Shown piece after piece: positions 1 to 64,000 of a stretch of DNA of 64,000 nt. Made by a program: the position numbers and the translations under genes. Under the pieces are notes generated by a model that was not told where the DNA came from, searched no databases, and worked only from the letters and a program-made list of their open reading frames with translations. This DNA comes from Streptomyces sp. NBC_00285 (GTDB taxonomy: Bacteria > Actinomycetota > Actinomycetes > Streptomycetales > Streptomycetaceae), in assembly GCF_036174265.1 (NCBI RefSeq), contig NZ_CP108055.1, positions 4,402,001 to 4,466,000 on the forward strand, read 5' to 3'. Position 1 is the first letter of the stretch; each line of letters starts with the position of its first letter.

Positions 1-1
1 C

Positions 2-1867
2 ACGAGCAGCGGCACCAAGAACATGGGCATCATGCGGGACGCCGCCGGGGCGCACTACCTGCGTGAGCAGCTCGGCCTCACCGTCGGCACCTCCGTGTAC
101 GGCCTGGGCGAACGCTTCGGACCCCTGGTCAAGAACGGCCAGGTCGTCGACATCTGGAACGCCGACGGCGGCACCGCCACCGAACAGGCCTACAAGAACG
201 TCCCGTTCTACCTGACGGACGCGGGCTACGGCGTCTTCGTCGACCACCCGGGCAAGGTCTCCTTCGAGGTCGGCTCGGAGGCCGTGTCGCGCGTCCAGTT
301 CAGCGCGGAGACCCAGGAGTTGACGTACTACGTCATCCACGGGCCCTCCCCCAAGGAGATCATCCGCAAGTACACGGCCCTCACCGGCCGCCCGGCCCTC
401 CCGCCCGCCTGGTCGTTCGGCCTGTGGCTGTCGACGTCCTTCACGACGTCGTACGACGAGGAGACCGTGACGTCCTTCATCGACGGCATGCGGGAGCGTG
501 AACTGCCCCTGTCCGTCTTCCACTTCGACTGCTTCTGGATGCGCGAGTTCAACTGGTGCGACTTCCAGTGGGACCCGCGGGTCTTCCCCGACCCCGAGGG
601 CATGCTGGCGCGGCTGCACGCGCGGGGCCTGAGAGTCTCCGCGTGGATCAACCCGTACATCGCCCAGCGATCGCCCCTGTTCGCGGAGGGCAAGACCCTC
701 GGCCACCTCCTGAAGCGGCCCGACGGCAGCGTCTGGCAGTGGGACCTGTGGCAGCCCGGCATGGCCCTGGTCGACTTCACCAGCCCGGCCGCCCGCGACT
801 GGTACGCCGGCAAGCTGGAGGCGCTTCTCGCGCAGGGCGTCGACTGCTTCAAGACCGACTTCGGTGAGCGGGTCCCGCTGGACGTGGAGTGGTCCGACGG
901 CTCCGACCCGGAGCGGATGCACAACTACTACACCTACCTCTACAACCAGACCGTCTTCGACGTGCTGCGCAAGCACCGCGGTGAGGAGGAGGCGGTGGTG
1001 TTCGCCCGCTCGGCGACCGCGGGCAGCCAGAAGTTCCCGGTGCACTGGGGCGGCGACTGCGAGGCGACCTACGAGTCGATGGCCGAGTCGCTGCGCGGCG
1101 GACTCTCCCTCGGCCTGTCCGGCTTCGGCTTCTGGAGCCACGACATCGGCGGCTTCGAGGGCACCCCGACACCCGCCCTGTTCAAGCGGTGGCTGGCCTT
1201 CGGCATGCTGTCCTCCCACAGCCGCCTGCACGGCAGCTCCTCCTACCGGGTGCCGTGGCTGTTCGACGAGGAGTCCGTGGACGTACTGCGGCACTTCACC
1301 CGCCTCAAGCTGAGCCTCATGCCGTATCTCTACGAGGCCGCGCGCACCGCCCACACCGAGGGCGTGCCGGTGATGCGGGCGATGGTCCTGGAGTTCCCGG
1401 ACGACCCCGGATGCGCGCATCTGGAACGGCAGTACATGCTCGGCCCCGACCTGCTGGTGGCCCCGGTGTTCAGCGACGAGGGCGAGGTCTCCTACTACGT
1501 CCCCGAGGGCACCTGGACCCACTTCGTGACCGGCGAGACGGTGACCGGGCCGCGCTGGGTGCGCGAGAAGCACGACTTCCTCAGTGTGCCGCTGCTGGTC
1601 AGGCCGGGTGCCGTGCTCCCGATCGGCGCGGTGGACGACCGGCCCGACTACGACCACGCCGACGGGGTGACCCTGCGGGCGTACGGCCTGGGGCGGGGCG
1701 AGCAGGTCACGGTGCGGGTCGGCGAGGTCGCCTTCACCGTCGTACGCGAGGGGGACACGCTCCGGGCGTCCTGCGCGGACCCGTCGGCGCCCTGGGGTCT
1801 CGCCGCGGGCGGGCGCGAGGCGCGGGCGCGGGCCGGGACCGGGTTCCTCTCCCTGGAGCTTGGCTGA
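2..1867 (+). CDS. yicI: GH31 family alpha-xylosidase/alpha-glucosidase (5' end missing)
   Basis: This is a cytoplasmic-type GH31 glycoside hydrolase that would release alpha-linked xylose or glucose from the non-reducing ends of oligosaccharides. The reading frame is open to the left edge. About 150 N-terminal residues are missing compared with E. coli YicI (772 residues). The catalytic nucleophile is the Asp in KTDFGERVP (codon at 857). The probable acid/base is the Asp in [11 protein letters not shown] (codon at 1055). They lie 66 residues apart, the same spacing as D416 and D482 of YicI. The (beta/alpha)8 barrel is followed by C-terminal beta domains. No signal peptide can be judged because the start is absent. 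The stop codon overlaps the start of the LacI-type gene, so the two are translationally coupled and the regulator probably controls this operon. The exact substrate (xyloside or glucoside) is inferred. Confidence 0.9.
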
Positions 1868-2871
1868 TGGCGAAGATCACCGAGGTGGCGCGGCGGGCCG
1901 GGGTCTCCCCGAGCACCGTCTCCTACGTCCTCAGCGGCAAGCGCCCGATCTCCGAGGAGACCCGGCAGCGGGTCGAGGCGGCCATCCGCGAGCTGGGCTA
2001 CCGCCCGCACGCGGGTGCCCGCGCCCTGGCCGGCAGACGGTCCAACGTGCTTGCGCTGGTCGTGCCCCTGCGGTCCGGGATCCACGTCCCGACCGTGATG
2101 CAGTTCGCGGTGTCGGTCGTGACGACGGCCCGGCGCCACGACCACGACGTGCTGCTGCTGACCCAGGAGGAGGGCGAGGACGGACTGAGCCGGGTCGCGG
2201 ACACGGCACTGGTGGACGCGCTGATCGTGATGGACGTCCAACTGGACGATCCCCGGCTGCCGTTGCTGCGGTCGCTGGACCTGCCGTCCGTGCTGATCGG
2301 CTTCCCCGCCGCCCCGGAGGGCCTGACCTGCGTCGACCTCGACTTCAGGGCGGCGGGCGAGGCGTGCGTGGAGCACCTGGCGCGCCTGGGCCACCGCTCG
2401 GTGGCCCTGATCGGCTCCCCGCCGGAGGTCTACGTCCGCCGGACCGCGTTCGCCCAGCGCGTGGTCCAGGGCTTCACGGCCGCCGCCGACCGCAGCGGGA
2501 TGTCGTCGGCCGTCCACCCCTGCGAGCCCGGCGGGGCCCGCGCGCTCGCCGAGCAACTGCTGCGCGAACAACCGGCGTTGACGGGCGTGGTCGTTCACAA
2601 CGAGGCCCTGCTCGAACCCTTGGTCGACGCCTTCGAGCAACTCGGCCTGCGGGTCCCGGCCGATCTGTCGGTCACCGCGATCTGCCCCGACGAACTGGCC
2701 GCCTCGGTCCGCGTCCCCATCACCTCGGTCGCGCTGCCGTCCGCGGAGGTGGGCGCGCGGGCGGTGGAGCTCCTCATGAAGAAGCTGGACGGGACGGCCG
2801 TACCGGAGTCGACCCTGCTGCCGCCGAGGATGACGGAACGGGCGAGCACGGGGCGGCGGACGGTTCCCTGA
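1867..2871 (+). CDS. LacI-family transcriptional repressor
   Basis: A 334-residue regulator with an N-terminal helix-turn-helix (residues about 3-45; AKITEVARRAGVSPSTVSYV, then a hinge helix around RPHAGARALAGRR). A periplasmic-binding-protein-like sensor domain (about 60-330) follows and should bind a sugar effector. The ATG overlaps the TGA of the glycosidase gene by one base, which fixes the start and implies coupled translation. By family precedent it represses the upstream sugar-utilisation genes until a sugar released by or related to the GH31 substrate binds. Its operator would lie upstream of the operon, outside the window. A strong hairpin follows within 20 bases of its stop. The family call is sure; effector and targets are inferred from position. 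Confidence 0.92.
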   Translation: MAKITEVARRAGVSPSTVSYVLSGKRPISEETRQRVEAAIRELGYRPHAGARALAGRRSNVLALVVPLRSGIHVPTVMQFAVSVVTTARRHDHDVLLLTQEEGEDGLSRVADTALVDALIVMDVQLDDPRLPLLRSLDLPSVLIGFPAAPEGLTCVDLDFRAAGEACVEHLARLGHRSVALIGSPPEVYVRRTAFAQRVVQGFTAAADRSGMSSAVHPCEPGGARALAEQLLREQPALTGVVVHNEALLEPLVDAFEQLGLRVPADLSVTAICPDELAASVRVPITSVALPSAEVGARAVELLMKKLDGTAVPESTLLPPRMTERASTGRRTVP

Positions 2872-2888
2872 CGCCTCGGCTGCTGCAC

Positions 2889-2933
2889 GTGAGGGCCCCG
2901 CCTTCCACAGGGTGTGGAAGGCGGGGCCCTCAC
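2889..2933. terminator. Bidirectional terminator hairpin between convergent genes
   Basis: A perfect 21-base inverted repeat (arms 2889-2909 and 2913-2933) with a 3-base GGG loop lies between the LacI-type gene and the convergent immunity gene. It is very GC-rich and lacks a long U tract, as is common in Streptomyces, and would serve both strands. Confidence 0.85.
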
Positions 2934-2943
2934 GGACCTCGCT

Positions 2944-3549
2944 CTAGTCGTCGGAGACCAGGAACTCGACGTTCTGCACGACGAACTCACCGTAGTGCAG
3001 GGCCGATCCGAGGCCTTCCAGCCTCTTGTACTGCTCCTCGGACAACGACGCGCCGGCGGTGTACTCGACCACCCTCAGCAGTACCCGCAACGCCAGGTCC
3101 GGGGTGCACTCGCGAGCGCAGTCCACGAGCGCCCGGCGCACCTCGGCGGTCAGGAAGCCCATCCGCTCGATCTCGGCGACGACCTCGTCCCGGTGGGCGA
3201 GGCCGTCCTCCGTGTCGGCTCCGGTGAGCGGCGGCGGCACCTCCGTCCGCGCGGACAGCCAGGTGTCGCACACGTCGACGACGGTACGCGTCCACTCTGC
3301 TCCCGTGGTCTGCCGGAAGGCCGGGCCGTACTGCGAGCCGGCCGTCCACAACACCTCCAGCGTCTGTGCCGGAAGGCGGTCGAGGAGGGTCCGGGCGTCG
3401 CGACGCACCCCCAGGGCGTACTCACCGGCCCCGTCCGGCAGGCGCCGTGCAACGAGTTCGGCGGCGGTGTCCGCCTCGTAGGACCAGTCCTGGTGGAAGA
3501 AACTCATCACCCACGGGACACCGAAGTCGAACTCGGTGAAGCGCTGCAC
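2944..3549 (-). CDS. CdiI-like immunity protein for the adjacent toxin
   Basis: About 201 residues, acidic and cytosolic, with no signal peptide or membrane segment. The segment VMSFFHQDWSYEAD near the N-terminus resembles the FHQDW signature of contact-dependent-inhibition immunity proteins of the CdiI type. The gene lies about 15 bases downstream of the toxin stop on the same strand, the usual toxin-then-immunity order. Two GTG starts are possible. The one at 3558 touches the ribosome-binding site, while the one at 3549 sits 8 bases after GGAGGG, so 3549 is preferred. The expected job is to bind and block the C-terminal RNase domain of the upstream gene product inside the producer. The family call rests on one motif plus context. 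Confidence 0.65.
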   Translation of the reverse strand: MQRFTEFDFGVPWVMSFFHQDWSYEADTAAELVARRLPDGAGEYALGVRRDARTLLDRLPAQTLEVLWTAGSQYGPAFRQTTGAEWTRTVVDVCDTWLSARTEVPPPLTGADTEDGLAHRDEVVAEIERMGFLTAEVRRALVDCARECTPDLALRVLLRVVEYTAGASLSEEQYKRLEGLGSALHYGEFVVQNVEFLVSDD

Positions 3550-3563
3550 GGCGGTCACCCTCC

Positions 3564-6500
3564 TTACTTCGGATAGCAGGTCTGCACGTAGTAGCCCAGC
3601 GGGTGTTTCGCCTGGCCCTCCACCTTGGGCGCCCGCACGAGCTTGATGAAGAAGCCGTTGCCCGTGGCCTTCGGAGCGGCTCGGCCGTTGTCGTAGTAGA
3701 CCGTGCCGAGGGAGTTGTTCCGCCCGAAGGTACCCGACCAGGTCAGCTCGTTCGTCTTGTTCTCAGCCATCCACTTGCGGATCTTGTTCGCGTTGTTGGC
3801 CAGGGCGTAGTCGACGACCTGCTGTGCGGTCTGCTGGTCGATGAACACGCTGTTCGGTGTGTCATAGCCGTTCTTGACCGTCTTGTCGTGAGCGATGGCC
3901 TCCGCGTCCGCCTGGTTGGGGCGCACGTGGTCCTTGAGGGTGTGCGCCTGCTCGGGGAAGCTCGCCTCGTCCAGGATGAGGTCGCTGCAGTTGTGCACCA
4001 GGACCGGGGTGCTGCCCGCCACCGCGTAGAACGTGTGCAGTCCGGCGACGGTCAGGTCGTACACGGTCTGCGGTGCCGAGGCGTCGCGGTCGAGCACCGC
4101 GGCCACCGTGCGCGGGCTCGCGCCGGGGGTGCGCAGGCTGTCGCCGGGACGCAGGTCGGACGCGAGGGTCCAACCCCGGCCGATGACGAAGAACTTGTGC
4201 CCCGAGGTGCTGGTCAGGTCGCCGCCGGACGCCAGTGTGATGTCCAGCAGGTCGGCGGAGGGGTGCGAGAAGGTCCGGGTGACCGGCTCGCCCCGGGTGC
4301 TTCCGGTGTCGGGGTCGGTGGCCAGGAGCCGGTCGCCGAACCGCACGTCACGGATGTCCTTGCGGCTGCCGTCGGCGAGGACCACCTGGGTGTCACCGGG
4401 GAAGCTGTTGCGGATGCAGGCCGTGCGCGCTTCCTCGTACGTCCGTGCGCTGCGCTCGATCGCGGCCAGCGCGCGGGCGTCCACGTCCAGGACCCGCAGC
4501 GCCTTCAGGGCGTCGGAGACCCCGATGCCGGTGCGCATCGCGGCGTCCACCGCACGGATCGCCTCGGTGACCCTCGCGATCGGGCCGCCCAGCGGCAGCC
4601 AGGTGGCGGCCCAGGCGCAGTCGCCGTAGCTGCCGCCGTCGTCGGCCGTGGTGATCTTGTGATAGCAGCCGACGAAGTCACCGATGATCGAGTCGAAGAG
4701 CCCCTTCCACAGGTCCTTGGTCGCCTCCCACGAGGAGATCTTGACCTTCTTGCTCAGATCCGTGAACGTCTTCGTCTTCAGGAACTGCGTGTCCGCCGCG
4801 GGGCAGCCGGACTCGGTGGCCGGCACCTCCGGGTCCAGACACAGGTAGTAGCTGACGGTCGCGTCGAAGTGCACCTCGTACACCAGGTCGCAGGGAAGGC
4901 GCGAGCAGTCGTCCGGCAGCCGCTGCGGGTCGCCCCGCTGCTTGATGTCGTCGATGACGGAGAACACCCCGCCGAGCCCGGTGCCGGCACCCGCCTGCAC
5001 CTGGCTGTTGGCGTCGTTGCGCGCGGCCTGGTCGGCAGCCTGCTGCGCCGACTCGGCGTACTTCTGCGCGTCCTTCGCCGCCTGCTCCGCCGCGGTGGCC
5101 TCCGCGTCCGCCCGGTCGGCCGCCGCACGGGCGTCCTTCGCGGACTGTTCGGCCTCGGCGGCCGCCGTGCGGGCGGCCTCGGCGTCCAGGGCGGCCTGGT
5201 CGGCGGAGGAGCGTGCGTCGACCGCGTAGCTCTCGGCGCGGTCGGCGGCCTGGTCGGCGGCGGCCGCGTCCACGGTGGCCTGGCGGTCGTACTCCTTGGC
5301 ACGGGCCAGGGATGCCTGCGCGTCCGCCGCGTACTGGGCGGCCTCGGCGGCGTAACCCAGCGCCTCCTTCGCCGACCTGCGGGCGTCGGCCGCGAAACCG
5401 GCGGCCTCCGCGGCCAGCGTGTACGCCGCCTTCGCGTCACCCGTCGCCGCGGCGGCGAGACTCGCCGCCTGGGCCGCGTTCTTCTGGGCGTTGACGGCGT
5501 GCGCCTCGGCGACCGCCTGCTGCTGCTCGGCGATCGTCTTCGACGCCTGCCCGCTCAGGACGACAAGGCCGGCCGCCGAGTCGGTGGTGACGTACGGCGC
5601 GCCCATCTGGATCGCGTCGTTCGCCGGAGCCGCCACCTGCTGTGCAGCGTTGCCGGCGTCCTCCGCCGCCTGTGCGGTGGTGTAGGCGTGCCCGGCGGCA
5701 TCGGCCGCGCCCGCGACCGCCTTGGCGGCCTCGGCCTTCGCCGCGTCCGCCTGCTTCATTGCGTCGGCGGCGTGCTTCTCGGCCTCGTCGGCCAGCTTGA
5801 CCGCGGTCCGGGCGGCGGAGGCGGAGGCCTCGGACGCCTTGATCGCGTCGGCGGCGGCGCTGGTCGCCGTACGGACGGCCGCGTCGGCCCGCAGCTTGGC
5901 GGCCTGGGCCGCGTCCGCGTCGGAGCGGGCCCGCGTGGCGGCGGCCTCCGCGCGCGTGGCGGCGGCGTCCGCGTCGGCCGCGGCCTGGGTCGCCGCGTCC
6001 GCCTCGGAGCGGGCCGAACCCGCGGCGGACTCTGCGTCGCCCGCTGCCTTGTCCGCCTCGTCGGCGGCGGCCCGGGACTCCTTGGCGTCGGACGCCGAAT
6101 CATGGGCCTCGGCGTAGGCGTCCTTGGCATCGGCCTTGGCACGGGCGGCGTTCGCCTTGCTCTCGGCGTCCCACGCGTCGTCCCGCTTGCCCTTGGCCCG
6201 GTCCCGGGCGCCCTCGGCGTCCTGCCGCTTGGCGCGGGCCGTGGACTCGGCGTTCTCCGCCCGGCCCTTGGCCTCCTGGGCGGTCTTCGCGTACCCCTGC
6301 GCGTTCTCGTTGTGCTGCGCCGCCTCGGCCTGCTTGGCGGCGGCGGTCTCCTTCTCCGCCTTCGCCGTCGCCGCCTCGGCCTCCGCCGCGAGCCGCTTGG
6401 CGTGCGCGTCGGCGGCCGCGGCCTTCGCGTCGGCCTCGGCCTTCTGCGTCTCGGCGAGCTTGGCCTTGGCGAGGTCGCGGGCGGCCTTGGCGGTCTGCGC

Positions 6501-8474
6501 CTGTACGGCGGCCGCGTCGGCGGCGGCCTTCGCCTGGGCCCGGGCCTCGTTCGCCGCCGCGGTACGGAAGGCGGCCTTGGACTGCGCGGCCTGCGTCAGC
6601 GCGCGGGCGGTGATGGTGGCGCTGTCCCCGGCGGCCGCGCGGGTGGCCGCGTAAGCGGTGTCACCGGCCTTCGCCAGAGCGTCCAGCGCGGCGGCCGACG
6701 CCTTGGTGACCTGCGCCTTCTGCTGCCCGACGAGCAGACCTCGGCCGCGCGGCGCACCCGCCTCGTCGGCGATGCCGTACGCCGCCGTCAGCGCGGTGTC
6801 CGACGTGGTGGCGGCCGTCTTCGCCGCCGTGGCCTGGGCCTTGAGCAGGTCGAGCTGCTTCTTCGCCGCGGTCTGGGCGTCCGTCACGCCCTTGGCCGCC
6901 TTGTCGAACTGGGCCTTGGTCGGGTAGTCGAGGCTGTCGGTGCCCTGGTGCCCGGACGGGACGACGTCGAACTGCTGCGGGGCCTTGCCGGTGCAGTCCC
7001 ACATCCGGCCGTCGCGGCTGTTGGTGTAGTCGGCGAGGTCGAGACAGTTGCCGGTGCCCGGGTTGTACAACCGCGAGGTGCCGTGCGTGCCGTACTCCCA
7101 CTTCTGCGAAGCCCCGGTGCCGCAGGTGGAGATCTGCACGGCCGTGCCGTTGGCGCTCGCTCCGCCCTTGACGGTCAGGCACTTGCCCGAGTTGGGATTG
7201 GACAGGCGGTCGCCGGAGATCTGCCACTTCTGCCCGACGCTGCCGTTGCAGGTGTAGATCTGCACGGGCGTGCCGTTGTCCTTCTTGCCGCCTGCCACGT
7301 CGAGGCACTTGTCGCTCGCCCCGTGGGCGTGCACGACGAACGGGCTGTCACCGATCCAGCCGGGTCCGCCGGCCGACCAGTAGTCCTGCCAGCGGACCAG
7401 GTGGTCGGCGCGCCAGGAGAGCCCGAGCATCTCGCCGAGCGCCTTGGAACCGGCGGCGAGGGCCTTGGTGGCGTTCTTGTTGGCGGTCAGGACCTGGTTG
7501 CGCGGAGCCGCCTGCGCGGCGATCTCCTGCTGCCACTCGGCGGACGCGGCGGCGACCTCCCTGCCGAGCACCCTGTTCGGGTCGACCGGGGTGCGCCAGG
7601 CGCAGGAGGCGAACCGGGTCTTCAGATCCTCGACCGCGATGCGGAATTCGACGCTGCCCGGCTCGGGCGCGGTGCGCGGAAAACCGCCGTACGCCAGGAA
7701 GAGCCGGGCGTTGTCGGCGGCCACCGGCTCCATGGACCAGTTCACGAGCTGGTCGTATGCCTCGTGTTCGGCATAGGCCTGCCGGCGCTGCTCGGTGGGC
7801 ATCGAGGGGTCGGGGGTCTTGCCGTAGAGCGGTTCGCCGAGGTCCTTGACCGCCTTGACGGTGGCGGCGTCGGCCCCCGGGGTCAGGTCGCGGTAGAAGT
7901 CTCCCTCGTCCTTCCAGAACTGCTCCCAGATCCACTTGGCGATGCCGGTCTGCTGGAAGAAGTTCGGGCGGTCGTCGCCGCCCACGCCCGGCGGCCATTC
8001 GAAGTCGGTGACCGACTTGAAGCCGCCGGGGGTGGGCAGCCCGGAAATCCCGAAGTCCCCGATGTGGTCGTAGAGCGCGTGGCCTTCTTTTTCGGCGGCG
8101 TCCGCGTCCTGCTGGAACGCCGTCGACAGCGGAGTGGTGTTCCAGTACTCCCGGTTCGCCGCGGTGTGCAGCTTGTCCGGCGTCTGGTTCAGCCCGTCCT
8201 GCGCGACGCCGGACATGGCCTGACCCCCCGTCCGCAGGGACTCGGCGAGCAGGCACTGGTCCTGTCGGAGCTGCTCGGCCGCCTTGGCGTCGAAGCCGTC
8301 GTAGCTGTCTCCGGTGTCGGCCACGGCAGCCATGTCGTCTGCCGCGTACCGGCTGATCAGGTCCGGCTGTACGGCCACTGAGCCGAGCAGGGCAACGGCG
8401 ACCGCGGATGTCAGCAACGGCGTCAAAAGTCTGGATCGCGTGCGGGCACGCGTGAAGAGCCGATATCTCGGCAT
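3564..8474 (-). CDS. Secreted polymorphic toxin: ricin-B lectin, Ala-rich helical region, HINT, RNase A-like C-terminus
   Basis: A 1636-residue modular toxin. Residues 1-45 form a Sec-type signal with a basic N-terminus and hydrophobic core (TPLLTSAVAVALLGSVAV). About 50-370 is an unrecognised N-terminal region. About 375-505 is a ricin-B/beta-trefoil lectin with QKW repeats and CLDV/CLTV/CLDL motifs. About 515-1155 is a very Ala-rich, heptad-like helical stretch. About 1160-1350 is a Cys-containing linker. About 1354-1494 is an intein-like HINT domain that begins NSFPGDTQV and ends PVLVHN, followed by Cys. The last 142 residues resemble the bacterial CdiA-CT RNase A-like family: HTLKDHV near the start, a TAQQVVDYAL helix, and a final GYYVQTCYP whose T-x-Y matches active-site positions reported for the Yersinia CdiA toxin. 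The ATG is preceded by GGGGAGGA. The immunity gene follows directly. The likely role is delivery of an RNase to competing bacteria; export route and targets are unknown. Confidence 0.85.
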   Translation of the reverse strand: MPRYRLFTRARTRSRLLTPLLTSAVAVALLGSVAVQPDLISRYAADDMAAVADTGDSYDGFDAKAAEQLRQDQCLLAESLRTGGQAMSGVAQDGLNQTPDKLHTAANREYWNTTPLSTAFQQDADAAEKEGHALYDHIGDFGISGLPTPGGFKSVTDFEWPPGVGGDDRPNFFQQTGIAKWIWEQFWKDEGDFYRDLTPGADAATVKAVKDLGEPLYGKTPDPSMPTEQRRQAYAEHEAYDQLVNWSMEPVAADNARLFLAYGGFPRTAPEPGSVEFRIAVEDLKTRFASCAWRTPVDPNRVLGREVAAASAEWQQEIAAQAAPRNQVLTANKNATKALAAGSKALGEMLGLSWRADHLVRWQDYWSAGGPGWIGDSPFVVHAHGASDKCLDVAGGKKDNGTPVQIYTCNGSVGQKWQISGDRLSNPNSGKCLTVKGGASANGTAVQISTCGTGASQKWEYGTHGTSRLYNPGTGNCLDLADYTNSRDGRMWDCTGKAPQQFDVVPSGHQGTDSLDYPTKAQFDKAAKGVTDAQTAAKKQLDLLKAQATAAKTAATTSDTALTAAYGIADEAGAPRGRGLLVGQQKAQVTKASAAALDALAKAGDTAYAATRAAAGDSATITARALTQAAQSKAAFRTAAANEARAQAKAAADAAAVQAQTAKAARDLAKAKLAETQKAEADAKAAAADAHAKRLAAEAEAATAKAEKETAAAKQAEAAQHNENAQGYAKTAQEAKGRAENAESTARAKRQDAEGARDRAKGKRDDAWDAESKANAARAKADAKDAYAEAHDSASDAKESRAAADEADKAAGDAESAAGSARSEADAATQAAADADAAATRAEAAATRARSDADAAQAAKLRADAAVRTATSAAADAIKASEASASAARTAVKLADEAEKHAADAMKQADAAKAEAAKAVAGAADAAGHAYTTAQAAEDAGNAAQQVAAPANDAIQMGAPYVTTDSAAGLVVLSGQASKTIAEQQQAVAEAHAVNAQKNAAQAASLAAAATGDAKAAYTLAAEAAGFAADARRSAKEALGYAAEAAQYAADAQASLARAKEYDRQATVDAAAADQAADRAESYAVDARSSADQAALDAEAARTAAAEAEQSAKDARAAADRADAEATAAEQAAKDAQKYAESAQQAADQAARNDANSQVQAGAGTGLGGVFSVIDDIKQRGDPQRLPDDCSRLPCDLVYEVHFDATVSYYLCLDPEVPATESGCPAADTQFLKTKTFTDLSKKVKISSWEATKDLWKGLFDSIIGDFVGCYHKITTADDGGSYGDCAWAATWLPLGGPIARVTEAIRAVDAAMRTGIGVSDALKALRVLDVDARALAAIERSARTYEEARTACIRNSFPGDTQVVLADGSRKDIRDVRFGDRLLATDPDTGSTRGEPVTRTFSHPSADLLDITLASGGDLTSTSGHKFFVIGRGWTLASDLRPGDSLRTPGASPRTVAAVLDRDASAPQTVYDLTVAGLHTFYAVAGSTPVLVHNCSDLILDEASFPEQAHTLKDHVRPNQADAEAIAHDKTVKNGYDTPNSVFIDQQTAQQVVDYALANNANKIRKWMAENKTNELTWSGTFGRNNSLGTVYYDNGRAAPKATGNGFFIKLVRAPKVEGQAKHPLGYYVQTCYPK

Positions 8475-8678
8475 GTTGGTCTGTCCTCCCCGTGGCGGCG
8501 GTGTTCCCCCGGCCGCCGTGAACGCGCTCTGAGTCGGAGTGGTCGGCTCCCCCCGGCGCGGCGTTTACCTTAGACATACCTGTCGGGTGCAGGACAAGAG
8601 TGTTCTGGGTTACATGTGGGAAACATGTGAAGCCCGTGGTGTCCGGGCAGCTCGTGCAGTTCGGGGCAGGGCATGACG
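8475..8678. other. Upstream region of the toxin gene, no gene seen
   Basis: About 200 bases hold the leader of the toxin gene (SD GGGGAGGA, reading on the minus strand) and presumably its promoter. Two copies of the self-complementary hexamer ACATGT (8612-8617 and 8623-8628) sit 5 bases apart about 140 bases upstream of the start and could be a regulator site. No convincing -10/-35 pair could be assigned. Confidence 0.3.
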
Positions 8679-8709
8679 AAGGCCCCGTCACTCGAAGCGA
8701 CGGGGCCTT
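8679..8709 (-). terminator. Terminator downstream of ssrA
   Basis: An 11-base perfect stem (8679-8689 with 8699-8709) and 9-base loop lies 58 bases beyond the 3' end of the tmRNA gene. It would separate tmRNA transcription from the toxin gene downstream on the same strand. Confidence 0.7.
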
Positions 8710-8766
8710 TGCCAGTGTGTTGCCACACAAACATGGGGTTGCCTCTGGAAGATCGGAAGAGGCGAG

Positions 8767-9150
8767 TGGAGATGGCGGGAATCGAACCCGCGTCCAACGG
8801 TGCAGAATCAGGGCTTCTCCGTGTGCAGTTCGCTGTGATTTTCTCGGCCCCGGCGATCACGCGAACAAGTCGCCGACGGGCCCAGTCACTGTTTGATTTC
8901 CCATCGAACCCCGTGACCGGGCTCGATGGTTTAGTTCCCTAGATTATGCCAGGGTCCGGGTCGGGAACACTCCCGGGCTGACACCCGTAAGGGCCTTCAC
9001 TCACTGCTTATTAGGCAGCGAGGGCGAAGGCGCGGGAATCGCTCTTGGAATTGGCGATTATTGGTTGCGACATATGGTTAACGAGATCATTGCCGCTTCC
9101 TCGACACGCTTCACCTGCTTCAACAGCCGCTGTCGAAACCGATCATCCCC
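8767..9150 (-). ncRNA. ssrA: Transfer-messenger RNA (tmRNA)
   Basis: The 5' end GGGGATG (9150-9144) pairs with CATCTCC (8774-8768) to form the acceptor stem. The T-arm GGTTCGATTCC is intact, discriminator A is at 8767, and CCA is not encoded, as in many Streptomyces tRNA-type genes. The mRNA-like part encodes the tag ANSKSDSRAFALAA (9055-9014) followed by tandem TAA stops at 9013-9008; the tag ends in the usual ALAA proteolysis signal. The 5' domain also carries the conserved GGTTTCGAC segment. Together with SmpB, encoded next upstream, it releases ribosomes stalled on mRNAs without a stop codon and marks the unfinished protein for degradation. The 384-base length is normal. Confidence 0.95.
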
Positions 9151-9286
9151 ATGTTTTCCGCTATTGAGTTATGTACAGCCAATCACCCACCGGTCGCGGC
9201 CGGTGTTGACACCATCGTACGTGACCCACGCCCGCCGATGCCACCGAATTCCCGGCGACCCTCGGCCGGCCTCGCCCTACGGACGC

Positions 9287-9841
9287 CTACTGGCCCCGCT
9301 GCTTCCTCTTGGCCGCCGCGATGGCCCGGTCCGACTCCCGCCGGTCCTGCTGCTCCCGCAGCGTCTGCCGCTTGTCGTACTCCTTCTTGCCTCGCGCGAG
9401 GGCGATCTCGGCCTTGGCCCGGCCGTTGAGGAAGTACAGGGCGAGCGGCACGATCGTGTGGCCCGTCTCCTGGAGCTTCGACTCCAGCTTGTCGATCTCC
9501 TCCCGGTGCAGCAGCAGCTTGCGCTTGCGGCGGGCGGAGTGGTTGGTCCAACTGCCCTGGTGGTACTCCGGGATGTGGGCGTTGTGCAGCCACGCCTCGC
9601 CCTGGTCGATCTGGACGAAGCCGTCGGTCAGCGAGGTCCGCCCCTCACGCAGCGACTTGACCTCGGTCCCGGTGAGGACGAGTCCGGCCTCGTAGGTGTC
9701 GACGATCGCGTAGTCGTGCCGGGCCTTCTTGTTCTGGGCGACCAGCTTCCGCTTGCCGCCCTTCTGCCCGTCCTCGGCCTTGCCGCCCCCGCCGGCCTGC
9801 TTCGGCTGGGACTCCTTCGGTACGTACATTCCCTTGCTCAT
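9287..9841 (-). CDS. smpB: SsrA-binding protein SmpB
   Basis: About 184 residues. The OB-fold core is plain: [53 protein letters not shown], and the basic C-terminal tail [20 protein letters not shown] that occupies the mRNA channel of the stalled ribosome. A Gly/Lys-rich N-terminal extension of about 35 residues precedes the core. The start is uncertain: ATG codons at 9853, 9841 and 9829 are in frame and none has a strong ribosome-binding site. 9841 is used here, and homologues are often annotated from MYVPKE (9829). It lies directly upstream of ssrA on the same strand, the usual partnership for trans-translation. Confidence 0.95.
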
Positions 9842-9974
9842 AGTGCTGACCATTTTCGCACTACGAGGGGGCCTGGAGACCAGTGCTTATCGGCGGGGCG
9901 GTCGGTAGGCCTCTACAGGGACAGGGACAGGGGCAGGGTGCCGGGATGCCGCTCCCCCGCGCCGCCGCGACCTC

Positions 9975-11150
9975 TCAGTCGCCCAGCCCTCCGAGCACCG
10001 TCTCCGCCTGCTGAAGAGCTCCCGTGTCGGCCTCCAGGTCCGGGGTGATGCCCCGCCCGTCGACACCTCGCCCCGACGGAGTCCGGTAGTGCCCCACGGT
10101 CAGCTCGGCGACCGACCCGTCCGGCAGCCGGCTGGGCATCTGCACCGACCCCTTGCCGAAGGTCCTGGACCCCACGACCACCGCGCGCCCACGGTCCTGC
10201 AGCGCCCCGGTGAGAAGCTCCGCCGCGCTCATCGTCCCGCCGTCGACGAGAGCGACCAACGCCCTGGTCGTGTCCCCGCCCGGCTCGGCGTGCAGCGCCT
10301 GCTGCTCCCCTTCGACGTCGTACGTCGCGACCAGCCCCCCGTCGAGGAAGGCGGACGCGGTGGTGACGGCCTCGGTGACCAGACCGCCGGAGTTCCCGCG
10401 CAGGTCGAGGACGACCCCGCCGCCGGCCGGAGCCTGACGCACGGCGTCACGGACCTGGTCCCCGACGCCCTTGGTGAACGAGCCGATCCTGATGACGGTG
10501 ATCCCGCCGGCGAGCTCTCGAACGGTGACCGAGTCCGTGGACAGCCGAGCGCGCCGCACGGTCTGCGTCCACGCGTGTGTGCCGCGTTGCAGGCCGAGCC
10601 GGACCGCCGTACCGGCCGCCGCGTCCGTGGCGTCACCGCGCAGTAAGGAGACCACGTCGGTGACCGGCTGCCCGTCGACCTTCTCCCCGTCGACGCTGCG
10701 CAGCCGGTCGCCCTTGCGGATCCCGGCGGCCGCCGCGGGCGACCGGGAGCTCACCTTGGTCACTTCGATACGGCCGTCCCGCTCGCGCCGTGCCCACAGG
10801 CCGACGCCGGTGTACTCGCCGTCGAGGGCCTCCTCGAACTCCTCGTACTCGCCACGGGAGTAGACGGCCCCCCAGCGGTCCCCGCTGCGGCTGACGGCAC
10901 GCTCGGCGGCCTCCATCGGGGACTTGCCGTCGGCCATGGCCGCCTCGGCCGCCGCGGCCACGTCCTCGTGACGATCCGCGACGGAAGCGGCCGAACGGGC
11001 CAGGTCCGGGGAGGATTTCCGGTCGCCGCGGTCGGTCTCGGGGAAGGAGCCGGTCGCCGCGCCGGCGACCAGGACGCTCGCGAACACCAATGTCAGGGCC
11101 GCCCCGCGGCGGATGCGGCGGGGCTGACAGAACAGGTCTCGTCCCGACAT
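9975..11150 (-). CDS. S41-family PDZ-containing C-terminal processing protease
   Basis: A 391-residue carboxy-terminal processing peptidase. A signal peptide or membrane anchor lies at about residues 14-36 (RRGAALTLVFASVLVAGAA). A PDZ domain (about 130-215; YTGVGLWARR and AGIRKGDRLRSVDG) is followed by the S41 protease domain with LDLRGNSGGL, the catalytic Ser in GGTMSAAELLTGAL, and the catalytic Lys in SRTFGKGSVQ. It should act outside the membrane on unfolded or C-terminally exposed substrates. The ATG at 11150 (MSGRDLF) is chosen because the next upstream start adds an unconserved basic stretch; no good SD is visible. It is the next gene after ftsX on the same strand, about 70 bases away, and may be part of that transcription unit. 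Confidence 0.9.
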   Translation of the reverse strand: MSGRDLFCQPRRIRRGAALTLVFASVLVAGAATGSFPETDRGDRKSSPDLARSAASVADRHEDVAAAAEAAMADGKSPMEAAERAVSRSGDRWGAVYSRGEYEEFEEALDGEYTGVGLWARRERDGRIEVTKVSSRSPAAAAGIRKGDRLRSVDGEKVDGQPVTDVVSLLRGDATDAAAGTAVRLGLQRGTHAWTQTVRRARLSTDSVTVRELAGGITVIRIGSFTKGVGDQVRDAVRQAPAGGGVVLDLRGNSGGLVTEAVTTASAFLDGGLVATYDVEGEQQALHAEPGGDTTRALVALVDGGTMSAAELLTGALQDRGRAVVVGSRTFGKGSVQMPSRLPDGSVAELTVGHYRTPSGRGVDGRGITPDLEADTGALQQAETVLGGLGD

Positions 11151-11218
11151 GCCGGTGAGTCTAGGACAACGCAAGAGGGCCGCACGGCTGGTTGACCGTA
11201 CGGCCCTCTTGGCGTGTG

Positions 11219-12136
11219 TCACACCTTCAGGTACTTGCGCAGCGCGAAGAACGCGGCCAACGCGGGCATCAGCACGCTCGCGGCGAGGATGAGCGGCAGC
11301 TTCGTCAGTACGGCGTCCCAGCCCAGGAAGTTGATCAGGTTGAGCTTCGTGGACAGGGCCATGCCGTGGTCGATGGTGAAGTACCGGCCGACGACCAGGA
11401 AGACACAGGCGAGCCCGCCGCCGATCGCACCGGCGACGGCGGCCTCCATGATGAACGGTGCCTGGATGTAGAACCCGGACGCGCCCACGAGCCGCATGAT
11501 CCCGGTCTCCCGCCGACGGCTGAACGCCGAGACGCGCACCGTGTTGACGATCAGCAGCAGGGCGACGATCAGCATGAGCGCCATGACACCGAGCGCGGCC
11601 CGGTTCATCAGGTTCAGCAGCTCGAAGAGGTTGTCCAGGATGCCCTTCTGGTCCTGCACGGACTGCACCCCGTCACGCCCGTTGAAGGCGGTCGCGATGA
11701 CCTGGTACTTCTCCGGGTCCTTCAGCTTGATCCGGTACGACTCCTGCATCTGGTCCGGCGTGAGGGAGGCCGCCAGCGGGGAGTCGCCGAACTGCTCCTT
11801 GTAGTGCTTGTACGCCTGGTCCTGGGACTCGTGGATGACCGTCTCGACGACCGACATCTTCTTGAGGTCGGAGAGGATGTCCTTCTCCTGGTCCTCGGTG
11901 ACCGCGCCCTTGGCGCAGTTGGGGTCCGACTCGGCGTCGCTCTTGTTGCAGAGGAAGATCGAGACGTTGACCTTGTCGTACCAGTAGCCCTTCATGGCGC
12001 CGACCTGGTCGCTCATCAGGAGCGACCCGCCGAACAGGGCGAGCGACAGGGCGACGGAGACGATGACGGCGAACGTCATCGTCAGGTTGCGACGGAGACC
12101 GACACCGATCTCGGAGAGTACGAACTGGGCGCGCAT
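11219..12136 (-). CDS. ftsX: Cell-division ABC transporter permease FtsX
   Basis: 305 residues with the FtsX layout: a cytoplasmic N-terminus (FVLSEIGVGLRRN), TM1 at about 20-42, an extracellular loop of about 120 residues, then three TM helices between about 175 and 300 and a short basic tail. The extracellular loop contains a Cys pair (FLCNKSDAES...NCAKG). FtsX with FtsE does not transport a solute; it transmits ATP hydrolysis to peptidoglycan hydrolases outside the membrane. In Streptomyces it is linked to septation and spore formation. ftsE lies 42 bases upstream on the same strand, so the pair forms one operon. Length and order match other actinobacteria. Confidence 0.95.
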   Translation of the reverse strand: MRAQFVLSEIGVGLRRNLTMTFAVIVSVALSLALFGGSLLMSDQVGAMKGYWYDKVNVSIFLCNKSDAESDPNCAKGAVTEDQEKDILSDLKKMSVVETVIHESQDQAYKHYKEQFGDSPLAASLTPDQMQESYRIKLKDPEKYQVIATAFNGRDGVQSVQDQKGILDNLFELLNLMNRAALGVMALMLIVALLLIVNTVRVSAFSRRRETGIMRLVGASGFYIQAPFIMEAAVAGAIGGGLACVFLVVGRYFTIDHGMALSTKLNLINFLGWDAVLTKLPLILAASVLMPALAAFFALRKYLKV

Positions 12137-12178
12137 GGCGTCTTCTTCAGGCCTTTCCGTGGACTCGACGAACGGCGG

Positions 12179-12868
12179 TCAGTGCTGGTAGCCGTAGACA
12201 CCACGTGCCTGGTCACGGACGAGGCGGCCCTGCTCCAGCTCGATGACGCGCTTGCGCATCTGGTCCACGATGTTCTGGTCGTGCGTCGCCATCAGCACGG
12301 TCGTGCCCGTCCGGTTGATCCGGTCGAGCAGCTTCATGATGCCGACGGAGGTCTGCGGGTCGAGGTTGCCGGTGGGCTCGTCCGCGATCAGCAGCTTGGG
12401 CCGGTTCACGAAGGCCCGCGCGATGGCCACGCGCTGCTGCTCACCGCCGGACAGCTCGCCCGGCATCCGGTCCTCCTTGCCGCCGAGCCCGACGAGGTCG
12501 AGCACCTGCGGCACGGACTTGCGGATCTCGCCGCGCGACTTGCCGATGACCTCCTGCGCGAAGGCGACGTTCTCGGCGACGGTCTTGTTCGGCAGCAGCC
12601 GGAAGTCCTGGAACACCGTCCCCAGCTGGCGGCGCATCTGCGGCACCTTCCAGTTGGACAGGCGCGCGAGGTCCTTGCCCAGAACGTGCACCTGCCCCTG
12701 GCTGGTGCGCTCCTCGCGAAGCACCAGCCGCAGGAAGGTGGACTTTCCGGAGCCGGAGGACCCCACGAGGAACACGAACTCGCCCTTCTCCACTTCCAGG
12801 GACACATCCCTGAGTGCGGGGCGGGTCTGCTTGGGGTAGACCTTGGATACGTTGTCGAATCGGATCAC
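12179..12868 (-). CDS. ftsE: Cell-division ATP-binding protein FtsE
   Basis: 229 residues, all ABC ATPase: Walker [11 protein letters not shown]-loop [10 protein letters not shown], signature [14 protein letters not shown], Walker [13 protein letters not shown] and switch His in [10 protein letters not shown]. It starts at the GTG at 12868 ([12 protein letters not shown]), which gives the standard FtsE N-terminus; longer in-frame starts add non-conserved sequence. It is the cytoplasmic motor of FtsEX, coupled to FtsX encoded 42 bases downstream. The conserved [19 protein letters not shown] stretch is diagnostic of FtsE rather than of a LolD-type ATPase. Confidence 0.96.
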
Positions 12869-13104
12869 GGATGCACCACGGTAGGCCGGGGGTAGATGAG
12901 CGTGACCATACGCGAATCGGGTGCGGCGGCGCAGGCACGGGTTGGGGTTGCGCATCGGATGGGCGGTTTTGTGCCCACCTGGAAGCCCACACTCTTCAAG
13001 TGCACAGGCAGCGCCCGGAGGAACCTGGCACAGTGGAGAAGGGAACGTTCTGCTACCCCTGAGCGTTCTGGTGTACGGAACCGTCGGCAAGAAGGGTGAC
13101 GCGC

Positions 13105-13296
13105 ATGACGTACGACCGCCTGGTGTGCGCAAACTGCGCTTCGCCCGTGAGTGAGGGCCGGTGCCACGTGTGCCGGGCGAACCGTGAGCGGCTGCAGCAG
13201 GAAAATCCCTTCGCGGGCCTGAACCCGATGGCTCTCATCGCGCTGCTCGCGATTCTGATCGCGGCCCTGGCACTGCTGGCGCACCAGACCGCCTGA
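13105..13296 (+). CDS. Small zinc-ribbon-like membrane protein
   Basis: A 63-residue protein with two CxxC pairs (CANC and CHVC, 12 residues apart) that could bind zinc, then a spacer ([15 protein letters not shown]) and one strongly hydrophobic C-terminal helix ([18 protein letters not shown]). The ATG at 13105 is preceded by AAGAAGGG at good spacing; the GTG at 13096 would leave no spacing. It is divergent from ftsE and followed at once by a strong hairpin, so it is a single-gene unit. Coding bias fits the genome. The topology suggests a cytosolic zinc knuckle on a membrane anchor; the function is unknown. Confidence 0.75.
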
Positions 13297-13314
13297 CGGC
13301 GGCCCAAGGACATA

Positions 13315-13352
13315 CGAAGGGCCCCGGAGCGACTTCGCTCCGGGGCCCTTCG
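13315..13352. terminator. Terminator between convergent genes
   Basis: A perfect hairpin with 16-18 base arms (13315-13332 with 13335-13352, GC-rich with a small TTCG-like loop) follows the small zinc-ribbon gene and faces the convergent LAETG surface-protein gene. It would terminate both. Confidence 0.85.
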
Positions 13353-13402
13353 CCGTACAGCATGCGCACATCAGGCTGATATGCGGCTACCGGGAGTCAC
13401 CT

Positions 13403-14029
13403 TCAGGCGGCAGCGCCACCGCGGCCGCTCGCGAGGCGCGGCAGGATGCGGAAGCCGATGCCACCGGCGATCATCGTCGCGGCACCGATGACCAGGAAGG
13501 TGGTCTGCGCGGCGCCGGTCTCGGCGAGCTGCGCGCCACCCGTGCCCTGGGCGGCGGTGTCCGTGCCGGTGTCGGTGAGGGCCGAGGAGCCCTCCTCCTG
13601 GGCGGAGGTGTCCGAGCCACCGTCGGGGTCGGCGTTGTTGCCGCCGGTGCCGTTACCGGTGCCCGAGCTGTCGGTCGGGTCGGCGGTCGGGTCGTCGGTG
13701 GGTTCGGTGGGTTCGTCGGTGGGCTCGGTCGGGTCGTCGGTGACCGGCGGCGTGACCGGGTCGGTCGGGAGGTCCGTCGACGGGTCCGTGGGCAGATCTG
13801 TCGACGGGTCGGTCGGCAGGTCCGTGGAAGGATCCGTCGGGATGTCGGTGGACGGGTCGGTCGGGTCGTCGCCGAGGCCGGTGTCGACGTTCACGGCGAC
13901 ACCGCTGTCGCCCACGTTCACGCCGATCTCCAGCGCGGATGCGGCGCCGGCAGCGGTCAGCGAGGCGCCGGCCGCGATTACGGCACCGGCGGCTATGCGC
14001 GCGATCCGGATGCGCGTCTTCTTCGTCAT
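13403..14029 (-). CDS. Sortase-anchored LAETG surface protein with Thr/Asp/Pro repeat stalk
   Basis: 208 residues. A signal peptide (about 1-33; basic start, then GAVIAAGASLTAAGAASA) precedes a short globular part (LEIGVNVGDSGVAVNVDTG). A low-complexity stalk follows with an eight-residue repeat PTDPSTDL present about four times, then PTEPTDEP and Gly/Asn-rich stretches. The C-terminus is a classical cell-wall sorting signal: LAETG, a hydrophobic helix (TTFLVIGAATMIAGGIGF), and a basic tail. LAxTG motifs are used by class E sortases in Streptomyces, so the mature protein is probably covalently attached to peptidoglycan. An SD-like GGGGG lies upstream. The function of the surface domain is unknown; the stalk may be glycosylated on Thr (inference). 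Confidence 0.88.
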   Translation of the reverse strand: MTKKTRIRIARIAAGAVIAAGASLTAAGAASALEIGVNVGDSGVAVNVDTGLGDDPTDPSTDIPTDPSTDLPTDPSTDLPTDPSTDLPTDPVTPPVTDDPTEPTDEPTEPTDDPTADPTDSSGTGNGTGGNNADPDGGSDTSAQEEGSSALTDTGTDTAAQGTGGAQLAETGAAQTTFLVIGAATMIAGGIGFRILPRLASGRGGAAA

Positions 14030-14270
14030 GTGGTTGCTACCCCCAGTAGCTCATCGTCAATGAGGCGGCGCTCGGGGCCGTGATCGACGGGGGAAGGTAG
14101 CTGTCTTCAAGTCCCCCGGTTCACATGCGCCCCAGAGATACGCATGCCACGCTTTACCTTTCCCATTTTTCAAAGCATCGTCAAGGCCGTTGCGCGTGCG
14201 ATGTCCAGGTAAGCGGTCTTTGCCGGGGAAAGCGGTCTGTGAGTGTGATGTAAAACCCAGACATAAAGCA
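14030..14270. other. Non-coding stretch upstream of the LAETG gene
   Basis: About 240 bases, locally less GC-rich than the surroundings (T-rich runs around 14150-14175). It should contain the promoter of the LAETG surface-protein gene. No gene, riboswitch fold or clear sigma-factor motif was recognised. Confidence 0.4.
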
Positions 14271-14295
14271 AACTGCCGCCCGGTGGGCGGCAGTT
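14271..14295 (-). terminator. Terminator downstream of prfB
   Basis: An 11-base perfect stem (AACTGCCGCCC, 14271-14281, with 14285-14295) and a GGT loop lie 26 bases after the prfB stop on the minus strand, with an AT-rich stretch beyond. This is a good intrinsic terminator. Confidence 0.8.
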
Positions 14296-14320
14296 GCGGG
14301 ACATTGTCAAGTCGACAAAG

Positions 14321-15427
14321 TTACTTCTCCTGCTGCTTGCGCCAGCGAATCCCGGCCTCCAGGAAGCCGTCGATCTCACCGTTGAAGACGGCCTCGGGGT
14401 TGCCGACCTCGAACTCGGTACGCAGGTCCTTGACCATCTGGTACGGGTGCAGGACGTACGAACGCATCTGGTTGCCCCAGGAGTTGCCGCCGTCGCCCTT
14501 GAGGGCGTCCATCTTGGCCTGCTCCTCCTGGCGGCGCCGGTCGAGCAGCTTGGCCTGCAGGACGTTCATCGCGGACGCCTTGTTCTGGATCTGCGACCGC
14601 TCGTTCTGGCAGGAGACGACGATGCCGGTGGGCAGGTGGGTGAGGCGCACCGCGGAGTCGGTGGTGTTCACGCCCTGGCCGCCGGGCCCGGAGGAGCGGT
14701 AGACGTCCACCCGCAGCTCGGACTCGTCGATCTCGATGTGGTCGGTCTTCTCGACCACGGGCAGGATCTCGACACCGGCGAAGGAGGTCTGGCGGCGCCC
14801 CTGGTTGTCGAAGGGCGAGATGCGCACCAGCCGGTGCGTGCCCTGCTCGACGGAGAGGGTGCCGTAGGCGTACGGGATCTGCACGGCGAAGGTGGTCGAC
14901 TTGATGCCGGCCTCTTCGGCGTACGAGGTCTCGTAGACCTCGGTCTTGTAGCCCTTCTGCTCCGCCCACCGCAGGTACATCCGCTGGAGCTTCTCGGCGA
15001 AGTCGGCGGCGTCGACGCCACCGGCCTCGGCACGGATGTTGACCAGCGCTTCGCGGGAGTCGTACTCACCGCTGAGCAGTGTCCGGACTTCCAGTTCGTC
15101 CAGTGCCTTCCTGACGGAGACGAGCTCGGACTCGGCCTCCGCGAGGGTGTCCGGGTCGTCCTCCTCCTGGGCCATCTCGAACAGCACGGAGAGATCATCG
15201 ATCCGGCCGCGCAGCGCGTCCGCCTTCCGGACCTCGGCCTGGAGGTGGGACAGCTTGCTGGTGATCTTCTGCGCCTCGTCCGGGTTGTCCCACAGGGACG
15301 GCGCGGCCGCCTGCTCCTCGAGCACGGCGATGTCTGCCCTCAGCTTGTCGAGGTCCAGAACGGCCTCGATCGACTCCATGGTCGAGGAGAGGGACTTGAG
15401 CTCTTCGGATACATCGACGACTGCCAC
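14321..15427 (-). CDS. prfB: Peptide chain release factor 2
   Basis: 368 residues. RF2 recognises UGA and UAA and triggers peptide release. The stop-codon recognition motif SPF is present ([15 protein letters not shown]), as is the catalytic loop [17 protein letters not shown]. The N-terminal helical domain (about 1-110) and length are normal. The start is GTG at 15427, with a GGAGG stretch close upstream. No in-frame UGA interrupts the first 30 codons, so the programmed +1 frameshift of E. coli prfB is absent here. It precedes no partner gene closely; pkaB ends about 75 bases upstream on the same strand. Confidence 0.97.
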
Positions 15428-15502
15428 GCCCTCCAGCCTAACGGCTGTGGCAACCGACCACGTCCGGCCTCCACCGTCACCGGGGCTGCCGCCCCGGCCC
15501 GC

Positions 15503-16774
15503 TCACGGCGCAGCCGGCGCCGAGTTCTTCGTGTCCTGCGGCGACGCCCCCGCGTCGTCCCCGGACGTGGCCGCCCACACCCCGGCCCCCGCAGCGGCCA
15601 CCAGCACCAGGGCGGCGGCCCCGACGGCCAGCCTGCGCCGCCGTGTGGTCGCCCGGTGCCGGGCTGATCCCGGCCGGGGCGCCCCGGCGGGCCTCGGCAC
15701 CCGGGCCGTCCCGCGCGCACCCCCGGCCAGTTCGTCCGGTCCCGGCACCCTCATCGACGTGTGCGTGTCCCGGTTGGAGTCGGCGGGCTTCGCTCCCGGC
15801 ACCAACGGCACGGCTCCCCGCCGCACCGGGCGCCCGGAGGACCCGGCCCCCTCGGCCGAACCCGGGCCCGGTGCGGTGTCCGCCGTGTCCTCCCCGTCCT
15901 GCCCTTCCTCCAGCTCCGCGTCCGGTTCGTCCACGTCCAACGGCGGCATCCCGACCAGCAGCGGCTGCAGCTCCCGCAACCGCGCTCCCAGCTCGGACGC
16001 CCGCAGCCGGGAGGCCGGCGCCTTCGCCAGGCACTGCACCATCAGCTGCCACAGCTCATCGGGGATCCCCGGAAGCGGAACCACCGTCTCCGTCACATGC
16101 CTTCGCAGCACCGCTCCCGGATGGCCGCCCCCGAACGGCGTGAACCCGGCCAGCAGCTCGTACAGGACGGTCGCGAGGGCGTAGATGTCCACGGACGCGC
16201 GCGGCGGCAGGCCCTCGACGATCTCCGGCGCCAGATAGTCCGGCGTACCGATGATCTTCGTGGCCCGGGTCCTTCGCGGCGAGTCGATGAGCTTCGCCAC
16301 GCCGAAGTCGGTCAGCAGCGCCGGGTGCGAGCCCCCGGGCCCCAGCGGCCCCTGCATGTCCAGCAGGATGTTCTCCGGCTTCACGTCCCGGTGCACGACC
16401 CCGGCCGCGTGCGCGGCGGCCAGCCCGTCCGCGACGTCGGCCACGATCGCCGCCGCCGCCTCGGGCGCGAGCCGCTTCTCACGGTCGAGCCGGGTGCGCA
16501 GGTCGGTCCCCCGGACCAGGTCCATGACGAGCGCGAGGTCGTTGCCGTCGACCACGAGGTCGCGTACGGAGACCACGTGCGGATGCTCGAGACCGAGCAG
16601 CGCCGTGCGCTCCTGCACGAAGCGGCCGACGAGTTCCTGGTCGGACGCGAGATCCTCGCGCAGCAGCTTGACGGCGACGGGCCCCTCGGGTCCCTCGCCC
16701 AGCCACACCGTGCCGGCGCTGCCCCGCCCCAGGATCTGGTTGGCGGTGTACCGGCTACCGATCTTCCGTGCCAA
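15503..16774 (-). CDS. pkaB: Transmembrane Ser/Thr protein kinase PkaB
   Basis: 423 residues. The Hanks-type kinase domain (about 8-270) has the P-loop ILGRGSAGTVW, catalytic Lys in VAVKLLRE, HRDVKPENILL, DFG in LLTDFGVAKL, and APE in DYLAPEIVEG. An acidic, then Pro/Arg-rich, linker (about 290-375) follows, with one membrane helix (about 380-402; RRRRLAVGAAALVLVAAAGAGVWA) and a short extracellular tail without PASTA domains. The start is a rare TTG at 16774, supported by AGGAG five bases upstream and by the conserved kinase N-terminus. It sits just downstream of pkaA on the same strand, the order known in S. coelicolor. Substrates are not known from sequence. Confidence 0.88.
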   Translation of the reverse strand: MARKIGSRYTANQILGRGSAGTVWLGEGPEGPVAVKLLREDLASDQELVGRFVQERTALLGLEHPHVVSVRDLVVDGNDLALVMDLVRGTDLRTRLDREKRLAPEAAAAIVADVADGLAAAHAAGVVHRDVKPENILLDMQGPLGPGGSHPALLTDFGVAKLIDSPRRTRATKIIGTPDYLAPEIVEGLPPRASVDIYALATVLYELLAGFTPFGGGHPGAVLRRHVTETVVPLPGIPDELWQLMVQCLAKAPASRLRASELGARLRELQPLLVGMPPLDVDEPDAELEEGQDGEDTADTAPGPGSAEGAGSSGRPVRRGAVPLVPGAKPADSNRDTHTSMRVPGPDELAGGARGTARVPRPAGAPRPGSARHRATTRRRRLAVGAAALVLVAAAGAGVWAATSGDDAGASPQDTKNSAPAAP

Positions 16775-16879
16775 AACTGCTCCTACGGACGCGTGTTGTC
16801 GCTAAAACTACGCGCCGGAAGAGCCAACCTTCACCGCGGAGACGGAAATCACCCGCTGGGTGTCGACAAATCTCCAGAC

Positions 16880-18610
<1,731 letters not shown>

Positions 18611-18941
18611 GTCATGCACTCCCTGCTGCTTGCTGTCGTTCCGATCCACTGTAGTGCCGCTCTCCCAAGGCACTACGTATGTGTTGCCCGGCACGTTCGA
18701 AGGGAAGACGCTCCGTCCGGTCTCCCGGTTGCCGGGCGTTGACGTGACCGATCTCAAGTGATCATCGGCGCGGCACTGGTCAGGCACTTTTAGGGGCAGA
18801 GCTGACCAATCAAGATCACTTGCCCTCGGGTGACGGGCGCGTTGTCAGTGGCAGGTGCGAGGATGCTTTCCGTCAAGGCCGACGAACTTGGGCGCGTGCT
18901 TGTCCGCGAACTTGTCCGCGCAGAAGGGACCGCTGACGGCG
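18611..18941. promoter_or_regulatory. Divergent promoter region between pkaA and the FHA/FtsK gene
   Basis: 330 bases without a gene. It contains nested inverted repeats: an outer pair CAAGTGATC (18755-18763) and GATCACTTG (18814-18822), and an inner pair TGGTCAG (18777-18783) and CTGACCA (18802-18808). The outer-to-inner spacing is unequal (13 and 5 bases), so two independent operators or a cruciform-like element are both possible. An SD-like AGAAGGGA precedes the ATG at 18942. Confidence 0.5.
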
Positions 18942-21900
18942 ATGCAGATCCGGCTGACCGTCGTAGACCCGCTGGGCCCGCCCGACCGCGCCCGGAGCCG
19001 CGCCACGAGCTGCGACGTGCTGGTCACGGCTCCCGTCGGCACAGCGCTGGCCGCGGTGGCGGCGGCACTCGCCTCGGCGGTCCCGGGGGACGGGAACACC
19101 TCCCGCGCGAGCGAGGCCGAGCGCGGCGGAGGCCCGGTCGTGCTGTACGCGGACGGCGAGCGCCTCGACACCCAGCGCGCCACTCTGGGCGAGCCCCCGC
19201 TGGTCGACGGTGCCGTGCTGTCCCTGGGCGCCCCCGCGGCCCCCGAACCCCACCCCGAGCTCGACGACGCCCCGACCCAGCTCCATGTGGTCGCCGGCCC
19301 CGACGCCGGCGGCGTCCACCTGCTGCACGGCGGCCAGATCCACATCGGCCGCTCCGCCGACGCCGACGTCCCGCTGGACGACCCCGACGTCTCCCGCCTG
19401 CACTGCGCGGTCACGGTCGCCGGCGACGGCCGCGTCTCGGTGGCCGACCTCACCTCCACCAACGGCACGCTCCTGGACGGCACCCGCGTGGGCACCCGCC
19501 CGGTGCGGTTCCCTCCGGGGGCACTCCTGAGGATCGGCGAGTCGGTACTCCGGCTGGCGCCGAGCGGGGGCTCCCGGCTGGGGACGGAACCGGACGGCGA
19601 GGGGCACGTGCGGGTGGCTCCCGGCGACGCCCGGGAAACCGAGCGAGACGGACAGGAACAGGGGCGCGCGGCGCGGGGAAGCACGGGGGAGAGCGGCGAG
19701 GCCCGCTACGCGCCGGGCGCGGGCCGGGGACGCAGGGTGTCGGGAGGCGCTTCGGGAGGAACCGGGGCCGGTGGCCGGACCACGTCGGCGTCGACCTCCG
19801 GGTCGGGGTCGGGGTCGGCCGGGGATGCCGGGGCGGGACCGGGAGCCGGGGCGACCTCAGGCTCCGGATCGGACTCAAGCGCCCGGTCGGGTTCGGGCGC
19901 GGTGTCGGGCAACGGGTCGGGCTCGGGAACCGGGTCGGCCAGGTATGCCGGATCGGGATCGGGAGCCGGGTGGGCCGCAGGAGCGGGGGCTGCCTCAGGC
20001 TCCGGATCGAGCCCGGGCACCGGATCCGCCTCCGATGCCGGGACGACCCCGGGCTCCGGCTCGGCACGCGTGCGTGGGGCCCGTGACGGCGGCGTCGTGC
20101 CGCCCCCGCCGCCCGCCGACCGGACTCACCACACGTACGGCTCGGCCGGCTGGGGCGCGTCCGGTGGGGATCCCGGGATCGCGGGAGAACAGGGACACCG
20201 TCCCGTCGGATCGCCGGTCGTCGTACCGGGGCAGGGCGGTGCGCCCCGGATCGAGAACCGGGGCGCGACCGGAGTAGCCGCTGACGTCGGCGAAAGCGGG
20301 CGCGGTGCGAACGGGACGGCCACCGGCGACGGACGTCCGGACCGCGGGCGCGGCACTGGCCCTGTCGGGGACACACACGGCGGCCGGTCCGGGATCGGCT
20401 CCTTCGATGCACCCCGCACACCTGCCACGCCTTCGCCGTCCGTGGCCCACCAGGACCCGCCCTCCGCTCCCGACGCCGGAGCCCCGGACGCCCCCGGAAC
20501 CGGCCGCCGCAAAGGCACTCCCCTGCGCGGAACCGACGTACCGCAGGGTGTGCGGCGACGCGGAGGGCTGTCCGCGTGGGCGCGGCGGCTGACCGGGGGA
20601 CGGGGCGAGCAGGAGGCTGCCGAGCGCGAGGTCGACGACGAGAAGCCGGCGCCCCCGGCCCCGGCTCCGCCGACCACCACGGCCCAGATGCCCGAGGCCT
20701 GGCCGGACCCCGCGGCTCTGCTGCTGACAGCGCTGGGTCCGGGCGCACGCCTGTGGGAGCGCGGACCGGGGCACCCCGAGGCGCTCACCGTGCGGCTCGG
20801 CACCGCCGACCGCGCGGCACCCGACGGGACGGGCCTGTTGCCGGCCGTTCCGGTCACCGCGGATCTGCGCGAGGCCGGGGCGCTGGGTCTCGCCGGTCCC
20901 CGCGCGCGTCTGGCGGGGCTGGCCCGCGCGGTGGTGGCCCAACTCGCCGCCCTGCACGCGCCCGAGACCCTGGAGATCGTCCTGATCAGCGCGGACCGCT
21001 CCCGCCCCGCGCAGGAACGCACCGCCGAGTGGTCCTGGCTGGGCTGGCTCCCGCATGTCCGTCCGGGCCACGGCCAGGACTGCCGTCTCCTCCTGGCCCA
21101 CGACCGCGAACAGGCCGCGGCCCGCACCGACGAACTCCTCCGGCGCCTGGACGACCACCTGACCGACGCGGAGTCCGCACCGGCCCGCAGGACGATCCCG
21201 GCGGCCCGCACCGCCGCCACGCAGGACCACCTCCAAAGGGACGCCGCCCGTCGCCCCTCCTGGGCCCGGGAAGAGGCCGAGGACGTGAAGAGCGGCGGTT
21301 TCCCGGGGCCGTACACCGTGGTCGTCGTGGACGGCGACCCCGGTGGCGCGGACCTGCGCAAGGCGGTGGCACGGCTGGCGGCGGAGGGTCCCCTGGCCGG
21401 CATCCACGTCGTGTGCCTGGCCGAGACCGCCCCGGCCTCACCGGCATCCCCCGTGACGGACACATACGAAGCGGCGTGTGCGGCGGCCCCGACGTTTCGC
21501 GAGTGCGGTGCGGTCGGCCTGCTCAGCGGGGACGTGGCGACGGCACTGCGGCTGATGCGGGTGGCACGGGCGGGAGTTCCCGCGAACACGGGCGCCGGTG
21601 ACGGCGGGTCCACGAGTGCGAGCGAGGACGCGGAGGCGTACGGCGGCGGACCGGACACGGAGGCATCGCGCCCCCGCCCCCGCCCCCGGCCTTCCGGTTC
21701 GGAGACCACCCACACCGTGCCCCGCCCCACGGCGGCCGCCTCCCCCGCCGACGTGTCCCGCAACACCGCCGACGCCGGGCACCCCGCCCCCACTCCCGTC
21801 GGCCACGGCACGGTGGCCGCCGTGGACGCCGTCTCCGCGGCCTGGGCCGAGCGGTTCGCGCGGGCACTCGCGCCGTTGCGCACGGACGGGGCCGCCGACG

Positions 21901-23093
21901 GGCGGCACGCGCGCGTGTCGTCGCCGTTGCCCCGCGCGGCGCGGCTGCTGGACGAGTTGGGGCTGGCCAGGGCCACCCCGCCGTCGCTGATGACGCGCTG
22001 GGCGGACGCGGCCGACGACCCGGAGTCGCTGGGCGGGCGTGCCTGGGCTGTGCTCGGGGCCGGCCCGCGCGGCCCGGTCTGCGCCGACCTGGTGGCCGAG
22101 GGCCCGCATCTGCTGATCGAGGGCCCCGCGGGCAGCGGCCGTACGGAACTGCTGCGAGCTGTCGTCGCCTCGCTGGCGGCGGCCGAGCGCCCGGACCGCC
22201 TCAGTGTCGTCCTGGTCGACGGCCGGGACAGCGTGGGCGCGGCCGGCGGCCACGGCGAGGGCCTGCGCGTGTGCACGGACCTGCCGCATGTGACCACCCA
22301 CCTCACCGCCAACGACCCGGTCCGCATGCGGGAGTTCGCCCAGTCCCTGAGCGCCGAGCTGAAGCGGCGCGCGGAGCTGCTGGGCCGCTCCGACTTCGCG
22401 GAGTGGCACACCGGCCGGGAGCTGTCGGGCCGGCTGGTCGCCCAGCGCTCGGCGTCCCCTGGCACGGCCGGCTCCACGCGCACCTTCGGCGACCCGGCCA
22501 CCGGTGACCTCGACTCCCCACCCACCTCGACGATCCGGCTGCGTCCGGCGGCGGCCCGCCGGCAGACGGAGGCGGCACCCCCGCTACCCCGCCTGGTGGT
22601 GGTCGTGGACGACCTGGACGCCCTGGTGTCGCCGCCCCTCGGTTCCCCCGGCAGGCCGGCCGCGGGCTCGGTCATACGCGCACTGGAGGCGGTGGCCCGC
22701 GAGGGTGAGCGTCTGGGCGTCCACCTGGTGGCCGCGACGGGCCCGGACGGCCGTACGGCGGAGTCGGAACCGGCCCGCCGGGCCACGCTCCGCGTCACCC
22801 TGGACTCCCCGGCCACGGGCCCGGACGAACCGTCCCCAGGTCGCGGCCGTCTGACCTCGTCCGACGGCCGGGTCACCGCCTTCCAGGCGGGCCGGGTCAC
22901 GGGCCGTATCCCCCGTACAGCGACCCTGCGCCCCACGGTCGTCCCCCTGGAGTGGGAACGCATGGGGGACCCCCCGGCGCGCCGCCCGGTCCGGGAGCTG
23001 GGCAACGGCCCGACGGATCTTGCACTGCTCGCCAGCGCATTGGAACGGGCGGCGAGGGAAGTCGCAGCGACAGAGGTGCCGTCACTGCTCTAG
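18942..23093 (+). CDS. FHA-domain FtsK/EssC-like ATPase
   Basis: 1383 residues. The N-terminus (about 1-90) resembles the first FHA-like domain of EssC/YukB proteins. A canonical FHA domain follows at about 118-195 (IHIGRSADADV, SRLHC, TSTNGTLLDG). Next come a Ser/Gly/Ala repeat-rich spacer (about 265-395) and a Pro-rich region. The first FtsK-type module (about 583-690) has a degenerate P-loop (GLAGPRARLAG). The second (about 1030-1300) has a clear Walker A (GPAGSGRTELL, about 1062) and Walker B (LVVVVDDLDAL, about 1220). No membrane helix is visible, unlike EssC/EccC of type VII secretion. Divergent transcription from the kinase gene pkaA suggests phospho-dependent recruitment. The ATG at 18942 (MQIRLTVVD) follows AGAAGGGA. 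The actual substrate is unknown. Confidence 0.82.
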   Translation: MQIRLTVVDPLGPPDRARSRATSCDVLVTAPVGTALAAVAAALASAVPGDGNTSRASEAERGGGPVVLYADGERLDTQRATLGEPPLVDGAVLSLGAPAAPEPHPELDDAPTQLHVVAGPDAGGVHLLHGGQIHIGRSADADVPLDDPDVSRLHCAVTVAGDGRVSVADLTSTNGTLLDGTRVGTRPVRFPPGALLRIGESVLRLAPSGGSRLGTEPDGEGHVRVAPGDARETERDGQEQGRAARGSTGESGEARYAPGAGRGRRVSGGASGGTGAGGRTTSASTSGSGSGSAGDAGAGPGAGATSGSGSDSSARSGSGAVSGNGSGSGTGSARYAGSGSGAGWAAGAGAASGSGSSPGTGSASDAGTTPGSGSARVRGARDGGVVPPPPPADRTHHTYGSAGWGASGGDPGIAGEQGHRPVGSPVVVPGQGGAPRIENRGATGVAADVGESGRGANGTATGDGRPDRGRGTGPVGDTHGGRSGIGSFDAPRTPATPSPSVAHQDPPSAPDAGAPDAPGTGRRKGTPLRGTDVPQGVRRRGGLSAWARRLTGGRGEQEAAEREVDDEKPAPPAPAPPTTTAQMPEAWPDPAALLLTALGPGARLWERGPGHPEALTVRLGTADRAAPDGTGLLPAVPVTADLREAGALGLAGPRARLAGLARAVVAQLAALHAPETLEIVLISADRSRPAQERTAEWSWLGWLPHVRPGHGQDCRLLLAHDREQAAARTDELLRRLDDHLTDAESAPARRTIPAARTAATQDHLQRDAARRPSWAREEAEDVKSGGFPGPYTVVVVDGDPGGADLRKAVARLAAEGPLAGIHVVCLAETAPASPASPVTDTYEAACAAAPTFRECGAVGLLSGDVATALRLMRVARAGVPANTGAGDGGSTSASEDAEAYGGGPDTEASRPRPRPRPSGSETTHTVPRPTAAASPADVSRNTADAGHPAPTPVGHGTVAAVDAVSAAWAERFARALAPLRTDGAADGRHARVSSPLPRAARLLDELGLARATPPSLMTRWADAADDPESLGGRAWAVLGAGPRGPVCADLVAEGPHLLIEGPAGSGRTELLRAVVASLAAAERPDRLSVVLVDGRDSVGAAGGHGEGLRVCTDLPHVTTHLTANDPVRMREFAQSLSAELKRRAELLGRSDFAEWHTGRELSGRLVAQRSASPGTAGSTRTFGDPATGDLDSPPTSTIRLRPAAARRQTEAAPPLPRLVVVVDDLDALVSPPLGSPGRPAAGSVIRALEAVAREGERLGVHLVAATGPDGRTAESEPARRATLRVTLDSPATGPDEPSPGRGRLTSSDGRVTAFQAGRVTGRIPRTATLRPTVVPLEWERMGDPPARRPVRELGNGPTDLALLASALERAAREVAATEVPSLL

Positions 23094-23269
23094 CCGAAAT
23101 CGGCAGTACCTCCCAAGTCGCGCGCCACAACGCCCCCGCACTGGTCACGAGGCAGCAACGATCTCCTGCTTGACAGCGGACGCGCACTTGCCGACCCCGT
23201 TCTCCCGGCGTAGACCAGTTCGCACGGGACACCCTCAACGTTCGACGAGGAACGAGGAACGGGGACGTG

Positions 23270-24640
23270 ATGCGCAGCACGAGCAGCACAAACCGAAAGC
23301 CCAGGGCAGCGAAAACCGCGGCCGCCGCCCTCGCGACGGCCCTCGCCCTCTCACTCACCGCATGCGGCGGTGGCGACGACAAGGGCGGCGACACGGGCGC
23401 GACAGGCGCCAAGGAGTCCGGCACCACCGTCACCCTCCCCAAGCTGAACGGCGAGAGTCTGGAAGTCGCCGCCGTCTGGAGCGGCGAGGAGCAGGCCAAC
23501 TTCAAGAAGGTCCTCGCGGAGTTCGAGAAGCGCACCGGCGCCAAGGTGACCTTCGTGCCCGCGCAGGACCCGATCGTCAACTTCCTGGGCTCGAAGGTCG
23601 CGGGCGGCAAGCCGCCGGACGTCGCGATGCTCCCGCAGCCTGGCGCCATCAAGCAGGCCGTGGACAAGAAGTGGGCGAAGCCGCTCGGCGCGGAGGCCAA
23701 GGCCGAGCTCGCGAAGAACTACTCGCAGGGCTGGCAGGACATCGGCAAGGTCGGCGGCACCCAGTACGGCGTCTACTACAAGGCCGCCAACAAGTCCCTG
23801 ATCTGGTACAACGCCAAGGTCTTCGAGAACGCGGGCGCCACCGAGCCGAAGACGTGGGCCGAACTTCTCACCACCGCCCAGACGGTCTACGACTCGGGTG
23901 TGACCCCGTTCTCCGTCGGCGGCGCCGAGGGCTGGACCCTCACCGACTGGTTCGAGAACGTCTATCTCTCGCAGGCCGGCCCGGAGAAGTACGACCAGTT
24001 GGCCAAGCACGAGATCAAGTGGACGGACCCGTCCGTGAAGGACGCGCTGACCACGCTGGCCCAGGTGTGGGGCAAGAAGGACTACATCGCGACCGGCGCG
24101 CTGCAGACGGACTTCCCGGCCTCGGTGACGCAGACGTTCACCGGCGGCGACCAGCCCAAGGCGGCGATGGTCTACGAGGGTGACTTCGCGCAGGTCAACA
24201 TCCAGACGGCCAAGGCGAAGGTCGGCACCGACGCGAAGGTGTTCCCGTTCCCGAAGGTCGGCGACACCGCCCCCGTGGTCTCCGGCGGCGACGCGGCCGT
24301 GATCCTGAAGGACTCCAAGGCGGCGCAGGCCCTGGCGACCTTCCTGGCCTCGCCGGACGCGGCAACGATCCAGGCCAAGCTGGGCGGTTACCTCTCGCCG
24401 AACAAGAGCGTGGACATCTCGGCGTATCCGAACCCGGTGCAGCAGAAGATCGCCAAGGCACTGGTCGGCTCGGGCGACGACTTCCGCTTCGACATGTCCG
24501 ACCAGGCCCCGCAGGCGTTCGGCGGCACGCCCGGCAAGGGCGAGTGGAAGGCGCTGCAGGACTTCCTGACCAACCCGAAGGACATCGCGGGCACGCAGGC
24601 CAAGCTGGAGGCCGACGCGGCGGCCGCCTACGGGAACTGA
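23270..24640 (+). CDS. Sugar ABC transporter substrate-binding lipoprotein
   Basis: 456 residues. A lipoprotein signal ends at the lipobox LSLTAC with G next, so the Cys will be lipidated and the protein held on the outer face of the membrane. The mature part is an extracellular solute-binding protein of the family 1 type (VAAVWSGEEQANFKKVLAEFEKRTG, SLIWYNAKVFENAG, MVYEGDFAQ). It should capture an oligosaccharide or alpha-glucoside and deliver it to the two permeases encoded immediately downstream (4-base gap). ATG at 23270 is preferred; the adjacent GTG at 23267 is possible. No ATPase gene is present in this operon. The actual sugar cannot be read from sequence. Confidence 0.92.
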   Translation: MRSTSSTNRKPRAAKTAAAALATALALSLTACGGGDDKGGDTGATGAKESGTTVTLPKLNGESLEVAAVWSGEEQANFKKVLAEFEKRTGAKVTFVPAQDPIVNFLGSKVAGGKPPDVAMLPQPGAIKQAVDKKWAKPLGAEAKAELAKNYSQGWQDIGKVGGTQYGVYYKAANKSLIWYNAKVFENAGATEPKTWAELLTTAQTVYDSGVTPFSVGGAEGWTLTDWFENVYLSQAGPEKYDQLAKHEIKWTDPSVKDALTTLAQVWGKKDYIATGALQTDFPASVTQTFTGGDQPKAAMVYEGDFAQVNIQTAKAKVGTDAKVFPFPKVGDTAPVVSGGDAAVILKDSKAAQALATFLASPDAATIQAKLGGYLSPNKSVDISAYPNPVQQKIAKALVGSGDDFRFDMSDQAPQAFGGTPGKGEWKALQDFLTNPKDIAGTQAKLEADAAAAYGN

Positions 24641-24644
24641 CGCG

Positions 24645-25988
24645 ATGACGTCGGCCACGGAGGCAGGGGTCCCCCCGACCCCCGCCTCCCCGAAGTCGCG
24701 CAAGAGCGTGACCGGCACGCGCAGGACCGTGGCAGCGCTGTTCCTGCTGCCCGCTCTCGTGCTGCTGGGCGCGCTCGTGGTCTACCCGATCGGGTACTCG
24801 CTGGTCCGCAGCTTCTACAACCAGTCCGGTGACGGCTTCGCCGGTTTCGACAACTACAAGGCGCTGTTCACCGACGACGGCATCCGCACGGCCCTGAAGA
24901 ACAACATCATCTGGGTGGTGTTCGCGCCGACGATCGCCACCGCGCTCGGTCTGGTCTTCGCGGTGCTGACCGAACGGGTGCGCTGGGGAACGGCGTTCAA
25001 GCTGGTCGTCTTCATGCCGATGGCGATCTCGATGCTGGCGGCCGGCATCATCTTCCGGCTGGTCTACGACCAGGACCCGGACAAGGGCTTCGCGAACGCG
25101 GTGGTGGTGGGCGTGCACGACACGTTCGCGCAGTCCTCGGCGTTCCCGAAGGCGCACCCGGGCCGGAACTCGCCGCTGGTCGCGGAGAAGGGCGGCTTCC
25201 TCACCAAGGGCGTGGTCCACACCGGCGGCACGGTCACGCTCCCCCTGGTCGGCGTCGCCCCGGACCAGATGCCCGGCGAGGCGAAGAAGGCCGTACCGCC
25301 GCAGGCCGACCCGGGCCGGATCACCGGCACCACCTGGCAGGACTTCACCCGCGGCAAGGGTGTGGGCACGCTCGGCGGGGTCGACCCGACCGAGCTGGGC
25401 TATCCCGGCATGAAGATCGAGGCGGTCAGGGACGGCAAGGTCGTCGAGACGGTGAAGGCCGGCGACGACGGCACGTTCTCGTTCTCCCCGAAGGCCGACG
25501 GCGCCCAACTGCGGCTCCCGGCAGGCAACTTCAAGGAGGCCTACAACGGCCTCGACTGGCTCGGCCCGTCGCTGGTGACTCCGGCGATCATCGGGTCGTA
25601 CATCTGGATGTGGGCCGGTTTCGCGATGGTGCTGATCGCGGCCGGGCTCGCGGGCATCCCCCGGGAACTCCTGGAGGCGGCCCGGGTCGACGGCGCGAGC
25701 GAGTGGCAGGTCTTCCGCAGGGTCACGGTCCCCCTGCTGGCACCCGTTCTCGCGGTCGTCACCGTGACCCTGATGATCAACGTCCTGAAGATCTTCGACC
25801 TGGTCTTCATCATCGCCCCGGGCTCCTCGCAGGACGACGCGAACGTCCTCGCCCTGGAGCTGTACCGCAAGGGCTTCGCCGAGGACCAGCCGGGCATCGC
25901 GAGCGCCATCTCGGTGTTCCTGCTGCTTCTGGTGATCCCGGTGATGTGGTTCAACATTCGTCGGCTCAGGCGGGAGGTACGGCGATGA
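24645..25988 (+). CDS. Sugar ABC permease (MalF type) with large extracytoplasmic insertion
   Basis: 447 residues, about 150 longer than a typical carbohydrate permease of this class. TM helices lie at about 28-50, 85-108 and 118-140, then after a gap at about 305-330, 355-380 and 410-432. The EAA loop EAARVDGASEWQVFRRVTVP is intact and contacts the ATPase. Between about 143 and 300 is a soluble, Gly/Lys/Asp-rich, beta-strand-like insertion (for example KIEAVRDGKVVETVKAGDDGTF), placed like the P2 loop of MalF. It may help dock the binding lipoprotein. The stop overlaps the next permease start (ATGA). The ATG is 4 bases after the lipoprotein gene. Confidence 0.92.
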   Translation: MTSATEAGVPPTPASPKSRKSVTGTRRTVAALFLLPALVLLGALVVYPIGYSLVRSFYNQSGDGFAGFDNYKALFTDDGIRTALKNNIIWVVFAPTIATALGLVFAVLTERVRWGTAFKLVVFMPMAISMLAAGIIFRLVYDQDPDKGFANAVVVGVHDTFAQSSAFPKAHPGRNSPLVAEKGGFLTKGVVHTGGTVTLPLVGVAPDQMPGEAKKAVPPQADPGRITGTTWQDFTRGKGVGTLGGVDPTELGYPGMKIEAVRDGKVVETVKAGDDGTFSFSPKADGAQLRLPAGNFKEAYNGLDWLGPSLVTPAIIGSYIWMWAGFAMVLIAAGLAGIPRELLEAARVDGASEWQVFRRVTVPLLAPVLAVVTVTLMINVLKIFDLVFIIAPGSSQDDANVLALELYRKGFAEDQPGIASAISVFLLLLVIPVMWFNIRRLRREVRR

Positions 25989-26893
25989 CCACCGAGGCCC
26001 AGAGGCTTCCCGAGACGGCACCGGCCGGCGGGGTGAAGGCGAAGCAGTCGCTCGGCTCACGGCTCGTCGAGCGGGTCAGCGGCGGCTTGATCAGCGTCTT
26101 CCTCGTCATCGTCGCCCTGTTCTGGCTGGTGCCGACGATCGGGCTGATGATCTCCTCGCTGCGCACCCCGGGCGATCTGACGGCGAGCGGCTGGTGGCAG
26201 GTCTTCACCAAGCCCTCCCAGCTCACCTTCGACAGCTACGACAAGCTCCTCCAGAACAGCGACATCACCGGCTCCATCGTCAACACCGTGCTGATCACGG
26301 TCCCGGCGACGGTCCTGGTGATCGTCATCGGTTCGCTCGCGGGCTACGCGTTCGCGTGGATGGAGTTCCCGGGCCGCGACTGGTGGTTCATGGCCGTGGT
26401 CGGGCTGCTGGTGGTGCCGGTGCAGGTGGCGCTGATCCCGATCGCCGAACTCTTCGGCAAGATCGGCCTGTTCGGCAACATCTTCGGGGTGATCCTCTTC
26501 CATACGGGCTTCGGTCTGCCGTTCGCGGTGTTCCTGCTGCGGAACTTCTTCGCGGAGATCCCCCGGGAGCTCCTGGAGGCGGCGAGGCTCGACGGCGCGG
26601 GTGAACTGCGCCTGTTCGTACGGGTGGTGATGCCGCTGGGCGGGCCCGCGATCGCGAGCCTGGGCATCTTCCAGTTCCTGTGGGTGTGGAACGACATGCT
26701 GATCGCCCTGGTGTTCACGGACGCCGACAGCCAGCCGATCACGGTGGCCCTGCAGACCCAGATGCGCGCCTTCGCCGACAACGTCGACGTGCTGGCGCCG
26801 GGCGCGTTCATCTCCATGGTGATCCCGCTGATCGTGTTCTTCGCGTTCCAGCGGCAGTTCGTGACCGGCGTGATGGCGGGCGCCGTCAAGTAG
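25985..26893 (+). CDS. Sugar ABC permease (MalG type)
   Basis: 302 residues with six predicted TM helices, the first at about 36-58 and the last near the C-terminus (ISMVIPLIVFFAF). The EAA motif EAARLDGAGELRLFVRVVMP is present. The GAVK end is near to that of MalG-type proteins. It pairs with the upstream permease to form the channel of the importer. Its ATG overlaps the upstream TGA. A good hairpin follows 20 bases after the stop, ending the operon. The missing ATPase is presumably a shared one encoded elsewhere (MsiK serves this role for several Streptomyces sugar importers). Confidence 0.94.
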   Translation: MTTEAQRLPETAPAGGVKAKQSLGSRLVERVSGGLISVFLVIVALFWLVPTIGLMISSLRTPGDLTASGWWQVFTKPSQLTFDSYDKLLQNSDITGSIVNTVLITVPATVLVIVIGSLAGYAFAWMEFPGRDWWFMAVVGLLVVPVQVALIPIAELFGKIGLFGNIFGVILFHTGFGLPFAVFLLRNFFAEIPRELLEAARLDGAGELRLFVRVVMPLGGPAIASLGIFQFLWVWNDMLIALVFTDADSQPITVALQTQMRAFADNVDVLAPGAFISMVIPLIVFFAFQRQFVTGVMAGAVK

Positions 26894-26913
26894 CCGGTCG
26901 GGCAACCGATTTG

Positions 26914-26943
26914 AAGGGGCGGACCAATAGTGGTCCGCCCCTT
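26914..26943 (+). terminator. Terminator of the sugar ABC operon
   Basis: A 13-base perfect stem (AAGGGGCGGACCA, 26914-26926, with 26931-26943) and ATAG loop lies 20 bases past the last permease stop. Confidence 0.85.
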
Positions 26944-27033
26944 CCCGTTCGCCCGAATGCCGTACGGACCGTAACCAACGGCCTTCATGGGGCGTTCCCG
27001 GGCAGACCGCCCGCGCCGACCCATGGATGTGCC

Positions 27034-29307
27034 GTGCCCAGGTTCAGTGTCATCGTCCCCGCGTACAAGGTGCAGGCGTATCTGCCCGCCTGCCTGGAAT
27101 CGGTGCTGTCACAGTCGTACGAGGATCTGGAGCTGATCGCGGTCGACGACCGCTCCCCGGACGCGTGCGGTGAGATCGCCGACGAGTTCGCGGCCCGCGA
27201 CCCGCGCGTACGGGCCGTCCACCTGGCGCGGAACAGGGGTGTCGGTCCCGCCCGCGACGCGGGGGCGGCCGAGGCCACGGGTGACTACCTGGTGTTCCTG
27301 GACGGCGACGACACCCTCGCCCCGCACGCGCTGCGGGCGATCGCCGACCGGCTGAAGGAGACGGGTGAGCCGGACGTCCTGGTCTACGGCCACGCGCTCG
27401 CCCCCTGGTCGGGCGAGACCGTCCGCGACGCGTTCGCGGGACAGCTCACCGAGCAGGGCCCGGCCCCGTTCCGTCTGGAGGACCGGCCGGGACTGCTCCT
27501 GGTACCGGCGGCGGCCTGGAACAAGGCGTACCGCAGGGAGTTCACCGAGCGCGGGGGCTTCGCCTTCCCGCCCGGTCATCACGCGGACCCGGCCTGGACC
27601 TACCCCGTCCTGATGACCGCGGAGACCATCGCCACCCTCGACCGGGTCTGCGTCCACCACCGGCAGCACCGGAAGGTCGGCGTCCCGGACACGGCGAGCC
27701 CGGTCGACGGCACCGAATTCGACGTCTTCGACCAGTACGACAGGGTCTTCGCGTACATCGACTCGCGTCCCGAACTCGCCCAGTGGCGGCCGGTGTTGTT
27801 CCACCGCATGGTCGACCATCTGTGGGCGGTGTTCACCGAGAGGGGCCGGCTCCCGCGCGGCACCCACGCGGAGTTCCTGCGGCGGGCCCGCGACCACTAC
27901 CGCGCCCGTCGTGTCCCAGGTCACCCGGTCCCGGCGCGTTCGCGGCTGCGCCACCGGACGATCCGGCTGAATCTGTACCGCACCCTCCGAGCACGGCAAC
28001 TGGCCCGGAGGCTGAGCCACCGGACCACCGAACCGGTCGTACGTCTGGCGAAGTCGCTGCGCGCGGCGGCCCTCCGGCTCCACTACCGCGTCCAGCGCCG
28101 GCTTCCCCTGCGTGCGGACCGTGCCGTCTTCGCCGCGTACGGGGGCCGCGGCCACGGCTGCAACCCGGGCGCCCTGGAGGAGGCGTTCCGCACCTTCGCC
28201 CCGCACATCCGCACCGCGTGGATCGCCCGCCCCGAGCACCACCACACGATCCCGACCGCGACCCGTCGGATCCGCCCGGGCACGGCCGCCTACTGGACGG
28301 CGCTCGCCCGCTCCAAGTACCTCGTGAACAACACCGAGTTCGACCATCGCCTGATCAAGCGCGCCGGTCAGGTCCTCGTCCAGACCCAACACGGCACGCC
28401 CCTCAAGCACATGGGCCTCGACCTTCAGGAACGCCCCGCGGCGGCACGGGACATGGACTTCGCGCAGCTCCTCGCCGACGTCGACAAGTGGGACCACGTC
28501 TTGTCCCCCAACCGCCACACCACCCTGACCTGGGAGCGCGTCTACCCCGGCGGCTACACCACGCTCCCCTACGGCCAGCCCCGCAACGACGTGTTCCAGA
28601 GAGCGACTTCGGAGGACGTACGGCGGGTGCGCGCGTCCCTCGGCATCCCCGAGGGCACGGTGGCGATCCTGTACGCGCCCACCCACCGCGACTACCGCCG
28701 CACCCAGCGCGCCGCTCTCGACCTGGACCGGCTGCTGCGCCGTCTGGGCCCCCGGTTCGTCGTGCTGGCCCGCGCCCATCACCGGCACGGCGGCCCGCTC
28801 GTCTCCCCGGCGCCGGCCCGGGTCATCGACGTCACCGACCATCCGAGCGTCGAGGCCCTGTGTCTCGCCTCGGACGCCCTGGTCACCGACTACTCGTCCC
28901 TGATGTTCGACTATGCGGGCCTGGACCGGCCGATCGTGATCCACGCCGACGACCGGGAGGCGTACGAGGCGGCCCGCGGCACCTACTTCGACCTGCGGTC
29001 CTTCGCGCCTGGGGCGATCGCGCGCAACGAGGACGAACTGATCGACATCTTCGCCACCGGCCACTGGCGCGGCTCCCGCTCCACGCAGCTGCGCTCCGCG
29101 TTCCGCGAGCGGTTCTGCCCGTACGACGACGGCCGCGCCGCCGAACGGGTCGTACGCCATGTCGTGCTGGGCGAGGCCGGGTTGCCGCCGGTGATCCCGC
29201 CTGCGGAGCGGCACCCGGTGCCGTCGGCGGTGGCCGCGTCGGAGCGTGCGCCGCTGACCAGCGTGGAGCGGCCGGCACCGAACACGACCGTCACCGAAAC
29301 CCTCTGA
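27034..29307 (+). CDS. Fusion of GT2 glycosyltransferase and CDP-glycerol glycerophosphotransferase (TagF-like)
   Basis: 757 residues. The N-terminal half (about 1-310) is a GT-A family 2 transferase: FSVIVPAYKVQAYLP, LIAVDDRSPD, and the DGDD metal-binding motif in YLVFLDGDDTL. After a basic linker (about 310-365) comes a CDP-glycerol:polyglycerol-phosphate glycerophosphotransferase-like domain (about 370-710): VQTQHGTPLKHMG, LYAPTHRDYR, and VTDYSSLMFDYAGLDRPI. Such proteins polymerise or decorate wall teichoic-acid-like polymers at the cytoplasmic membrane face. The start is GTG at 27034, the first codon before the conserved GT2 strand; no strong SD is seen. It stands alone after the ABC operon terminator. 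A TagGH-like exporter lies 5 kb away. Confidence 0.88.
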   Translation: MPRFSVIVPAYKVQAYLPACLESVLSQSYEDLELIAVDDRSPDACGEIADEFAARDPRVRAVHLARNRGVGPARDAGAAEATGDYLVFLDGDDTLAPHALRAIADRLKETGEPDVLVYGHALAPWSGETVRDAFAGQLTEQGPAPFRLEDRPGLLLVPAAAWNKAYRREFTERGGFAFPPGHHADPAWTYPVLMTAETIATLDRVCVHHRQHRKVGVPDTASPVDGTEFDVFDQYDRVFAYIDSRPELAQWRPVLFHRMVDHLWAVFTERGRLPRGTHAEFLRRARDHYRARRVPGHPVPARSRLRHRTIRLNLYRTLRARQLARRLSHRTTEPVVRLAKSLRAAALRLHYRVQRRLPLRADRAVFAAYGGRGHGCNPGALEEAFRTFAPHIRTAWIARPEHHHTIPTATRRIRPGTAAYWTALARSKYLVNNTEFDHRLIKRAGQVLVQTQHGTPLKHMGLDLQERPAAARDMDFAQLLADVDKWDHVLSPNRHTTLTWERVYPGGYTTLPYGQPRNDVFQRATSEDVRRVRASLGIPEGTVAILYAPTHRDYRRTQRAALDLDRLLRRLGPRFVVLARAHHRHGGPLVSPAPARVIDVTDHPSVEALCLASDALVTDYSSLMFDYAGLDRPIVIHADDREAYEAARGTYFDLRSFAPGAIARNEDELIDIFATGHWRGSRSTQLRSAFRERFCPYDDGRAAERVVRHVVLGEAGLPPVIPPAERHPVPSAVAASERAPLTSVERPAPNTTVTETL

Positions 29308-29410
29308 AGGACCCCGGCATGCCGTCCAGCCCGTCCCATCCCACTCCGACCCGGCCGACCACGTGGCGCCCCACGGGGCGGCCGCGTTCGACCGCGCCGG
29401 CCTTTCGGTC

Positions 29411-29824
29411 CTACTCGACGACGAGCTCGACCTCGATGTTGCCGCGGGTGGCGTTGGAGTAGGGGCAGACCTGGTGGGCCGACTCGACGAGCTTGCGGCC
29501 GGTCTCCGTGTCCACCGTGTCGGGCAGCTCGACGCGGAGGGTGACCTTGAGGCCGAAGCCCTCACCCTGCTTGCCTATGCCGACCTCGGCGGTGACGGCG
29601 GCGTCACTGACGTCGACCTTGGCCTGGCGGCCGACGAGACCGAGAGCGCTGCCGAAACAGGCGGCGTAACCGGCGGCGAACAGCTGCTCCGGGTTGGTGC
29701 CCTCCCCGTTGCCGCCCAGCTCCACCGGCGGGGCCAGCTTCAGGTCGATCTTGCCGTCGTTGGAGACGGCGCGACCATCGCGGCCGTGGGTGGCGGTGGC
29801 GACAGCGGTGTAGAGCGCGTCCAT
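29411..29824 (-). CDS. ohr: Organic hydroperoxide resistance peroxidase Ohr
   Basis: 137 residues, the usual Ohr length. The two redox Cys are in GYAACFGSAL (peroxidatic) and AHQVCPYSNATRGN (resolving). It reduces organic and fatty-acid hydroperoxides in the cytosol using lipoyl-type reductants. The N-terminus (LYTAVATATHGRDGRA) is typical. It is divergently transcribed from the MarR-type ohrR, with a palindromic operator between them, so it should be induced when OhrR is oxidised. Confidence 0.96.
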   Translation of the reverse strand: MDALYTAVATATHGRDGRAVSNDGKIDLKLAPPVELGGNGEGTNPEQLFAAGYAACFGSALGLVGRQAKVDVSDAAVTAEVGIGKQGEGFGLKVTLRVELPDTVDTETGRKLVESAHQVCPYSNATRGNIEVELVVE

Positions 29825-29900
29825 GGAAAACCATCCCTCTCGAAGTCTTGTTCTGGCGGCTTTCGTTCGACCGCCTCACGACCACAAGTAGAGCACACAA

Positions 29901-29920
29901 TTTAGTTGTGTACAACTAAA
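29901..29920. promoter_or_regulatory. OhrR operator palindrome
   Basis: TTTAGTTGTGTACAACTAAA has perfect 9-base arms around a central GT. It lies 76 bases upstream of ohr and 26 bases upstream of ohrR, exactly between the divergent genes. It is unusually AT-rich for this genome. MarR/OhrR proteins bind such palindromes and release them on Cys oxidation; one site would control both promoters. Confidence 0.88.
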
Positions 29921-29946
29921 TGGCCCGCAAGAGCTATCCTGGAACC

Positions 29947-30423
29947 ATGACCACGCCACCGACCGCCACCGACTGGCTCCGCCTCGACCAACAGATCTGC
30001 TTCTCCCTGAACGCCGCCTCCCGCGCCTTCGGCAGCGTGTACCGCGTGATCCTCAAGGATCTGGGGATCACCTATCCCCAGTACCTCGTGATGCTGGTGC
30101 TGTGGGAGCACGGCGACCTGCCCGTCAAGAAGCTGGGCGAGCACCTTCGGCTCGACTCGGGCACCCTGTCGCCGCTGCTCAAACGGCTGGAGACGGCCGG
30201 CCTGGTACGGCGCGAGCGCAGCACCCTCGACGAGCGCTCCGTGCTGGTGCGGCTCACCGAGGAGGGCGTCGCCCTGCGCGAACGCGCGGAGCAGGTGCCG
30301 CGCCGGATCGTCTCGGCGACCAGCTTCGACGTGGACGAGATCGGACGACTGCGCTCCCGCCTGGACGAGCTCACCTCGGCGCTGGACGCGGCGGTGCACG
30401 CCGAACTTCCCGACGGGGACTGA
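29947..30423 (+). CDS. ohrR: MarR-family organic peroxide sensor OhrR
   Basis: 158 residues. The N-terminal helix carries the reactive Cys (LRLDQQICFSLNAASRAF), which is oxidised by organic peroxides to release DNA. The winged helix-turn-helix covers about 45-115 (VKKLGEHLRLDSGTLSPLLKRLE and the wing RRERSTLDERSVLVRLT). The ATG at 29947 is preferred; an in-frame ATG at 29920 would begin inside the operator. It is divergent from ohr with the operator between them, so it represses ohr and probably itself. Confidence 0.94.
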   Translation: MTTPPTATDWLRLDQQICFSLNAASRAFGSVYRVILKDLGITYPQYLVMLVLWEHGDLPVKKLGEHLRLDSGTLSPLLKRLETAGLVRRERSTLDERSVLVRLTEEGVALRERAEQVPRRIVSATSFDVDEIGRLRSRLDELTSALDAAVHAELPDGD

Positions 30424-30883
30424 CACTTACCGAAAACCAGCGGCGCTTCAGGCCTGCGCGGCACATGCCCGCCTGCGATCCGCCCTGGCGGGACGTCCCG
30501 CGACCGGTTCGCCCGCCGCCTGGCAGGCCGCCCGCGCCCGGGTGCTGCGGCTGCTCGCCGGTCGCCGGTCGCCGGTCGCCGGTCGGGACGCTGCTGGGAC
30601 GCCGTCGGCCGCGAGGTGTGGCGGCGGCTCCGCCATCACCGGTCGACGTCCTCGCGCATGGCGCCGGGCCGCTCCTGCTCCTCCCCGGGCTGCTGCCGGG
30701 CCGGGCGCTCTCCCGCACACGCGTGTGGCGCTCGACCGTCCCCCTCCCTCCGGCACCGCGCGTGTCCCCCGGTTCACTCGTGGTCACCCCGACGGCGCCC
30801 GCCGGACCCGTTCGCCTGGTTCACTGATACGCGGCCACGGGCCGACAGTCGACACGGGTCAACCGACGAGGGGACGGCAGTAC
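30424..30883. other. 460-base gene-free stretch with a 7-base tandem repeat
   Basis: No convincing gene lies between ohrR and galE. The region is extremely GC-rich and includes four head-to-tail copies of TCGCCGG (30555-30582). The galE promoter and its SD (GAGGGG just before 30884) are at the right end. No terminator with a clear stem for ohrR was identified. Confidence 0.5.
30555..30582. repeat. Four tandem copies of TCGCCGG
   Basis: A 7-base unit is repeated four times without interruption in non-coding DNA upstream of galE. It is probably a slippage-generated microsatellite. Confidence 0.8.
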
Positions 30884-31864
30884 ATGACCTGGCTGATCAC
30901 CGGCGGCGCCGGCTACATCGGGGCGCACGTCGTGAGGGCGATGACCGAGGCGGGCGAGCAGGCGGTCGTGTACGACGACCTGTCCACCGGGATCGCCGAG
31001 CGCGTGCCGGCCGACGTGCCGCTGGTGGTGGGCTCCACGCTGGACGCCGAACGGGTCGCACACACCCTCGCGGACCACGAGGTCACCGGCGTGGTCCACC
31101 TGGCGGCGAAGAAGCAGGTCGGCGAGTCGGTGGAGCTGCCGCTGCACTACTACCGGGAGAACGTCGAGGGCCTGCGCGTCCTCCTGGAGGCGGTGACCGC
31201 TGCCGGGGTCCCCTCCTTCGTCTTCTCGTCCTCCGCGGCCGTGTACGGCATGCCGGACGTCCCCCTGGTGACGGAGGAGACGCCGTGCGCGCCGATGTCC
31301 CCGTACGGCGAGACCAAGCTGGCCGGCGAGTGGCTGGTCCGCGCAACGGGCCGCGCGACAGGCCTCGCCACGGCCTGCCTGCGCTACTTCAACGTGGCGG
31401 GCACTGCGGCCCCCGAGCTGGCCGACACGGGCGTCTACAACCTGATCCCGATGGTCTTCGAGAAACTCACGGCGGACGCGCCCCCGCGCATCTTCGGCGA
31501 CGACTACGACACCCCTGACGGCACCTGCGTCCGCGACTACATCCACGTCGCCGACCTGGCCGAGGCACACGTGGCCGCCGCCCGCGCCCTCCAGTCGTCC
31601 CCCGGCCGCGGCCTCACCGTCAACATCGGCCGCGGCGAAGGCGTCTCCGTCCGCGAGATGATCGACCGCATCAACGCCCTCACCGGCTACGACCGCCCCC
31701 CGACGATCGCTCCCCGCCGCCCCGGCGACCCACCCCGAGTCGTGGCCTCGGCCGACCTCGCAGCCACAGAACTCGGCTGGAAGGCCAAGCACGACATCCA
31801 GGACATGATCACTTCGGCCTGGGAGGGATGGCTGCGGCTGCATCCGGGGGCGGCCCGGGGGTAG
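30884..31864 (+). CDS. galE: UDP-glucose 4-epimerase
   Basis: 326 residues, an extended short-chain dehydrogenase. The NAD-binding motif is GGAGYIGAHVV at the N-terminus. Catalytic residues are Ser in FVFSSSAAVYG and YxxxK in MSPYGETKLAGE. RYFNVAGTA, RDYIHVADLAEAHVAA and LGWKAKHDIQDMI are typical GalE landmarks. It interconverts UDP-glucose and UDP-galactose (or the N-acetyl forms) for galactose use and envelope polysaccharides. The ATG at 30884 follows GAGGGG. It lies alone, without galT/galK, so it is likely a second, biosynthetic epimerase. Confidence 0.92.
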   Translation: MTWLITGGAGYIGAHVVRAMTEAGEQAVVYDDLSTGIAERVPADVPLVVGSTLDAERVAHTLADHEVTGVVHLAAKKQVGESVELPLHYYRENVEGLRVLLEAVTAAGVPSFVFSSSAAVYGMPDVPLVTEETPCAPMSPYGETKLAGEWLVRATGRATGLATACLRYFNVAGTAAPELADTGVYNLIPMVFEKLTADAPPRIFGDDYDTPDGTCVRDYIHVADLAEAHVAAARALQSSPGRGLTVNIGRGEGVSVREMIDRINALTGYDRPPTIAPRRPGDPPRVVASADLAATELGWKAKHDIQDMITSAWEGWLRLHPGAARG

Positions 31865-31918
31865 CGGCGGGGCGGGCCGCCAGGGGGAGGGCTCGGGGAC
31901 TCGGGGGCGTCGTAGGGC

Positions 31919-32000
31919 GGCGGCCGTGACGGCCTGGGGCTTCCGCGAGGCGGCGGTGGCGGCTTGGGCCTTCCGCGAGGCGGCGGTGGCGACTCGGGGG
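31919..32000. repeat. 30-base tandem repeat (about 2.7 copies)
   Basis: Units start at 31919, 31949 and 31979. The consensus begins GGCGGCGGTGGCGGCTTGGG and ends TTCCGCGA; the third copy is truncated. It fills the short gap between galE and the ADP-ribosylglycohydrolase gene and ends 14 bases before that gene's ATG, so it may affect its leader. Confidence 0.75.
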
Positions 32001-32013
32001 CTAGCCTGCGCGG

Positions 32014-32946
32014 ATGGTCGTTCCCGTAGAGCGCGCCTTGGGCGCCGTCATCGGATCCGCCGTGGGTGACGCGCTGGGCGCGCCCTTCGAGTTCGGACCG
32101 GAGGGCGCCTTTTCGGCACGGTTCCCGGAGCCGGGGCACGGCGGTGAGATGTGCGGGGGTGGCGGCTGGGACCCCGGCGAGGCGACCGACGACACGCAGA
32201 TGGGGGTTCTGGTCGCCGAGTCCCTGGTGGACTGCGGCGGGCTGGAACTCCCGGACGTCTTCAGGCGGTTCCGGCAGTGGGCGGCAGCGGAGCCGAAGGA
32301 CATCGGCCTCCAGACGGAGGCCGTGCTGAGCGGCGGCGACCCCTGGGACACCGCTGCCGCTCTGCACTTCCAGGTGAGCCAGCGGGCCGCGGGAAACGGC
32401 TCGCTGATGCGGGCGGCCCCCTCCGCCGTGTACTTCGCCGCACAGGGCCGCGACGCCACGATGGACGCGGCCCGCCGCCTGGCCGCCCTCACCCACGGCG
32501 ACCGAGCGGCCTGGGAAGGCACGGCTGTCCTCCACGAGCTGATGCGGGTCGCTCTGGCCGGCGGGGACCCGCTGGACGCCGTGGCAGCCACCCTCGCAGC
32601 CGTCCACCCCGACCACCGACGCCGCTACGCCACCGTCCTGGCCCCCGATTGGCACCCTGACCAAGCCACGGAGTTCAACGGCGCCGTATGGCCCTGCCTC
32701 GGCTCCGCGGTCTGGGCGTTGCGCACGACAATCTCCTACGAGACGGCAGTCCGCGCCGCGATCGACCTGGGCGGCGACACGGACACGGTGGCAGCGGTGA
32801 CCGGCGCCCTGGCCGGCGCGGTCCACGGCATCACTGCCGTCCCCGAACACTGGACCGCCGCACTGCACGTGCCGCTGCCGGGCTTCGCCGACCGGGTTCT
32901 GAGCGCGGCAGACCTGGCAGCCCTGACCCTTCTCCTGATCGCCTGA
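32014..32946 (+). CDS. ADP-ribosylglycohydrolase (DraG/ARH-type)
   Basis: 310 residues. The binuclear magnesium-site motifs of the family are present: GDALGAPFEF near the N-terminus, the TDDTQM triad at about 59-64, and GGDTDTVAAVTGALAGA near the C-terminus. Such enzymes remove ADP-ribose from modified arginine, serine or other acceptors, or hydrolyse related ADP-ribosyl compounds. It is cytosolic. The ATG at 32014 begins VVPVERALGAVIGSAVGDA, which is the expected first helix. No partner ADP-ribosyltransferase gene is adjacent, so the substrate is unknown. Confidence 0.92.
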   Translation: MVVPVERALGAVIGSAVGDALGAPFEFGPEGAFSARFPEPGHGGEMCGGGGWDPGEATDDTQMGVLVAESLVDCGGLELPDVFRRFRQWAAAEPKDIGLQTEAVLSGGDPWDTAAALHFQVSQRAAGNGSLMRAAPSAVYFAAQGRDATMDAARRLAALTHGDRAAWEGTAVLHELMRVALAGGDPLDAVAATLAAVHPDHRRRYATVLAPDWHPDQATEFNGAVWPCLGSAVWALRTTISYETAVRAAIDLGGDTDTVAAVTGALAGAVHGITAVPEHWTAALHVPLPGFADRVLSAADLAALTLLLIA

Positions 32947-33090
32947 GGAGTCCAACCGCTCGACAGTCCACCCTCAGGCCCCCAGGACCGGCAGCAACTC
33001 CCGAATCGTGCGCACGCCGGGCCCTGCGGGGCGCCGGCAGCAGGGATCCGGGGCCGCGCACCGGCACTCCTCGCCCTGCGCCCTGCGCGC

Positions 33091-33118
33091 GGCACCTGGC
33101 ACCTGGCACCTGGCACCT
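33091..33118. repeat. Four tandem copies of GGCACCT
   Basis: A perfect 7-base tandem repeat lies in the short non-coding gap between the convergent ADP-ribosylglycohydrolase and tetR genes. No other feature was seen in that 190-base gap. Confidence 0.8.
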
Positions 33119-33135
33119 GCCGAGCCCGATGAGGC

Positions 33136-33762
33136 TCAGAGTGCCTTGAGTGCCTCCGTCGTTGCCCGGGCCAGCGCCGCGAGGTACCCCTTGGGCAGCT
33201 TCGGGCTGCGGATCACGACCGAGCGCCAGTAGAGCGGGCCCGAGATCAGATCCAGCGCCAGCTCGTCGTTGAAGCCCGCGCGGAGCTCACCGCGTCCCTC
33301 CGCCGCGACGACGATCTTGCTGGCGACGCCCTCCTGCCCCTTCTGTAACGCGTTCTGGAGGGCCTCGGCGATCTCGGGGTTGCGGGCCGCCTCGGCCTGC
33401 AGATCGGGGATGATCTGCGAGGCCACAGGGTGCCGCAGGGCCCGGGACGTCACCTCGTACAGCATCCGCAGGTCGTCCTCCAGGGAGCCGGTGTCCGGCA
33501 CGGGCAGGCCCATCACCGCGATCTCCGAGACGACGTCGAGGACCAGGTGCAGCTTGGAACGCCAGCGACGGTAGACAGCGGTCTTGCCGACGCCCGCGCG
33601 GCGCGCGATGCCCTCGATCGACATCCGCGCGTAGCCGACGGCCGCCAGCTCCTCGAAGACGGCCGCCCTGATGGCATCCGTCACGTCCTCGCGGAGTACG
33701 GCGGCTCCTGCCGGGGCACGGCGGCGCGGACGGGTCTGCGGCGCGTCGGCGTTGGTCGTCAT
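33136..33762 (-). CDS. TetR-family transcriptional regulator
   Basis: 208 residues. The N-terminal helix-turn-helix (about 28-75; FEELAAVGYARMSIEGIARR, AGVGKTAVYRRWRSK) is classical TetR, followed by an all-helical ligand-binding and dimerisation domain of the kind with ISGPLYWRSVV in its last third. The start is ATG at 33762 (MTTNADAPQ); the ATG at 33774 is also possible, and neither has a strong SD. The gene is divergent from a polymer-export ABC pair. The whole intergenic gap carries a striking array of repeated inverted-repeat sites that begins only 25 bases from this start. It very likely represses itself and the exporter; the ligand is unknown. Confidence 0.9.
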   Translation of the reverse strand: MTTNADAPQTRPRRRAPAGAAVLREDVTDAIRAAVFEELAAVGYARMSIEGIARRAGVGKTAVYRRWRSKLHLVLDVVSEIAVMGLPVPDTGSLEDDLRMLYEVTSRALRHPVASQIIPDLQAEAARNPEIAEALQNALQKGQEGVASKIVVAAEGRGELRAGFNDELALDLISGPLYWRSVVIRSPKLPKGYLAALARATTEALKAL

Positions 33763-33787
33763 GCGGACCAGCATAGGGCGTAGCGAC

Positions 33788-33953
33788 GAAACGGTCCCGT
33801 CCCGACGCGACTCGTTACGACGGGACGGTCTCGTTCCGGCGACGGCCGTGACGACGATACGGTTACGTTCCATCGTCATTCGTCGCGACGAAACGGTTGC
33901 GTTCCGACGCTCACTCGTCCTACGCTCACGATGCGACGATACGGTCCCGTCCC
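33788..33953. promoter_or_regulatory. Array of five 16-base imperfect inverted repeats, probable TetR operators
   Basis: Sites at 33788-33803, 33822-33837, 33856-33871, 33890-33905 and 33938-33953. Each fits GRWACG-GTYN-CGTYCC, a 6-4-6 imperfect inverted repeat, usually inside a larger CGAC...CG context. Start-to-start distances are 34, 34, 34 and 48. The array fills the gap between divergent tetR and the exporter genes, so binding would cover both promoters. A separate palindrome TTCGTCGCGACGAA overlaps the fourth copy at 33879-33892. Confidence 0.75.
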
Positions 33954-34056
33954 GACGTAAGAAAACGTGAAGAATCACGTAAGGAAACATCAGGTGACGG
34001 ACCGACCGCCCGCATGCGCCTCCCCTTCTCCCCCACCCCGAACGAAAGCAGCGGAT

Positions 34057-34974
34057 GTGAGCCAGGTCCTCGACACACCGCCCCCGACAGCACCCTCCGC
34101 CGGCGACGACCTCGCGGCCCTGGCCGTCCGTCACGGCCTGTCGGTCAGCGGTGCCCGTCCCTCCCTGCCCGAGTACGTCCGCCAGTTGTGGGCACGGCGT
34201 CACTTCATCACCGCGTTCGCCACCGCCAAGCTCACCGCGCAGTACGCCCAGGCGAAGCTGGGCCAGGTCTGGCAGGTCATGACCCCGCTGCTGAACGCGG
34301 CGGTGTACTACTTCATCTTCGGCGTGCTGCTGGGCACCAAGAGGAACGTGCCGGACTACGTCCCGTTCCTCGTGACGGGCGTGTTCATCTGGACGTTCAC
34401 GCAGAGCTCGATCATGGCGGGCACCCGCGCGATCGCCGGCAACCTCGGCCTCGTACGCGCCCTGCACTTCCCGCGGGCCGCGCTGCCGATCTCGTTCGCC
34501 CTCCAGCAGCTCCAGCAGCTGCTCTTCTCGATGGCCGCCCTGGTCGTCATCCTGCTCTGCTTCGGTGTGCCCATCGCCGCGTCCTGGCTGCTGGCGATCC
34601 CGGCGCTGGTACTGCAGTCCGTCTTCAACGCGGGCGTCTCGATGATCATGGCGCGGATGGGGGCGAAGACGCCGGACATCGCACAGTTGATGCCGTTCAT
34701 CCTGCGCACCTGGATGTACGTCTCCGGCGTGATGTGGAGCATCGACAAGCTGGCCAAGGGTCACCACAACTGGCCGCACTGGGTGGTCCCCGTCCTCCAG
34801 GCCAACCCGGCCGCCGTCTACATCGACCTGATGCGCTACTCGCTGATCGACAGCTTCCACGCGAGCCAACTGCCGCACCACGTGTGGCCGCTCGCGGTGG
34901 GCTGGGCGCTGGTCGCCGGCGTCGGCGGCTTCATCTACTTCTGGAAGGCTGAGGAGACGTACGGCCGTGGCTGA
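34057..34974 (+). CDS. ABC-2 polysaccharide/teichoic-acid exporter permease (TagG/Wzm-like)
   Basis: 305 residues. A cytoplasmic N-terminal segment (ARPSLPEYVRQLWARRHFI) leads to six TM helices of the ABC-2 type (about 95-300), with amphipathic QYAQAKLGQVWQVMTPLLNA before TM1. Such permeases flip lipid-linked polymers across the membrane. The start is assigned to GTG at 34057 (VSQVLDTPPP), which gives the usual spacing to the conserved SLPEYVRQLW; an upstream ATG at 33967 would add 30 Pro-rich residues. It overlaps the ATPase gene by eight bases. It is under the shared tetR operator array. Confidence 0.9.
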   Translation: MSQVLDTPPPTAPSAGDDLAALAVRHGLSVSGARPSLPEYVRQLWARRHFITAFATAKLTAQYAQAKLGQVWQVMTPLLNAAVYYFIFGVLLGTKRNVPDYVPFLVTGVFIWTFTQSSIMAGTRAIAGNLGLVRALHFPRAALPISFALQQLQQLLFSMAALVVILLCFGVPIAASWLLAIPALVLQSVFNAGVSMIMARMGAKTPDIAQLMPFILRTWMYVSGVMWSIDKLAKGHHNWPHWVVPVLQANPAAVYIDLMRYSLIDSFHASQLPHHVWPLAVGWALVAGVGGFIYFWKAEETYGRG

Positions 34975-35791
34975 CATCGCGAACGACCAGATCCCCACCG
35001 TCGTCGCCGACGGCGTCGACATCATCTACCGCATCAACGGCACCGGGGCCGGCAGGGGCTCCGCCACCGCCGCGCTGAACCGCATGATGCGGCGCGGCCA
35101 GGCCGAGAAGGCGGCGGGCGTCCGCACCGTGCACGCCGTCAAGAACGTCTCGTTCGTGGCGTACAAGGGCGAGGCCATCGGTCTGATCGGCACCAACGGA
35201 TCCGGCAAGTCGACCCTGCTCAAGGCGGTCGCGGGCCTCCTCCCGGTGGAGAACGGGCAGATCTACACGCACGGCCAGCCCTCCCTCCTCGGCGTGAACG
35301 CGGCTCTGATGAACGACCTGACCGGCGAGCGCAACGTCTACCTGGGCGGCCTCGCCATGGGCATGTCCCGCGAACAGGTCAGGGAGCGCTACGAGGAGAT
35401 CGTCGACTTCTCCGGCATCAACGAGAAGGGTGACTTCATCACCCTCCCGATGCGGACGTACTCCTCCGGCATGGCGGCCCGGCTGCGCTTCTCCATCGCC
35501 GCCGCCAAGGACCACGACGTTCTCCTCATCGACGAGGCCCTGGCCACCGGCGACCGCTCCTTCCAGAAGCGTTCCGAGGAACGCATCCGCGAACTGCGCA
35601 AGCACGCGGGCACCGTGTTCCTCGTCAGCCACAGCAACAAGTCCATCCGTGACACCTGCGACCGGGTGCTCTGGCTGGAGCGCGGCGTACTGCGCATGGA
35701 CGGCCCCACGGACGAGGTCCTGGCGGCCTACGAGGACTTCACGGGCGGCCCGGACAAGGCCAGGGCCAAGCAGCCCGCGGCAGCCGTCTGA
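34967..35791 (+). CDS. ABC exporter ATPase (TagH/Wzt-like)
   Basis: 274 residues. Walker A IGTNGSGKST, degenerate signature YSSGMAARLRFSIA, Walker B VLLIDEALATGD and switch His in VFLVSHSNKS match the polysaccharide/teichoic-acid export subfamily. The N-terminal stretch (DGVDIIYRI) is characteristic of TagH-like proteins. It lacks the C-terminal sugar-binding domain of Wzt. The start is GTG at 34967, overlapping the permease stop, so translation is coupled. It energises the permease encoded just upstream. A strong hairpin follows. Confidence 0.93.
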   Translation: MADIANDQIPTVVADGVDIIYRINGTGAGRGSATAALNRMMRRGQAEKAAGVRTVHAVKNVSFVAYKGEAIGLIGTNGSGKSTLLKAVAGLLPVENGQIYTHGQPSLLGVNAALMNDLTGERNVYLGGLAMGMSREQVRERYEEIVDFSGINEKGDFITLPMRTYSSGMAARLRFSIAAAKDHDVLLIDEALATGDRSFQKRSEERIRELRKHAGTVFLVSHSNKSIRDTCDRVLWLERGVLRMDGPTDEVLAAYEDFTGGPDKARAKQPAAAV

Positions 35792-35803
35792 ACTGCCGCT
35801 GTA

Positions 35804-35852
35804 CGACGACGGGGGCGCCCGGGACATGAAGTCCCGGGCGCCCCCGTCGTCG
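35804..35852. terminator. Bidirectional terminator between convergent exporter and glutamate dehydrogenase genes
   Basis: 22-base perfect arms (35804-35825 and 35831-35852) surround an ATGAA loop, placed between two convergent stops. Confidence 0.88.
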
Positions 35853-35878
35853 TGGGCCCGACGCAACGGCCGTACGGC

Positions 35879-38800
35879 TTACGAGTGCTGCCGCAGCAGG
35901 GTGCGCATCGTGCGCATCGCGACGGAGAGGTTCGCGAGGTCGAAGGCGTCCGAGCCCTGGATCTCCTCCAGGGTGGTGCGCGCCCGACTCAGGATCGGGG
36001 CGTTCTTCTCCTCCCAGGCCTTGAAGCGCTGTTCGGGGGTCGAGGTGCCGTTGCCGACCGCCAGGACGTCCGCGGTCAGCGCCGAGTGGGCGGCGTAGAG
36101 GTCCTCGCGGATGGAGGCGCGGGCCATGGACTGCCAGCGGTCGGCGCGGGGCAGCTCGATGATGCGGTCCATGAGCTGGGTGATGTGGAGGCGGTCGGCG
36201 AGGTCGTAGTACACCTCGGCGACGTCCATCGGGGCCCGGCCCATGCGGTCGGCCACCGAGACGATGTCCAGGGTCGGGAAGGCGGAGGAGAACCCGGCCA
36301 CGCGCATGGCGACCTCGTCCGGCACACCGACGCCGGTCAGCTCGTCGTAGATCTTCTGGTACCACTCCAGGTCCGCGCCCCGCAGCAGCTTTGGCAGCTG
36401 CGACCACACCAGTTCGACGCGGTCACCGAAGAACTCGATGGTCTCGGCGAGTTGGAGCGGCTGCGGCCGGTTGTTGAGCAGCCAGCGCGTGCCGCGCTCG
36501 ACGAGGCGGCGCGAGTGCAGCCGGATCCGGGTCTGTACGGCGGCCTCGACCTGGTTGTCGAGCGACTCGACCCCGTCCCACACGGTGGCCGAGCGGAAGA
36601 TCGCGCGGGCCACGGTCTGCGCCCGGACGATTTCCTCCAGCGACGCGCCGGTCTCCTCGCGGAGGCGGTGCAGGTAGGTCGTACCGCCCGTGTTGACCGT
36701 GTCGTTGACCAGGACGGTCGTGATGATCTCGCGGTGCAGCGGGTGATTGTCGATGTGGTCGGCGAACTTCTCGCGCAGCGCGGACGGGAAGTACGCGTGC
36801 AGCAGTGTGCGCAGGTACGGGTCGTCCGGCAGAGAGGTGTGCAGGAGTTCGTCGGCGACCGTGATCTTGGTGTACGCCATCAGGACGGCCGTCTCCGGGC
36901 TGGTCAGCCCCTGTCCGGCGCTGAGGCGTTCGCGGATCTGACGGTCGGTCGGCAGGAACTCCAGAGCTCGGTCCAGGTGCCTCTCGCGCACCAGATGGCG
37001 CATGAAGCGCTGCTGGGCGTGGAGCATGTCCTTGGACTGGGCGAGCGCGTTGGCGATCGCGGTGTTCTGCGCGTAGTTGTTGCGCAGGACCAGGTGGCCG
37101 ACCTCGTCGGTCATCTCGGCGAGCTGCTTGTTGCGCTGCTTGACGGTCATGTCGCCGTCGGTGACGAGGCCGTTGAGCAGGATCTTGATGTTCACCTCGT
37201 GGTCGGAGGTGTCCACGCCCGCACTGTTGTCGATGGCATCGGTGTTGATCTTGCCGCCGTGCAGTGCGAACTCGATCCGGCCGAGCTGGGTCAGGCCCAG
37301 GTTGCCGCCCTCGCCGACGACCCGTACGCGCAGGTCGGCGCCGTCGACGCGGATCGGGTCGTTGGCCTTGTCGCCGACGTCCGCGTGGGTTTCGGTGGAC
37401 GCCTTCACGTAGGTGCCGATGCCGCCGTTCCACAGCAGGTCCACCGGCGCCTTGAGGATCGCCTTCATCAGGTCGGCCGGGGTCATCTTGGCGACCTTGT
37501 CCTCGATGCCGAGGGCCTCGCGGATGTGGGCGTTGACCTGGATGGACTTGGCGGTGCGGGGGAAGACGCCGCCGCCCGCGGAGATGAGCTCGGTGTTGTA
37601 GTCGGCCCAGCTGGAGCGCGGGAGTTCGAAGACGCGGCGGCGCTCGGCGTAGGAGGTGGCCGCGTCGGGCCTCGGGTCGATGAAGATGTGCCGGTGGTCG
37701 AAGGCGGCGACCAGGCGGATGTGCTCGGAGAGCAGCATGCCGTTGCCGAACACGTCACCGGACATGTCGCCGATGCCGGCGACGGTGAAGTCCTCGGACT
37801 GGGTGTCGACGGCCAGTTCGCGGAAGTGCCGCTTGACGGACTCCCAGGCGCCGCGGGCGGTGATGCCCATGCCCTTGTGGTCGTAGCCGGCCGAGCCGCC
37901 GGAGGCGAAGGCGTCGCCGAGCCAGAAGTTGTACGACTCCGCGACCCCGTTGGCGATGTCCGAGAACGTCGCCGTGCCCTTGTCGGCCGCGACCACCAGG
38001 TAGGTGTCGTCCTCGTCGTGCCGCACGACGTCGGCCGGTGGCACGACGTCTCCGGCCACCATGTTGTCGGTGATGTCGAGCAGGGCCGAGATGAACATCT
38101 TGTAGCTGGCGATGCCCTCGGCCAACCAGGCGTCGCGGTCGACGGCCGGGTCGGACAGCTGCTTGGCGACGAAGCCGCCCTTGGCGCCGACCGGCACGAT
38201 GACGGTGTTCTTCACCATCTGCGCCTTGACCAGGCCGAGGATCTCGGTACGGAAGTCCTCGCGCCGGTCGGACCAGCGCAGCCCGCCGCGCGCGACCTTG
38301 CCGAACCTGAGGTGCACGCCCTCGACACGCGGCGAGTAGACCCAGATCTCGAACGCCGGGCGCGGGGCCGGCAGGTCGGGGATGGCCTGCGGGTCGAACT
38401 TCATGGAGACGTAGTCGTGCGGCTTGCCGCCCGCGGCCTCCTGGAAGAAGTTGGTGCGCAGGGTCGCCTTGATGACGGTCAGGAAGGACCGCAGGATCCT
38501 GTCCTCATCCAGTGAGGCCACCTGGTCGAGGGCCGCGTCGAGCTCCTCCAGGAGGGCGTCTACGAGTTCGTGCCCGGCGCGCTGCCGGTCCGGAGACATC
38601 CGCGCCTCGAACAGGGAGACGAGCAGCCGGGTGGTGTGGACGTTGTGGCGGAGGGTGTCCTCCATGTAGTCCTGGCTGAATGTCGAGCCCGCCTGGCGCA
38701 GGTACTTCGCGTATGCCCGCAGCACCGTCGCCTGCCGCCAGTTCAGGCCGGCGCTGAGCACCAGGGCGTTGAAGCCGTCGTTCTCCGCCTTGCCGGTCCA

Positions 38801-40831
38801 GGTGGCGGCGAAGGCCTCCTGGAATCGCTCGCGGCCGTCGTCGCCGAGGTGGTCACCGGTGCCGTTCTGCGACCGGGGCATGCGCAGGCCGAAGTCGTAG
38901 ATCCAGGCGATGCTGCGGTCGGAGCAGCGCAGTTCGTAGGGCCGCTCGTCCGTCACCTCGACCCCGAGCCGACTGAGGACCGGCAGGACGGCCGACAGGG
39001 AGATCGCGTCGCCCTTGCGGTAGATCTTGAAACGGCGCTCCTCGGGGGCGGCGCCCACCGGCTCGTACAGGCTCAGCGCGAAGTCGTTGTCCTCGTTGAG
39101 CCTCTCCAGGTGGACGAGGTCGGCGACCGCGGAGCGCGGGGTGTGGTCGGCCTTGTATCCCTCGGGGAAGGCGGTGCCGTAGCGGCGCAGCAGTTCGGCG
39201 GCGCGCTCCTCACCGAGCTCGGCGTTGAGCGCCTCGCCGAAACCGTCGGCCCAGGAGCGGGCGGCCTCCACCAGGCGGGTCTCGATGCGCTCCTTGTCGT
39301 CGTCGCTGAGCTGCGGCAGCTCGGTGCCCTGCGGGACACGGACCACGAAGTGCAGCCGGGACAGGATCGACTCGGTGTTCCAGGCGGTGAAGTCGACGCT
39401 GATGCCGTCGAGTTCCTCCTTCAGGATGTCGATGATCCTGAGGCGGACACCGGTGGTGTAGCGGTCGCGGGGCAGGTAGACGAGGGCCGAGTAGTAGCGG
39501 CCGTACTCGTCCTGACGCAGGTACAGACGCAGCCGGCGCCGCTCCTGGAGGTACAGGACGGAGGTGGCGATGGACTCCAGCTCGTCGGCCGGGGTCTGGA
39601 AGAGCTCGTCGCGCGGGTAGGTCTCCAGGATCTGGAGCAGGTCACGGCCGTCGTGGCTGTTGGGTGAGAAGCCCGCCCGCTCCAGCACCTCCTCCACCTT
39701 GCGGCGGATCACCGGGACGCGGCGCACCGACTCGGTGTAGGCGGCGGAGGAGAACAGTCCGAGGAAGCGCCGCTCACCGACGACGTTGCCGGCCGCGTCG
39801 AACTTCTTCACACCGATGTAGTCGAGGTACGAGGGCCGGTGCACGGTCGCCCGGCTGTTGGCCTTGGTCAGCACGAGCAGCTTGTGCTCACGGGCCTTCG
39901 CACGGGCGTCGGCGGGCAGCCGCTCGAAGGACGGGCTGACCGGGTGGCTCTCCTCGTCGGCATGGTGCGGGTCGGAGCGCAGGATGCCGAGTCCGGTGCC
40001 GGGGACGGCCACGAGGGAGTCGTCCTCCCTGAGCTGGTACTCCCGGTAGCCGAGGAAGGTGAAGTGATCGGCGGCCAGCCAGCGCAGCAGCTCGCGTGCC
40101 TCGTCGATCTCCATGTCGCGCAGATCGGAGGCGACGGGCTCGGCAGGCAGTTCGTCGGCCATACGGAGGGCCGCGTCCCGCATCTTCTCCCAGTCCTCGA
40201 CGGTCTCGCGGACGTCGGACAGGACGCGCAGCAGGTCGGCGGTGATCTGCTTCAGGTCGGCACGGTCGGTCTCGCGGTCGATCTCGACATGGATCCACGA
40301 CTCGGTGTGCGCGTCGTGCGGGAGGTCCCCGGCGGAAGGCGGGGCGGTGAGGACCTCGATCAGCTTGCCGGTGACGTCACGGCGGACGACGACCTGGGGG
40401 TGGATGACGACATGAATGCCGCGTCCCTGCCGGGTCAGCTCGTTGGTGACGGAGTCGACGAGGAAGGGCATGTCATCGGTGACGACCTCGACGACCGAGT
40501 GGGTGCACGTCCACCCGTTCTCCTCCACCGTGGGTGTGTGGACGCGCACGTTGGCGGTGCCCTGCGGGCGGTTCTCGCCCAGCCGGAAGTGCGAGAGCGC
40601 GGCTCCGTAGACATCGATGGGGTCGCGGGAGGTCAGGTCTTCCGGGGCGGTGTGCAGGTAGTAGCGCTGGAGGAACGCGAGCACGGTCTCGCTGTCCGGG
40701 GTGTCCGGGGTGCGGGAGATGTCCTCGTCGGTCGTCCCAGTCGGTAGGTGCCCCCCGACCGGGCTGTTCTCAGCTACCCGTGCAGCCCTCTCGAGCAGCT
40801 CGGCCTTGGCTTCGTCCAGCTTGGTCTGCAT
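35879..40831 (-). CDS. gdh: Large NAD-specific glutamate dehydrogenase (GDH-180 class)
   Basis: 1650 residues, almost exactly the size known for the Streptomyces clavuligerus enzyme. It oxidises L-glutamate to 2-oxoglutarate and ammonia with NAD, mainly in amino-acid catabolism. The N-terminal half holds ACT-like regulatory segments (HSVVEVVTDDMPFLVDSVTN). The central catalytic region includes KVARGGLRWSDR, PVGAKGGFVAKQ with the substrate Lys, and GDMSGDVFGNGMLLS. NAD-domain landmarks include RVVGEGGNLGLTQLGRIEFA. The ATG at 40831 (MQTKLDEAK) is chosen for its AGAGGA SD; an upstream frame extension is basic and unconserved. It is a monocistronic unit with a terminator shared with the exporter operon and a long gene-free upstream region. 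Confidence 0.96.
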   Translation of the reverse strand: MQTKLDEAKAELLERAARVAENSPVGGHLPTGTTDEDISRTPDTPDSETVLAFLQRYYLHTAPEDLTSRDPIDVYGAALSHFRLGENRPQGTANVRVHTPTVEENGWTCTHSVVEVVTDDMPFLVDSVTNELTRQGRGIHVVIHPQVVVRRDVTGKLIEVLTAPPSAGDLPHDAHTESWIHVEIDRETDRADLKQITADLLRVLSDVRETVEDWEKMRDAALRMADELPAEPVASDLRDMEIDEARELLRWLAADHFTFLGYREYQLREDDSLVAVPGTGLGILRSDPHHADEESHPVSPSFERLPADARAKAREHKLLVLTKANSRATVHRPSYLDYIGVKKFDAAGNVVGERRFLGLFSSAAYTESVRRVPVIRRKVEEVLERAGFSPNSHDGRDLLQILETYPRDELFQTPADELESIATSVLYLQERRRLRLYLRQDEYGRYYSALVYLPRDRYTTGVRLRIIDILKEELDGISVDFTAWNTESILSRLHFVVRVPQGTELPQLSDDDKERIETRLVEAARSWADGFGEALNAELGEERAAELLRRYGTAFPEGYKADHTPRSAVADLVHLERLNEDNDFALSLYEPVGAAPEERRFKIYRKGDAISLSAVLPVLSRLGVEVTDERPYELRCSDRSIAWIYDFGLRMPRSQNGTGDHLGDDGRERFQEAFAATWTGKAENDGFNALVLSAGLNWRQATVLRAYAKYLRQAGSTFSQDYMEDTLRHNVHTTRLLVSLFEARMSPDRQRAGHELVDALLEELDAALDQVASLDEDRILRSFLTVIKATLRTNFFQEAAGGKPHDYVSMKFDPQAIPDLPAPRPAFEIWVYSPRVEGVHLRFGKVARGGLRWSDRREDFRTEILGLVKAQMVKNTVIVPVGAKGGFVAKQLSDPAVDRDAWLAEGIASYKMFISALLDITDNMVAGDVVPPADVVRHDEDDTYLVVAADKGTATFSDIANGVAESYNFWLGDAFASGGSAGYDHKGMGITARGAWESVKRHFRELAVDTQSEDFTVAGIGDMSGDVFGNGMLLSEHIRLVAAFDHRHIFIDPRPDAATSYAERRRVFELPRSSWADYNTELISAGGGVFPRTAKSIQVNAHIREALGIEDKVAKMTPADLMKAILKAPVDLLWNGGIGTYVKASTETHADVGDKANDPIRVDGADLRVRVVGEGGNLGLTQLGRIEFALHGGKINTDAIDNSAGVDTSDHEVNIKILLNGLVTDGDMTVKQRNKQLAEMTDEVGHLVLRNNYAQNTAIANALAQSKDMLHAQQRFMRHLVRERHLDRALEFLPTDRQIRERLSAGQGLTSPETAVLMAYTKITVADELLHTSLPDDPYLRTLLHAYFPSALREKFADHIDNHPLHREIITTVLVNDTVNTGGTTYLHRLREETGASLEEIVRAQTVARAIFRSATVWDGVESLDNQVEAAVQTRIRLHSRRLVERGTRWLLNNRPQPLQLAETIEFFGDRVELVWSQLPKLLRGADLEWYQKIYDELTGVGVPDEVAMRVAGFSSAFPTLDIVSVADRMGRAPMDVAEVYYDLADRLHITQLMDRIIELPRADRWQSMARASIREDLYAAHSALTADVLAVGNGTSTPEQRFKAWEEKNAPILSRARTTLEEIQGSDAFDLANLSVAMRTMRTLLRQHS

Positions 40832-41753
40832 TGTCCTCTGACTCCTGTCGCGCGCCGTTGCGTGACGTAGAAGGAAGTACGGCTCTTCCCCTGCGGCTCG
40901 GACGCCACGGCCCCGGGGTCTCCGGTCTGCTCCGACGCTATGCCGCAAGGTGAGATGAGCGGGGGGATATCAGCCATTCTCGACACGCCCGCCAGGTGTG
41001 ACGCTGCTCTCTGCCGCGCCGGTGACGAGGGTGTACTCGGCGTCATGAGGGCCCCTACGGCCCCGTCCCGCCCGCGAGGACCAGCGGCCGCCGCCCGGCG
41101 ACGGAGGTGTTCCGTGCGCACCGGGCGCAGGGCGGGGGCCACAGCGCCCCCGCGAACTATCGCGCTGATCACGCCACCAAGGCTATCGCTCCTTGCAGGG
41201 GGGGCGTCATGAGCCGTATGTGTACAAAAGCAGGGGTCGAACTTTGACAGTCTGCACAGGGGCGGAAGGGGCGAAGCCGTCGTAATACGACAGGTCGCCC
41301 AGCGCGCGTTCCGGGAGGTCGCCCAGCGCGTGTTCCGACGGGTCACCCAACTTGCGTCCCGACAGGTCGCCCAGCGCGTGTTCCAGCGGGTCACCCAGCG
41401 CGCGTTCCGGCGGGTCGCCGGACAAGCCGCCGGGCGGTTCCGCCGGACCTTTCGTCAGGCGCCTCGCCGGCCGCGCCTCGGTCTGGGTCGCGGGGCCGGT
41501 ACGCCGGGCCGAGCCGACCCGGTGGGCGGGGCCGAGTCAGGCCGGGCCGAGTCACCGAAGGGCTCGCCCCCGCTCGCCCCACAGCTAGTCGCCGGAGGCG
41601 CGTTCAGCGGAAGCCCGTCCAACCGAAGCTCGTCCAACGGAATCGACTCCCGCAGAAGCTCGTCGGGACGGATCACCCCGCGGCCCGTCCCTGCATGTTC
41701 CCGATGATGCGCACCCCCTTGGCAACCCCGTCTCCTGGATGCACGTTGCCGAT
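40832..41753. other. 920-base gene-free region between gdh and the DJ-1 gene
   Basis: No open frame here has convincing codon use or recognisable protein features. The left part should hold the gdh promoter. The middle carries the 24-base tandem repeats at 41292-41411. The right part (41440-41740) is GC-rich and unremarkable. A small repeat-encoded peptide cannot be excluded because the 24-base unit keeps every frame open. Confidence 0.5.
41292..41411. repeat. Five tandem copies of a 24-base unit
   Basis: Units start at 41292, 41316, 41340, 41364 and 41388. Copies begin RGGTCRCCCARC and end GTTCC or a close variant. A degenerate sixth copy continues to about 41435. A 24-base length equals eight codons, so all frames are open across it. 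On the minus strand it would read as repeated LGDxxERA-like octapeptides. Coding is not established. Confidence 0.8.
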
Positions 41754-42320
41754 ATGACAGCCAAAATCCTGATCGTGACCGGCGACGCCGCGGAGTCGCT
41801 GGAGGTCCTGTACCCCTACCAGCGCCTCCGCGAGGAGGGCTACGACGTCCATATCGCGGCCCCCGACCGCAAGACGCTCCGCTTCGTCGTCCACGACTTC
41901 GAACCCGGCTTCGACACCTACACCGAGAAGCCCGGCTACACCTGGCCCGCCGACCTGGCCTTCGCCGAGGTCGACCCCGGCCAGTACGCCGCCCTCGTCA
42001 TCCCCGGCGGCCGGGCCCCCGAGTACCTCCGCAACGACCCCGAACTCCGCAAGATCCTCAAGTCCTTCTTCGACGCGGACAAGCCGGTCGCCCAGATCTG
42101 TCACGGCCCCCTGCTCACCGCCGCGATCGACGGCCTCCGCGGTCGCCGCGTCACGGCCTATCCGGCCCTGGAACCCGACATGCAGTCCGCCGGCGCGGTG
42201 TTCCAGGACGCCGAGGTGGTGGTGGACGGCACCTTGGTCTCCTCCCGGGCGTGGCCGGACCACTCGGGCTGGATGCGGGAGTTCCTGACGGTGTTGAGGG
42301 CGAAGGCACCGGTGACCTGA
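41754..42320 (+). CDS. DJ-1/PfpI family protein (class I glutamine amidotransferase-like)
   Basis: 188 residues. Conserved strands are AKILIVTGDAAESLEVLYPY, ALVIPGGRAPEYLR and the nucleophile elbow AQICHGPLLTAA with the reactive Cys followed by His. These match the PfpI/YhbO-type group, described variously as proteases, glyoxalases or deglycases acting on methylglyoxal damage. It is cytosolic. The ATG at 41754 (MTAKILIV) is preferred; the ATG at 41739 adds five residues. It is convergent with a HAD phosphatase gene. The exact reaction is unknown. Confidence 0.9.
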   Translation: MTAKILIVTGDAAESLEVLYPYQRLREEGYDVHIAAPDRKTLRFVVHDFEPGFDTYTEKPGYTWPADLAFAEVDPGQYAALVIPGGRAPEYLRNDPELRKILKSFFDADKPVAQICHGPLLTAAIDGLRGRRVTAYPALEPDMQSAGAVFQDAEVVVDGTLVSSRAWPDHSGWMREFLTVLRAKAPVT

Positions 42321-42433
42321 CCGACGGGGTGCCGCGGGGGCTACGCGAAGGCGCACCGACATCGCAGCAGCACCGACCGCTGAGCAGCCAGGCGACCAGA
42401 CGGCCATGCACCTATGCGTCTACGCGGCCACTC

Positions 42434-42465
42434 GGCTATGTGGCTATGCGGCTATGCGGCTATGC
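42434..42465. repeat. Four tandem copies of GGCTATGC (first with T)
   Basis: An 8-base tandem repeat lies between the DJ-1 and HAD genes and runs into the 3' end of the HAD gene, supplying its stop codon (TAG at 42454-42452 on the minus strand). Copy-number change would alter the HAD C-terminus. Confidence 0.8.
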
Positions 42466-43117
42466 GTTCAGCCTCCGCGACCGCCTCCGCCAAGGTGTCC
42501 ACCACCGGCACACCCGCCACCTCGAGACTGGCCCGACTGTGCGAGCCGCCGGTGTACAGCACGGCCCGCGCCCCGACCCGCAGGGCCGCCACCGCGTCGT
42601 CCGCAGCATCACCGATCACCACGGTGCGCGCAGCCTCCACCCCGGCCAGCGCCGCGAGATGCCGCTCCATGTGCTCCGCCTTGCTTCCCCCGGAGGGCCC
42701 GGTCCTCCCGTCCACCCGCAGGAAGTGCGGCTCGATCCCGAACCCCCGCACCAACGGAACCAGCTCGTCGTGCACGTACATGCTGAGGATCGACTGGCTG
42801 CGCCCCGCCGACCGCCACCCCGCGAGCAGTTCCACCGCCCCGTCGGTCAGCCCGCACCCCACCCGATGCTCGGTGTAGTACCGGTGGAAGGTCACGTCCA
42901 TGACCTCCCACTCGGCCTCCGTGGGCAACCGGCCGAGCAACCGCTCGTAGAACTTCGGCACGGGCACGCAGTACAGCGCCCGGTACCGCTCCATCGTGAT
43001 CGGCGCGAGCCCCAGCTCGCCGAACGCGGCGTTCGTCGCCCCGATGATCGCGTCGTTGTCGTGGAACAGCGTCCCGTTCCAGTCCCAGACGATGTGCGCC
43101 CCTGTCATCTTCCCCAT
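42452..43117 (-). CDS. HAD-superfamily phosphatase
   Basis: 221 residues. Motif I is WDWNGTLFHDN (nucleophile Asp, with Asn in the +2 position where most family members have Asp, as DWNGT). A helical cap (about 25-85) follows, then motif II around SMYVHDEL, motif III Lys in GGSKAEHMERH, and motif IV VVIGDAADDAVAA. It resembles phosphoglycolate-phosphatase-like HAD proteins of actinobacteria. The Asp-to-Asn change in motif I may affect general acid catalysis, but DxN variants exist. It starts at ATG 43117 (MGKMTGAHIV); ATG 43108 is possible. The 3' end lies in the GGCTATGC repeat. Confidence 0.85.
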   Translation of the reverse strand: MGKMTGAHIVWDWNGTLFHDNDAIIGATNAAFGELGLAPITMERYRALYCVPVPKFYERLLGRLPTEAEWEVMDVTFHRYYTEHRVGCGLTDGAVELLAGWRSAGRSQSILSMYVHDELVPLVRGFGIEPHFLRVDGRTGPSGGSKAEHMERHLAALAGVEAARTVVIGDAADDAVAALRVGARAVLYTGGSHSRASLEVAGVPVVDTLAEAVAEAERIAA

Positions 43118-43205
43118 GCCAAAAACGTACCCGCCTCCACTGACAATCAAGAGGTTCGCAGGTCAAGGCAGGTAAAGCCGCGATTCGGGGCAGTCCGAGA
43201 CGGGG

Positions 43206-43721
43206 TCAGCCGCCCAGGCCCAGCAAGTTCGGGATCTCCTGCGTCGCGTACCAGAGCAGTTCGTGGTCCTCGGCCCCGTCCACGACGAACTGCGCGTCGT
43301 CGTCCCCGCCGTCCGCCGCCGCGAGCGCGTCCACGGCGGCCGTGACGTCGTCCTGCGCGTCGTCCGAGTCGAGGTGCACCGCGGCCGCCTTGGCCAACCG
43401 CACCGCCCCGTCGACCCGCACCTCGCCGAGTGCCGCGGGGTCGAGGCCCCGGTCGGGATCGGCGGCCGCTGCCCCGTCGGCCACGTCGACGGCCACCACG
43501 ACCCGCCGCCGTACGGCCCCGGCGTCCGCCGCGAGCAGCCGCAGCGAGGCCAGCCCGGCCCGGTTCAGCGCCGCGTACTCCAGCTCCTCGATGTCGTCGG
43601 AGAGGTACCACTCGCGCAGGGCGGGCGTGACGGCGTACGCGAGGAGCGGCCCGGCTCCCAGCTCACCCGTCTTGTACGCCTCGGCGAGACCGGAGAGGGT
43701 CAGGGGGACGTAGACGCGCAT
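43206..43721 (-). CDS. Conserved actinobacterial protein (DUF6912-like)
   Basis: 171 residues, acidic, without signal or membrane segments. It starts RVYVPLTLSGLAEAYKTGEL and has a conserved LSDDIEELEYAAL block and an acidic Ala/Asp-rich centre, ending LLWYATQEIPNLL. This matches a family of small conserved proteins found next to secA in actinomycetes; no function is established. It lies just upstream of the HAD gene on the same strand (gap about 90 bases) and is divergent from the Rv3235-like gene. Confidence 0.75.
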   Translation of the reverse strand: MRVYVPLTLSGLAEAYKTGELGAGPLLAYAVTPALREWYLSDDIEELEYAALNRAGLASLRLLAADAGAVRRRVVVAVDVADGAAAADPDRGLDPAALGEVRVDGAVRLAKAAAVHLDSDDAQDDVTAAVDALAAADGGDDDAQFVVDGAEDHELLWYATQEIPNLLGLGG

Positions 43722-44029
43722 GGCTGGCCGCTTTCGTGGTCGGGCAACGTGGTCGCAGGGGCGCCGCGAAGGCCTTCAGGATACGTGCGGGCGTCCCCTT
43801 TCGAGTCCCTGCCCAGCCCTCGTGAGGCGTCCACCCCAGGCCCGGAATTCACCCGCCACCCCCCTGGGATCACGGGCTTCCGCTTGCCACGATCACCCTG
43901 ATAGGTGAACATTTCGGCCGCCCGATCCGGCCCACCGCTTTCTTGCCGTCGAGGTCCACGGCCCCGTACAAGATCCTCATCCACAAAGTTACCGCCCGGT
44001 ACTCGCCGGGCCGGCAGAACGGGGATCCC
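43722..44029. other. Divergent promoter region, no gene seen
   Basis: About 300 bases between the DUF6912-like gene and the Rv3235-like gene. It includes a locally AT-rich segment near 43895-43915 (an interrupted inverted repeat TCACC...GGTGA) that could be part of a promoter or operator. No gene is visible. Confidence 0.4.
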
Positions 44030-44686
44030 ATGAACAAGGTCATGACCAGGGCTCAGCACCACTCAGGCACCCGCCCGCCGACGCGCCGCGACGCCCGCCG
44101 CCCGGGTGGCACACCGCCCCGCACGCCCGGCGGCAGCACGCCCCGTACGGCCCCGGGCGACGGCCGTCCGCCGGGCTCCCCCGGCACCGGCCCCCGCACC
44201 CGTACGGGCCCCACGGACAGCCGCCCCCTCGGCGCCCCCGGCCGCACCACCGCCCCCGCCGGCGCGACGGTCCACGACCCGGCCCCCGCGTCTCACCAGG
44301 ACCCGGTCGTCCCCGCCCAGACCCCGCGCCGCCCGCTGATCCCCCAGCCCCGCCCCACCGACCGCTTCGCCGACCTGCTCCTCGGCGTCCTGAGCGGCCG
44401 ACGCCCCGTCCACTCGATGCTCCGGCACACCGCAGGGCGCGCCTACGACGAGCTGGCCTGGCTGGCTGAACGCGGCTCCCTGCGCACCCGCGGCACCCGC
44501 CCCGTGGTCCGGGACATCGGCTACTACGTGGCCCGCCCGGGCGCCGTGGAGGCATTCGCCCGCATCGGCGCCGGCGACCAGCTGCGCGCCATGGCCTTCC
44601 GCCTGGAACTGGGCCAGGACCGCCGCTGGCGCTGCACAGCGGTCGAACTGGGCGGCCCTCGGGCTCCGCACCCGCACGACGACTGA
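44030..44686 (+). CDS. Rv3235-family protein
   Basis: 218 residues. The first 115 are a disordered Pro/Arg/Gly-rich tail. The conserved C-terminal domain (about 125-210) has DRFADLLLGVLSGRRPVHSM, AYDELAWLAERG and the end strand RRWRCTAVELGG. The domain is widespread in actinobacteria near secA, and its role is unknown; the fold is suggested to be NTF2/SecA-tail-like only by context. The ATG at 44030 (MNKVMTRAQ) follows a CGGGGA stretch. It is convergent with secA; the shared terminator lies between. Confidence 0.82.
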   Translation: MNKVMTRAQHHSGTRPPTRRDARRPGGTPPRTPGGSTPRTAPGDGRPPGSPGTGPRTRTGPTDSRPLGAPGRTTAPAGATVHDPAPASHQDPVVPAQTPRRPLIPQPRPTDRFADLLLGVLSGRRPVHSMLRHTAGRAYDELAWLAERGSLRTRGTRPVVRDIGYYVARPGAVEAFARIGAGDQLRAMAFRLELGQDRRWRCTAVELGGPRAPHPHDD

Positions 44687-44726
44687 CGGGCCCGGAGAAG
44701 CCCCTCAGGCCCCGCAGGCCCGCACG

Positions 44727-44763
44727 CGGAAGGGCCGGGTCAATGAGCGACCCGGCCCTTCCG
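44727..44763. terminator. Bidirectional terminator between the Rv3235-like gene and secA
   Basis: 15-base perfect arms (44727-44741 with 44749-44763) and a 7-base AATGAGC loop, placed between convergent stops. Confidence 0.85.
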
Positions 44764-44822
44764 CCTCGGCACCACAGGTGCCGTCACGTGAATCCCCTAC
44801 GGCGCCACCGGCACCGTACGCA

Positions 44823-47666
<2,844 letters not shown>

Positions 47667-47935
47667 GGGGGCTGGTCTCCTTGCCGGTCGGGCCTGGGAC
47701 GGTCGGTTCAATTTGGCTTACTGAGCAACGGCCATCGTATGCGAGGACCCCGCCACGTCGGGAGGCCTGCCGGGTACGCCGACTGTCAGCTCCTTCAAAT
47801 CTGTTTCAAAGGTGACAACGGACGGGCAACGCCGTTGGTGCCGCGCCCCGCTCGCGAATTGCACGAATTGTGATCACCCGCTCACCCAGAGCAAAAACGA
47901 TGGCGCCTTCAAGAACACCTGAGCAGAATCAGCCG

Positions 47936-48508
47936 ATGGAACCCATCACGCTGACCACGGACCGTCTCCTGCTGCGCACACCCGCCGCGCGGGACACCGG
48001 TACGGTCCTCGCGGCCGCCCAGGACCCCGACATCCTGCGCTGGGTCACGATCCCCTCCCCGTACCTGCCCGAGCACGCCCAGAGCTTCACGGAACAGCTC
48101 GTCCCGGACGGCTGGGCGAACGGCACGATGTTCACCTGGGGCCTCTTCCTCCCCGAAGGGGCGGACCTGGTGGGCATGCTCAGCCTGAGCAGACGCTCGC
48201 CGGGCACGTTCGAGATCGGCTACTGGGGCACCAAGGAACACCGCGGCAACGGCTATGTCAGCGAGGCCGTCAGCGCGGGCTGTCGCTGGGCCTTCACCGA
48301 GTTGTCGGCCGACCGCGTGGAGTGGCGTGCGGAGGTGGGCAACCAGCCCTCCCTCGCCGTGGCGGAGCGCGCGGGCTTCGTCATCGAGGGCGTCCTGCGG
48401 TCCGCAATGGTCCACCGGGGCGTACGCCGGGACTGCTGGATGGGCGCGCTGCTGCCGTCCGACCTGGGGCTGCCGTCGACAGCGCCGTATCTCCCCGCCC
48501 CTCGGTAG
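47936..48508 (+). CDS. GNAT-family N-acetyltransferase (RimJ/RimL type)
   Basis: 190 residues. It begins ITLTTDRLLLRTPAARD, the usual first strand of RimJ/RimL-like acetyltransferases. The acetyl-CoA binding segment is GYWGTKEHRGNGYVSEAV, and RVEWRAEVGNQPSLAVAERAGF followed by EGVLRS completes the family pattern. It transfers an acetyl group from acetyl-CoA to an N-terminal amine, small amine or antibiotic; the acceptor is unknown. The ATG at 47936 is chosen because it opens directly at this conserved strand; a longer frame begins at 47870. It is divergent from secA. Confidence 0.9.
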   Translation: MEPITLTTDRLLLRTPAARDTGTVLAAAQDPDILRWVTIPSPYLPEHAQSFTEQLVPDGWANGTMFTWGLFLPEGADLVGMLSLSRRSPGTFEIGYWGTKEHRGNGYVSEAVSAGCRWAFTELSADRVEWRAEVGNQPSLAVAERAGFVIEGVLRSAMVHRGVRRDCWMGALLPSDLGLPSTAPYLPAPR

Positions 48509-48620
48509 CCACCGCAGCGATGATGCCGGCCGGTGGCACGCTCATGTCCAACAGGCTCTCCGCGCTCATGTCCCACAGGTCTCCTCGCACTGTCAGTGCC
48601 GGCCTCTATCGTTCGGACCC

Positions 48621-49820
48621 ATGACGACCCCGCGTCCCACCACCGACCTCTCGGCCGACGAGGCCCGCCGCATCGCGCTGCGCGCCCAGGGTTTCCTCGG
48701 TATCCCAGACCGCGGGGCCGGAGTCCGCGGCGTCCTCCGTCACCTCGGCGCGGTCCAGCTCGACACCATCTCGGTCCTCGCCCGGTCCCATGAGCTGATC
48801 CCGTACGCCCGGCTCGGTGCGGTGGGCCGCAGCACGGTCGAGGACGCGTACTGGGAGCCTGGTCCGACGGGCGCGCCCCACGCCTTCGAGTACTGGTCGC
48901 ACGCGGCGTGCATCCTCCCCATCGAGGAGTGGCCCCACTTCGCCTTCCGACGCCGCGCCTACCGCGGCCGCCCGCACTGGAACCACCAGCTCCCGGACGG
49001 CACCTACGACCAGGTCATCAAGCAGCTCCGCACCGAAGGCCCTCTCACCGCCACGGAATTGGGCGGTGCGAAGAAGACCAGCGAGTGGTGGGACTGGTCC
49101 GGCACCAAGGTCGCCGTCGAGCGGGCGCTGATGTACGGCGAGGTGGTCTGCGTGGAGCGCCGCGGCTGGAAGCGGGTGTACGACCTCGCCGAGCGCGCCG
49201 TCCCCGCCGACCTGCTGCACGACGAACTGGACGACGCCGAGTGCGTGCGCCGCCTGGTCCGGCTGGCCGGCCGGTCCCTGGGCGTCGGCACCCGCGCCGA
49301 CATCGCCGACTACCACCGTCTGAGGGGCGAACAGGTCGACGCGGTGATCGTCGATTCGGGCCTGCTGCCGGTCACGGTCGAGGGCTGGTCCAAGCCGGCC
49401 TGGGCCGACCCGGCGGCCCTGGAGACACCCGCGCGCGGCCGCCACCGCACCACGCTGCTGTCCCCGTTCGACTCCCTGATCTGGGAGCGCGCGCGGACGG
49501 AGCGGATCTTCGGATTCACCCACCGTCTGGAGGCCTACGTCCCCAAGCCCAAGCGGGTGCACGGTTACTTCGCGATGCCGGTGCTGGCCGGTGGCCGGCT
49601 CGTCGGCCGCGTTGACCCGGCCCGCGAGGGCGGCACGCTGGTGGCCAGGCAGGTCTCCCTGGACGGCCCGAAGGCGGTCCCGGCAGTGGCCCAGGCACTG
49701 GTCGAGGCGGCGAGTTGGGTGGGCAGCACAGACATCCGCGTGGAACGGGTGGACGCGCCCGAGCTGCGCGACGCCCTCGCCAAAGAGGTGACCCGAGCAC
49801 TGACCACGACCCTGCGCTGA
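48621..49820 (+). CDS. Winged-helix DNA-glycosylase-like protein (AlkZ/YcaQ family)
   Basis: 399 residues. It contains the HTH_42 fold: three winged-helix units, with the family's catalytic loop AVQLDTISVLARSHEL (QxD motif, analogous to the QxQ/QxD of Streptomyces AlkZ and E. coli YcaQ), EYWSHAACILPIEEWPHF, WDWSGTKVAVERALMYGEV, and the LSPFDSLIWERARTERIFGF block. Members excise bulky or crosslink adducts from DNA, and paralogues give self-resistance to genotoxic antibiotics. No biosynthetic cluster is adjacent, so this looks like the housekeeping YcaQ-type member. The ATG at 48621 opens at TTPRPTTDLSADEARRIALR. Confidence 0.88.
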   Translation: MTTPRPTTDLSADEARRIALRAQGFLGIPDRGAGVRGVLRHLGAVQLDTISVLARSHELIPYARLGAVGRSTVEDAYWEPGPTGAPHAFEYWSHAACILPIEEWPHFAFRRRAYRGRPHWNHQLPDGTYDQVIKQLRTEGPLTATELGGAKKTSEWWDWSGTKVAVERALMYGEVVCVERRGWKRVYDLAERAVPADLLHDELDDAECVRRLVRLAGRSLGVGTRADIADYHRLRGEQVDAVIVDSGLLPVTVEGWSKPAWADPAALETPARGRHRTTLLSPFDSLIWERARTERIFGFTHRLEAYVPKPKRVHGYFAMPVLAGGRLVGRVDPAREGGTLVARQVSLDGPKAVPAVAQALVEAASWVGSTDIRVERVDAPELRDALAKEVTRALTTTLR

Positions 49821-49854
49821 GCGCGGTTCGGGTCAGCGGGGATCCGGGGCGGCG

Positions 49855-50601
49855 TCAGCGGATCTCGAGGATCTTCTCCCGCATCGCGTAGACCACCGCC
49901 TCCATCCTGGAGTGCAGCTGCAGCTTCTCCAGGATGTTGCGCACATGGTTCTTCACGGTGTTCTCGGAGATGAACAGTTCCTTGGCGATATCGCGGTTGT
50001 TCATCCCGGTGGCGACGAGCTTGAGCACTTCCAGCTCACGGTCGGTCAGCCGCGGCGCCGGCACGAGACGACGCTCGTCCGTCCGCTGGATCATCGACTT
50101 GAACTCGGTGAGCAGCTTCGACGCCATGGAGGGGCTGATCTGCGACTGTCCGTCGGCCACAGCGCGAATGGCGGTGGCGACCTCGTCCGTCGAGATCTCC
50201 TTGAGGAGATATCCGGTCGCGCCGGCCTTGATCGCCTCGTAGAGGTCGGCTTCCTCGTCGCTGATCGTCAGCATGATGATCTTGGCGCTGGGTGCCACCT
50301 CCTTGATGGAGGTGCAGGCCTCGATCCCGCCCCGCTTGGGCATCCGCACGTCCATCAGAACGATGTCCGGCAGCAGGTCGGCGGCCTTGTCGACGGCCTC
50401 CGCGCCATCGCCTGCCTCGCCGATGACCTGGATGTCCTCCTCGGCCGCGAGCACGATCTCCAGTCCACGCCGAAAGAGAGCATGGTCGTCCACTACAAGA
50501 ACCCGGATCGGCTCCTTGCGTGGAGAGCCCGCGTCCGTGCCCATGCTGACGACGCCGTCGCCGGCGTCCTCGCCGTGCAGCGGTCCGAAGCTGTCCGCCA
50601 T
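49855..50601 (-). CDS. Orphan NarL/LuxR-family response regulator
   Basis: 248 residues. The receiver domain (about 30-150) has VLVVDDHALF, the phospho-acceptor Asp in DIVLMDVRMPKRGG, and the conserved Lys in GYLLKEIS. The C-terminal LuxR-type helix-turn-helix is about 180-245 (LTDRELEVLKLVATGMNNRD, IAKELFISENTVKNHVRNIL). It starts at ATG 50601, with a perfect GGGGGAGGA SD; the earlier frame is not supported. No histidine kinase gene is adjacent, so it is an orphan. It lies just after the winged-helix glycosylase gene (convergent) and upstream of hpf. Confidence 0.92.
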   Translation of the reverse strand: MADSFGPLHGEDAGDGVVSMGTDAGSPRKEPIRVLVVDDHALFRRGLEIVLAAEEDIQVIGEAGDGAEAVDKAADLLPDIVLMDVRMPKRGGIEACTSIKEVAPSAKIIMLTISDEEADLYEAIKAGATGYLLKEISTDEVATAIRAVADGQSQISPSMASKLLTEFKSMIQRTDERRLVPAPRLTDRELEVLKLVATGMNNRDIAKELFISENTVKNHVRNILEKLQLHSRMEAVVYAMREKILEIR

Positions 50602-50803
50602 CGTTCCTCCCCCTGAAGGCTGTGGCTGGTCCTGTGCCATCGCCAACCAAAGGCACCGTCCCACCGGTTGGGCCGGTGTAGCCATGATTCCATGCCCGGA
50701 CGACAGTGAGGTGACAGAGCGGGGCGCGAAAGGGTCGCACGCGGGTGCCCCTGGGGGCGCACACGCGCTCCAGGGGCACCGGCTCACCTGTCATCCGGCA
50801 GGG

Positions 50804-51496
50804 TCAGCCACCTGTCGTGCCGCCGGCCGCGGAAGAGTGCGCCCGGGCGACCATCGGGTCCGTGCTCAGGTGGATGACGCCGTAGTCGTAGGCGTGCCGC
50901 CGGTAGACGACACTCGGTTCCTTGGTCTCGGAGTCGACGAACAGATAGAAGTCATGGCCGACCAGCTCCATCTCGTAGAGAGCCTGGTCGAGGGTCATCG
51001 GGGAGGCGACGTGGGTCTTCTCTCGTACGACGAGGGGGCCTTCACCCTTGATCTCCAGCGAGCCGATCTTCGTGACGGGCACACCGTCCGGCTCTTCCTC
51101 GTGGACGGCCTGTCCGTTGCCGTTGAGCGTCGCCGCACCCGGGACGTGGTCGGCGACCTCGGCAGCGGTGAGCCGCCGTGCGCCTCGACGGGTGTGACGC
51201 TTGTCGTGCTCCCTGCGCAGCCGGGCGTCCAGCTTCTCCGCCGCCAGGTCGAGTGCCGCGTACGGGTCGCTGGCTGCCGCTTCCGCCCGGATCACCGGAC
51301 CGCGGGAGCGGAGCGTGATCTCCACTCGGTCACAGCGGTCGGCCTGTCGGGGGTTCGGCTCCTTGGACACCTCGACGTCGAGGCTGATCACCTTGCCATC
51401 GAGCTTCTGGATCTTCTCCAGCTTCAGCTTCTCGGCCACGTGCTTGCGGAACCGCTCGGGCACCTCGGTCTTGCGGCCCTTGACGACGATGTCCAC
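50804..51496 (-). CDS. hpf: Ribosome hibernation promoting factor, long form
   Basis: 230 residues. The N-terminal S30AE domain (about 1-105; DIVVKGRKTEVPERFRKHV, LDLAAEKLDARLRRE, KRHTR) binds the 30S decoding and mRNA channel. The C-terminal dimerisation domain (about 170-225; ALYEMELVGHDFYLFVDSET, VVYRRHAYDYGVIHL) joins two 70S ribosomes into 100S dimers. This is the long form usual in Gram-positive bacteria. The start is GTG at 51496 (VDIVVKGRK), with CGGAG six bases upstream. It is stationary-phase or stress related by family precedent; no regulator site was recognised upstream. Confidence 0.95.
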   Translation of the reverse strand: MDIVVKGRKTEVPERFRKHVAEKLKLEKIQKLDGKVISLDVEVSKEPNPRQADRCDRVEITLRSRGPVIRAEAAASDPYAALDLAAEKLDARLRREHDKRHTRRGARRLTAAEVADHVPGAATLNGNGQAVHEEEPDGVPVTKIGSLEIKGEGPLVVREKTHVASPMTLDQALYEMELVGHDFYLFVDSETKEPSVVYRRHAYDYGVIHLSTDPMVARAHSSAAGGTTGG

Positions 51497-51807
51497 GCAG
51501 AACTCCGTTCCCGGATCGCTCCGCTTCGATGCGGAGCGTCTCCCTTTTGCACCAGGCTCCGGTGAGCCCCGGAACCTCGGACTCGGTGACTTCCACCTCC
51601 TCCCCCGCGGGCAAGATCTCCATTCCACCGTCGTGCGTGCTGGTGGAAATCCCGCGGCACGACATTCGGATTTGCGAGGTGTGGCCTGCGCCTTTCTCTC
51701 ACAACCGAACATATCTCGCCTGGACGGATGTCGTCACCCTCTACCGCGGTGTACCTCCGTTCAGGTGATTCGACCCTCTCGTAACCTGCAACGATGCAAC
51801 TCCGCAG
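51497..51807. other. Region between comF-like gene and hpf, no gene seen
   Basis: About 310 bases that should contain the hpf promoter and the 3' untranslated end of the comF-like gene. A GC-rich imperfect hairpin lies near 51560-51585. No gene, clear sigma-factor motif or riboswitch was recognised. Confidence 0.4.
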
Positions 51808-53229
51808 TCAGTTCCGGTTTATTCCGAAGGAATCCGGCGGGGCCGCGACCACAGCAGCGCAGATCGCATCATGGACGCCACCGGCGCCCGACGCCGGCGC
51901 CGAGCGGCGCTCCCGGCCCGTGTCCTCCTCCGTCACTGTGACCATCCGTTCCCCCATGCCTTCCCGGGTTGCAGCCGTGTACACGACGCCTGCCCCTTCA
52001 CCACCGCATCCATCCACTTCCCGTCCACTAGATCGCCCGCCACGCCCTCCGGCCGTGGCCCGCTGTTCGTGGCCGGGCGGCCCACCCCTCCCGTGTTGCC
52101 GTTGATCACGGTTTCCGAACGCCGTCTGTTCACCGTGGCGCCGAGCCTGTTCACCGGCGCGTTCCGTGTTCTCCCGCAGCCTCGCCTCCCGGACGGCCCG
52201 CGCTGCCTCCGTCAGGGACGCGCCTGTCGTCATCAGGTCGTCGACCAGCACGACCAGCCCCTGTGTCAGCAGCCGCTCCCCACCGGGGGCCACCATGAGG
52301 GCGCCGGCGAGATTCTCCAGCCGCTGCCGGGAGTTGAGCCCCGACTGGTCGGCCACCCCGCGCCGCTGGCGTAGGACTGCCGCCACCCGCGTCGGCATTC
52401 CCGCCCGCCGTAGTTCCGCCGCCGCCGAGAGTGCGATCCGCCGTGCAGGATCATGCCCGCGAGCTCGCACCGCCCGCCGCGCAGACGGCACGGGAACGAG
52501 CAGCACAGGCACCCCGATCCCGCCCCTCTGCCCAGCACCACCGGCACTCCAGCCCGGCTCCGCGTGACCACCCCGCGTCAAGGCCTCGGCCCCCGCATGC
52601 ACTCCGCTGCCATACGCCAAAGCCTCCGCACTCACCTGCCCGCCCCCGCCGCACGCCCTGGCGCCCGCGCCCGACCTCACGCCCCCGCCACGCACACTGG
52701 CCTCCGTACCCACCTGCCCGCCACCACCACGCACCCTGTCCTCTGGTCCCACTTCGCCTGCGCCGACGAGCCCAGGCACCCTTCCATCGCCGCCACGCGC
52801 CACAGCCTCCGCACTCCACGCCTCGGCATCCGACGCACCAGGGGCCCACAACCCCCCGTCCCCACCCACGTACCTCCGCTCCCTGGGCCCCGGAACACAC
52901 CCCGGCGCCGATCCCACGCCACCCGACTCACAGGCCTCCCACACCCCCGCCCACACAGCTCCCGCCAGAGCCGAACCGAGTGGCCCCGCAAGAGCCAGCG
53001 CTCCCCGCTCCTTGTGAGCCAGCAGCACCGCCCGTACCGCATCCGCATACCGAGCCGCCGCATGCACGGCCGGCAGTCCGGGCGGCTCCGGCACCGGCCG
53101 CACCCGGCGCGGTGCGTTCCCGTTCAGGGCGGCACGGCACTCCGGACAGAGCACCGTGCGAGGCCTTCCGCAGCCTCCGCACTCGGCCGGCAGCACCAGA
53201 TCGGTGAGGTCCTGCCACCACCCCCGCAT
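51808..53229 (-). CDS. ComF-like phosphoribosyltransferase-domain protein with large insertion and C-terminal extension
   Basis: 473 residues, about twice the usual ComF length. The N-terminal zinc-finger (CGGCG...CPEC, about 14-30) and the PRTase domain are present, with VPVPSARRAVRARGHD before and VVLVDDLMTTGASLTEAARA (the PRPP-binding loop) at about 325. Between about 100 and 232 is an inserted, low-complexity Gly/Ala/Arg/Val-rich segment with degenerate repeats (GGGGQVGTEASVRGGGV and relatives). A further ~120-residue, Arg/Glu/Gly-rich tail follows. ComF proteins are associated with DNA uptake and recombination, but their biochemistry is little known. The ATG at 53229 (MRGWWQDLTDLVLP) is the first conserved residue run. 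It is near lpqB-mtrBA, the usual place in actinobacteria. Confidence 0.82.
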   Translation of the reverse strand: MRGWWQDLTDLVLPAECGGCGRPRTVLCPECRAALNGNAPRRVRPVPEPPGLPAVHAAARYADAVRAVLLAHKERGALALAGPLGSALAGAVWAGVWEACESGGVGSAPGCVPGPRERRYVGGDGGLWAPGASDAEAWSAEAVARGGDGRVPGLVGAGEVGPEDRVRGGGGQVGTEASVRGGGVRSGAGARACGGGGQVSAEALAYGSGVHAGAEALTRGGHAEPGWSAGGAGQRGGIGVPVLLVPVPSARRAVRARGHDPARRIALSAAAELRRAGMPTRVAAVLRQRRGVADQSGLNSRQRLENLAGALMVAPGGERLLTQGLVVLVDDLMTTGASLTEAARAVREARLRENTERAGEQARRHGEQTAFGNRDQRQHGRGGPPGHEQRATAGGRGGRSSGREVDGCGGEGAGVVYTAATREGMGERMVTVTEEDTGRERRSAPASGAGGVHDAICAAVVAAPPDSFGINRN

Positions 53230-53593
53230 GACCACCACTGTGCCAACGTCGGAGCCGACCGGCCACCCCTGTGGATAACTCCCTGTGGAAAACCCCACCC
53301 CCGGACGAACAGCTGTTCCCACCGTAAATTCCGGCCCTATACAACCAATCGGCGAGGCCTCCGCTCAGGCCCGTCAATCAACCCCTCGTACGACGAATCC
53401 GCCTCTCCCTCCGACGAATCCGCTCCGTCCCCGGCGAAAGCGAACCACTCCGCCCCACGATTCCGGCCCGCCTGCCAGCGGCGATTCCTCACCGCCCGGA
53501 GCGATTCCCCATCGGCCCAGAAAAAAGCGGCCACTCCCACCAGGACCCCGTCCCGGCAAAAGCGGCCGCTCCCGACAGCGCGGTCCCGTCACC
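53230..53593. other. Gene-free stretch between lpqB and the comF-like gene
   Basis: About 360 bases without a believable gene; small frames here have Arg/Gly-rich products typical of non-coding high-GC DNA. It contains repeated CGACGAATCCG (two copies near 53391 and 53421) and several CGATTCC words. The comF-like promoter should be at the left end. Confidence 0.4.
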
Positions 53594-55438
53594 TCACCCC
53601 GGATACACCGGCGCGGTCCCGTCCGCGTCCACCTTCTGCCACTGCGCCCCGGACGGCAGCCGTACGATCCCGTCCTCCGAGTACGCCACCAACGGCATCT
53701 CGACGTCCTCCGACGCCGCGATCTCCTTCACCCCCGTCAGAGCGGCCGGCGGCGGCCCCTCGGGCGTGGAGCCGTCGACCTGGACGTACCGCGTCTGCTG
53801 CACGCCGCCCTGCTCACGCCCGACCACCGCGAGCCTGCTGTCGCCGGCCCAGGACATGGTCGTGACCTCTTCCAGGTCCGGTGTCGTCGAGCGCAGTTCC
53901 CGGACCGAGACACTCTGCGCGTCCCCGATCCTGCCCTCCCGCTCGATCCGCCCTACGAAGAGCGACTGCTTGCCGCCCTTCTCCACGACGAGCGCGATGC
54001 GCACCCCGTCGGCGGCCACCCGGAGGTCCTTGATGCGCCCGTCGAGCCCGGGGGTCTGCACCTTCAGCGGCTCGCCGGCGCCCTCCTTGAACAGCAGCAG
54101 CCGCGGAGCTGCCGGGTTCCGGTCGGCCACCCACAGGTCGCCCTCCGTGTCCCAGCTGGGCGTGGTGAGCCGGTCGTCGGCCCTCTTGCCGGCGCTGACC
54201 AGCACCGGCTCCCCGAGCGACGCGCCCGACACCAGCGAACCCACGTACAGCGCCCTGCCGTCAAGGCCGACACCGGCCGCCATGTGCTCGTCCCGCGAGA
54301 CGGCCACCGACCGCAGCTCCTTGTCGCCCTCACCCAACGCCCCGGGCACCGGCACCGGGTCGGCCCTCGTACTGCCCTCCGGATCAGCCGGAATCCGTAC
54401 CAGCCGGTGCTCGCCGTTCACGAAGTACAGGAACTCGGGCGCCTCGACCGAGCCGCGCGTGGCGGCGCCGTCGGCCTGGGTCTCGTTGATGGAGCACAAC
54501 TGCTTGCCACCCGCACGCAGTTCGACGTCATCCACCGCGGGGGTGAGGTTCTGCAGGGTGAACAGCAGTTGGGCCGCCATCGCCTCGCACTGGTCCGAAC
54601 CGACGTTCCTGGCCTTGTTGTTGAGCGGGACCGTCAGCGTGTTCTGGTCGTCGGGGGTCAACGAGGAGACGCCCTTCATCAGGGCCGTACCGGTGGGAAA
54701 GCGTGTCCTGACGACAGGGTCGAGCCAGTGTGTCGGCCCGCTCAGCAAGGACCGCACCAGCTGCGTCATGGGGTCCACGCGCTCACGCACATACACGGGA
54801 TCGGCGACCGCCACAGTCTGGGGAGCCGTCACCGCCTTGGTGTGGGAGGCGAAGTAGTACTTGTTGACCGACACGTAGATCCGCTGGAAGTCCGACTTCC
54901 CCATGACGACACCCGGCGGAAGGCTGTCGATCCGCCACTGCTTGGTCTTCTTGTCGTGCACGAGGTGCACCGTCTGCTGGTAGTCACCGGAGGACGGCGA
55001 GTACGACTGCTGCGCGTCCACCACAGCCACCCTGGTGCCCGTCAGCGTGAACGACGTGTCGTCGTCGGTCCGCTCCCGGCCGACCGGCTGCGTGAGGGAT
55101 GCACCCGGCCCGTCCTCGAGCACCGTTGTGGACAGCCCCGGCTGCCACTGCTTCGTCGCATTCCCGGTCAGGTACTTACGGGCCGTCTCGTAGTTCGGAT
55201 CATCGCTGGTCAGCGCCTCCAGAAAGCCCTGCACGATGTCCAGGGGCTCGGCGTCCTCCTGCGGCGGCATCGCGAAGACCCGCACCTGAGTGTCCTGCCG
55301 CGGGGTGGCGTCGACACCGCGCAGGTCCCCGCTGTCCGGCATGGAGGCACATCCCGCCAGCAGTACGACGCCACAGGCGGCGTACGCCACCGCGCGCGCC
55401 GGCCTGCGCCGGCCGCTCCCCTCGCGGTCAGCGCCCAC
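53594..55438 (-). CDS. lpqB: Lipoprotein LpqB
   Basis: 614 residues. A lipoprotein signal with lipobox LLAGC (AYAACGVVLLAGCASMPDSG) anchors it outside the membrane. A GerMN domain (about 200-330) and a C-terminal beta-propeller-like region (about 370-610; LVRIPADPEGS, SWDTEGDLWVADRN, MSWAGDSRLAVVGREQGG) follow. LpqB interacts with the sensor kinase MtrB in mycobacteria and tunes MtrA activity. The start is GTG at 55438, which overlaps the last codons of mtrB by 11 bases, so the two are coupled. The order mtrA-mtrB-lpqB is conserved in actinobacteria. Confidence 0.94.
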   Translation of the reverse strand: MGADREGSGRRRPARAVAYAACGVVLLAGCASMPDSGDLRGVDATPRQDTQVRVFAMPPQEDAEPLDIVQGFLEALTSDDPNYETARKYLTGNATKQWQPGLSTTVLEDGPGASLTQPVGRERTDDDTSFTLTGTRVAVVDAQQSYSPSSGDYQQTVHLVHDKKTKQWRIDSLPPGVVMGKSDFQRIYVSVNKYYFASHTKAVTAPQTVAVADPVYVRERVDPMTQLVRSLLSGPTHWLDPVVRTRFPTGTALMKGVSSLTPDDQNTLTVPLNNKARNVGSDQCEAMAAQLLFTLQNLTPAVDDVELRAGGKQLCSINETQADGAATRGSVEAPEFLYFVNGEHRLVRIPADPEGSTRADPVPVPGALGEGDKELRSVAVSRDEHMAAGVGLDGRALYVGSLVSGASLGEPVLVSAGKRADDRLTTPSWDTEGDLWVADRNPAAPRLLLFKEGAGEPLKVQTPGLDGRIKDLRVAADGVRIALVVEKGGKQSLFVGRIEREGRIGDAQSVSVRELRSTTPDLEEVTTMSWAGDSRLAVVGREQGGVQQTRYVQVDGSTPEGPPPAALTGVKEIAASEDVEMPLVAYSEDGIVRLPSGAQWQKVDADGTAPVYPG

Positions 55439-57503
55439 GGAATGCCTCCCCCTGCTGTTGCTGTTCGTACGACTCCCCCGACCCGGCGCCCGAGCGGCTC
55501 GCGGTCCCACCAGCGGCTCCGCCCGCGGCGGACGTGCCGTCCTGCCGTCGCCCGTTCGACGTCGACCGGGACACCACGCGCGCGCCGTTGCCGGGCAGTG
55601 CCGTCGGATCGGCGGTCGGTGTCACAGCACCCTGCCGGGGCGCTATCGGGTCCCGCGAGGTCACCTGGTCGCCCGCCTGCTGGGCCGGCACGGTGGCCGC
55701 CTTCTCACCGCCCGCGCGCGGCAGTCCGGCGTCGTCGAGTCCACGGTGACGGCGCGAGTCCTTGGGTTCCAGCGGTATCGGCGAGCCCCGCAGCGGCTCG
55801 TCGGCCGTCCTGGGCAGCGTCAGCCGGAACTGGGAGCCGCCGCCCGGCTCACCCCACGCCTGCAGCCAACCGCCGTGCAGCCGTGCGTCCTCCAGGGCGA
55901 TGGACAGCCCCAGCCCGGTACCGCCGGTGGTACGCGCGCGTGCCGGGTCGGCCCGCCAGAAGCGGCTGAACACGCGCGTGGCCTCGCCGGGCTTGAGCCC
56001 GACGCCGTAGTCGCGCACCGCGATCGCCACCGCCCCGCCCGCCGAGGCGAGCTTCACGACGACGTCCTTGCCCTCACCGTGCTCGACGGCGTTGACGACG
56101 AGGTTGCGCAGCACCCGCTCCACCCGCCGGGGGTCGGCCTCGGCGACCACGGGCTGCTGGTCGCCGACGATCCTGACCGTCGTGCCCTTGCGCTCGGCCA
56201 GCGGCGCGGCCCCGCCGACCACTCGCCGTACGACCTCCCTGAGGTCTATCGGCTCCGCCTCCAGCGCCGCCGCGCCCGCGTCGAAGCGGCTGATCTCCAG
56301 CAGATCCGCGAGCAGCGTCTCGAACCGGTCCAGCTGGTCGGCGAGCAGTTCGGCCGACCGCGCGGTCATCGGATCGAAGGACGCGCGCGCGTCATGGATG
56401 ACGTCGGCGGCCATACGTACGGTCGTCAAGGGCGTCCGCAACTCGTGCGACACATCCGACACGAACCGCCGCTGCATCCGCGACAGGTCCTCCAGCTGCT
56501 GGATCTTCAGCTGAAGGTTCTGCGCCATCTTGTTGAAGGCCTCACCGAGCCGCGCGATGTCGTCCTCACCGGTGACCTTCATCCGCTCCTGAAGCCGCCC
56601 CGCGGACAGCCGCTCGGCGATTCCGGCCGCCATCCGCACCGGCGTGACGACCTGGCGCACCACGAGCCAGGCGATGGCTCCGAGGAGTACGACGACGAAG
56701 AGGCCGGCGGTCGCCAGGGTGCCCTTGACCAGGCTGAGCGACTTCTCCTCCTGCGTGAGCGGGAAGAGGTAGTACAGCTGGTACGGGTCGCCGTTGGGGT
56801 CGTTGACCTGCTTGCCGATGACCAGGGCCGGCTGGGACTCCTCGTCAGTGTCGTAAGCGATGCGGGTGTAGCTCTGGGCCGCCGTCGTACTCTCGTCGAC
56901 CTTCTCGCGCAGTGCCTCGGGGACGCTGGACGTGGGATCGACGTCGCCGGAGGCACGCGGCCCGCGCCCGCTCCCGCTGTCGCCGCCCACGGGCAGGCTG
57001 ACCACGTCGAAGGCGCCCTGACCACCGCTGGAGAGCGAGTAAACGAGGTTGCTCATCCACTCGATGACGAACTGGTCGGACTGACCGTCCGCCGGGGCTG
57101 CGTCGTCTGTCCCGGCCCCGGCCTCGTCCGCCTTCTGCTTGGCCACCGCGAACCCACCGGAGGCCTGGCTCTGCGACGCCTTGACCTTCGCGTCGAGCAG
57201 GCCGTTGCGCACCTGCCCGATGACGACGAAGCCCAGCAGGAGAACCACACCGAGCGACATCAACAGGGTCGTGGCGACGACCTTGAGCTGGATGTTGCGC
57301 CGCCACAGCCGCATCACGGGCAGCAGCGGCCGACGCACCCACCGCATGAACAGCCTCAGGACCGGACTGCCCTGGACTCCGCCCTGAAGCAGACCACCCT
57401 CCAGGAACCGCCCCCAGCGGGAGCCTGCCCCGGTCCGCCCGACAGGCCGCCCCGCACTCGCCCCGGTCCGCCCGGGCGACGAAGCGGCACTGTCTCCGGA
57501 CAT
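55428..57503 (-). CDS. mtrB: Sensor histidine kinase MtrB
   Basis: 691 residues. TM1 (about 83-108), an extracellular sensor domain of about 160 residues, TM2 (about 264-287), a HAMP domain (RQVVTPVRMAAGIAERLSAG), a HisKA domain with the phospho-acceptor His in FVSDVSHELRTPLTTVRMA, and an ATPase domain (NLVVNAVEHG, RDYGVGL, TGGTGLGLSIALE). The long C-terminal tail is disordered and Gln/Gly/Ser-rich. It phosphorylates MtrA, encoded immediately upstream. It starts at ATG 57503 (MSGDSAAS), one base after the mtrA stop; lpqB overlaps the other end. The extracellular domain is likely tuned by LpqB and cell-wall status. Confidence 0.95.
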   Translation of the reverse strand: MSGDSAASSPGRTGASAGRPVGRTGAGSRWGRFLEGGLLQGGVQGSPVLRLFMRWVRRPLLPVMRLWRRNIQLKVVATTLLMSLGVVLLLGFVVIGQVRNGLLDAKVKASQSQASGGFAVAKQKADEAGAGTDDAAPADGQSDQFVIEWMSNLVYSLSSGGQGAFDVVSLPVGGDSGSGRGPRASGDVDPTSSVPEALREKVDESTTAAQSYTRIAYDTDEESQPALVIGKQVNDPNGDPYQLYYLFPLTQEEKSLSLVKGTLATAGLFVVVLLGAIAWLVVRQVVTPVRMAAGIAERLSAGRLQERMKVTGEDDIARLGEAFNKMAQNLQLKIQQLEDLSRMQRRFVSDVSHELRTPLTTVRMAADVIHDARASFDPMTARSAELLADQLDRFETLLADLLEISRFDAGAAALEAEPIDLREVVRRVVGGAAPLAERKGTTVRIVGDQQPVVAEADPRRVERVLRNLVVNAVEHGEGKDVVVKLASAGGAVAIAVRDYGVGLKPGEATRVFSRFWRADPARARTTGGTGLGLSIALEDARLHGGWLQAWGEPGGGSQFRLTLPRTADEPLRGSPIPLEPKDSRRHRGLDDAGLPRAGGEKAATVPAQQAGDQVTSRDPIAPRQGAVTPTADPTALPGNGARVVSRSTSNGRRQDGTSAAGGAAGGTASRSGAGSGESYEQQQQGEAFRGR

Positions 57504-57504
57504 G

Positions 57505-58194
57505 TCAGCTGGGTCCTGCCTTGTAACCCACACCACGGACGGTCACCACGATCTCCGGCCGCTCCGGGTCCTTCTCGACCTTGGAGCGCAGCCGCTGTAC
57601 ATGCACGTTGACGAGCCGGGTGTCAGCGGCGTGCCGATAACCCCACACCTGCTCGAGCAGCACCTCACGCGTGAACACCTGCCACGGCTTGCGCGCGAGC
57701 GCGACCAGCAGATCGAACTCCAGGGGCGTCAGCGCGATCGACTGCCCTTCCCTCTTCACGGAGTGCCCGGCCACGTCGATGACCAGATCGCCTATGGCGA
57801 GCTGCTCGGGCGTCGGCTCCTCCGACCTCCGAAGCCGCGCCCGGATCCGGGCCACGAGCTCCTTCGGCTTGAACGGCTTCACGATGTAGTCGTCGGCGCC
57901 GGACTCCAGCCCCACAACGACATCGACGGTGTCGCTCTTGGCCGTCAGCATCACGATCGGCACCCCGGACTCCGCCCTGATCAGGCGGCACACCTCGATG
58001 CCGTCCCTGCCGGGCAGCATCAGGTCCAGCAGCACCAGATCCGGCTTGGCCTCGCGGAACGCGGCCAGCGCCTTGTCGCCGTCAGCTACGAAAGACGGCT
58101 CAAAACCTTCACCACGCAGCACAATGCCAAGCATCTCGGCAAGTGCGGTGTCGTCGTCGACGACAAGGACTCGTCCCTTCATAAACGACATCAT
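57505..58194 (-). CDS. mtrA: DNA-binding response regulator MtrA
   Basis: 229 residues. The OmpR-type receiver (about 5-118) has VLVVDDDTAL, the phospho-acceptor Asp in LVLLDLMLPGRDG, and Lys in DDYIVKPFKPKELV. The C-terminal winged helix (about 130-225) shows TPLEFDLLVALARKP, YRHAADTRLVNVHVQRLRSK and VTVRGVGYKAG. MtrA controls cell division, development and antibiotic genes in Streptomyces. It starts at ATG 58194 (MMSFMKGR); the following in-frame ATGs are possible. Several GTNAC-type half-sites lie just upstream, suggesting self-control. mtrB follows with one base between. Confidence 0.96.
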   Translation of the reverse strand: MMSFMKGRVLVVDDDTALAEMLGIVLRGEGFEPSFVADGDKALAAFREAKPDLVLLDLMLPGRDGIEVCRLIRAESGVPIVMLTAKSDTVDVVVGLESGADDYIVKPFKPKELVARIRARLRRSEEPTPEQLAIGDLVIDVAGHSVKREGQSIALTPLEFDLLVALARKPWQVFTREVLLEQVWGYRHAADTRLVNVHVQRLRSKVEKDPERPEIVVTVRGVGYKAGPS

Positions 58195-58203
58195 CCCATT
58201 CTC

Positions 58204-58265
58204 GTAACAGTGACCGGGGCGCTGGTGAGCAGGGTCACTGGCCTGTGACGATAGTCGTACGTGAC
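58204..58265. promoter_or_regulatory. Cluster of GTNAC half-sites upstream of mtrA
   Basis: GTAAC (58204-58208), GTGAC (58210-58214), the palindromic pair GTCAC/GTGAC (58234-58238 and 58245-58249, six bases apart), and GTGAC (58261-58265). GTNAC-type motifs are associated with MtrA and GlnR binding. Their density directly upstream of mtrA suggests autoregulation (inference). Confidence 0.5.
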
Positions 58266-58441
58266 CGGCACTGTCTGCCCTCGTCCGTCGGCATTGATGT
58301 CAGCTACGGATGTCAGCGCCATCCATTCAAGCAACTTGGCCGCGCTGGTGACGAACTCTGACAGCAGGGACATAGAGCACTACGCTCCGCGACCCTCGCC
58401 TCATGATCAGGACACAGCGGACAGGCGGCCGTCATACGTTG

Positions 58442-58723
58442 CTACACCGCCGACGTCGGTTTCCTGAGTCGTGCGAATCGTCGCCAGGCCACCCGCACGT
58501 TGATCAAGAACACGGTGCATCCCGCGATGGGCCAGCCTACAGATCCACCGCTGTGGTAGGTCCGCATGCCGAGAGACAGCAGCAGGAGACCTACTGCAGG
58601 ACCGCCGACCAGGTCAAGGAAGGTCTTCGCCCAACTCGCGATCTTCGCCACGTCAACCACGGCTTGATCGTGGCAGTCCGTCGCTCCCGTTGCCAAGGGC
58701 CCGATCGCTGCCAGAACCTGCAC
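58442..58723 (-). CDS. Possible small two-helix membrane protein
   Basis: If started at the GTG at 58723, this is a 93-residue protein. After a short N-terminal part (VQVLAAIGPLATGATDCHDQ, one Cys), it has two hydrophobic helices (TFLDLVGGPAVGLLLLSLGM and GWPIAGCTVFLINVRVAW) separated by a short turn, and a basic end (RRFARLRKPTSAV). This profile is unlike random high-GC translation, where long hydrophobic runs with a basic end are rare. No strong SD was found, and the start could differ. It lies between mtnA and mtrA on the same strand. No family was recognised; it may be a small membrane protein or a decayed gene. Confidence 0.4.
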   Translation of the reverse strand: MQVLAAIGPLATGATDCHDQAVVDVAKIASWAKTFLDLVGGPAVGLLLLSLGMRTYHSGGSVGWPIAGCTVFLINVRVAWRRFARLRKPTSAV

Positions 58724-58805
58724 CGGTGGCCGGCTGGGGCCACCTTCTCCACGGGGCGTGCCTCGTGGCGGACCACTCCGACCCCGTTCCTGGATCAGCC
58801 GGTCG

Positions 58806-59942
58806 TCATCCGTCGGACCTGGCACACAGCTCGGCAAGGGCCTCGGCCGTCACCGGCGACACCACGCCCTCCTCCGTGACGATCGCCGTCACCAGCTCGG
58901 GCGGCGTCACATCGAAAGCCGGGTTGTACGCCTGGGTTCCCAACGGCGCCAACAGAATCCCGCCGCCCGCCTCAGCCCCCGCCACCGGTACCTGCGGCGC
59001 GGCGATCTCGGTCACCTCGTGCCCGGCCCGCTGCTCCACCTCTATCGACGCCCCGTCAGGCGTGTCGAGATCCACCGTGGTCACGGGCGCCACCACGATG
59101 AAGGGCACATGGTGATACCGGGCGAGGACCGCGAGCGGATAGCTCCCCACCTTGTTCGCCACCGAGCCGTCGGCAGCAATCCGGTCGGCCCCGATCAGCA
59201 CGGCGTCGACCTCCCCGGCCACGAACAACGAGCCGGCCGCGTTGTCGGTCAGCAGGGTGTACGCCATCCCGCTCCGCGCCGCCTCGTACGCCGTCAGCCG
59301 GGCCCCCTGAAGCAGGGGACGCGTCTCGTCCACCCACAGCCGCCGCAACCGCCCCGCCCGATGGGCCGCAAGCGCCACCGCGAACGCCGTCCCCTCGCCG
59401 CCCGACACCAGCGAACCGGTGTTGCAGTGCGTCAGGATCCGGTGCCCGCCACCCGACAGCAGCTCGTCCAGCAGCGCCAGCCCGCGTTCGGCCATCGCTG
59501 CACTCGCCGCGGCGTCCTCCCGGTGCAGCCCGCGTGCCGCCACCAGTGCCGCCCCGGCCGCCCGCTCCTGATCGCCGCTCTTCACGAGCTCGGCGCGATA
59601 CGCAGCCTCGGCTCTGCGCACCCCGACACCGAGGTTCACCGCGGTCGGCCGCGCCCCCGCCAGCACGGTCACCGCTTCGTCCACGTCGAAGCCCCGCGCG
59701 GCGGCGAGCGCGACCCCGTACGCCCCCGCGATGCCGAGCAACGGCGCCCCGCGCACGGCGAGCGAACGGATCGCCTCCACCAGTACGGACGCGTCCGTAC
59801 AGACCAGTTCGACCTCCTCGGCCGGCAGTCTCGTCTGGTCGAGAAGCACCAGTACGGGACCCTCGGGTGGCTCCTCCCAGCGGATCGCCGGTATCTCGGT
59901 GGGCTTGCTGTCCTCGACGGTTTGCGCGTACTGATCAGCCAT
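58806..59942 (-). CDS. mtnA: S-methyl-5-thioribose-1-phosphate isomerase MtnA
   Basis: 378 residues, in the methionine-salvage pathway, converting 5-methylthioribose-1-phosphate to the ribulose form. The conserved SLAVRGAPLLGIAGAYGVAL, ILTHCNTGSLVSGGEGTA (catalytic Cys) and IGADRIAADGSVANKVGSYP (catalytic Asp) are clear. The family shares its fold with eIF2B-alpha. It starts at ATG 59942 (MADQYAQTVEDS); the frame continues upstream but without conservation. It is divergent from the membrane-protein gene at 60083 and transcribed towards mtrA. No other methionine-salvage gene is adjacent. Confidence 0.95.
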   Translation of the reverse strand: MADQYAQTVEDSKPTEIPAIRWEEPPEGPVLVLLDQTRLPAEEVELVCTDASVLVEAIRSLAVRGAPLLGIAGAYGVALAAARGFDVDEAVTVLAGARPTAVNLGVGVRRAEAAYRAELVKSGDQERAAGAALVAARGLHREDAAASAAMAERGLALLDELLSGGGHRILTHCNTGSLVSGGEGTAFAVALAAHRAGRLRRLWVDETRPLLQGARLTAYEAARSGMAYTLLTDNAAGSLFVAGEVDAVLIGADRIAADGSVANKVGSYPLAVLARYHHVPFIVVAPVTTVDLDTPDGASIEVEQRAGHEVTEIAAPQVPVAGAEAGGGILLAPLGTQAYNPAFDVTPPELVTAIVTEEGVVSPVTAEALAELCARSDG

Positions 59943-60082
59943 GCGGTCAGTCTGCCCCTTGTCCGGCGGAGTATTGAAGGTGCGCAGCCCATACCGCGGC
60001 TGGTCCCTCGCCGACCACCCCATGACACGATGGCTGCCAACCTGCCGCCGCGCCCGCGGACGGGCACCGTGAAGGAGCGACG

Positions 60083-61402
60083 ATGAAAGACACTCCGGGC
60101 TGGGCCTCGCCCGGATCCGCCCCGTCCGACGGGCACGAGCCCGGCACGCCCGGTTCCGCCGAGCCCACCGAAGGACCCGGCGCCACGAACCCCGCGCAGC
60201 AGCCTGAGGACGCCCCGCAGGACGCCGGCTCGAAGTGGTCCCAGGAGCAGCCGCCACCCGGCCAATGGTCCGCTCCCACAGGCCCCGCCGCCCCCGGCCA
60301 CGCCGCTTCGCCCCCGCCGCCCGGCCAGGGCTGGGGATCCCAGCCTCCCACCGGCCCGCCCGGAGGCTACAGCCCTCCGGGCTGGGGCGGCGGACACGGC
60401 GGCTGGGGCGGCCCTCCGCCCGCGGCCAAGCCCGGCGTGATCCCCCTGCGCCCGCTCGGTGTGGGCGAGATCCTCGACGGCGCGGTATCCACCATGCGCA
60501 CCTACTGGCGCACGGTCCTGGGCATCTCGCTGACCGTGGCGGTCGTGACCCAGGTCCTCGTCATCCTGCTCCAGGGCTTCGTCCTGAACGACAGCGCCGG
60601 GAGCGAGGCCCTCAACGACCCCAGCGCCACCGTCGACGAGCTGACCCACGCCATGGGCGAGACCATGCTCGGCACCACCGTCGTCTTCCTGATCTCCCTG
60701 ATCGGCACGGTCGCCGCGACGGCGCTGCTCACCACTGTCACCAGCCGGGCCGTGCTCGGCAGGCCGGTCACCACCGGCGAGGCCTGGCGCGACGCCCGCC
60801 CGCAGGTACCCAAGCTGTTCGGCCTGATCTTCCTGCTGCTGCTCATCACCTTCGGTGTGCTCGCCGTCGGGGCGCTGCCCGGCATCCTCGTGGCCGCCAC
60901 GGGTTCCAACGACGGTGGCATCGCGCTCGCCGTCCTCGGCATCCTCGGCGCCGGCGTCGTCGCACTGTGGCTGATGATCCGCTTCTCGCTGGCCTCGCCC
61001 GCGCTGATGCTGGAGAAGCAGAGCATCGTGAAGTCGATGAGCCGCTCCACCAAGCTGGTCCGCGGCTCCTGGTGGCGGGTTTTCGGCATTCAGCTGCTGG
61101 CCGGGATCATCGCGAACATCGTCGCGGCGATCGTCGTCGTCCCCTTCACCTTCCTCGCCGCCGCCTTGAGCGGTGAAGGTCTCTCCGGATTCGTCAACGG
61201 GACCGGCGACCCGGGCTGGACGTTCCTCATCATCAGCGGCATCGGCTCGGTGATCGGCTCCATGATCACCTTCCCGATCACGGCGGGCGTGACCGTGCTC
61301 CTCTACATCGACCAGCGCATCCGCCGCGAGGCCCTCGACCTCGAACTGGTCCGCGCTGCCGCTGTCCAGGACAACGCCACCGGCCCCACTCCCGGGAGCT
61401 GA
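60083..61402 (+). CDS. Multi-pass membrane protein with Pro/Gly-rich cytoplasmic tail
   Basis: 439 residues. The first 115 are Pro/Gly/Ser-rich and disordered (many PPG and GGW groups). The rest begins at VIPLRPLGVGEILDGAVSTM, a motif shared with glycerophosphoryl-diester-phosphodiesterase membrane-domain-like proteins, and has five or six TM helices (about 145-165, 205-225, 255-275, 285-310, 340-365, 385-405). No catalytic domain follows. The ATG is preceded by GAAGGAGC. It leads an operon with DUF4129, DUF4350 and MoxR genes, which suggests a role in membrane or wall maintenance. The function is unknown. Confidence 0.85.
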   Translation: MKDTPGWASPGSAPSDGHEPGTPGSAEPTEGPGATNPAQQPEDAPQDAGSKWSQEQPPPGQWSAPTGPAAPGHAASPPPPGQGWGSQPPTGPPGGYSPPGWGGGHGGWGGPPPAAKPGVIPLRPLGVGEILDGAVSTMRTYWRTVLGISLTVAVVTQVLVILLQGFVLNDSAGSEALNDPSATVDELTHAMGETMLGTTVVFLISLIGTVAATALLTTVTSRAVLGRPVTTGEAWRDARPQVPKLFGLIFLLLLITFGVLAVGALPGILVAATGSNDGGIALAVLGILGAGVVALWLMIRFSLASPALMLEKQSIVKSMSRSTKLVRGSWWRVFGIQLLAGIIANIVAAIVVVPFTFLAAALSGEGLSGFVNGTGDPGWTFLIISGIGSVIGSMITFPITAGVTVLLYIDQRIRREALDLELVRAAAVQDNATGPTPGS

Positions 61403-61430
61403 TGCGGTGCTGCCGGGGGGAGTGCTCATC

Positions 61431-62150
61431 ATGCTGCGCGCAAGCGGAACATCCGTGCTGTCACCGGCACGGTCAGCCGACGAACCGCCACTGACCGTCC
61501 CGCGCGACCCCGCGCACGAGGCGGCCCGTCGCGAGCTGGCCAAGCGCATGTACCACGAGAACGACCCCAACTGGCTCCAGCGCACCCTGAACGCCATCTG
61601 GGACTGGGTGGACAGGCTGTTCAGTTCCGCCTCGTCCGGAACACCAGGAGGACCACTCGGCCTGCTCGTCGTCGTCGCGGTGCTCCTCCTGGTCGTCGGC
61701 GCGCTGTGGTGGCGCCTGGGCGCCCCGCGCCGGGGTCCGGCGTCCTCAGCCGCCCTGTTCGACGACCGTCCTCGCAGCGCCGCCGACCACCGCTCGGCCG
61801 CCGAGGCACACGCCGCCCAGGGCCACTGGAACCAGGCCGTCCAGGAACGCATGCGCGCCATCGTCCGCTCCCTGGAGGAACGCGCCCTCCTGGACGTCCG
61901 CCCCGGTCGCACCGCGGACGAGGCCGCCGCAGAAGCGGGCCGCGCCCTGCCCTCACACACCGACCGACTGCGCTCCACAGCCCGGGACTTCGACGACGTC
62001 ACGTACGGCGGCCGGACCGCTACCGAAGAGGCGTACGTCGGCATCACCGAACTCGACCGTGACCTGGAGCGCGCCAAACCGGTACTCGCGACCACCCTGA
62101 GCAGCACCCACAGTGCGGACCACAACGCCCGCCAGGGAGCCGCCGAATGA
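61431..62150 (+). CDS. DUF4129-domain membrane protein
   Basis: 239 residues. The N-terminal soluble part includes ARRELAKRMYHENDPNWLQR, then one TM helix (about 78-98; LGLLVVVAVLLLVVGALWW). The C-terminal DUF4129 domain has the usual HWNQAVQERMRAIVRSLEER and LDVRPGRTADEAAAEAGRAL followed by ARDFDDVTYGGR. The ATG at 61431 is chosen because GGGGGGAG lies eight bases upstream; frames starting at 61407 add only a short unconserved stretch. The stop overlaps the next gene (ATGA). This family sits with MoxR-type ATPases, DUF58 and transglutaminase-like genes in many actinobacteria; its biochemical role is not settled. Confidence 0.88.
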   Translation: MLRASGTSVLSPARSADEPPLTVPRDPAHEAARRELAKRMYHENDPNWLQRTLNAIWDWVDRLFSSASSGTPGGPLGLLVVVAVLLLVVGALWWRLGAPRRGPASSAALFDDRPRSAADHRSAAEAHAAQGHWNQAVQERMRAIVRSLEERALLDVRPGRTADEAAAEAGRALPSHTDRLRSTARDFDDVTYGGRTATEEAYVGITELDRDLERAKPVLATTLSSTHSADHNARQGAAE

Positions 62151-63345
62151 CCACCGAGGCCACGTTCCGGTCCACCTCGGTCTCCCGCACCCCCGGCCAG
62201 ATATGGGCCCGCGCGCGAGGCGTCGTGATCGCCCTTGTGCTCCTCCTCGTCGCGGCCGTGGTGATCGCGGCGATCCGGTCCAACGAACGGCACGGCAGCC
62301 TCGACCCACGCTCCGCCGACCCCTACGGCAGCCGCGCCGTCGCGGAACTCCTCGCCGACCGGCGCGTCGACACCCGCGTGGTCACCACCCTGGACGAGGC
62401 ACGCGCGGCCGCAGGCCCGGACACCACACTCCTGGTCGCCGGACCCGACCTCCTGACACACCGCCAGCAGAGTCAACTGCGCTCCGCGACCGCCGACTCC
62501 GACGGCCGCACCGTCCTCGTCGCCCCCGGCAGCTGGTCCGTCGAACGGCTGGCGCCCGGCGTCGTCGCAGACCCCGCCACCAGCGTCGACTCGACGCTCT
62601 CCCCCGACTGTTCCCTGCCGGCCGCCCGACGCGCGGGCAGCGCCGACACCGGCGGCATCCGCTACACCGTCACGCACCCCGGCAACGACGAGTGCTACCC
62701 CAGCGAGCGCCTGCCCACCCTGGTGCGCGTCCCGGCAACCTCCGGGGACGGCGACACCGTCGTACTCGGCGCGCCCGACATCCTCTACAACGACACCCTC
62801 GACGAGCAGGGAAACGCCTCGCTCGCCCTCCAACTCCTCGGCTCCCGCCCCCATCTGGTCTGGTACCTCCCCTCGCTCTCCGACTCCTCCGCCGCCGACC
62901 CGAACGACGAGAAGAGCTTTCTCGACCTGCTCCCGTCGGGCTGGCTCTGGGGCACACTCCAGCTCTTCTTCGCGGCAGCACTCGCCGCATTCTGGAGGGC
63001 ACGCCGACTCGGCCCGCTCGTACCGGAAAAGCTCCCCGTGGCGATCCGCGCCTCCGAAACCGTCGAAGGCCGCGCCCGCCTCTACCGCAAGACCAACGCC
63101 CGTGACCGTGCGGCCACCGCTCTTCGCTCCACCACCCGCACTCGCCTCGCCCCCCTAGTAGGCGTCCCCGTCACCCAGGCGCACGCGCCCGAAGCCCTGC
63201 TTGCGGCACTGGCCGCCCACCTGGACAGCGACACCCACGGACAGTCCCTGCAGTCCCTCCTCTTCGGCCCGCCGCCCGGTGACGACGCGGCCCTCATCTC
63301 CCTCGCCGACCAACTCGACGCCCTCGAAAGAGAGGTACGCCGTTC

Positions 63346-63349
<4 letters not shown>
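62147..63349 (+). CDS. DUF4350-domain membrane protein
   Basis: 400 residues. A single N-terminal TM helix (about 25-45; [19 protein letters not shown]) precedes an extracellular DUF4350 domain (about 60-265; [20 protein letters not shown] and [10 protein letters not shown]), then a second TM helix (about 268-288; [19 protein letters not shown]) and a cytoplasmic tail. The ATG overlaps the upstream stop and its own stop overlaps the MoxR gene, so four genes are translated as one unit. The conserved Cys pair (PDCSLPA and NDECYPS) in the extracellular part may form a disulfide. The role is unknown, but it is always linked to MoxR. Confidence 0.88.

Positions 63350-64000
<651 letters not shown>

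Follow-up and report, generated by a model that had tools for sequence, protein, structure and literature searches.

Conserved two-site core and variable further operator copies between a probable tagR gene and a tagGH-type exporter in Streptomyces

Divergent switches formed by a TetR-family repressor and a transporter, such as TetR-tetA, use two operators. Homotypic clusters of binding sites, in which individual copies turn over, have been studied mainly in animal enhancers. In Streptomyces roseosporus, the 206-residue TetR-type protein TagR is encoded divergently from tagGH (PMC10269677). In that study, TagR gave several bands with PtagR(tagG) in electrophoretic mobility shift assays (EMSAs), protected at least two sites there in footprinting and did not bind the other promoters tested. 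Loss of tagR increased tagG and tagH expression, with TagR acting as a repressor of this wall-teichoic-acid exporter, and a reporter suggested that TagR raises its own promoter; the gaps between tagR and tagGH in Streptomyces were given as 100-300 bp (PMC10269677). The sections of the report considered here describe at least two sites and one palindrome and mention neither arrays nor copy-number variation (PMC10269677). Our search of the open-licence literature found no tandem operator arrays of a TetR regulator.

The locus we analyzed shares features with each of these systems. As in TetR-tetA, two operators in a divergent promoter region would control both genes; unlike TetR-tetA, the regulator-proximal operator and the core have further copies, varying in number, between them. 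As in homotypic clusters, copies of a single site are gained and lost while regulation is maintained; unlike those clusters, the array belongs to a divergent promoter in bacteria, where the core is fixed and about 34 bases appear to form a duplication unit. The resemblance to TagR and PtagR(tagG) includes a TetR-type regulator of similar size (206 residues there, 208 here) and a divergent tagGH-type exporter, with at least two intergenic binding sites there and putative sites called from sequence here (PMC10269677).

Throughout, "the window" denotes the whole 64,000-nucleotide stretch of Streptomyces sp. NBC_00285 DNA that was analyzed. Its regulator matches the Pfam models TetR_N (42.3 bits, cut-off 24) and TetR_C_11 (85.1 bits, cut-off 32), and the gene diverges from a tagG-tagH-type exporter. 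When 25 of 105 first-look candidates were scored, it was the sole match at E <= 1e-20 in its own genome. From gene order, size and uniqueness, we consider this protein a probable ortholog of TagR. Both exporter subunits, an ABC-2 permease and an ABC ATPase, pass Pfam cut-offs. The NCBIfam galactan export permease model gives the permease 78.3 bits, under its cut-off of 380, and the best model for the ATPase likewise stays below its cut-off (Table 1); because of this, we take the teichoic-acid label from what is published on the probable ortholog. The GTG start of tagG in Table 1 was picked by eye from upstream sequence common to relatives; translation could also begin at an in-frame GTG at 33994. 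The genome contains another tagH-like sequence (G000:C1:8955820-8956590), which is 82% identical and has one TAG inside.

A first-pass annotation of the intergenic region had described five copies of a 16-base imperfect inverted repeat. All five are present, starting at 33788, 33822, 33856, 33890 and 33938, with steps of 34, 34, 34 and 48 bases. The consensus given for them, GRWACG-N4-CGTYCC, fits four of the five on the + strand; copy 2, GGGACGGTCTCGTTCC, has one mismatch there and is exact on the - strand. The repeats are thus confirmed; what is conserved, however, is a unit of 25 bases (RCGACGAWACGGTNNCGTYCCGACG), with the 16-mer as its middle. Five copies of this unit occupy 33783-33957 (Table 1).

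The bare 16-mer, at one mismatch or fewer, has 9 matches in the window against 5.07 expected, and 9 were reached in 8 of 100 shuffles. What exceeds chance is the clustering and the longer 25-base unit, whereas the 16-mer alone is a weak signal. A weight matrix of the 25-base unit, which was trained on the array sites and their orthologs and so tests uniqueness rather than function, scores the five copies at 22.8-42.0 bits. With this matrix, the highest score elsewhere in the 64-kb window is 5.4 bits; among 1,777,098 flank positions on both strands of 80 related loci, no score is above 8 bits. Across the whole genome, a 22-base pattern with up to two mismatches finds the five array copies and two single sites (C1:7631571 and C1:8527608). 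We rejected C1:7631571, the best single site away from the array, as a second genomic target; it sits within a long SMC-like coding frame and is taken as chance. With up to three mismatches there are 28 genome matches, six of them in the array, and since a reversed control pattern gives 19, the 22 matches outside the array are at about chance level.

Table 1. Coordinates in the window of the flanking genes, putative promoter boxes and operator copies
Feature	Position	Strand	Basis
tetR-type regulator, 208 aa, probable TagR ortholog	33136..33762	-	translation, Pfam domains
putative tetR -10 box, TATGCT in tetR orientation, 7 bases upstream of the start codon	33770..33775	-	AGCATA conservation
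operator copy 1 (P, tetR-proximal)	33783..33807	+	40.1 bits
operator copy 2 (interior, most diverged)	33817..33841	+	22.8 bits
operator copy 3 (interior)	33851..33875	+	32.9 bits
operator copy 4 (site A, conserved core)	33885..33909	+	42.0 bits
putative -35 box of the exporter promoter, TTGCGT, within site A	33897..33902	+	78/78 loci
putative exporter -10 box (TACGCT), 18 bases past the -35 box	33921..33926	+	TANNNT in 78/78 loci
operator copy 5 (site B, conserved core), over the expected transcription start	33933..33957	+	39.5 bits
tagG-like ABC-2 permease	34057..34974	+	Pfam ABC2_membrane, 50.8 bits
tagH-like ATPase	34967..35791	+	best NCBIfam model TagH, 180.1 bits, under cut-off 320

To follow the sites beyond the window, we used a sample of 30 Streptomyces genomes that were not chosen for arrays: the first 33 in the genome list following the window's own, with G011, G013 and G020 left out as already used. 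The TetR gene was found at E <= 1e-60 in 26 of the 30, and every one of these 26 TagR loci contains a two-site core. The last two sites lie 47-50 bases apart, and the first of the pair always carries TTGCGT, followed by TANNNT after 18 bases in 24 genomes and after 17 bases in two. Further sites above 8 bits are absent from 24 of the 26; the other two have a third site, clear and 270 bases away in one, weak (9.7 bits) in the other. By sequence, the shared promoter thus contains five putative binding sites in the window and the two-site core in all 26 of these genomes. The core is also present in four outgroup loci of the tree described below. Outside the genus, the site pair persists at TetR identities down to about 70%, but in two of 30 loci compared (L130 and L137) we found a single site.

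A closer set consisted of 80 Streptomyces loci, the nearest of 380 found, which with the window make 81 rows. Of these, 78 could be read through, the exceptions being L103, which runs off its contig, and L051 and L052, whose arrays extend beyond the 438 bases taken. The spacer from TTGCGT to TANNNT is 18 bases in all 78 loci. Site B starts 6 bases after the putative -10 box in 75 loci, and the step from A to B is 48 bases in 74. TTG occupies the center of every A site (78 of 78) and of no B site (0 of 78); among P sites 14 of 40 have it there, and among interior sites 8 of 61. Because of this distribution, we read the TTG in site A as belonging to a putative -35 box and not to the operator. 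As the core is built round the putative exporter promoter, the 48-base step would reflect promoter geometry. In L096, a local duplication shifts B to 61 bases, yet the TTGCG-18-TANNNT promoter is kept. On the other side of the region, AGCATA is found in 78 of 78 loci, and in 77 of them its distance to the first operator is 7 or 8 bases; the first operator itself lies 19-35 bases from the tetR start in 80 of 80 loci and 20 bases from it in the window. We infer the promoter boxes, including the -35 box that overlaps an operator, from this conservation; a strict consensus promoter scan called no sigma-70-like site in the region.

Downstream of the core, in the presumed tagG leader (33955-33990), the words ACGTAAGAAAAC and ACGTAAGGAAAC recur at 22 bases. 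AAGRRAACG-like words also follow site B in many relatives. These leader words are possibly a further regulatory element.

The number of tandem sites ranges from 2 to 9 across the 80 loci and the window and varies between close relatives. Two sites are present in 38 of the 81 rows, and 3 to 9 in the others apart from L103. A quick maximum-likelihood tree of tetR, tagG and tagH with 85 rows has 21 open forks; leaving out the three unreadable rows and counting changes without direction, it requires at least 30 changes of copy number and at least 13 between two sites and more than two. Steps of 34 bases make up 43 of the 101 steps other than A-B and occur in 19 of 40 multi-site loci; other steps include 33, 35, 36, 39, 40, 45 and 47 bases. 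Apart from the near-constant A-B step, copy number and spacing thus vary across Streptomyces. By the test that the first-pass annotation itself had set, many copies as part of a working design find no support: most genomes with the gene pair lack an expanded array, and 24 of 26 have exactly two sites. Five copies for one TetR-type protein are a lineage-specific expansion of a known two-operator switch.

The first-pass annotation had also remarked that the spacing is not a whole number of helical turns, which is correct: 34 bp correspond to 3.24 turns at 10.5 bp per turn. More generally, the 16 distinct steps up to 60 bp show no preferred phase (R 0.23, p ~0.44), and we rejected helical phasing as an explanation of the 34-bp spacing, which is better accounted for by a duplication unit than by geometry. 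Neighboring units are identical in L050 and a 93-base block is copied in L044, and from their sequences both look like recent duplications. One interior copy is inverted in the tagR region of L162 (genome G049), and a decayed inverted copy was seen by eye in L068, so not all copies come from simple head-to-tail duplication.

Taken together, we think it probable that this is a divergent TagR/tagGH control region whose two-site promoter core is old and working, while extra copies duplicate and decay. TagR bound at site A would hide the exporter -35 box, and TagR bound at site B would block the start. Since A contains the putative -35 box and B covers the expected start, a TagR dimer on either site would block RNA polymerase. 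Site P, just upstream of the putative tetR -10 box, may let TagR act on tetR's own promoter; in two-site genomes, site A would do both jobs, at the exporter and at the tetR promoter. Here, a unit of about 34 bases would have been duplicated in tandem, lengthening the P-A stretch. The interior copies would be extra, probably weaker sites of small effect, needed by neither promoter, that decay and are replaced.

An alternative is that the expanded array is itself selected. More copies could raise local TagR occupancy, titrate the protein or steepen the switch, with copy number tuning expression of the exporter and tetR to the habitat of the lineage. Between relatives of the same architecture, and in favor of the main reading, mismatches number 12/300 for P, 3/300 for A, 4/300 for B, 64/375 for interior sites, 43/276 for the A-B stretch and 127/465 for free linkers, in pairs that share branches and so are not independent (L085-L088 were skipped for unequal lengths and L046-L053 lay outside the comparison). 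Weighing against that reading, the A-B stretch differs about as much as the interior sites. In the window's own group, the interior sites differ less than the free linkers (64/300 vs 54/90), as selection on the array would predict. Of 23 consensus places, interior copies match 20.3, P 22.4 and A and B 22.8-22.9, in copies that were chosen by score, a procedure that favors conserved ones. When 34-step frames in the window's group are instead taken regardless of score, they keep 16-23 of 23 bases (random mean 7.1), which again favors selection, as does the occurrence of up to 9 copies. Judged from these sequence comparisons, constraint on the interior copies is intermediate, weaker than on the core and stronger than on free linkers.

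The interior copies do not all behave alike. In L049, L057 and L074, the sole interior site is unchanged in three pairs (0/75) while the linkers differ (67/360), so not every interior copy is free to drift; a fully conserved interior site in one clade speaks for some use. Titration, cooperativity or bending by extra copies may contribute. Elsewhere, the 34-step register is lost in L034, and some frames are at random level in L038, L061 and L068, in L038 and L061 decayed past recognition. Site number and steps also shift between close relatives, such as L030 with four sites and L034 with six, two sites suffice in 24 of the 26 sampled genomes with the gene, and the copies keep no helical phase. 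Weighing these observations, we regard selection for the expanded array as such as unlikely, though deserving of some weight, and favor a fixed promoter core to which copies are added and lost.

Operator-like sites also occur away from tagR in some relatives. Among 30 genomes chosen for this comparison, nine have such sites upstream of treY, which encodes maltooligosyltrehalose synthase, but five of these nine (G049, G097, G201, G242 and G252) were chosen after the second cluster had been seen. All nine have at least three sites at tagR; of the other 21 chosen genomes, about ten, the window's genome included, also have at least three tagR sites. The best sites upstream of treY score 15-41 bits per genome region, one being near-perfect at 41.5 (loci with treY-side arrays examined were L153, L154, L155, L156 and L140; the treY loci are L168-L179). 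In G252 and G097, an MFS frame located between treY and glgX contains the sites, and because their steps are 33 bases, these arrays keep the frame; G207 and G067 have the MFS gene without the operator-like sites. The treY region of the window's genome (L180) contains no operator-like array, and in 29 treY regions from genomes not chosen for it we found one site above 12 bits, which is weak and 719 bases away. The nearest sites lie at least 60 bases upstream of treY, outside a promoter-like stretch picked out by eye.

These sites may constitute a second TagR target specific to the lineage; alternatively, they may have been transferred without having a function. That the TagR arrays are an expanding element that founded a second array upstream of treY in the same Streptomyces group seems to us doubtful. 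If this were true, wall-teichoic-acid export and trehalose synthesis would be linked through a single osmotic-stress regulator. We rejected scattered sites in G036 and G048 as targets, as five of those that we fetched lie in or near unrelated genes; L158 proved to be G048's own TagR region, with diverged sites. In G036, three operator-like copies at 19-base steps lie between convergent genes (L142, 1532-1594).

A dispersed palindromic repeat element that has an operator-like sequence and multiplies for its own sake would also fit the arrays that nine genomes have between treY and glgX, two of which run at 33-base steps within an MFS coding frame. However, the window's genome has the repeats at one place only, close matches in 12 genomes cluster mainly at one or two places, and the core sites go together with the regulator gene and its promoter, making such an element very improbable as the source of the array.

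The tie between the repeats and the TetR gene, assumed when the array was first described, is borne out by several observations. All 26 sampled genomes with the gene carry sites beside it, and the four without it have 0, 0, 1 and 0 whole-genome pattern matches. Among the genomes left out of the sample, G011 has five clustered matches, G013 has two, and G020 has two clustered and one elsewhere. Across 34 homologs with 67-84% identity, mean identity is 93% in the TetR_N stretch vs 61% in residues 88-208. The tie is also backed by the EMSA and footprinting of the probable ortholog (PMC10269677). That the sites serve a different regulator and the adjoining TetR gene is a bystander would fit the motif's resemblance to other TetR-type operators, but the presence and absence of sites with the gene and the binding reported for the probable ortholog (PMC10269677) leave this extremely improbable.

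Our analysis separates a conserved promoter-switch design, in which operators are tied to a putative -35 box and start, from recent and fast-changing additions. It adds a defined operator sequence and a genus-wide distribution to the published work on TagR. The loci also form a natural series of 2 to 9 operator copies before the same genes, which lets the role of extra operators be tested directly.
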